A DNA stretch of 38,481 bases from Gammaproteobacteria bacterium (GCA_022712755.1 JAFLJY010000006.1:1-38481); one strand, 5' to 3'; shown: positions 1-38,481, numbered from the stretch's first letter. Numbers and translations are program-made. Notes: generated by a model not told the origin, from the sequence alone.

Positions 1-614
1 TCATCCTGTTTACCGAGAGTTTTGACTATGCGGTCATCCAGACGTGAGAGCTCAAGGTCTGCACGTAATACATCCTGCTGTTTTACACGCCCGGCAGCAT
101 AGTGCGCTTCAGTTATTTTCACCAGGCTTTTAAAAAGTGAACGACTGTTATTGATAATTTTTTCTGCCTGCACTTCATAATACAGGTTGAGATAGACTTC
201 ACGCAGGTCACGGGTAATTTTCAGGTTTTCGTCATCTGCCTGTGCCAGTGAAGCTTTGGACAGCCAGCGCGACTGCTGCTGTTTATATTCCAGGCTATCG
301 CCTTTTGGGAAGGCCTGTTGCACACCCAGGCGAAGTTGCGTGCTCGGTTCCTGCGTTGTACTGAAAGTATCAACCGGCAGGTTAAACATGCCCAGGCGTA
401 ATTGAGGATCCGGTAAAGTATTATCGGCTATCGACTGATCATCGAATGCCCGTGATGATGCCAGGTAGCTTTTTACCATCGGATCATCAGTTAAAGCCAG
501 CTGTTCAGCCTGCTTTAAATTTAATGCCAAAACATTATGGCTAAACAGTAAAACAAGGCCAGCTGCCAGCCACGTTTTAGCATAAGAAAATTTTGATAAA
601 GTTGATTGACTCAT
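1..614 (-). CDS. TolC/CusC-type outer-membrane efflux protein, N-terminal part (truncated by window edge)
   Basis: Reverse-strand frame open from ATG at 614 to window start: MSQSTLSKFSYAKTWLAAGLVLLFSHNVLALNLKQAEQLALTDDPMVKSYLASSRAFDDQ...LREVYLNLYYEVQAEKIINNSRSLFKSLVKITEAHYAAGRVKQQDVLRADLELSRL; signal peptide and TolC-type helical pattern (HYxAGxxxxQDVLRA). Confidence 0.85.
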   Translation of the reverse strand, partial: MSQSTLSKFSYAKTWLAAGLVLLFSHNVLALNLKQAEQLALTDDPMVKSYLASSRAFDDQSIADNTLPDPQLRLGMFNLPVDTFSTTQEPSTQLRLGVQQAFPKGDSLEYKQQQSRWLSKASLAQADDENLKITRDLREVYLNLYYEVQAEKIINNSRSLFKSLVKITEAHYAAGRVKQQDVLRADLELSRLDDRIVKTLGKQD

Positions 615-680
615 GGCCAACCTCCGTAAAAGAATAGAGTGACACCACGTTACTTCGTCTGTAACGGGACGTGTTTATTT

Positions 681-1070
681 TTACGAGAGTGTTAGCGGAG
701 GTCGCGAAGGTGGGGAAAGTGCTCTTATCAGGAGCTTTGAAGAAGACAGGATTAACTTTTCAGTATTAACAAGAACCGGCGAATAAGATGAAACCTGCAT
801 TAGCAGTGAAACCGTCATGCCCATATCACAATTTCCAGCACAACTATCAGCATCACAACAACAGCATTCATGCTGACTTTGTTGAGACTGATTAATGTGA
901 TCAGGAATATGATCTGCTTGAGATACATGCATATGATGTGTCGAAACAGTTGCTGACATATCATCCATATTGCAGTGCGAAACCTGTTCAGCCAAAACAC
1001 TACGCATCGGCGTAAACATCAACAAAATGATGAGCACATAACGTAATACATTGTCGAATTTAATGTTCAC
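681..1070 (-). CDS. Small secreted His/Cys/Met-rich protein, CopL-like putative metal-binding protein
   Basis: 129-aa ORF with signal peptide, MDDMSATVSTHHMHVSQADHIPDHIN and HECCCCDADSCAGNCDMG; lies directly upstream of the TolC-type gene in the same orientation. Confidence 0.6.
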   Translation of the reverse strand: MNIKFDNVLRYVLIILLMFTPMRSVLAEQVSHCNMDDMSATVSTHHMHVSQADHIPDHINQSQQSQHECCCCDADSCAGNCDMGMTVSLLMQVSSYSPVLVNTEKLILSSSKLLIRALSPPSRPPLTLS

Positions 1071-1170
1071 AGAGTAATGAGTTATTTTTCGTTACCAATC
1101 AATGCTTTCAAGAAGTAAAAACTTAGTCCAAAGCAAAAATAAGAAGTTCCTTAAAACTTACAACTGATTA

Positions 1171-2520
<1,350 letters not shown>

Positions 2521-2543
2521 TTAAACTTATAAATAAACGAGAT

Positions 2544-2616
2544 TTTATCCACAGATGAACACTGATAAACGCAGATTTTTAAGAAAATATCTTTATCTGT
2601 GTTCATCTGTGGATAA
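2544..2616. repeat. Inverted repeat of CCACAGATGAACAC family
   Basis: TTATCCACAGATGAACACTGATAAA ... CTTTATCTGTGTTCATCTGTGGATAA. Confidence 0.85.
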
Positions 2617-2654
2617 TTGTTTTGTTATGTATTGTGCATTTGCGATAAATAATT

Positions 2655-3881
2655 TTAGTCTATTACTATCCACTTGCCATCAACAAGGCAAAGGCTTTTA
2701 CTGCAACCCATCGCCTTTGCATCTGTTTTTTGTCCCGGCAATTGCTCAATCACACAATTCCCTTCTGCACGTAACGCAGTAATTATCTTTTGATCTGCAC
2801 CAGTGGACGCAAATATTTTTATCGGCAAATCAAACTGCTTGTTCGATAATTGATTTAATACTTTTAAATCTGTACTAAAACCGACTGCTGCTCTGGCTCG
2901 TCCAAACACTTTGCCAATATCATCATAGCGACCACCGCGGGCAATTGCCTGACCTAACTGTGGCACAAAGGCAGCAAACACCACACCGGTTTTATAGTGA
3001 TAACCGTGCAGTTCAGACAAATCAAAATGCACTTTGGTTGTCGATAACTGATCACCAAATCGTAGCCACATTAATTCGGCTGTTTTTTCCAGATAATCAA
3101 TCGCCTGTTTCACTGAATCATCTGCATCAGCCAGCACTTCCCTGGCTTTTGACAACACGCTTTTATCACCATTAAGTGAATACAGCCCTGACAACATGGC
3201 TTTCACTTTTTCTTCAATATCTAATGAGTCTAATAAGGTATTAATCTCTGTGACGGCTTTACGCTGCAACATATCAAATAGCTGGCTTTCAACTTCTTTT
3301 GATAAACCAGCCTGTTTAGCCAAACCACGGTAGATATCAACATTACCCAAATCCAGATAGATGTCGTTTATTTCCATAGCGGCAAATGTCTGTAACATTA
3401 AGCCGATTATTTCAACTTCAGATTCTACACCGGCGTGACCATACAATTCTGCACCAAGCTGTAGTGGGCTACGGCTATCGCCAATAGATTCAGGACGAGT
3501 GCGTAATACGGTGCCAATGTAACACAGGCGTGTTGGTACATCTCGTTGCGGCTGGTCGACATCAAGCTGGTGGGCATCAATACGCGCAACCTGAGGTGTC
3601 ATGTCAGCGCGTAACCCTAATGTTCTACCAGATAGTTGATCGACCAGTTTGAAGGTTTGCAGATCGAGATCGTGCCCTGTACCAGTAAGCAATGATTCAA
3701 TAAAATCAATGGTCGGCGGTTTTACCAGTTCATAACCCCAGCTGGAATACAAATCGAGCAACAGTCGACGCATGGCTTCAAACCTTGCGGCCTGTTCAGG
3801 CAAAACTTCTTCAATGCCTTCGGGTAAAATCCAGTGTTTTTTTGTTGTCATGTCAGTCTTGTTTTTGTTATCCAGTATCAC
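2655..3881 (-). CDS. hisZ: ATP phosphoribosyltransferase regulatory subunit HisZ
   Basis: HisRS-like: ILPEGIEEVLPEQAARFEAMRRLLLDLYSSWGYELVKPPTIDF, RADMTPQVARIDAH; located next to purA and shorter than HisS. Confidence 0.93.
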   Translation of the reverse strand: MILDNKNKTDMTTKKHWILPEGIEEVLPEQAARFEAMRRLLLDLYSSWGYELVKPPTIDFIESLLTGTGHDLDLQTFKLVDQLSGRTLGLRADMTPQVARIDAHQLDVDQPQRDVPTRLCYIGTVLRTRPESIGDSRSPLQLGAELYGHAGVESEVEIIGLMLQTFAAMEINDIYLDLGNVDIYRGLAKQAGLSKEVESQLFDMLQRKAVTEINTLLDSLDIEEKVKAMLSGLYSLNGDKSVLSKAREVLADADDSVKQAIDYLEKTAELMWLRFGDQLSTTKVHFDLSELHGYHYKTGVVFAAFVPQLGQAIARGGRYDDIGKVFGRARAAVGFSTDLKVLNQLSNKQFDLPIKIFASTGADQKIITALRAEGNCVIEQLPGQKTDAKAMGCSKSLCLVDGKWIVID

Positions 3882-3948
3882 AAAAAACCCGTCTCTTTTA
3901 GATCAGGGATATAAGCACACTTGCAGACCTATGTACTAAAAAAATATT

Positions 3949-4150
3949 TTTCCACAGATGGTCGCTCTTACGCATCCATGCGTCCGCGACATTAGTGCTA
4001 TCCGTGCACGTCAACGCAGATAAACACAGAGTAGTGGCACAAGGATGTGCCGTTTACGAACCAAAGGATGGATAAAAGAATTTATTGTTAACCTCGCCGT
4101 AGGCGAAGGTAAAAAAATATCTGTGTTCATCTGCGTTTATCTGTGGATAT
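3949..4150. repeat. Compound CCACAGATG-family repeat
   Basis: TTTCCACAGATGG ... ATCTGTGTTCATCTGCGTTTATCTGTGGATAT; interior AGTGGCACAAGGATGTGCCGTTTACGAACCAAAGGATGGA resembles 33940-33980. Confidence 0.75.
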
Positions 4151-4161
4151 TATATTTTTGC

Positions 4162-4347
4162 TTATTGAATAAAGTAGAGGATGACTACACCTGCCATCAT
4201 GCTGGCAAAGCCAAAGCCACGCAAAACTTTGTCCGGTAGTTGCGCTGCCTGTGACATTGCATCGCGCCAGCTTTTCGGGCTCAAAAAGGGCAACATGCCT
4301 TCTATCACCAACACCAGCGCCAGTGCAGGTATGATGCTATCCCACAC
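4162..4347 (-). CDS. DUF2065 family small membrane protein (YjeT-like)
   Basis: 61 aa, LALVLVIEGMLPFLSPKSWRDAM...GFASMMAGVVILYF; conserved position between hflC and hisZ/purA. Confidence 0.88.
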   Translation of the reverse strand: MWDSIIPALALVLVIEGMLPFLSPKSWRDAMSQAAQLPDKVLRGFGFASMMAGVVILYFIQ

Positions 4348-4383
4348 AGTAACTACTCATCTCACCCCCAAAATACGTCATTT

Positions 4384-4448
4384 GTAAGGCATGTCCATAT
4401 GCCTTACCCCTTCGGGGCTTACGCGAAAACCTTTTCCAGAAAGGTTTT
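4384..4448. terminator. Three successive short hairpins between hflC and DUF2065
   Basis: GTAAGGCAT...ATGCCTTAC, CCCCTTCGGGG, AAAACCTTTTCCAGAAAGGTTTT. Confidence 0.45.
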
Positions 4449-4491
4449 TCAGCGTTAGAAAATGGACATTTACATGCGTAAACTCACATTT

Positions 4492-4546
4492 ATGTCCACG
4501 GATGGACGGTATTTCGCAAGAAGCCATGGATGGCGGTGCGATTCTG
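4492..4546. repeat. Single inverted copy of the CATCCATGG 52-bp repeat
   Basis: ATGTCCACGGATGGACGGTATTTCGCAAGAAGCCATGGATGGCGGTGCGATT; reverse complement resembles the units at 8539-8638. Confidence 0.8.
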
Positions 4547-4619
4547 CCTTGAACTGACGAATTTTGTGGGCAACCTGAGTAGCTACAGCATAGTGCCAAA
4601 AAATTAGCCCACATTTTGC

Positions 4620-5492
4620 TTAGTTGCTCATCTTGCCCGAGGGGTCTTTAAAGAAGCGGAAGTAATCTGAGTCTGGTTGCAGTAAGATAATATCATCGGC
4701 ACTGGAAAAGTTTTTCTTGTATGCCGTTAAGCTACGAGAAAACTTATAAAACTCCCGATCCCGGTTAAATGCTTCAGCATAAATTTCTGTTGCCTGCGCA
4801 TCACCTTCACCACGTGTTATTTCAGAGTCACGCGAGGCTTCTGCAATTAAAATACTGCTTTGGCGATCGGCATCGGCGCGAACGCGTTCTGCAGCTTCAT
4901 TACCCTTGGAGCGAAAATCCCGTGCTTCACGTTCACGCTCTGCGCGCATACGCGCGAATACAGACTGACTTACCCGATCTGGATAATCTACCTTTTTAAC
5001 ACGCACATCAATCACTTCTATACCCAGGGATTTAGCATGGGTGGATGCCGCCTGTGTCACCACACCCATTATCTGTTCACGATCACCCGAAATCACTTCA
5101 TGAATAGTGCGTTTACCAAACTCGTTACGCAGCGCATTGTTAATATTCTCATATAATAAACGCCCAGCTGTCAGCTCATCCCCTTGCGTGGTTTTGTAAT
5201 ATTGAACCTCATCTTTGATGCGCCATTTAACATATGAGTCTACTATCAGGTCTTTCTTTTCCTGTGTAAGAAAACGTTCAGGTCGCTGATCGATGGTTAA
5301 AATTCGATCATCAAACTTTTTAACGCTGTTTATAAAAGGGATTTTAAAATGCAACCCCGGTTCAAAGCTAGATTTAATAATCTCACCAAACTGAAATTTT
5401 AGTGCTTTCTGACGTTCATCAACCGTAAAAACGGAAAACCATAACAACACAGCAACTAATGGCCCAATAATTTTTAAACTGTTCATTAGCAT
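4620..5492 (-). CDS. hflC: FtsH protease modulator HflC (SPFH/band 7)
   Basis: 290 aa; VDERQKALKFQFGEI, SPFH domain; adjacent to hflK. Confidence 0.96.
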   Translation of the reverse strand: MLMNSLKIIGPLVAVLLWFSVFTVDERQKALKFQFGEIIKSSFEPGLHFKIPFINSVKKFDDRILTIDQRPERFLTQEKKDLIVDSYVKWRIKDEVQYYKTTQGDELTAGRLLYENINNALRNEFGKRTIHEVISGDREQIMGVVTQAASTHAKSLGIEVIDVRVKKVDYPDRVSQSVFARMRAEREREARDFRSKGNEAAERVRADADRQSSILIAEASRDSEITRGEGDAQATEIYAEAFNRDREFYKFSRSLTAYKKNFSSADDIILLQPDSDYFRFFKDPSGKMSN

Positions 5493-6691
5493 TATCGTAC
5501 TCCTCTTGAACGCAAACTATCTAATCTGGATTGCTGCTCGGTTTGCCTTTCACCACGCTGTTGAATGTCTCTTAAGATATCCGCTGCTGTTTTTTGCTGC
5601 TGCGTCGAGCCATCTGTCACTTGTCGTCCCATTAATTTATCCAATGGTAATAGCAGCAGATTATTGCCGCCGTCTACATCAACCATTATTTTAGTGCTGT
5701 TAGTCAATACCGACTCCTTCATGTCGAGATACAGGCGTTGACGAGTAACCTGTGGTGATTTCTGGTACTCTTTTAACAACTGTTTGAAACGCTCACCTTC
5801 ACCTTCTGCCCGGGCAATAACTTCACTTCTATAGGCTTCTGCTTCTTCAAGTATACGTGCAGAGGCACCGCGTGCTTTTGGAATGACTTCATTGCGGTAA
5901 GCTTCAGCTTCATTTTTAAAGCGCACTTCATCCTCACGTGCCCGTGTTACATCATCAAACGCATCTTTTACTGCTTCCGGTGGTTTGGCTTCCTGGATGT
6001 TCACGTCAAAAATGGAGATACCGGCTACATAAGTATTAACAATACCCTGAATAATCTCTTCTACCTGTATCGCGATTTCTGCACGACCCTCGGTAATAAC
6101 ATGATCCATTTTACTGCGGCCAATACTTTGACGTAATGCACTTTCTGTTATCTGCAACAAAGAAATATCTGGACTTCGCACATTAAATAAATACTGTTCT
6201 GCGTCGACAACCTGATATTGAACGGTACCTATAATATCAACAATGTTTTCGTCTTCGGTCAACATGGTTGAATTGATTGGTAAGGTATGCACCCTGGTTA
6301 CGTCTACTTTTTCAACACGCTCAATCGGTATCGGCAAATGCCAGTGCAAACCGGTCTGTACGGTATCTACATGCGCGCCAAACCGCAGTACAATACCTCG
6401 CTCGGCTTCTTCAATTTTGTAAAAGCCAGTCGCCATCCAGAATGCGAGTAATATAGCAACCACCAGGCCGATGCCAAAGCCACTATAGCCACCGCCTGAA
6501 CTGCCACTTTTGCCGCCGCCTTTGCCGCCAAAAATACTGCCAAATTTATCCTGCAGATTTTTAAAAACTTCATCGAGATCAGGTGGCCCCTGATTTCCAC
6601 GATTACCCTTATTGTTGCCCCACGGATCTTTGCTGCCATTACCACCAGGTTCATTCCAGGCCATGTCGTGCTTGTTATTTTGCTTTCGCAT
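5492..6691 (-). CDS. hflK: FtsH protease modulator HflK (SPFH/band 7)
   Basis: 399 aa; MAWNEPGGNGSKDPWG glycine-rich N-terminus, ERGIVLRFGAHVDTVQTGLHWHLPIPIERV. Confidence 0.96.
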   Translation of the reverse strand: MRKQNNKHDMAWNEPGGNGSKDPWGNNKGNRGNQGPPDLDEVFKNLQDKFGSIFGGKGGGKSGSSGGGYSGFGIGLVVAILLAFWMATGFYKIEEAERGIVLRFGAHVDTVQTGLHWHLPIPIERVEKVDVTRVHTLPINSTMLTEDENIVDIIGTVQYQVVDAEQYLFNVRSPDISLLQITESALRQSIGRSKMDHVITEGRAEIAIQVEEIIQGIVNTYVAGISIFDVNIQEAKPPEAVKDAFDDVTRAREDEVRFKNEAEAYRNEVIPKARGASARILEEAEAYRSEVIARAEGEGERFKQLLKEYQKSPQVTRQRLYLDMKESVLTNSTKIMVDVDGGNNLLLLPLDKLMGRQVTDGSTQQQKTAADILRDIQQRGERQTEQQSRLDSLRSRGVR

Positions 6692-6846
6692 ATTAAGTTT
6701 CCAGAATTCGCTTTGTGTGTTGATGAATCGAGGTGTATTTAAGACACCCGAAAACGGGGTATTGTACCTGAATATAAAATCATTAAAAGCTTTTTACCGC
6801 AGAAACGCAGAGACGCGGAGTTTTTTTACTAGTTGCACCTTCGGTT

Positions 6847-6928
6847 CGTAGGTTGGGTTAGCGATAGCGTAACCCAACAAAGCCAGGTGTGCACAAATGT
6901 TGGGTTACGCTATCGCTAACCCAACCTA
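6847..6928. repeat. REP/BIME-like palindrome (GTAGGTTGGGTTA family)
   Basis: GTAGGTTGGGTTAGCGATAGCGTAACCCAAC ... GTTGGGTTACGCTATCGCTAACCCAACCTAC. Confidence 0.9.
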
Positions 6929-6980
6929 CTGCACTTCGCCTCTCTTGCGGTGAATATTTTTTAAAAAACGACCTTATAAC

Positions 6981-8267
6981 TTATAATAGCATTGATTCCA
7001 GCGGGATCTGCTCGCGCGATTCGAACTGGTTTAAATCCCGACGTGATATGCTAATTTGCAAAACAAAATGACCTTGTTCATCAATGGTTTCATTTCGCAC
7101 AGCACCCATTTCAAACAGCTTTGCTCTAATACGCGCATCAGCTGGTGTTAAACACAAGATCCCTTCTATCATCTGCTCCCTAAACAAATCAATAAGCACC
7201 TGTTTTAACAAATCTATGCCTTCACCCGACTCTACTGACAGCCAGATGCGTTTCACCTTGCCATCATCAGCAACATCCACTCGGGGTTTTACACCCGTCA
7301 AATCTACTTTATTCATTATCTGAATACAGGGGACTTCAAGCGCATCTATTTGTTCCAGCACCTTTTCCACTTCATTTATATTGGCATCACGATTTTCATC
7401 TGCAGAATCAATAACGTGCAATAATAATTGTGCCTGCGCTGTCTCCTGTAACGTGGAACGAAAGGCATTGACCAGATCATGCGGCAGATGGCGGATAAAA
7501 CCAACCGTATCAGCTAGTATCACAGTAACATCTTTCGTTAAATCAACTCGCCGTAATGTGGGATCCAGCGTGGCGAATAGTTGGTCGCGCACATAAACAT
7601 CATCTTCTGACAACACGTTAAACAGACTGGACTTTCCAGCATTGGTATAACCCACTAATGATATGGTTGCGATTTCCGCTTTTTGTCGGGATCGTCTGCC
7701 CTGCTCACGTTGTTTTCTGACTTTTTCCAGGCGTTTATTGATCTGTTTGATACGCAATCCAAGCAATCGGCGATCGGTTTCCAGCTGAGTTTCTCCGGGG
7801 CCACGCAAACCAATACCGCCTTTTTGACGCTCCAGATGGGTCCAGCCACGCACCAGTCGGGTGGAAAGATGTTTTAATTGCGCCAGCTCGACCTGTAGTT
7901 TTCCTTCAAATGAACGTGCGCGTTGGGCAAAAATGTCCAGAATTAAACCGGTGCGATCCAATACCCGACACTCGATCAAACGTTCCAGATTGCGCTCCTG
8001 CGAGGCGGCTAGTTGATGGTTAAACAACACCAGATCGGCTTTATGCTGTTTTACCAGCTCCGCAATTTCTTTTGCTTTGCCACTGCCAATAAAATACCGA
8101 GGATCGGCTCGCTTACGGCTAGTGGTGGTGATGGTCATTATTTGCGCGCCCGATGACAGCACCAGCTCTTTGAATTCGGATAGATTTTCACGATGCGCTT
8201 CATCGCGTATATCCATGTGAACTAAAATAGCACGATTGCCACCTTCAACGCGTTCAATGTCTAGCAT
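6981..8267 (-). CDS. hflX: GTPase HflX
   Basis: 428 aa; GPGETQLETDRR, LVGYTNAGKSSLFN, DTVGFIRHLPHDLVNAFRSTLQE. Confidence 0.97.
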   Translation of the reverse strand: MLDIERVEGGNRAILVHMDIRDEAHRENLSEFKELVLSSGAQIMTITTTSRKRADPRYFIGSGKAKEIAELVKQHKADLVLFNHQLAASQERNLERLIECRVLDRTGLILDIFAQRARSFEGKLQVELAQLKHLSTRLVRGWTHLERQKGGIGLRGPGETQLETDRRLLGLRIKQINKRLEKVRKQREQGRRSRQKAEIATISLVGYTNAGKSSLFNVLSEDDVYVRDQLFATLDPTLRRVDLTKDVTVILADTVGFIRHLPHDLVNAFRSTLQETAQAQLLLHVIDSADENRDANINEVEKVLEQIDALEVPCIQIMNKVDLTGVKPRVDVADDGKVKRIWLSVESGEGIDLLKQVLIDLFREQMIEGILCLTPADARIRAKLFEMGAVRNETIDEQGHFVLQISISRRDLNQFESREQIPLESMLL

Positions 8268-8318
8268 TTAATTTTTTTTATAATCATGTATTTTCATGCC
8301 TCGGCATTTAACTCAGTT

Positions 8319-8401
8319 CGTAGGTTGGGGTGAGGCACGAACCCCAACAAAACGGTACGGCTACTAATAATGTTGGGGTTCGTGCCTCGCCCCAACCTAC
8401 G
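8319..8401. repeat. REP/BIME-like palindrome (GTAGGTTGGGGTGAGGCACGAACCCCAAC variant)
   Basis: CGTAGGTTGGGGTGAGGCACGAACCCCAAC ... GTTGGGGTTCGTGCCTCGCCCCAACCTACG. Confidence 0.9.
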
Positions 8402-8538
8402 TACTCAACAAAAAAATGGCCGCCGATGGCGACCATTTGTTCTTGTTCCTTTTGTTATCATCTGTGCGTTATCATCTGTGTTATGGTTTGCGTGATTCGG
8501 TAATTGCTCCTCGGTAATTGCTCCTGCATTACCCTACT

Positions 8539-8676
8539 ACCGTCCATCCATGGACATAATCGCACCGCCATCCATGGCTCTTTGCGAAATACCGTCCATC
8601 CATGGACATAATCGCACCGCCATCCATGGCTCTTTGCGCCATAATGCAAACATGGCCGTCCATCCATGGACATATA
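8539..8676. repeat. Tandem CATCCATGG repeat, period about 52 bp, 2 full copies plus a partial
   Basis: ACCGTCCATCCATGGACATAATCGCACCGCCATCCATGGCTCTTTGCG twice (CGTCCATCC at 8541 and 8593), partial from 8657. Confidence 0.9.
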
Positions 8677-8694
8677 TACTCACATCACCAGTAA

Positions 8695-8943
8695 CTATCC
8701 ATTACCATCAGTCTCAGCTTCTTCTTCAACATTCCATTTAACCTGCCGTGATGGAACGACAGTAGATATAGCATGTTTATAAACCATCTGCGTTACAGTG
8801 TTTTTTAGCAGTACCGCAAACTGGTCGAATGATTCGATTTGCCCCTGTAGTTTAATGCCGTTTACCAGAAAAATAGAAACCGGTACTCGCTCCCTTCTCA
8901 GTGCATTTAAATAAGGATCTTGTAAGTGATGTCCTTTTGACAT
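8695..8943 (-). CDS. hfq: RNA chaperone Hfq
   Basis: [66 protein letters not shown]; internal ATG at 8943 is the likely start (the 123-aa ORF to 9066 is over-extended). Confidence 0.97.
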
Positions 8944-8956
8944 GTGATTCCCCAAT

Positions 8957-8983
8957 ATTATTGTTATTGTTATTGTATTGTTA
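8957..8983 (-). promoter_or_regulatory. (ARN)n-type Hfq distal-face-like motif in hfq 5' leader
   Basis: Minus strand AACAATAC AAT AAC AAT AAC AAT AAT, followed by ATTGGGGAATCAC-ATG(hfq). Confidence 0.5.
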
Positions 8984-9081
8984 TCTGAGGTTAAGACCTG
9001 AGTGCTTGCTAATCGTTCCAGACTCACAGCAATCACCCGATATGACGTAACAAAGTCTAGCATCAATGACGCGCCATTTCT

Positions 9082-10056
9082 CTATGATAGTAAAAATTTG
9101 AAATTTTTCAGAATTTTTGGCATATTTAATGCAAATGGGTCAATAAAATTGCACTCCGCCTCTTTTCGCAACCAGGTCATCTGACGTTTTGCCAGTTGCG
9201 CAGTGGCAATAATGGCTTTATCTCGCATCTCATCAAAGCCGTACTCCCCAACCAGATATGACCAGACCTGTCTATAACCGACTGCGCGAATTGACGGCAT
9301 ATCTGCATGCAGATCAGCGCGTTTAAACAAACCTTCAACTTCTTCAATAAAACCCTGTTGTAGCATAAGGTCAAAACGCTGCGTTATTCGCTTACGCAGT
9401 TCGACACGATCGGGAGGCATTAAGGCTATTTTAATACGCCGGTATGGAAAAGAATTTTTTTGCTGATTGTTTTTTTGTTCCTGCCAAAAATCCGTTAGCG
9501 TTTTACCTGTCGCATCATAAAGTTCCAGCGCCCTTTTTATCCTTTGCGGATCATTGGGGTGGATACGTTCAGCCGACACCGGATCAACACTTTTCAGGCG
9601 CTCATGCAGTGCAGAAATCCCTTTGGTTTTCGCTTCTGTTTCGATTGCCTGCTTTACCGCATCATCAACTTCCGGCATGTTCGCCAAACCTTTTTGCAAG
9701 GCATTAAAATACAGCATAGTGCCACCAACCAGTATCGGCGTGCGTTGATTGAGCGCACTTTGTTGCATTAAATTTAAAGCGTCTTCACGAAACTGCCCTG
9801 CCGAATAGACTTCTGCAGGATCAATAATGTCGATTAGATGATGAGGACATTGTTTTAAGGTTTGTTTATCGGGTTTTGCTGTGCCGACATCCATACCTCG
9901 GTAAACCAGCGCTGAATCAACACTGATTAAGTTACATTCCAGCTCGTTATATATGGAGAGTGCCAGATCCGTTTTACCGGTGGCAGTTGGACCCATAATA
10001 AATATGGCAATGGGTGAATCTGGGAGCGCACCTTGCTGGATAATTAGATCGTTCAT
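9082..10056 (-). CDS. miaA: tRNA dimethylallyltransferase
   Basis: 324 aa; FIMGPTATGKTDLAL, DSALVYRGMDVGTAKP. Confidence 0.97.
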   Translation of the reverse strand: MNDLIIQQGALPDSPIAIFIMGPTATGKTDLALSIYNELECNLISVDSALVYRGMDVGTAKPDKQTLKQCPHHLIDIIDPAEVYSAGQFREDALNLMQQSALNQRTPILVGGTMLYFNALQKGLANMPEVDDAVKQAIETEAKTKGISALHERLKSVDPVSAERIHPNDPQRIKRALELYDATGKTLTDFWQEQKNNQQKNSFPYRRIKIALMPPDRVELRKRITQRFDLMLQQGFIEEVEGLFKRADLHADMPSIRAVGYRQVWSYLVGEYGFDEMRDKAIIATAQLAKRQMTWLRKEAECNFIDPFALNMPKILKNFKFLLS

Positions 10057-10100
10057 GATAAAGAGGGGTTTAAGTTAGAAACTTACAACTTAAAACTCAA

Positions 10101-11960
10101 TTACCTCCCACGCATAAACAGCTTATCCAACTCAGCGATGCTCAGTTGTATCCACGTTGGTCGCCCATGATTACACTGCCCACTGCGTTCGGTTATTTCC
10201 ATATCACGCAACAAAGCATTCATCTCTTCGATGGTTAGTTTACGGTTTGCTCTTATTGAACCATGACAGGCCATGGTCGATAATATTTCATTTATCGCCT
10301 GCTGAATACGTGTACTGCTACCATGAGTTAACAAATCGGCAAGCACATCACGTAACAGGGTTTCTACATCACTGCTTGACAATATAATGGGCAATTGACG
10401 TATTTTAATGCTTTCTTCAGCGACTCGATCAATTTCAAAACCCAACTCACTAAATACTTCTGTCTGGTCTTCCACCAGTTGTGCTTCTTTGCTGCTCACC
10501 GCTATGGTTATCGGCACCAGTAGTGGCTGCGACTTAATGCCCTCACCCTGACGTGCCGTTTTCAGTCGTTCATAGGTGATGCGTTCATGCGCTGCGTGCA
10601 TATCAACCAGCACCATGCCCTGCGCGTTCTCTGCCAGGATATATATGCCATGCAGTTGTGCGCGGGCAAAACCGAGGGGTGGCATGTCCTGTGCTTCTGT
10701 CGAAGTTATGGCTGCTTCGGTTACATCTGAGAGAAAAGCTGTGGATGGTACGTTTAATGCAGGTGCAGATGGTGCAAACTCTGCATAAGCTCGTCGTTGC
10801 TCAGCAACGGCAAATGGCATGGATGACTGTGATGACATCTGCAAGAGCTGACTCGAGTGTAAGCCAGACGGTGAGTTTGTTGAACCGGTTGTTTGTTGTG
10901 TCTCGGTCGAATTCGAGAAGTGATGCAAATCATGTGAACCGGTTACACTGCTGATGACTTCCGCCAGACTTTTGTGTATGGCACGAAATAAAAAATCGTG
11001 CACCTGCCGACCTTGCCTGAAACGCACTTCGTGTTTTCCCGGATGGGCGTTCACATCAACCATCTTTGGGTCGCACTCAAAAAACAGCACATAAGCCGGA
11101 TGCCGACCATGAAATAAAACATCGGCGTATGCCTGACGTACAGCATGTGTCACCAGGCGGTCTTTTACCACACGTCCATTAACATAAAAATATTGCATAT
11201 CTGCCTGACTGCGGGAAAATGTCGGCTGGGCTATCCAGCCCCACAGACGTAATCCTTCATAGGCAAAATCCATGTGTGCGGCCTGTTCAATAAATGCCGG
11301 CCCGAGAATTTCAGCAATGCGCTTTTCCTGCTGCAAACGGTTAGTCGCACCGCGTAACGCTTTGACTACACGCTGGTTGTGCCGCAGTGATATATCAACA
11401 TCAAATCGGCTGAGTGAAATACGTTTTACTATCGTCTCAAGATGGGAGAACTCGGTTTTTTCGGTGCGTAGAAACTTGCGCCTGGCAGGCACATTAAAAA
11501 ACAAATCACGCACCTCAATGGTGGTGCCCTGTTTATTTGCTGCCGGGGTTATGTCACTGGCCTTGCTATTATTCATTGTCAGTTGCCAGGTTTCATCACC
11601 ACCCTGCCAGCAGGATGTGAGTTGCAAATGACTAACGGAGGCAATACTCGGCAAAGCTTCACCACGAAACCCTAAACTGCTTACTTCTTCCAGGTCATCA
11701 ATATTGCGGATTTTACTGGTGGCATGGGGAGACAGCGACAACACCAGATCATCTTTATGTATACCAGACCCATTGTCACTTATGCGAATAAGTTTTGTGC
11801 CGCCTTGTTCTATGTCGATGGTTATTTTGGTGGCGCCGGCATCCAGGGCGTTTTCCAGTAACTCTTTCACCACAGCCGCCGGGCGCTCGACCACTTCGCC
11901 AGCGGCAATTTGATTAACCAGTTGTACTGGCATGGGTTGAATTCGTTTGTTTGTTGTCAT
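10101..11960 (-). CDS. mutL: DNA mismatch repair protein MutL
   Basis: 619 aa; LVNQIAAGEVVERPAAVVKELLENALDAGAT, GFRGEALPSIASV. Confidence 0.98.
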   Translation of the reverse strand: MTTNKRIQPMPVQLVNQIAAGEVVERPAAVVKELLENALDAGATKITIDIEQGGTKLIRISDNGSGIHKDDLVLSLSPHATSKIRNIDDLEEVSSLGFRGEALPSIASVSHLQLTSCWQGGDETWQLTMNNSKASDITPAANKQGTTIEVRDLFFNVPARRKFLRTEKTEFSHLETIVKRISLSRFDVDISLRHNQRVVKALRGATNRLQQEKRIAEILGPAFIEQAAHMDFAYEGLRLWGWIAQPTFSRSQADMQYFYVNGRVVKDRLVTHAVRQAYADVLFHGRHPAYVLFFECDPKMVDVNAHPGKHEVRFRQGRQVHDFLFRAIHKSLAEVISSVTGSHDLHHFSNSTETQQTTGSTNSPSGLHSSQLLQMSSQSSMPFAVAEQRRAYAEFAPSAPALNVPSTAFLSDVTEAAITSTEAQDMPPLGFARAQLHGIYILAENAQGMVLVDMHAAHERITYERLKTARQGEGIKSQPLLVPITIAVSSKEAQLVEDQTEVFSELGFEIDRVAEESIKIRQLPIILSSSDVETLLRDVLADLLTHGSSTRIQQAINEILSTMACHGSIRANRKLTIEEMNALLRDMEITERSGQCNHGRPTWIQLSIAELDKLFMRGR

Positions 11961-12019
11961 GCTGTTTAGTTTATCGTATTTTTACAGCAACGATATATGC
12001 AAAATGTTTTTGATTAGCC

Positions 12020-12102
12020 CGTAGGTTGGGTTAGCGGCAGCGTAACCCAACACTTAGATGCACCGGCTTTGTTGGGTTACGCTATCGCTAACCCAACCTA
12101 CG
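12020..12102. repeat. REP/BIME-like palindrome (GTAGGTTGGGTTA family)
   Basis: CGTAGGTTGGGTTAGCGGCAGCGTAACCCAAC ... GTTGGGTTACGCTATCGCTAACCCAACCTACG. Confidence 0.9.
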
Positions 12103-12141
12103 GAGTTACGCCACACATAAAATGAAACGCAGCCAGTTCGG

Positions 12142-12675
12142 TTATGGCATTGCATATCTTTCTATAACTCGATAATTCACACCCGAATCGCCCGGTATTG
12201 ATTCCACCAATACAAGTTCATCAACCGCCCAGGGGATAGAAAATTTTTGCTGACCCATAATCGGTTTTGTGGATTTACGCATCAAAGTAGCATGAGGGTT
12301 ATAGTCTCGTTTATCACATTGGTATCCACACTCTGATAAAGCCACACCAAGATTTTTTTGTAATTGAAAAAGTTCAGTCGGAATATTCTGCATTCCCATC
12401 CACAGGATTTTAGCCTTTGAAAAATGACCATAGCAATTCAGATCAAACTCAAAGCCTCTGATACCACCTTGCGCGGCAAGACCTTGTGCGGCAACATGCA
12501 GACATTTTCTTGTATCTTCTGTGACAGAACCGATAAAATGTAAAGTCACATGCAAATTATGCGCTTGCATAAAACGCCCCTTAACAGGCGGAGGAAGTTG
12601 AGAGAAGGTTTCAACAATAGAATGCCTGACCTGTGCAGAAGGCCAGAGCGCGAAAAACAGGCGATGGGTTTTCAT
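12142..12675 (-). CDS. thpR: RNA 2',3'-cyclic phosphodiesterase (2'-5' RNA ligase family, ThpR/LigT)
   Basis: 177 aa; RLFFALWPSAQVR and two HxTx motifs (HVTLHFIG, HATLMRK). Confidence 0.9.
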   Translation of the reverse strand: MKTHRLFFALWPSAQVRHSIVETFSQLPPPVKGRFMQAHNLHVTLHFIGSVTEDTRKCLHVAAQGLAAQGGIRGFEFDLNCYGHFSKAKILWMGMQNIPTELFQLQKNLGVALSECGYQCDKRDYNPHATLMRKSTKPIMGQQKFSIPWAVDELVLVESIPGDSGVNYRVIERYAMP

Positions 12676-12721
12676 GTTGTTAACTTAAAACATACAACAT
12701 ACAACTGCAAACTTATAAAAA

Positions 12722-15700
12722 CTAGTTCAACCAACTCTGTATCTGCTCGGCCGTACCCTGATCAAACTTCATGCGGAAACGAATATAAGGGCCGTTTGCG
12801 GTATAACCGGCTGCAGTGAAGTCACTGTCTTCAAAACCATCAAAGTTATAACCGATGCTTAGCCAGATGTTACGCGTCATGTTCCAGCCTGCTGACACAC
12901 CCGTTGAATATTTATATACGTCCGAGTTTGCTGAATAATGGGTATGCGCATGCACGCCAACATCAAAGATATCGCTGATATCATGGCGGTATTCACTGCC
13001 TAATAAAGCGGTAACACCTTTGAATTCAGCAGTATCAAAATTATCAATAACATATTTCAAACCAAAGTTAAACGCCAGTTGATTTCTGTTATCAATGAGG
13101 AAGTTAGCTGTCAGGTTTTCAATTAGTTTACGTTGACGAGTTTTTAACCCGAGAAGATCGGTTGTTGAATCAAATTTGAAATCAAGACGATTTAATACTA
13201 TCCAGCGAGACTGTAATGGTCGGTAGGCAACAGAAAAACGAATATCGCCATCCAGTATTTCACTGTTGTCTGTGCGCTGCGTTTTAAATAACTTTGTTGT
13301 TGCCGAATAAGCAACACCACCTTTTAAATTTCTTTCCCAGTTAATAATAGCGCCAACTTTATCTTCCAGGTCAGCAGTGCGGTATTCAATACGATTATTG
13401 ACTGTATAACTTCGTGCATTATAAGTTGTACCTACAGAAAGTGCAGTAAAGTCATTATTGGCTGTGCCCTGTGCGATTGGCACATTGGGATTAAAGGGAG
13501 TGCCGCCAGGTGTACGCATTGTTTGCGAACGATCAAAAGCAATATCACCAGACCAGCGTTTATTAATCGGGAAAGATTGTGTCAGACCTAAAGTAGCAAA
13601 GGAACGAATGCCGTTTTCATTGACTTCCTGATTAACTGCGGTATTAAGTTGTGCATTTGTCCATGGCGTTGAGCGCACACCGGCGCGTGTCATTTGGGTA
13701 TCCTGATCGCTGCCCATGGTCCATTCGTTTTCTGCGAATAAATTGATCTTCGGCGTAACAAAATAATCGGCGCCAATAATATAACGTGATGGGTAATCAA
13801 CATTTTCATTTTTTGAATCAATGGCTATTTCTGCCGAACCGCGTAATTTAACGGTATCCTGTAATAGACTTTTACTTGCGCCTAATAACAATAAATTTGA
13901 ATCATTGCTTAAACCCAACGCATCGGTATCACGGGCAATTCGTAATCCTGCATTTAAAGTGTAATCGCGTTTGTTATAAATAACATTGGCTTCGGCAACA
14001 TTTCTATCTGCGCCGCTGCTTAAAACGTCTTCGTGGTATATCACACCGTCGATTGCTGTTTGCTGTGTTAAACGATAATTTGCTTCAGCACCGTATTTTC
14101 GCGTACCTGACTGGCTGATAGATTGTTGACCTAAACCAAAATCAGTATCCTGCTGTTTTGCGTAGGCACGCAGTTTAAGATTGTCACCACCATGTACGAT
14201 TTCTGCAGACCAGGCAGAGCCGGTTAAATCTTGACCTGCTGAAGTCACATCGGTTGTTGCCGCTTCTAACCTGACTTCGGTTTTATTATCAATTTCAATA
14301 CGCGCATCAACACCAATTAAATCACCTTCGTTGAGGTAACTTGCATCATGCACCAGGGTAGCACCAAGTTCAACTTTTCCCTCTTTTAATTTAATGGCCA
14401 TGCGACCACCTGCAGTAATATCACCTTTAACAGGGCTTTCGACTTCATAATCGGCAACGATAAATATCGGATTAAAGTTTTCATCACGACTGGCAATCGG
14501 ACGGCGGAAGAAAATAGTGCCATCGGTATAGTCAATGCTGTAATCAAGATAACGTCGCATGGTTTCTGTGTTAATGATAATTTCACTGCGGAAGCGGTCG
14601 CGTGTTTCAATAACAATGTTGTCACTGTTGATGACGATGTTGTTACCCGTTAAACGATACAGTCCGGAAATACCCTCGCCCTGAATTTCATCCTTAATAA
14701 AGTTGTTTATATTTTCTGCTGCAAAAGCGGTATAAGAAATTTTTCCATCATCATATTCAGATTTAACGCCTGTCATACGACGATTAAATTTAGATAACTC
14801 AGTAACGGTTAAGCCAGTATCCATATCACCAAACAAAGCATAAAACTGACTGCGCTCTATTTTTATATAAAGTTTTTCAGCACTGGAAGCATCATGGCGT
14901 TGGCGGGAGTTATCACCATAAATGGTGTAATAAGTATTGGGATCAATCAACTGATTAACACGGTTATCGCCAGCCAGGCTTCGTTTTGATGTATCGTAAG
15001 CTGTAGTTAATAACCAGTCACCCTTCACTCTTCCTTTCGCATAGAAAGCAATTTTTCCATCGCTATAAAATTCATCATTTATATCAGCCGCACTCAGTGC
15101 TTCTTTATTGCCAGACACCGTGTTATAACCGACCGTACCCTCGGCCAAACCAACCATAATCCAGTCACGCACTTCCGGTTGAATCCAGGTTTGTAAGCGT
15201 GATTTTTTACGGCCGGAAAATGGCAGATCAATTTCAAGTTTGCCAGTGATGGTGGTCGGTTCTAATACAATATAAGCGATACCATTTTGACCAACAATGT
15301 ATTCAGGCTCTTCACGGTTTAAACCTGACAAACGATTCACCTGAAAAGCTTCAACCGTTTTTTGTGAAAGATAAGGCTCAGACAGAGTGAATTTACCGCG
15401 TGAACCTGGACGCGCAAAATACCCGTTTTTATCATAAACACGAATAGCAACAACAGGAACGTTACGACCATCGGCAATTAGTCGTGAGTATTCTTCAGCC
15501 AGCTCAGCTCTTACTGGAATACCGGCATAAATTACATTACGGCTTAGCTTTTTCAGCACTTTGCCAGTTTTATCTTTTACAATAAATTCAAATTTATTAT
15601 TACCATTATTCAAATGCACACCCTGCCAGTAACTGCGTGCAACGGTATTGGCTTTATTTTTTATCATGCCAAAATAGAATAATGGATTTAATCGCTCACC

Positions 15701-18538
15701 ATTAAACAACATTTCAAACTTGTCACCGGGTTTGTGTTTAATGGCTATATTGACCGAAGGTGAAAAGGGGGTGTAATTAACATCTGGCATCAACCATTCA
15801 TAACCTGGTGTTGCCTCTTTTATCCAGAACTCATCAAAGGTGCTGATGTCCTGCTGCTCGGTTACAGGTGGTGCTTCTATTAATTTTTCAAGCTTAAATT
15901 CAGGCTGACCTTGTAAGACAATTTCACTGACTTCACTTGTTGATGTAACCAGTTCAACATTACCCGGTGCAACGATTTCACTGGTTGTTACTACCAGTTC
16001 GGCACGGCGGTTTAAAGAACGGCCCTGTACAGTATCATTAACTGCCACCGGATTTGTAATCCCTGCCCCTTTGATAACAATATTTTTTTCTGCAACATTT
16101 AATTCGTTGATAAGGAAATCAGCAACAACTTTAGCTCTGGCTTTAGACAAGGCGGTATTACCCTGGTACAACCAGATGCTTCTTCGTTTTACTGCGGCAG
16201 CATCTGAATAACCTGTTACTTCGTTATGTGTAATATCAACTTCGCCCAGGTTATTAATGGCTTCACGGATACCGTTCTTACTTATAGTGGAAAGTTGTGT
16301 TCCTAATGGCTGAAAATAGGCCTGATAAATAGCTGACTTGCCTTCTTCCCGTACGCGACTGACCTGCAGTTTATTTTTAATGGGCGTTGAACGACTATTT
16401 TTCTTCAGCTCCGTATTTAAAATAATAAAGGCAGTAGTAACAAGCTCACCGTCAGCCTTCTCTTTAATACGTCCACGGAACTTAAGCTGTTTTTTCCAGT
16501 TACTGCCTAAATCACCAAAACGGTAAACAATGACATTTTCATTCACATAAGGATCGTCAATGGCTTCAGCATCAAGCACACTGCTACCCAAATCATACTC
16601 AATACCATCAGGCAGATTAATAATCAAACGATAATTGTTTACAGGAATTTCACCATTAGACATTTCAATCGTATATTTAATATTCTCTATGTTTAATTCA
16701 CTTTTAATAAGTAATGTTGCACTATCACTAATAAGTTCTTTCTCGCGCACATAAAAATCGGTGCGCCATAATGTGCCACCCTGAACATCAACAAATTGAG
16801 AATATGGCGTACCGGCAAAACGGGTGTTTTTTACACAGTCAATAATTTCAAGATTATCCGGAATGCTTGCCGTATCCACCTGCACAACATGTGTTCCGGG
16901 TTTTATGCCTTCAAAATGGAAGCGACCATTTTCATCGGTAGCCGCATAAGTACCGTCTTGCATAAACACACGAACTGATGGCAGACCGGGATTCATTCGT
17001 GCGCCATCCTCATCACACTCACCAATAATGACTCGACCGGCAATAAAACTTCTGCTGGCAAATAAATCTTCAGTAACGGTTATGCCGGCTACTGCGGTAT
17101 TGGATTGTGTACCACGATCATCGATGGCAATAACGCTGTTTACCGCTTTACCCAATTGTGTGCCTACAGTTAATTCAGTGACATACTTGAGCTGTAACGA
17201 ACTACCCGGCAAAAGCATCGCGACTGAAAATTTAAGCGTACGTCCATCAGTAGAAATTTGTGGTGCGGAAGCTGGCGCACCATCATAACGAACAGAGGCA
17301 GACTGATAACGCAAACCAATGGGCAAGGTATCAGTGATGACAACATTACTTGCCGTGGTATTGGTATCAATATTACTCAGGGTTAATGAGTACTGCACGA
17401 AGTCACCAACCGCTGCGGTGTCTTTTGACGCGACTTTATCAATAACCAAATAAGATGTTAAAGCATCCAGAGGTATATCAACATGTAATGGCGGGCCAAC
17501 AACCAGTGTAAACACCGCTGCAAATGAAGCATTCACATCAATAGCATAAGGTGCACCCGGCAATGTTTGCAGGTCAGCAACATTAGCAGCAGAAGGGCCG
17601 TCAAAACCTGTAGGTGGAGTTACCACCATTTGATAATCACCCGGAGCCAAACGCGGAAAACGATATCCACCTGCCGGGAAGTTATAGATTGTTCCGCCAC
17701 TGTCTGTGGCACTGCCACCGCTGACTATGGTTGCCGGATAGACACTAACACCATCATCACCAAACACGGATGCCGGGTTACCTGTTGAATCGAGAATGCT
17801 AACAACCGCACCGTCTAACAATGTGCCATCAACACTGCTGAAGAGCACACCAAATGGATCCACCAGTGAACCACCGGTGCTGGTATCTGCCGGGTCATAC
17901 TGATCGGTATATTGTACGGTGACATTGCTTTCTTCGCCCAGGGTCAGGATACCATCATAATGTGATGCCGGTGTTGATGATGACTGCACATAACCAATGA
18001 ATACACCGGTATCAATACCGGTTTCGGTTAACATTATTTCTTCCAGATCACCGGTAGAACTGGTAACAACCACCTTAACCGTTTCCAGTATAGCGGGATT
18101 AAGGTTTTGATCCTGATCATCTACCTGAACAAATACAGGTTCACCCGTAGTGTACAAACTAACCGGATTTAATGGCTGGGGATCGCTTGCCACTAACGAA
18201 ATAGCCCCACCGATAAACGGTACGGCAGGGTCAGCTGAAACCACAAAACCACTGCCTGGTGATCCACTGGTGGCATGTTGTGTTACTACTGTCGGAGTAA
18301 ATGCACTGCTAGCGGTAGCATCAAACTGGAAAAGACTGATTGATGAAGGTGTTTGTATTATTGTTGAAACAATAGTTTGGGTATTACTGTTTACAGAGCT
18401 GGCAGTGCCGGAAAAAACAAATGCTGCTGACGCAGTATTATCAATGGCTGTGCCGGGGGGGGTTATTGCCTGCGCATTCATTGTTATTGATAACAAACCT
18501 ACAAATAAAATAAAACGGGTTACCAGATGTAAAAACAT
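12722..18538 (-). CDS. Very large surface/outer-membrane protein: DUF11-type repeat(s), carboxypeptidase-regulatory/SdrD-like domain, OmpA-like domain, predicted C-terminal beta-barrel
   Basis: Track ORF 12722..18751 (2009 aa); MFLHLVTRFILFVGLLSITMNAQA (M72, position 18538) is a plausible signal peptide start. DUF11-like YLVIDKVASKDTAAVGDFVQYSLTLSNIDTNTTASNVVITDTLPIGLRY; SdrD-like VFMQDGTYAATDENGRFHFEGIKPGTHVVQVD; OmpA-like VTGYSDAAAVKRRSIWLYQGNTALSKARAKVVADFLINELNV...RSLNRRAELVV; alternating beta-strand pattern in the C-terminal ~700 aa, ending YIRFRMKF plus a 13-aa tail. Confidence 0.85.
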   Translation of the reverse strand: MFLHLVTRFILFVGLLSITMNAQAITPPGTAIDNTASAAFVFSGTASSVNSNTQTIVSTIIQTPSSISLFQFDATASSAFTPTVVTQHATSGSPGSGFVVSADPAVPFIGGAISLVASDPQPLNPVSLYTTGEPVFVQVDDQDQNLNPAILETVKVVVTSSTGDLEEIMLTETGIDTGVFIGYVQSSSTPASHYDGILTLGEESNVTVQYTDQYDPADTSTGGSLVDPFGVLFSSVDGTLLDGAVVSILDSTGNPASVFGDDGVSVYPATIVSGGSATDSGGTIYNFPAGGYRFPRLAPGDYQMVVTPPTGFDGPSAANVADLQTLPGAPYAIDVNASFAAVFTLVVGPPLHVDIPLDALTSYLVIDKVASKDTAAVGDFVQYSLTLSNIDTNTTASNVVITDTLPIGLRYQSASVRYDGAPASAPQISTDGRTLKFSVAMLLPGSSLQLKYVTELTVGTQLGKAVNSVIAIDDRGTQSNTAVAGITVTEDLFASRSFIAGRVIIGECDEDGARMNPGLPSVRVFMQDGTYAATDENGRFHFEGIKPGTHVVQVDTASIPDNLEIIDCVKNTRFAGTPYSQFVDVQGGTLWRTDFYVREKELISDSATLLIKSELNIENIKYTIEMSNGEIPVNNYRLIINLPDGIEYDLGSSVLDAEAIDDPYVNENVIVYRFGDLGSNWKKQLKFRGRIKEKADGELVTTAFIILNTELKKNSRSTPIKNKLQVSRVREEGKSAIYQAYFQPLGTQLSTISKNGIREAINNLGEVDITHNEVTGYSDAAAVKRRSIWLYQGNTALSKARAKVVADFLINELNVAEKNIVIKGAGITNPVAVNDTVQGRSLNRRAELVVTTSEIVAPGNVELVTSTSEVSEIVLQGQPEFKLEKLIEAPPVTEQQDISTFDEFWIKEATPGYEWLMPDVNYTPFSPSVNIAIKHKPGDKFEMLFNGERLNPLFYFGMIKNKANTVARSYWQGVHLNNGNNKFEFIVKDKTGKVLKKLSRNVIYAGIPVRAELAEEYSRLIADGRNVPVVAIRVYDKNGYFARPGSRGKFTLSEPYLSQKTVEAFQVNRLSGLNREEPEYIVGQNGIAYIVLEPTTITGKLEIDLPFSGRKKSRLQTWIQPEVRDWIMVGLAEGTVGYNTVSGNKEALSAADINDEFYSDGKIAFYAKGRVKGDWLLTTAYDTSKRSLAGDNRVNQLIDPNTYYTIYGDNSRQRHDASSAEKLYIKIERSQFYALFGDMDTGLTVTELSKFNRRMTGVKSEYDDGKISYTAFAAENINNFIKDEIQGEGISGLYRLTGNNIVINSDNIVIETRDRFRSEIIINTETMRRYLDYSIDYTDGTIFFRRPIASRDENFNPIFIVADYEVESPVKGDITAGGRMAIKLKEGKVELGATLVHDASYLNEGDLIGVDARIEIDNKTEVRLEAATTDVTSAGQDLTGSAWSAEIVHGGDNLKLRAYAKQQDTDFGLGQQSISQSGTRKYGAEANYRLTQQTAIDGVIYHEDVLSSGADRNVAEANVIYNKRDYTLNAGLRIARDTDALGLSNDSNLLLLGASKSLLQDTVKLRGSAEIAIDSKNENVDYPSRYIIGADYFVTPKINLFAENEWTMGSDQDTQMTRAGVRSTPWTNAQLNTAVNQEVNENGIRSFATLGLTQSFPINKRWSGDIAFDRSQTMRTPGGTPFNPNVPIAQGTANNDFTALSVGTTYNARSYTVNNRIEYRTADLEDKVGAIINWERNLKGGVAYSATTKLFKTQRTDNSEILDGDIRFSVAYRPLQSRWIVLNRLDFKFDSTTDLLGLKTRQRKLIENLTANFLIDNRNQLAFNFGLKYVIDNFDTAEFKGVTALLGSEYRHDISDIFDVGVHAHTHYSANSDVYKYSTGVSAGWNMTRNIWLSIGYNFDGFEDSDFTAAGYTANGPYIRFRMKFDQGTAEQIQSWLN

Positions 18539-18607
18539 CTTCCAGAAACGGCTCGCGTTTTTATAACAGCTAACACGGGTATCTTGTTGAACAGTTTCTG
18601 GAAGATG
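18536..18607 (-). promoter_or_regulatory. 14-bp inverted repeat overlapping the proposed start codon of the 2009-aa gene
   Basis: CATCTTCCAGAAAC (18536-18549) and GTTTCTGGAAGATG (18594-18607) are exact reverse complements. Confidence 0.6.
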
Positions 18608-18691
18608 AATTGCGTGACTTCTCACACAGTTCATCTCTTTTTGTACACATTTTTGACAAAAGCCAGAAACAAAAAACGCACACACCGCAGC

Positions 18692-18721
18692 ACCTGCTTT
18701 GGTTATAAAACCAAAGCAGGT
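18692..18721 (-). promoter_or_regulatory. 13-bp perfect stem, 4-nt loop hairpin between the 434-aa and 2009-aa genes
   Basis: ACCTGCTTTGGTT-ATAA-AACCAAAGCAGGT. Confidence 0.7.
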
Positions 18722-18772
18722 TTGTACAGTATGTAGCATTAATAGCAACATGACTCTGCTAATCTTCCGTGA

Positions 18773-20077
18773 TTAAGGTAGTACTACATCAAACTCAATA
18801 GTAAGAGTTTGTGTTGCTTGTAATACATTTGTAATACCAGCAACTGCAGATAAATCAACACTTAGCCTATTAGCTGTACCACCGAAAGCACTATCACAAC
18901 CATCTACCGGTGTAGTATCACCCGCATCTGCTTGACAGAAAACTACCGCACCCAAACCATCTGTAATACGTACATTATTTGCACCGGATACTGGTGCATT
19001 TGCTGCGTTACCATCACCAAACTGCGCATCTAATGATAATGGCAAGTCATCAATAATTGATGTTAATGTAGCATCTGCCGCACCCGCAGCATTGGTTACA
19101 GTTACCGTATAACGAATAACAGAGCCACCTGGAATCGATTTTGGACTAACATTCAGATTCACAAAATCCCATAATGCAGACGAAACTTTGGCAACTGTTA
19201 ATGCGGCGGACTGAATAGTGTAAGAACTATCATCTGAATGCTGTGCATTTTTCACTATATCTGCAACACCTGTGCCGGCCTGTGTGCCATCAGCATCATT
19301 AAACACAATCTGCTCAGTAGCCGGATCATCAGCAATAGTTGCAGCAACACCTGCTGTTACATCTGCTGTGCCATTGGTAAAACCAGTACCACCTGGACTA
19401 GCATTGCCATTATCATCAGCAACAACCGCATCACCTGCGATACCTGTGCTAGCTGGAATTGCCGCCTGCGCTACCAAAGTCATTACCGCAACGTTGGCAT
19501 TAACTAAAGGCGCACCACCAGTATCGACTAATGGGATTGTAGAGACAACATAAACATCCACTGAATCAGCACCCGCTAACGTAGCAACAAAAGCGGCAGT
19601 ATCTTCAGCTGGCTGAAAACCTCCCGTTACACCACTCTCAACAAAAGTCTGCACAGCTGTTGCATCAAATTCATCATTTGTGCCTCCCCATGGATCAGCA
19701 GTACCATCAGCATTGTTCAAACCCTTCAACAGAAAACCCTGACTGCCATTACCAGTATTAGTCAAGGTATATTGAACAGACTGTAATGTTCCACCCGGTA
19801 CAGCCGTACCCGTTGCGCCACCTCGCACGACATTAAAGTTAATCAAACGGTCTTCCATAAAGGTCGTTGCCGTACCATTACCCGCACCTGGTATTGAGTT
19901 ACCAGCACCTGTACCTGACTCAATCCCAGTTTGCGCTGTACCACCAACAGAGTACCCCAATGTAGCGGTATTTGAGATGACATCACCTGCCGCAGCAAAT
20001 GCTCCTGACGCACCAAACAGACTAAAGCCGCCTGTTAATGCCAGGCCTAATAGCCTGTTTCGTTTACTTGTTTTCAT
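18773..20077 (-). CDS. Secreted protein of unknown function (paralogue A), DUF11-like C-terminal region
   Basis: 434 aa, signal peptide LALTGGFSLFGASGAFA; AAGDVISNTATLGYSVGG, FMEDRLINFNVV, TFVESGVTGGFQPAEDTAAFV, NAQHSDDSSYTI, VIRYTVTVTNAAGAADATLTSIIDDLP. SD-like AGAGGT upstream of ATG. Confidence 0.85.
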   Translation of the reverse strand: MKTSKRNRLLGLALTGGFSLFGASGAFAAAGDVISNTATLGYSVGGTAQTGIESGTGAGNSIPGAGNGTATTFMEDRLINFNVVRGGATGTAVPGGTLQSVQYTLTNTGNGSQGFLLKGLNNADGTADPWGGTNDEFDATAVQTFVESGVTGGFQPAEDTAAFVATLAGADSVDVYVVSTIPLVDTGGAPLVNANVAVMTLVAQAAIPASTGIAGDAVVADDNGNASPGGTGFTNGTADVTAGVAATIADDPATEQIVFNDADGTQAGTGVADIVKNAQHSDDSSYTIQSAALTVAKVSSALWDFVNLNVSPKSIPGGSVIRYTVTVTNAAGAADATLTSIIDDLPLSLDAQFGDGNAANAPVSGANNVRITDGLGAVVFCQADAGDTTPVDGCDSAFGGTANRLSVDLSAVAGITNVLQATQTLTIEFDVVLP

Positions 20078-20370
20078 TATGTTTACCTCTATTAAATTAA
20101 ATCTCTATAAGATTTTTAATGTTTACTTTTTCCCTTTTGTTTTTTCTAAAGACTCTTGTTTTTTTCAAGACTTCTTTAGCATTTTTTTCTAACCAGCCAT
20201 GCCTTCGGCGGGTCTGTTGTTTTCGGTGGATCTAGATCACTTAACCATTGTGGCGGTCCAGTTCCACCTGACGGGCCGGTAACATTTTGCAACCCGTCTT
20301 GCGTATGGAAGATAATCGGCCCGTCCCTGCTGTGCACTTGAGCAAAGCCTGACATTTTTTCCTTGTTTTT

Positions 20371-20455
20371 CTCGTTCCCACGCTCCCGCGTGGGAATGCA
20401 TACGGAATCTGAGTTAGCATCGGTACGCATTCCCACGCGGGAGCGTGGGAACGAG
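20371..20455. repeat. REP/BIME-like palindrome pair (CTCGTTCCCACGCTCCCGCGTGGGAATGC family)
   Basis: CTCGTTCCCACGCTCCCGCGTGGGAATGCATAC ... GTACGCATTCCCACGCGGGAGCGTGGGAACGAG. Confidence 0.92.
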
Positions 20456-20578
20456 AAAACAACTGGCTCAATCAGAATAAGCCATGATTTACTGTCAAAT
20501 TGTCGATTTAAACTTTGCATAAATATCTTTATGTTTTATGTTATTAACTTTTTACTTAAAACTTTAAACATATAACTT

Positions 20579-21085
20579 TTATTTAATCGTTGTCTTATAA
20601 GTAACCTTGCCTTTCTCACCAGGCTTCAAAACATTGTTATAAACCCAACGTATCGCCGTATAGTCTTCCGGTTTTGCCTGCCGACTGTTACCGGTTTTAT
20701 CTTTTACCGTTAATGTTTTGGCTGCGGCAAAGTTTTTACCATCTACTGAAAAGGTAATTGTGGATGCATCACCTGTCGCAGAATCACCACGATATACCGA
20801 GTTATTTGCAATTGGGTTATTGATAACAATGTTTGAAATTTCCTGCTTACTGATATTTTCAAAAATAATTTCATACAAAATCACATCCTTTGGTAACACC
20901 AGACCCGGCTCAACATAATCGTATTGCACTGAATCGTCTGCCGCTTTGGAAATAACCTGTTTGAACGCATTATTACTAAAACGAATTGCGCCATCTTCAG
21001 CATGAGCATTTGTTGAAACTTGCAATGAAAAAGCAAAAATCAAAATCACGGTTGCTAGTAGTTGTCTTTGTGTATTTATGTTCAT
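20579..21085 (-). CDS. Small secreted DUF11-like protein
   Basis: 168 aa; signal peptide ending in NAHA; VILYEIIFENISKQEISNIVINNPIANNSVYRGDSATGDASTITFSVDGKNF...YTAIRWVYNNVLKPGEKGKVTYKTTIK; SD-like AGGAAAG upstream. Confidence 0.85.
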   Translation of the reverse strand: MNINTQRQLLATVILIFAFSLQVSTNAHAEDGAIRFSNNAFKQVISKAADDSVQYDYVEPGLVLPKDVILYEIIFENISKQEISNIVINNPIANNSVYRGDSATGDASTITFSVDGKNFAAAKTLTVKDKTGNSRQAKPEDYTAIRWVYNNVLKPGEKGKVTYKTTIK

Positions 21086-21093
21086 TTCTTTCC

Positions 21094-22299
21094 TCAGTTT
21101 ATTGTTACTTCAAAAGTAATTGTATTTGTTGAACCGGGCACGACTGCCACTGAGCCACCCTGACTTAAATCAATCTCAATGCTCAACACGGGTTTAGTAA
21201 AAATATCAGCATCAGATAGCCGGGCATGGGAATAATCTGTGGGCATATCATTTGCGTCCGTTTGTGCAACACCATTCAATCGAATCGACGCATCGCTATA
21301 AGTTGTGTTGTCTGGAATAACATCAGAAATAATCAAATTATTAACTGCTATATTTCCAACCACACTGACATCTAACTGATAACGTAAAGTGGCACCTGCG
21401 TGTGGGTCTGACCCACCCAGGGTATCTATTACTGTTACTGTTTTGTTAATAGTGACTGGAGACATGGCCTGATATGCACCTGCATCAGAATGTTGACCAT
21501 TACCGGCAACATCCCTTTTGAAACCATTATCAAAATCAGTGCTTACATCTTCTGTGTTTGCACCAGCAGGATCATTAAAAACACTGTCCATAGCTGATGG
21601 CGCATCTGAATTAAAAACGGGAACACCTGCTGGAACAGTTGTTGAGCCATTACTAAAAGTACCAGCAGGACTTATGCGTCCATTATCATCTGTATTGATA
21701 AAAGCGCCTTCAACACCACTAACACCCCCTTCTGCAACTTGTGCAATTAACGCAATAGCGGCAACGTCATTTTCAACCAGTGCTGGCATATTTGTTAATA
21801 CATAAACAACCTGTTGACTGTTTGGGCTTAATTCATCAACAAATACAGTGGTATCTTCTGTTGTCTGATATCCGGGTGTCACACCGCTTTCAACAAAGGT
21901 TCGTATGGTTCCGGGCAAAACATCAAAACTATCAGCCGGTAATGTATAAGGGTTTGGTGAGGTATCAACAGCGGTAATTAAAAAATCATGCGTATCATTA
22001 CCGGTATTTGTAATAGCAAATTGCATGACTGCATTGCTCATAGTGCTAACAACAGGAAGAGCTGAGCCACCATCTAATTCTGTTACCACAAAGTTTATTT
22101 TTCGGTCTTCAGTAAATTCGGCAGATGCGTTACTTGTTGCAGTGACTCCACCAACTAAATAATTAATCGTTGCGGTAGCGTTAATTGAATCGCCTGCAGC
22201 TGAAAACGCATTTGTTGAAACGAGCAATGAACTCAAAAATACAATGCTAGCCACCGGCGTCTGCGCTACAAAATAACCCATGGCGTTTTTTACAACCAT
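21094..22299 (-). CDS. Secreted protein of unknown function (paralogue B of the 434-aa protein)
   Basis: Track ORF to 22404 begins with TTG; likely start M36 (22299), MVVKNAMGYFVAQTPVASIVFLSSLLVSTNAFS signal. Shares AAGDSINATATINYLVGG, FTEDRKINFVV, TFVESGVTPGYQTTEDTTVFV, NGQHSDAGAY with the 434-aa protein. Confidence 0.82.
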   Translation of the reverse strand: MVVKNAMGYFVAQTPVASIVFLSSLLVSTNAFSAAGDSINATATINYLVGGVTATSNASAEFTEDRKINFVVTELDGGSALPVVSTMSNAVMQFAITNTGNDTHDFLITAVDTSPNPYTLPADSFDVLPGTIRTFVESGVTPGYQTTEDTTVFVDELSPNSQQVVYVLTNMPALVENDVAAIALIAQVAEGGVSGVEGAFINTDDNGRISPAGTFSNGSTTVPAGVPVFNSDAPSAMDSVFNDPAGANTEDVSTDFDNGFKRDVAGNGQHSDAGAYQAMSPVTINKTVTVIDTLGGSDPHAGATLRYQLDVSVVGNIAVNNLIISDVIPDNTTYSDASIRLNGVAQTDANDMPTDYSHARLSDADIFTKPVLSIEIDLSQGGSVAVVPGSTNTITFEVTIN

Positions 22300-23042
22300 C
22301 TGTTGCTTAGCGACTATGATCCTTATTGATACAGAAAAGAAAATATTTAACATCATAAAGATATTAAAAATTTGTTTTGTGAGGGGATGACTAAAATGCT
22401 TCAACGTTTTTTGCCCGATTTTTACTGATAAAAAAATTCATAATTAAACGCCCTGATTCGGGGCACTTCAAAGTATCAACTAAGAATTTTTTATCATTTA
22501 ATGTTTCTGTTGCTGTGACGCTTTTGTCACCTGGCAAACTGAAAACAACAGCACTTATCGGGGGGAGGATATAGTGGCTATTTTTATTATTTTTATTTTT
22601 GTTTTTATTATTAATTTGTAAACTTTTGTAATACGATATAATTTAGACGCTAAGTCAGTGAATATCAAAGAAAAATCAATAAAATAATGATTATTTTTTA
22701 TGTCAAAAGCTGACAAATTTGTTACTTCATCGACATTTAAAAAAAACAGTGCAATTTACTGTTATCCAGGAAGCAAAACCATTCTCTTTTCTCTATAATC
22801 ATCATAAAATCAAACTAAGTGGCTGAAAAAGCCCATTAGAACAATGGTTTTCAAACTTTTTTTTATTCTGCCTATCACTTTCTAAACAAGTTTATTTTGT
22901 AAAACACCTGTCTTTTCAGATCAAATTTTGACCAGATCTGCACTATTTCAGAAAAAAATTTCAAAAATATTTTTTCAAGGCTTAAGGTTTTCCATTTAAT
23001 GCCGATACTTGAATTTAAGATATTGGGGAAACTCGATATTAA

Positions 23043-23111
23043 GGGCACCTCTATTAATTGCTTGCGTGCTTCAGGTCACGCAGAGAGCGCAAGCAATTAA
23101 TAGAGGTGCCC
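23043..23111. mobile_element. MITE-like hairpin element, 69 bp, flanked by TTAA
   Basis: GGGCACCTCTATTAATTGCTTGCG ... CGCAAGCAATTAATAGAGGTGCCC, perfect arms, TTAA on both sides (23039-23042, 23112-23115). Confidence 0.75.
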
Positions 23112-23250
23112 TTAACTTGTAGAATCTCAACAAACTCCATCAACTGAACAGTCCGTAGGCTGGGACAATAAATTTTACAAAAAAAATGACCCTGTTAAAG
23201 GGTCATTGGCAGCTTTCCGTAAGCATTTTTATTATTATAGTTATATCATT

Positions 23251-24588
23251 TTAACTCACGGGAATTTTCATCACCTGTCCTGCCATCAGGTTATCAGCAT
23301 ACAACGCATTTCGCGCACGCAAATCTTCTTCTTTTACATTATTATATTTTGCGATCGTTTTAACATCATCACCCTTATTTACAAAAACCTCTCCTTCTGA
23401 AGCAGCCAACCAGGTTCCTGGCGGTGCTTTACGTGCAAAATATTTATTCACGCCACGCGTAATGGCTTTTGCCAGTTTCTGCTGATGAGATGAACTGCGT
23501 AAACTTTTTTCTTCTCTTGGGTTTGAAATAAAGGCAGTTTCCAGCAAAACCGAAGGTATATTCGGTGCTTTTAATACAGCGAACCCTGCCTGTTGAACTT
23601 TTTTCTTGTGTACACGGTTTACCGTTTTAATCTGGGTAATAATTTCGCTGCCAATATCCAGACTGGATTCAATAGTGCCGGTAAGTGATAAATCAAACAA
23701 AACTTCATTCACCATTTTGTCGTCAACGGCTACATCGACATCACCAAATAACAGGTCTGCTGCATTTTCCTGTTTCGCTAACATTCTTGCTCTTTCTGAG
23801 CTGGCACCATCCATGGACAAAGCAAAAATAGAAGAACCTCGTGCACGTGGATCAGGGAATGAGTTGGCATGTAATGAAATCATCATGTCAGCATTATAAT
23901 CGCGCGCTTTTTGTATGCGCTCACGCAGCCGCATAAAACGATCGTTTTTACGAATAAGAACGGCTTTCATGCCTCGTTGCTGATTAATTTGTTTCTCAAG
24001 GCGTTTGGCAATTTGCAAGGTAACGGTTTTCTCATGAGTACCAGAACGCCCTATGGCACCCGGATCTCTACCACCATGACCGGCATCAATGGCAATGATA
24101 ACGTCTCGTTTACGGGATTTTTTTATGCTGGCAGATTTCTTGACCGGTTTTTTACTGTCATGCAGATCAATGACCAGGCGATGCCCGGATTTTCCAGAAG
24201 GCGAGAGTAGAAAACTACGTGGCCTCACCGATTCGCTTAAATCAAACACCACGCGTAAATCATTTTTATTACGGACTCCGCTTCGTATACCGCGAATCAG
24301 AGCGTTGCCGTTAACGCCGGCATGTACTCGATCGACCATACCATGCGGCATTTTTGCGTTTTTAATATCAAGCACCACACGCTCAGGTTTATGCAGGGCG
24401 AATACTGAATGATCGGCGATACCATCCAGATCAAACACCAGACGAACATAACCTTTGTTTTTAGAAAGGCGAATATCCTGTATCCGGGCGCCAGATGAAC
24501 TTGCCAATGCAGCGCCGGGCACAGCAGAAGCAGCCAGAGTGCTGAACCCGGCTAAACTTTTTAAAAATTTTCGACGATCTGTTGCCAT
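23251..24588 (-). CDS. amiB: N-acetylmuramoyl-L-alanine amidase (AMIN + Amidase_3 + LysM), Tat-type signal
   Basis: 445 aa; DRRKFLKSLAGFSTLAASAVPGAALA, IAIDAGHGGRDPGAIG, SLHANSF, VLLETAFISNP; LysM-like C-terminus; position next to tsaE. Confidence 0.92.
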   Translation of the reverse strand: MATDRRKFLKSLAGFSTLAASAVPGAALASSSGARIQDIRLSKNKGYVRLVFDLDGIADHSVFALHKPERVVLDIKNAKMPHGMVDRVHAGVNGNALIRGIRSGVRNKNDLRVVFDLSESVRPRSFLLSPSGKSGHRLVIDLHDSKKPVKKSASIKKSRKRDVIIAIDAGHGGRDPGAIGRSGTHEKTVTLQIAKRLEKQINQQRGMKAVLIRKNDRFMRLRERIQKARDYNADMMISLHANSFPDPRARGSSIFALSMDGASSERARMLAKQENAADLLFGDVDVAVDDKMVNEVLFDLSLTGTIESSLDIGSEIITQIKTVNRVHKKKVQQAGFAVLKAPNIPSVLLETAFISNPREEKSLRSSSHQQKLAKAITRGVNKYFARKAPPGTWLAASEGEVFVNKGDDVKTIAKYNNVKEEDLRARNALYADNLMAGQVMKIPVS

Positions 24589-24812
24589 TTTTATTGATGA
24601 CCCATACGTTGATTATCAATACTATGAAAATCCATGCATGGGAATACTGTCATCGTGCCTCTGCCTTTATTAATGCGACCCAGGTAATTTAACCCAGGTC
24701 AATTCAGCGTTAAGTTAAGTGAATCTCAACTTAACGTAAAGCTATTGTGGCAAAATTATAAAATAATGCAAGCATTTTTTCATTATTTTTTATATAGATA
24801 CAGCACTTTCCT

Positions 24813-25283
24813 CTAATCAGTTTTAGAAAAGGTCTGTAACATCAAGTCTTTACCTTTATTGCTTAGTGCAGAAATAAATAAATTTCTTCCTTGATTATGA
24901 TGACTAAATGTACAAACCCAGTCAGCAGGAGGTAAAAACCCCTCTGCTTTTTCTGGCCACTCCACTAAACAGACATCTTTATCGTTAAAATAATCACGCG
25001 CACCAATGAATTCCAGCTCTTCTGGATGCGCTATACGATACAGATCAAAGTGGTAACAGGTACGATTGTGGCTAATCGGGTATGGTTCAACCAGAGTATA
25101 GGTCGGGCTTTTAACCACACCATCAAAACCACTGGCATGGATAAAACCTCTGGCAAAGGTTGTTTTGCCTACACCAAGGTCGCCTTTTAGCAGCAAAATA
25201 AATGACGAATTAAGATGCTTTGCAACTTTTTTGGCTAAAGCAATCTGCTGTAATTCATCTGCCAGAAAAATTTGTTTATTCAC
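24813..25283 (-). CDS. tsaE: tRNA threonylcarbamoyladenosine biosynthesis ATPase TsaE
   Basis: 156 aa; LLLKGDLGVGKTTFARGFIHASG, VKSPTYTLVEPY, FDLYRI. Confidence 0.96.
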   Translation of the reverse strand: MNKQIFLADELQQIALAKKVAKHLNSSFILLLKGDLGVGKTTFARGFIHASGFDGVVKSPTYTLVEPYPISHNRTCYHFDLYRIAHPEELEFIGARDYFNDKDVCLVEWPEKAEGFLPPADWVCTFSHHNQGRNLFISALSNKGKDLMLQTFSKTD

Positions 25284-25308
25284 TAATTTACCTGTTTAGT
25301 TATCTAAT

Positions 25309-25388
25309 CTGTAGGTCGTGTTAGGCGCTTTTTTGCCGTAACTCGGCAGTGTAATTGTCGGGTTACGCTCTGCTAACCCGACCTACAG
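25309..25388. repeat. Divergent REP-like palindrome (CTGTAGGTCG...CGACCTACAG)
   Basis: CTGTAGGTCGTGTTAGGCGC ... GTCGGGTTACGCTCTGCTAACCCGACCTACAG. Confidence 0.75.
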
Positions 25389-25410
25389 ATCAGCTATGAC
25401 CGGCCTCATT

Positions 25411-26973
25411 TCACTGTAAAATATTTGGCAATGCATTTATAACATCTGATGCCAATAAACCTCGTGTTTTACCTTTTATAACAAATTGTGCAGCAGAAGC
25501 ATGCAAACAAACCCCCAACTGCACCGCATCGCTGCTGCTGATTTTAATACTATGCGCAACTTCATGCGTAATGCCCTGCGCCAGTAATGCAATGATAATA
25601 CCGCTCAACACATCACCCATGCCTGGTGCTGCCATTGCCGCATTACCTAACGAACAGACTTTTATTGTTTGCCCGTCAAAGATCAGGGTGCCTGAACCTT
25701 TTAATACAACAACACAGCTTTCACTATTATTAAACAACTGGTGTAATTTTTTTACTGCATCAAAACGGTTGCGCTGAATGTCCACACTGCTTAATGAGGT
25801 TTCCTGTGATAACAACCTGGCTGCCTCACCCGGATGCGGTGTTACCACCAGAGGAGATTGAATAGTGATGTTTTGCTGCGCCAACAAATTCAATGCATCA
25901 GCATCAACTAACATCGGTTTATTTAAGCTGGCACAATAACGTAATACTGCAAACGACCAGTCATCCTCCCCCAGACCGGTACCCAAGCCCATTCCAATCG
26001 CTATATGTGTCACACTATTTACAAAAGACGCGGTAAAAACCTCAGCTAAAGAACCGATGTCACAGACTCTAACCATTGCCTCTGGCACCGCATTACTGAT
26101 CGCAACTAAATTATCGCTTACAGTAATAATGGTGACCAGTCCGGCACCTGTACGCAGTGCGGCTTTAGCCGACAGTATCACCGCCCCGGGCATACCAACA
26201 TTTCCGCCGACAATTAATACATGGCCAAAACAACCTTTGTGCGATGAGGCTTTTCGTATTGGCAGCAATGAATAATCAATTTCTTTTATTAAACGTGTAT
26301 CACACTCGACCTGCAGGTACACTTCTGCAGGCACGGCAAGATCATTAAACAATATTTCACCGCAAACATCTTTTCCCTGCGCGGTAAACATACCCTGCTT
26401 TAAACCAATAAAACTGACAGTAACATCTGCTTCAATGGCGTGAGCGGAAATCACGCCAGTATCTGCAATCAGACCAGAAGGTATATCAACTGAAATAACC
26501 GGCTTAATGGAATCATTGACTGCATTAACCCACTGTGCCCATTCACCGGTCACTTCACGCTTAAGCCCAGTTCCTAATAAAGCATCTACAATAATATCTG
26601 CATCATTAATTAAGACTTTATCCGTTACATTATTAGCACCAACAACGTTGTCATCGACACTTAACCAGTCCTGGTAGGCAAGTAAAGCTTCGTTTTTCAA
26701 GGTTTCTGCATCGATTAAACTAATAACGCAAACGTTATAAGCGGCCTGTTTAGCTAGCCTGGCAACGACATAACCATCACCCGCATTATTACCCGCACCA
26801 CATAAAACCAGAATGTTTTTACACTGTGGATATTTTTTTTTAATAACATTAAAAACCGCTTCGCCTGCACGTTTCATTAATGCATAGGCGGGGATGCCAA
26901 ATTGATTGATGGCGATTTGTTCGAGCAGAACAATAGAATCTACGGTGTACAGTTTGTCTGGTAGATTTTGCAT
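25411..26973 (-). CDS. nnrD: Bifunctional NAD(P)H-hydrate epimerase / ADP-dependent NAD(P)H-hydrate dehydratase
   Basis: 520 aa; N-terminal YjeF epimerase (LVLCGAGNNAGDGYVVARLA), C-terminal kinase-like domain (HKGCFGHVLIVGGNVGMPGAV, GNAAMAAPGMGDVLSGII). Confidence 0.95.
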   Translation of the reverse strand: MQNLPDKLYTVDSIVLLEQIAINQFGIPAYALMKRAGEAVFNVIKKKYPQCKNILVLCGAGNNAGDGYVVARLAKQAAYNVCVISLIDAETLKNEALLAYQDWLSVDDNVVGANNVTDKVLINDADIIVDALLGTGLKREVTGEWAQWVNAVNDSIKPVISVDIPSGLIADTGVISAHAIEADVTVSFIGLKQGMFTAQGKDVCGEILFNDLAVPAEVYLQVECDTRLIKEIDYSLLPIRKASSHKGCFGHVLIVGGNVGMPGAVILSAKAALRTGAGLVTIITVSDNLVAISNAVPEAMVRVCDIGSLAEVFTASFVNSVTHIAIGMGLGTGLGEDDWSFAVLRYCASLNKPMLVDADALNLLAQQNITIQSPLVVTPHPGEAARLLSQETSLSSVDIQRNRFDAVKKLHQLFNNSESCVVVLKGSGTLIFDGQTIKVCSLGNAAMAAPGMGDVLSGIIIALLAQGITHEVAHSIKISSSDAVQLGVCLHASAAQFVIKGKTRGLLASDVINALPNILQ

Positions 26974-27005
26974 AATAATGCGATATTAGAACAAAAAACT
27001 ATTTC

Positions 27006-27155
27006 ATCCACAGATGAACACAGATTTTTTTAAAATTGAGACGTTTTCAGCAGCCAAATTTTTTCCATTAGTGTCATCTCGAACTTTCACTTTTTGTACA
27101 AAGGTCTCTTAACATTAAAAAATCTGTGTTCATCTGTGTTTATCTGTGGATAAAC
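27006..27155. repeat. Inverted repeat of CCACAGATGAACAC family
   Basis: CATCCACAGATGAACACAGATTTTTTT ... AAAAAATCTGTGTTCATCTGTGTTTATCTGTGGATAA. Confidence 0.85.
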
Positions 27156-27161
27156 GATTTT

Positions 27162-28451
<1,290 letters not shown>

Positions 28452-28494
28452 CTATAAATTATTATTGATTGGCTTTGAGTAAGCCTTCCATTGG

Positions 28495-28875
28495 TTAAAC
28501 AATCTGTTTAGCAAGAACGGCACCGACCCAGACTGCACCGACGCATAAAATAATACTTAATGAAATATTGGTCATTGCTTTTAGTACATCACCTTGCTCA
28601 AACAACACCAGCGTTTCCAGTGAAAAGGTTGAGAAGGTGGTAAACGAACCTAACATACCTACTAAGATCGCCAGATGCCACTCAGCACTTAAGTTGAATT
28701 TTTCCACTAGAAAAATGGATAGCAGCCCCATTAAAAACGAGCCACTCACATTGACAAACAATGTGCCATAAGGAAACGTTTTACCAACAAATTGATAAAT
28801 CATTGCCTGTGATAAAAAACGCATTACCGCGCCAAATGCACCACCTACTGCAACGAATACCAGCATTTTTAACAT
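28495..28875 (-). CDS. crcB: Fluoride channel/exporter CrcB (FluC)
   Basis: 126 aa; VGGAFGAVMRFL, GTLFVNVSGSFLMGLL, GMLGSFTTFSTFSLE. Confidence 0.95.
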   Translation of the reverse strand: MLKMLVFVAVGGAFGAVMRFLSQAMIYQFVGKTFPYGTLFVNVSGSFLMGLLSIFLVEKFNLSAEWHLAILVGMLGSFTTFSTFSLETLVLFEQGDVLKAMTNISLSIILCVGAVWVGAVLAKQIV

Positions 28876-28908
28876 GTTGTTAACTCTGCATTTACTTCGA
28901 CATATCGA

Positions 28909-31521
28909 CTAGATTAGCTCGACTTTTACCTGGTCAGCAATGTCTATGTACTCTGGTAACAAATGGAAGTTGAGATAACGATAAATTTCTGCTGACATCG
29001 GTTCTATCTCTTTAACCCCATCCATGTATTCATCTACACTGGGGATATGCCCCAGAGTCGCTGTTACTGCACTTAATTCTGCCGATGCCAGATAAACATC
29101 TGCACCATCGCCTAAACGGTTTGGGAAGTTTCGGGTTGAAGTGGAAACCACCGTTGCATTATCTGCAACACGAGCCTGGTTGCCCATGCAAAGTGAACAA
29201 CCCGGAATTTCTGTACGTGCGCCGGCACGACCAAAGATGTTGTAATGTCCTTCCTGCATTAACTGACGTTCGTCCATTTTTGTTGGCGGTACAATCCACA
29301 TGCGTGTTGGTAAACTTTTAACTGTTTCCAGTACTTTGCTTGCCGCACGATAATGGCCAATATTGGTCATGCATGAGCCAATAAAGACTTCATCAACATT
29401 TACCCCTGCGACATCGGATAATGTTTTAACATCATCAGGATCATTCGGACACGCCAGTATCGGCTCCTTAATTTCATTCAAATCAATTTCGATAATTTCA
29501 GCATATTCTGCATCGGCATCAGGTGATATTAACTCAGGGTTTTGCAACCACTCCTGCATGGCGACAATACGGCGTTCCAATGTACGTTTGTCTTCATAGC
29601 CATTGGATATCATCCACTTCAATAAAGTAATGTTAGAGTTTATGTATTCAATAATCGGCTCTTTGGCAAGATGTACCGTACAACCATTTGCCGAACGCTC
29701 TGCTGACGCATCCGATAATTCAAATGCCTGCTCGACTTTTAAATTCGGTAGCCCTTCAATTTCCAGCACACGGCCATTGAAAACGTTTTTCTTGCCCTTC
29801 TTCTCAACCGTTAACAGGCCTTTTTGAATCGCCACATAAGGAATGGCGTTAACCAGATCGCGTAAAGTAATACCCGGCTGCATCTCACCCTTAAAACGCA
29901 CTAGTACCGACTCGGGCATATCCAGTGGCATCACACCGAGTGCTGCACCAAATGCAACCAGTCCCGATCCAGCAGGAAAACTAATACCCATTGGAAAACG
30001 GGTATGTGAATCGCCGCCGGTTCCAACGGTATCCGGCAATATCATACGGTTCAGCCACGAATGAATAATGCCATCACCCGGACGCAATGCGACACCGGCG
30101 CGAGTTTGCATAAAATCAGGTAATTCGTGTTGCAGGGTAATATCAACCGGTTTGGGATACGCTGCGGTATGACAGAAACTCTGCATGACCAGGTCAGCAG
30201 AAAAACCTAAACAGGCCAGTTCTTTTAATTCATCACGGGTCATGGCACCGGTGGTGTCCTGCGAACCCACAGTAGTCATTTTTGGCTCACAGTATGTACC
30301 CGGACGAATGCCTTCAACGCCACAGGCACGACCGACAACTTTTTGCGCCAGGGTAAAACCTTTTCCAGTATCACTGCCAACCTGCGGTTTCAGGAATACA
30401 TCAGATACGTCCTCATTTAAAAAACTGCGAGCACGATCAGTCAAACCACGACCGATGATTAAGGGAATACGACCGTTGGCACGAACTTCATCCGCCATGG
30501 TAGCCGGGTTCAAACAAAACTTGCAAATCTCTTCACCGGCTTCATTAACAATCAGACCTTCATAAGGGCGAATGGTAATAACATCACCGGTTTCCATTGC
30601 AGACACATCACACTCTATCGGTAATGCACCTGAATCTTCTGCCGTGTTAAAAAATATTGGCGCAATTTTACCGCCTAAAACAACACCGCCTTGACGCTTG
30701 TTTGGCACAAATGGAATATCTTCTCCCATATGCCATAACACGGAATTTATTGCTGATTTACGCGAAGAACCGGTACCTACAACATCACCTACATAAGCAA
30801 TGGTATGACCTTTTTCTTTTAAAGTTGTTATGGTTTCTAAAGGTTTATCCATGGTATTGATCAACATAGATTTGGCGTGTAATGGAATATCCGGGCGGCT
30901 CCAGGCTTCAGTCGCAGGGGACAAATCATCAGTATTAGTTTCGCCAGGTACTTTATAAACCGTGACTGTAATTTCTTCGGCAAGTGCGGGTTTGGAAGTA
31001 AACCACTGGGCATCTGCCCATGAACGAATCACACGCGCAGCAGCGTCAGCGGAGCGTTTGGTTTTAGATTTTTCGGCCACATCGTGAAAGGAATCATAGA
31101 TGAGTAATGTGTGTGATAACGCCGTTGCTGCTGCATCGGCCACCCCATCGGCAATAGTTTCATTATCAAGCAAGTCGATCAGCGGCTGAATGTTATAACC
31201 GCCTAACATGGTGCCCAGTATTTCAGTAGCACGAACCGGACTAATCAAATCACATGTACAATCGCCTTTAGCAACATCTGCTAAAAATGCCGCTTTGACG
31301 TAAGCTGCCTGATCAACACCCGGCGGAATCCGGTTCACCAATAAATCCATTAAGAATTTACCTTCACCAGCAGCACTTTCACCTGCAGGCGCGTCATTAG
31401 TACGTGCAACCTTAATCAATTCAACCAGCTCAGCAACCTGATTGGCATCAAGTGCTAACGGTGGTAAACCGTCTTCTTCGCGTTGGGCTACATGTTGACG
31501 ATAAGACTCAAGCACAGGCAT
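28909..31521 (-). CDS. acnB: Bifunctional aconitate hydratase 2 / 2-methylisocitrate dehydratase
   Basis: 870 aa; [76 protein letters not shown]. Confidence 0.98.
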
Positions 31522-31573
31522 TCCTCAATTAATAATAAAGGCGCGTATTATACCTGAAGAGCTTGTGTTATGG

Positions 31574-31671
31574 GTTGTAAGTTGTAAGTTGTAAGTTGTA
31601 AGTTGTAAGTTGTAAGTTGTAAGTTGTAAGTTGTAAGTTGTAAGTTGTAAGTTGTAAGTTGTAAGTTGTAA
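31574..31671. repeat. Perfect heptanucleotide array (GTTGTAA)x14
   Basis: 14 uninterrupted GTTGTAA units between acnB and iscU. Confidence 0.97.
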
Positions 31672-31707
31672 GTTTTAGGTTTTTGCTTATAACTTAAAAC
31701 TTAAATA

Positions 31708-32085
31708 TCATGCATTTTTCTTTCTGTAATCATCTATCGCAGCATTGATGGCATCTTCAGCCAGAACCGAACAATGGATTTTTACCGGCGGCAATGCCAA
31801 CTCTTCAGCAATCTGCGTATTTTTAATGGCTTTTGCTTCATCTAAAGTTTTACCTTTTACCCATTCAGTTAAAAGCGAACTGGAAGCAATCGCACTACCG
31901 CAGCCATACGTTTTAAATACCGCGTCTTCGATAACACCGTTGCTGTCAACTTTAATTTGCAGCTTCATCACATCACCACAGGCAGGCGCACCGACCATGC
32001 CGGTACCAATATTATCATCGTTCTTGAAGCTACCTACATTTCTTGGATTCTCGTAGTGATCTAGAACTTTTTCACCGTATGCCAT
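31708..32085 (-). CDS. iscU: Fe-S cluster assembly scaffold IscU
   Basis: 125 aa; MAYGEKVLDHYENPRNVGSF, GAPACGDVMKLQI, YGCGSAIASSSLLTEW, LPPVKIHCSVLAEDAI. Confidence 0.97.
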   Translation of the reverse strand: MAYGEKVLDHYENPRNVGSFKNDDNIGTGMVGAPACGDVMKLQIKVDSNGVIEDAVFKTYGCGSAIASSSLLTEWVKGKTLDEAKAIKNTQIAEELALPPVKIHCSVLAEDAINAAIDDYRKKNA

Positions 32086-32090
32086 AACCT

Positions 32091-32639
32091 TTACCTCGCA
32101 AACACTTTGTTAACCAGCACATTACTATGCTGTTTTTTATCATTATCAAACACGCCCTTATTAATGGCAGCAGCCTGTTTTTTAGCCAATATAAATCGCC
32201 CGATCATTTTATCGCGCTGCATGGACAGTTCTGGAATACCTGGGCGCTCAACAAATTGCGCCAGGGTAATGCCCGATAAAAAATCATGTAATCTATTACT
32301 TAAGTTCGACCACAATTCATGGGTTAAACACTTGTCTCCGCCCTGGCAATTTCCTTCACCTTTGCAGCGGGTAACATCAACGGTTTCATCAACAGAGCAA
32401 ATAATCTCAGCAATACTAATCTCAGCGGCAGGACGCGCCAAACGATAGCCGCCACCGGGGCCCCGCACACCTTTGACCAGACCACTTTTACGCAGGCAGG
32501 CAAAAAGCTGTTCCAGATACGATAAAGAAATGCCCTGACACTGCGAAATATCCGCCAGTGTCACCGGCCCCGCCTTATCATGTATCGCAAGATCTAACAT
32601 GGCCGTTACGCTGTAACGCCCTTTGGTTGATAAACGCAT
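32091..32639 (-). CDS. iscR: Fe-S cluster-sensing Rrf2 family regulator IscR
   Basis: 182 aa; [31 protein letters not shown]; Cys ligands [16 protein letters not shown] in the C-x5-C-x5-C-x2-H arrangement of IscR. Confidence 0.95.
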
Positions 32640-32677
32640 AAAAAAACCTCGGTATTCCCGACTAATTTAGTAGGTTA

Positions 32678-32711
32678 ATCTTACTAATACCTAGTAAAAC
32701 AGTCAAGTATT
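32678..32711 (-). promoter_or_regulatory. Predicted iscR promoter with overlapping IscR type-1-like site
   Basis: Minus strand: AATACTTGACTGTTTTACTAGGTATTAGTAAGAT; -35 TTGACT (32701-32706), 17-nt spacer, -10 TAAGAT (32678-32683). The first ~16 nt ATACTTGACTGTTTTA fit my recollection of the E. coli type-1 IscR consensus. Confidence 0.65.
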
Positions 32712-32911
32712 ATGAGAACAAACAAAACAACCTTGCTGGAACACAAAATTTTTATAACCCCCAGTCCAACCACCTATTCATGACAATCTAATCAGTTACA
32801 GATAGTTAACCGACTCCAGTCACCACGATGCGTGACCAATTAAGCAGGCAGGCAATCATATATGCGTAACCAAAAAAAATATGTAGGTATTAACAAAAAA
32901 TCAAAGGCGGT

Positions 32912-33166
32912 ATGACCCTGATAGGTAAGATCATCAGAGATGCCTGGGTGTTTTGAGTACTTGCCGAAACAGAAACCTGTGAAGGCTGAAATACAGCTGA
33001 AATTGACGCTTTGTTACAAATAGCTAATATCGAATGGGATAAATATGGCTGCATGGTCAGCCAGTTACCAGAAGAATTAGCAAAACGTCACCATACAATC
33101 CACACGCAAGCCATACAAAAGGCAAAAGCGACAGGCTGATCAGGAATATTAGACGATGAATACTAG
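32912..33166 (+). pseudogene. Degenerate small protein gene with three in-frame TGA codons
   Basis: In-frame reading: MTLIGKIIRDAWVF*VLAETETCEG*NTAEIDALLQIANIEWDKYGCMVSQLPEELAKRHHTIHTQAIQKAKATG*SGILDDEY*; resembles a short conserved hypothetical protein family from memory. Confidence 0.5.
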
Positions 33167-33227
33167 AGAAAATTCCTGAAAAAATAAAAACCAGGAATCA
33201 AGCCTGCCTCTCCGCCATCAGTCTTTA

Positions 33228-33385
33228 GGGCATCTCTAATAATTCTGTTTGAGCATATTTGTACTTGGCAGGCTCAAGAACAAGGCGAAGATCGCAGCAA
33301 ATAGTGGGCTATTTGCAAGGTTTTCAACGAAGTTATTGAGTCTACCATGTGCGAAGATGCCAATCATGAATTTTTAGAGATGCCC
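33228..33385. mobile_element. MITE-like element, 158 bp, flanked by TTTA
   Basis: GGGCATCTCTAATAATTC ... GAATTTTTAGAGATGCCC with TTTA at 33224-33227 and 33386-33389; ends similar to the 23043-23111 element. Confidence 0.75.
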
Positions 33386-33724
33386 TTTAGCGGAATTCTT
33401 TTTTTCATGTTTGTCTGAAGATGATTTATTTGGCCACATCAACTGGCGAAGATGATGTCGTCGAAAAATAGTAGAGACCATCTCATATACCACAGAAACC
33501 AACAAAGCAAAAACAATAGAAAGAACGAGATAGTGTGCCTTCCAGATGAAAACATAGGATGCACGTAAATAACCTGCCGATAACATATCAAATGCCAACT
33601 GAAAATTTTCCAGCATAGAGCCTAATTCCTCAGGCACCATAACACCCAGGGCGACAGGGTGCTTATCGATAACGAACCATAACACCCAGCCAATAACAAA
33701 AATAATAATTGAAAAATTAAACAT
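33374..33724 (-). CDS. Small hypothetical membrane protein (about 3 TM helices)
   Basis: 116 aa with hydrophobic segments; C-terminal GHL-stop is encoded by the end of an adjacent MITE-like element. Confidence 0.6.
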   Translation of the reverse strand: MFNFSIIIFVIGWVLWFVIDKHPVALGVMVPEELGSMLENFQLAFDMLSAGYLRASYVFIWKAHYLVLSIVFALLVSVVYEMVSTIFRRHHLRQLMWPNKSSSDKHEKKNSAKGHL

Positions 33725-33859
33725 AAAAAGTCATTACAATAAAGTAAAACCATTCGAGTATAAAGATAACATCCTTTTATCTAATGTGTAGTAGCTCAAA
33801 CTCAACCTGACAAAGCCTGCCTGATTTACTCATAGGGTTAATGGCTGAATTCGGTCAGA

Positions 33860-34038
33860 AATGGAAGTTATAAGTTGTATGTATTAAGTTTCTTATCTGT
33901 GGTTAAAATAAGCTTTTGTTTTTTTAGCACTATTCGTGGAGCAGTGGCATACGGACGTGTCGTTTTCGAACAAAAGGATGGAATAACGTTTATAACTTAT
34001 AACTTATAACTTAAAACATACAACTTATAACTTCCATT
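33860..34038. repeat. 179-bp element bounded by 31-bp inverted repeats (1 mismatch)
   Basis: AATGGAAGTTATAAGTTGTATGTATTAAGTT (33860-33890) versus reverse complement of 34008-34038. Confidence 0.8.
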
Positions 34039-34116
34039 AAGTGTCGTTAACAGCCATCCCATAGCCGACACTGCCTGTCAGATAAAACGCAGGCTTATAC
34101 ACCAAATGTCCGGCAG

Positions 34117-34884
34117 TTACTGCTTCAAACGATACCCGGTTTTAAACATCCAGCCGACAATCATCAAACAAATTGCTAAAAACAGTAATATCACAGCAAG
34201 GCTGATACCGACACTCACATCAGCCACTTCAAAAAAACTCCAGCGAAATCCACTGATCAGATAAACCACAGGATTAAACAGCGTGACAGTTTGCCAGGCA
34301 GGCGGCAACATACTTACCGAGTAAAAAGTGCCTCCCAGAAAAACCAGCGGCGTGATAACCAGCATCGGGATGAGCTGTAGTTTTTCAAAGTTATTCGCCC
34401 ATAAGCCGATGATAAATCCAAAAAGGCTGAAAGTTATGCAGGTGAGTATTAAAAAACTCAGCATCCAAATCGGGTGTGCAATTTCCAGAGGCACAAAGAA
34501 TCCAGCTGTTCCAAGTATTATAAAACCAATGATAAGTGATTTTGTTGCCGCTGCACCAACATAACCGATAAGAATTTCCATATAAGAGATTGGTGCTGAC
34601 ATGACTTCATAGATGGTACCGGTAAACTTGGGAAAGAAGATTCCAAACGAGGCATTAGCGATACTTTGCGTTAACAGTGCCAGCATCAACAGTCCGGGCA
34701 CGATGAATGTACCATAAGGCACACCTTCAATTTCCTGGATGCGCGAGCCGATCGCGGCGCCAAATACCACAAAATATAACGCTGTTGATATAACAGGTGA
34801 GATGAAACTTTGCAGCATGGTTTCCCATGCGCGTAGCATCTCATATTTATAGATAACTTTGATCGCCTGTATATTGATGCTCAT
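34117..34884 (-). CDS. ABC-2 type transporter permease (YadH-like)
   Basis: 255 aa; six-TM ABC-2 pattern, [55 protein letters not shown]; overlaps the ATPase stop (ATGA). Confidence 0.92.
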
Positions 34885-35807
34885 GATTTTTTCTTAACCA
34901 GACTAACAAATATTTCTTCCAGAGAACTTTGCGATGTATTTATATCTTTCAAAGACAAACCCGCCTGTTTAACCGCATCCATCAAACCTGATATATCGAT
35001 ATCAGAATTGAGCGGATCGTAGGTGTAGGTCAGTTGACCACCTGCACCCGATAATTCCAGCGACCAGCTTGATAGAGAGTCGGGTATAGCTGAAATAGTG
35101 TTTTTTAGCTCAATGCTTATCTGTTTTTTACCCAGCTTATGCATTATGCTCTGCTTATTATCAATCAACAATAATTCACCATTACTGATCACACCAACAC
35201 GATCAGCAATCTCTTCGGCTTCCTCAATATAGTGAGTAGTGAGAATAATAGTAACACCTGATTCACGCAGTTTTTTTACCAGTGCCCACATATCTTTGCG
35301 TAGCTCAACATCAACACCGGCCGTAGGCTCATCCAGAAACAGAATATCCGGTTCATGCGCGAGTGCCTTAGCAATGAGTACTCGTCGTTTCATGCCACCT
35401 GAAAGTGCGAGTATCTCGCTATTTCGTTTATCCCAGAGAGACAGATCATTTAGTAACTGTTCAAGATACGCAGAATTCGGTTTTTTACCAAACAGGCCGC
35501 GACTAAAACTGAGTGTGTTGATGACCTTGTCAAATGCGCCCAACGTCAACTCCTGAGGAACCAGACCGATAGTGCTCCGCGTTTTACGAAATTCTGTAAC
35601 ATTATCAAACCCATCAACTGTCACCGAACCTGCAGTGGCTTTAACCAGTCCGCAGATAATCGAAATCAGTGTAGTCTTGCCCGCACCATTAGGACCCAGC
35701 AACGCCAGAATTTCGCCCCGTTTGATCTCCAGGCTTAAATTTTTCAGCGCCTGGTGACCGCTAGCATAAGTCTTGGATAGATTTGATATTGAAACGATTG
35801 TTTGCAT
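34881..35807 (-). CDS. ABC transporter ATP-binding protein (YadG-like)
   Basis: 308 aa; [46 protein letters not shown]. Confidence 0.95.
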
Positions 35808-35861
35808 ATTTATTGTGCTTCAGCCGGAAATACTCATCATCAGTAATGCCACCATTTTTCT

Positions 35862-35907
35862 CCAACATAAGGGGTCAGCCAACATAAGGGGTCCAACATA
35901 AGGGGTC
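35862..35907. repeat. Three near-contiguous copies of CCAACATAAGGGGTC at the RAYT 3' boundary
   Basis: Copies at 35862-35876, 35879-35893, 35893-35907; the last contains the RAYT stop codon. Confidence 0.85.
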
Positions 35908-36886
35908 AGGATGCTTGCTTCATAATACTCTTTATCGTCTTATTAATTATAGACGAAAAGTATTTATCTTCTCTTTTTTTCTTTCTGACCTGATGAGTAA
36001 TAAAACTAACAGAGCCAGCATGGCTAAGTTTAAATAATTCCGCTATATCCTTGAGTTTTTCACCGGCTAATTCCTGACATAAATACATCGCGATTTTACG
36101 TGCATCATTTCCCTTTTGCGGCCCTTTAACGACTGCTGTCAGTTGGTCAGGTGTTGTGTTCCAAAGGCTGGCGACACCTTTAACAATAGTTTGCTTCGAA
36201 ATACCATGTAAAACAACCTGGCCTTTCTCTTCCGCTTCCAGCTCCGGAAGCAATTCGTCATATACCCATGCCTTAAAATTATTATCCCCAATAATTGCCA
36301 CCATATTGGCACGTTGATAATATCGCGCTGTTTCCTCATCCACACCATTTAACACATAGCTAGCGTAGCCTTTATATCGTTGCCTGCTCCCAAGCATCTG
36401 ATAAGTCATTTCCCGAAAAAGCCAGTTTGGCGCCTTCGCTTTGGCGATATAAGCTGGATAACTAGACCACTGATATTTTTGTAAATCACGTACTATCGGC
36501 TTCTTCATATCAACAGGGTTACGATGTATATATCGTGACAGCTGTAACAAATAAGCGTCTTTATCCACTAAAATTGCTTTGTACCTGCCCCGAAATAGTG
36601 GGCCATCCGTTTTTTTAAGCCGATTGTACCGCTGAGTATAAACACCATTAATATGACGCATGATTCGCCCCAGGTTGGCATGAGGAGTTTCCAGCAATAA
36701 ATGGTAATGATTCCCCATCAGACAGTATGCGTGTATCACACAGTGAAAACGCTGATGCACCTCTGCCAGGGTATCCAGAAATGCTTGATAATACCGCTCA
36801 TCACGAAATATCATCTGTCGTCCCCGACCTCGGTTCATCACATGGTAAAAAGCGCTTTCATATTCAATTCGTTGTGGTCTAGGCAT
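35906..36886 (-). CDS. REP-associated tyrosine transposase (RAYT, Y1_Tnp) with DnaA domain IV-like C-terminus
   Basis: 326 aa; YHVMNRGRGRQMIF, CLMGNHYHLLLETP (HUH), RDGPLFRGRYKAILVDKDAYLLQLSRYIHRNPV region; C-terminal DARKIAMYLCQELAGEKLKDIAELFKLSHAGSVSFITHQVRKK. Confidence 0.9.
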   Translation of the reverse strand: MPRPQRIEYESAFYHVMNRGRGRQMIFRDERYYQAFLDTLAEVHQRFHCVIHAYCLMGNHYHLLLETPHANLGRIMRHINGVYTQRYNRLKKTDGPLFRGRYKAILVDKDAYLLQLSRYIHRNPVDMKKPIVRDLQKYQWSSYPAYIAKAKAPNWLFREMTYQMLGSRQRYKGYASYVLNGVDEETARYYQRANMVAIIGDNNFKAWVYDELLPELEAEEKGQVVLHGISKQTIVKGVASLWNTTPDQLTAVVKGPQKGNDARKIAMYLCQELAGEKLKDIAELFKLSHAGSVSFITHQVRKKKREDKYFSSIINKTIKSIMKQAS

Positions 36887-37169
36887 AGTTAAAGCTTAGA
36901 TGAAAAAGTATTATGAAGCAAGTGACTTGACCCCCTATGCCTAAAAAATTGACAGTGCCGCATTGTTTATGCAGTGGGTTTTTCACAAAAAAAATGGCCC
37001 GATAAGGGATTGTTTTAAATATAACAGGTGCAGTTATAATTACTGCAGTGTGATATTTTAGTGCAGCAACATAAAAAAACAAGTACAGTAGTCAAGTCGT
37101 ACCAACCAATTATGGCAATGCACAAGGCGCAGCAAGCAGGTTTGACGCCACAGGTAACGGAGGATGCTT

Positions 37170-38481
37170 ATGCATTCGAACAACAATACGCAAGCTGCAT
37201 TGAATCGTCCTGGCTGGCTGGAAAAATCGTCAGCAGCGCTACGTGCAAGGCCCAATGCACTGCCACTGCTCATTCTGCTGCTGTTAAGTGCCGCCGTTCA
37301 CCTGGTGGGATTGTCGCATCCTCGCAGTGTGGTATTCGACGAAGTCCATTTCGGCAGTTTTTCCTCGGCCTATTGCTGCAACCACGAATACTTCTTTGAT
37401 CCTCATCCCCCACATGCGAAATTGCTAATTGCCGGCACTGCCCGTCTGCTGGGTTTTGAGGGTGGAGTTGCTTTTGACCATATCGGGGAATCTTTCGGAG
37501 AGTTTTCACCGGTACCAATGCGGCTGGCACCGGCACTGGCCGGGGCGCTGTTGCCACTCATCATCTTTGTTCTGTTACGCCAACTGGGTGCCGCACAGGC
37601 GGCGGCCTTTTTCGGGGGGCTGCTGCTGGTGTTCGACAATGCACTAGCAATACACACCCGGGGCATCAGTCTGGATGGCATCCTGCTGGCGGCAACCTTT
37701 GGCGCGTTGTGCCTGTATCTGGCGGCAGAAAAGGCCACCACTACAAGGCAGTGGGTGCTATTCAGCTTTCTCTCCGGTTGTGCGGCTGGGCTGGCCGTCG
37801 GCACCAAATTCACCGGCCTCGTCATTGTGGGTCTGATCGGCCTGTGTCTGCTGCTGCGGGTATGGCCAGGCAAGAACAGGCTGGGGTTTAAGCCAATGCT
37901 ACGCCAGGCTGGCCTCCTCCTGGCGGGTGCGATACTGGTCTACCTGGTGGGCTGGGCACTCCATTTTTCGCTGCTCAGCAAACCGGGGCCTGGTGACATC
38001 TGGGGCGTGCCGACGGGGAACCTGGTCACGGATATTGTCAAGATCCATGGCCAGATGTTTTCGGCTCACGCCGATCTCCCGGACCCCCACCAATACGGCA
38101 GTCCCTGGTGGAGTTGGCCGCTCATGAAACGCCCCATATTCTTTTGGAATTCGTCAGACTCTGCCGCCCTAATGTACTCGGTGGGTAATCCGCTCGTGTG
38201 GTGGGGCGGAACCCTGATGTTCGTTGTAGTGCTAGTCAATTTGATGCTTGCCCGGGTGACGAATTTAATGCCCCCATCCGTACCCGGGCGGCAAAGACCG
38301 AGATTCTGGTTACCGATCGTGGGTTTTGTCGCTGCCTATGCCCCGCTCGCGGGAGTCTCACGCGTACTGTTCATGTATCACTACTTTACGGCACTTATAT
38401 TTTCCCTGATTGTGGTCGTTCTCTGGCTTGATTACGTGGGCTGGATGCGGACGGACGGTTTGCGTCAGCAGCGCGTAAGCT
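37170..38481 (+). CDS. PMT family (GT39-like) dolichyl-phosphate-mannose-type protein glycosyltransferase, truncated by window end
   Basis: Continuous frame to the window end; SD GGAGG upstream of ATG 37170. VVFDEVHFGSFSSAYCCNHEYFFDPHPPHAKLLIAG, LLLVFDNALAIHTRGISLDGILLA, GLAVGTKFTGL, HQYGSPWWSWPLMKRPIFFW, RVLFMYHYFTALIFSL. Confidence 0.88.
   Translation, partial: MHSNNNTQAALNRPGWLEKSSAALRARPNALPLLILLLLSAAVHLVGLSHPRSVVFDEVHFGSFSSAYCCNHEYFFDPHPPHAKLLIAGTARLLGFEGGVAFDHIGESFGEFSPVPMRLAPALAGALLPLIIFVLLRQLGAAQAAAFFGGLLLVFDNALAIHTRGISLDGILLAATFGALCLYLAAEKATTTRQWVLFSFLSGCAAGLAVGTKFTGLVIVGLIGLCLLLRVWPGKNRLGFKPMLRQAGLLLAGAILVYLVGWALHFSLLSKPGPGDIWGVPTGNLVTDIVKIHGQMFSAHADLPDPHQYGSPWWSWPLMKRPIFFWNSSDSAALMYSVGNPLVWWGGTLMFVVVLVNLMLARVTNLMPPSVPGRQRPRFWLPIVGFVAAYAPLAGVSRVLFMYHYFTALIFSLIVVVLWLDYVGWMRTDGLRQQRVS

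Follow-up and report, generated by a model that had tools for sequence, protein, structure and literature searches.

Split DUF11 proteins of a conserved envelope operon and their proposed donor-strand-like assembly

Main finding

The operon encodes secreted proteins that stop within a DUF11 domain. The N-terminal segment of the mature proteins A, B and G appears to be the final part of a DUF11 domain, that is, the part missing from the C-termini of A, B and s168. Exact truncation of the domain and matching N-terminal tails thus give complementary halves, and we infer that these pair between subunits. On balance, the product of the operon is probably a noncovalent chain or fibre of secreted DUF11 beads, which assembles through the splitting of a domain; this reading is held with somewhat more than even confidence.

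Locus and operon

The window, i.e., the whole stretch of 38,481 nucleotides analysed, is contig C10 in the draft assembly of a gammaproteobacterial genome. The operon lies on the minus strand in the order A (436 aa), s168, a small ORF, B (434 aa) and G (2009 aa), flanked by amiB and thpR/mutL (Table 1). Sec-type signal peptides are seen by inspection on A, s168, B and G. The ORF of A opens with TTG; position 22299, given as its start in the sequence-only reading, is an internal MVVKNAM start, and translation probably begins there or close by. The small ORF shows a third-codon-position excess of 938, versus 317 and 423, and is interrupted in the window by a REP-type palindrome. Rfam "microRNA" matches at 20363-20462 correspond to this palindrome and were rejected. 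Genome G012, a relative of the same genus (contig shared with L056), is recorded as Thiotrichaceae.

Table 1. Coordinates of the operon features in the window, with proposed roles and their basis.
Feature	Position	Strand	Description and basis
A436	21094..22404	-	Secreted; donor tail, B-type shaft domain and A-type unfinished C-terminal DUF11 (acceptor); orthologues at the same place in more than 20 genomes
Proposed donor segment of A (AAGDSINATATINYLVGGVTATSNASAEFTEDRKINFVV), start of the mature protein	22084..22200	-	HMM match to B and G N-termini; relatives match independent DUF11 tails
Proposed acceptor, C-terminal DUF11 of A, ending short of the last domain segment	21097..21459	-	hhalign to the complete DUF11 of G, columns 17-96 of 130, probability 97.6%
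s168, proposed cap or chaperone-like protein	20579..21085	-	Secreted single unfinished DUF11 without donor tail; orthologue alignment; 51/51 loci
Small conserved ORF between s168 and B	20176..20520	-	RDGP and GTGPP motifs; found in 14 family loci
B434	18773..20077	-	Secreted; donor tail, shaft domain(s) and unfinished C-terminal DUF11; ORF and orthologues
Proposed donor segment of B (AAGDVISNTATLGYSVGG ... TTFMEDRLINFNVV)	19826..19993	-	HMM; mature N-terminus predicted ordered, pLDDT 92
Proposed acceptor, C-terminal DUF11 of B	18776..19204	-	hhalign to DUF11 of G, columns 17-96 of 130, probability 96.8%
G2009, giant envelope protein	12722..18751	-	Pfam and NCBIfam, synteny
Proposed donor segment of G (ITPPGTAIDNTASAAFVFSGTASSVNSNTQTIVSTII)	18356..18466	-	G/A/B N-terminal HMM; motif in 52/62 G homologues
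Complete DUF11 of G including its own tail (GKAVNSVIAIDDRGTQSNTAVAGITV)	17072..17449	-	PF01345, 42.9 bits, profile 2-110 of 114
OmpA peptidoglycan-binding domain of G	16007..16318	-	PF00691, 36.7 bits
C-terminal beta-rich region of G, ending GPYIRFRMKF	12725..15304	-	Sequence and conservation

The gene order A - s168 - B - G is shared by numerous contigs from the window's family and by distant Gammaproteobacteria. With profile A1, made from the N-terminal region of G, 80 genome loci were recovered, distributed among Gammaproteobacteria, Zetaproteobacteria, Alphaproteobacteria (Sphingopyxis), Desulfobacterota (Geomonas, Desulfosarcina widdelii), Krumholzibacteriota and others. Protein s168 is encoded upstream of G in all 51 loci with enough sequence; in 34 of these a recognisable B lies directly upstream of G, and A is found in 32. 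Operons of Steroidobacteraceae apparently contain only s168, B and G. The plasmid search gave one weak match, in Novosphingobium. No description of an A - s168 - B - G operon was found in the open-access library searched.

Protein G consists of an N-terminal donor tail, a conserved region, a complete DUF11, SdrD_B/CarboxypepD_reg, OmpA and a beta-rich, barrel-like C-terminal region. The OmpA domain is missing from the Sphingopyxis homologues and triplicated in locus L067. Searches with the C-terminal 860 residues gave no Pfam family and no PDB relative; by sequence, the region is probably an outer-membrane barrel. Against solved structures, the N-terminal region of G matched only designed Pizza propellers through a repeat-like stretch and, weakly, RbmA over the DUF11.

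N-terminal segment common to A, B and G

A and B share 38% identity (107/285, E 3e-37 by BLASTP) over the N-terminal two thirds only, and the similarity breaks off before the C-terminal domain. All motifs listed for the two proteins in the sequence-only reading lie inside this alignment. That reading also likened the mature N-terminus of G to those of A and B. Single-sequence BLASTP gave no significant match at the N-terminus of G (E 1.8 for B); family profiles match reciprocally and in register. Among 1,757 ORFs of 21 loci, the 13 best non-G matches to a 40-aa HMM built from 17 G N-termini were all N-termini of A or B, and G N-termini made up five of the six best non-A/B matches to the reverse HMM, built from A and B and run on the same 1,757 ORFs. 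Neither s168 nor other Ser/Thr-rich ORFs appeared in the top ranks of these searches. The resemblance is therefore specific and exceeds that of generic Ser/Thr/Ala sequence.

The segment directly follows the signal peptide and reads I-x-N-x-A-x-hydrophobic-x-Y/F, alternating as in a beta strand. Of 62 G homologues, 52 carry it, and most of the other ten have a near-variant instead, e.g., VIRNVA. The motif is absent from the divergent G homologues of L099, L102 and L112. In divergent loci the B position is taken by proteins with other middles and the N-terminal motif retained.

Division of the DUF11 domain

The usual final segment of DUF11 resembles Gt-I-x-N-t-A-t-v ... N-t-a-x-v-x-V. The domain is complete with this C-terminal segment in G only (residues 435-560); those at the C-termini of A, B, s168 and of X (a protein family described below) end earlier. 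Membership in DUF11 is given by 42.9 bits to PF01345 for G (cut-off 24.6), 25.7 bits to TIGR01451 for A (cut-off 24) and up to 27.5 bits for relatives of B; B and s168 of the window score below the cut-off on their own, yet align by profile. In profile alignments the C-terminal domains of A, B and s168 matched the DUF11 of G with 97-98% probability. For A and B the alignment runs to column 96 of 130 and there reaches the C-terminus of the protein itself; the end of s168 maps to this position too, in a short piece aligned separately. The C-termini of s168 extend 1-4 residues past the last strand.

The same truncation is seen with an independent DUF11 model of 122 positions, derived from proteins that do not belong to the system. 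Here, A, B and s168 have C-terminal domains that finish at positions 85-89 with 0-3 residues left; this range covers the listed domains that align through their end (85-87 for A relatives alone, 85-89 for B relatives). Internal DUF11 domains of G and X reach 101-122. Among 18 control DUF11 ORFs (16 distinct proteins) from outside the system, none is cut in this way, their last DUF11 reaching 111-122; this control is partly circular, most of the ORFs having also been used to build the model.

The missing part was recovered at the other end of the proteins. A tail model of 31 positions was run on 1,378 sequences, and the 25 best matches were internal DUF11 tails (the seven best, plus one more) or mature N-termini of proteins at the A or B position. 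The A/B matches are individually weak (E 0.2 to about 2), include many close relatives and over-represent some lineages, so that the ranking is the evidence. When 45-residue N-termini were aligned by profile with the DUF11 tail of G itself, the segments were short and the alignment was not significant. Chimeras of a C-terminal domain and an N-terminal segment gave small gains in Pfam score and some losses. By tally, A and B carry both donor and acceptor, G a donor only (one complete internal DUF11 and no unfinished one), and s168 and X an acceptor only.

The two ends may also be unrelated. The N-terminal segment would then supply the first strands of the protein's own first Ig-like domain, the C-terminal domain would be a DUF11 variant that folds without its tail, and the proteins would be ordinary bead-like adhesins. 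The slight or negative response of the chimeras is in line with this, as are the shortness and variability of DUF11 tails and the order of both segments in AlphaFold models. It leaves aside the exact truncation in four gene families against 0/18 control ORFs, the presence of the missing tail at the start of three proteins of the system (A, B and G) and the complementary tally of donors and acceptors; it is considered unlikely.

The proposal of the sequence-only reading that the segment may be a shared sorting or polymerisation motif is partly supported, the split DUF11 halves speaking specifically for a donor-strand-like role. Sorting is less probable as a function, since tandem DUF11 proteins contain this segment internally, as a regular part of their structure.

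Composition of A

With type models built only from other lineages, the first 230 residues of A of the window's family score 114-150 bits with B models and 33-68 bits with A models. The last 130 residues score 94-115 bits with A models and 36-54 bits with B models. The tree agrees with a hybrid origin. By these scores, A combines a donor/shaft module of B type with a conserved acceptor of A type. A recent duplication of the whole A/B pair was rejected: the C-terminal domain types are distinct across lineages, and only the front of A is B-like. The term paralogous pair, applied earlier to A and B, calls for amendment, A being a hybrid of a B-type front and its own A-type C-terminal domain. Replacement of the front with retention of the acceptor would fit acceptors that have specific partners.

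Protein X

X is a family of large proteins that end in the same unfinished DUF11 and lack an N-terminal donor segment. Only this C-terminal domain is common to them. The heads comprise choice-of-anchor L with GEVED, Reelin-subrepeat, P-domain, SpaA_3, DUF7933 repeats, and SdrD_B with a beta-helix. The gene is upstream of A in some lineages, divergent in Steroidobacteraceae and L091, and unlinked in the window's family; in genome G000, X genes are located on contigs C49 (1032 aa) and C308 (about 500 aa). In the window's family (54 genomes), X is present in 17 of 22 operon-positive versus 1 of 32 operon-negative genomes, operon-positive being defined by a match to G or B and the only X match of G049, which adjoins G, being left out. 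At a completeness of at least 90%, X is found in 8/8 genomes with and 0/15 without the operon (Fisher 2e-6, a test that ignores shared ancestry). Judged from sequence, the layout of X is that of tip adhesins.

Structure predictions

The AlphaFold models are of two read-through fusions, s168-B of L091 and B of the window with the N-terminus of G. The s168-B fusion has pLDDT 90 and pTM 0.78, with a largely disordered linker (residues 150-177); by simple arithmetic of our own, a pTM of about 0.59 is expected with s168 free and 0.77 with s168 docked. The model supports docking of s168 against B; the strand partners are not visible in these scores. In the second fusion, B is ordered right from its first residues (pLDDT 92), the G segment is unplaced (pLDDT 34-43), and the pTM of 0.64 fits a rigid B with all else free. 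The predicted B-G joint is thus without structural support, and B may complete itself. As a check on hetero-oligomers, which the sequence-only reading had proposed, the fusions speak for a predicted s168-B contact but do not place the N-terminus of G on B. Foldseek matches are general Ig-bead proteins (integrins, AgI/II, PrgB, RrgB and donor-strand pilin fusions, 3f85 and 5y9h) and say little on assembly.

Self-closure would account for the rigid B with its ordered N-terminus and for the pTM of that fusion. Each N-terminal segment would complete the C-terminal domain of its own chain, giving a circularly permuted closed monomer, no polymer, and free secreted or envelope proteins. Precedent exists (PMC9715654): self-complementation precedes polymerisation in TasA monomers, and is also seen in some AlphaFold models of the archaeal thread subunit. 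TasA nevertheless combines self-complementation with polymerisation, the s168-B model docks two proteins, and self-closure is impossible for three of the five components, G having a donor without an unfinished domain and s168 and X an unfinished domain without a donor. Self-closure as the whole explanation is improbable.

Proposed assembly

In the fibre reading, the N-terminal segment of one subunit would complete the C-terminal DUF11 of the next in a donor-strand-like manner. Polymerisation of A and B is suggested by their sequences. The chain would run X (or s168) - A/B - B - G, with X as a tip with variable head and A/B as shaft. G would anchor the chain by means of its C-terminal envelope region, supplemented in many lineages by an OmpA domain on peptidoglycan. 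Being an acceptor without donor, s168 may cap the chain or shield donor strands before assembly. For passage of subunits across the outer membrane, the barrel-like region of G would be the only candidate within the operon.

A short fixed complex, e.g., one s168, one A and one B on one G, could use the same complementation to decorate or gate the G barrel, with no long fibre. Each gene is present once per operon, dedicated polymerisation machinery is absent, and the apparent gene content in Steroidobacteraceae would suit such a complex. A and B each have a donor and an acceptor, however, and so permit chains; the short complex is regarded as very unlikely.

Comparison with known systems

Chaperone-usher pili (type 1, P, Saf, archaic CUP) resemble the proposed fibre in a predicted Ig-like unfinished subunit completed by the N-terminal extension of its neighbour, and in a head-variable tip adhesin with an acceptor-only pilin domain; the Foldseek matches include Saf and CfaB fused pilins. 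They differ in that the subunits here are DUF11 proteins, the domain left unfinished lies at the C-terminus, the donor is followed by a different domain, and the anchor G itself carries a donor segment. Pfam and NCBIfam scans detected no PapD-like chaperone and no FimD-type usher among the operon proteins, including G.

DUF11 beads-on-a-string filaments are known from grappling hooks, namely GhlA of Litorilinea aerophila and GhpA of Aureispira (PMC13319060). In contrast to the present proteins, in which the chain is split among genes in the middle of a DUF11, these are single giant polypeptides of dozens of covalently linked domains, and are bundled. No operon protein of the window is such a giant tandem-DUF11 chain, each having at most 1-2 DUF11-type domains.

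Archaeal threads, TasA/TapA fibres and archaeal bundling pili are formed by head-to-tail donor-strand complementation without an usher (PMC9715654). They likewise have cap or starter proteins that lack one half, e.g., the putative cap Saci_0405 (PMC9715654), which has a donor without acceptor and is the reverse of s168. Their subunit families are unrelated, and a G-type outer membrane anchor is absent. The Pfam scan gave no match to the TasA/CalY family, and a PDB search with the B profile gave weak, unrelated chains only.

Sortase-assembled isopeptide pili (RrgB, SpaA) have DUF11-type, SpaA and SdrD_B modules in common with the system, and weak TIGR04226 matches were obtained. In contrast to sortase substrates, A, B, s168 and X end directly after a beta strand, without LPXTG or a sorting C-terminus. 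No sortase was recognised on reading the window ORFs, and no LPXTG-type sorting signal was present at the C-termini inspected.

The system would work like donor-strand fibres and would, from its sequences, stand outside those families. More tentatively, and with rather less than even confidence, it may represent an undescribed class of Gram-negative surface fibres, in which gene-split DUF11 beads are strand-joined without chaperone or usher, the tip adhesins X are encoded elsewhere, the N-terminus of G is the terminal donor strand, and G is at once exporter, terminator and anchor.

Significance

If correct, the fibre reading would add a widespread mode of fibre assembly, found in sulfur- and oil-associated Gammaproteobacteria, Sphingopyxis, Geomonas, Desulfosarcina and Krumholzibacteriota, whose proteins are now labelled by family models only as DUF11 repeat proteins. 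It would account for the mid-domain C-termini of A, B, s168 and X, assign a role to the giant G, which is without a solved relative, and offer a simple test of the purpose of the common DUF11 domain. The unlinked, head-variable X would be a new class of tip adhesins, recognisable by the last 120 residues.

Small ORF between s168 and B434

Conserved small ORF, carried by 14 loci of the family to which the genome belongs. Its product has the motifs RDGP...RDGP and TGPPGGTGPP...TTGPPMEW. The codon-position pattern of the ORF (317/423/938) marks it as protein-coding. The reading frame stays open across an internal REP/BIME-type palindrome, of which about 31 half-sites (CGTTCCCACGCTCCCGCGTGGGAA) are present in the genome.

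Features of the contig and of the genome
Feature	Position	Strand	Remark
Small conserved ORF	20176-20520	minus	between s168 and B434
REP/BIME-type palindrome (CGTTCCCACGCTCCCGCGTGGGAA pair)	20367-20459		within the small ORF
Perfect 28-bp inverted repeat	23039-23115		downstream of amiB
RAYT-like transposase ORF	35906-36886		assigned by reading
X-type protein	G000:C49 (L202:2330-5425)		unlinked to operon
X-type protein	G000:C308 (L203:3166-4659)		unlinked to operon

The inverted repeat near amiB is probably a MITE-like element, since its core has 39 genomic matches (up to 2 mismatches allowed), frequently as facing pairs (contigs C154, C254, C234).

X-type proteins

Both X-type proteins (proposed tip adhesins) of the genome end in an unfinished DUF11 domain; the heads of the pair are choice-of-anchor L + GEVED and Reelin-subrepeat. 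The protein on C308 is adjoined by a ClpB-like gene (by reading).

B434-G2009 junction and variation of G2009

At 18752-18775, the TAA stop of B434 and the ATG of the giant envelope protein G2009 are separated by 21 nt and lie in the same frame. This in-frame spacing, with zero further stops in between, is shared with five same-genus relatives, probably by chance and common descent, and was exploited for structure prediction of a fusion of B434 with the N-terminus of G2009. One same-genus genome (G006) has a G2009 homologue together with a B434 homologue twice, on C142 (L064) and C22 (L055); the second copy of the giant protein, 55% identical to that of the window, suggests a second version of the system. 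Three OmpA (peptidoglycan-binding) domains are encoded in the homologue at L067:9761-17041. Peptidoglycan anchoring is not universal among G2009 homologues, because Sphingopyxis homologues have 0 OmpA domains.
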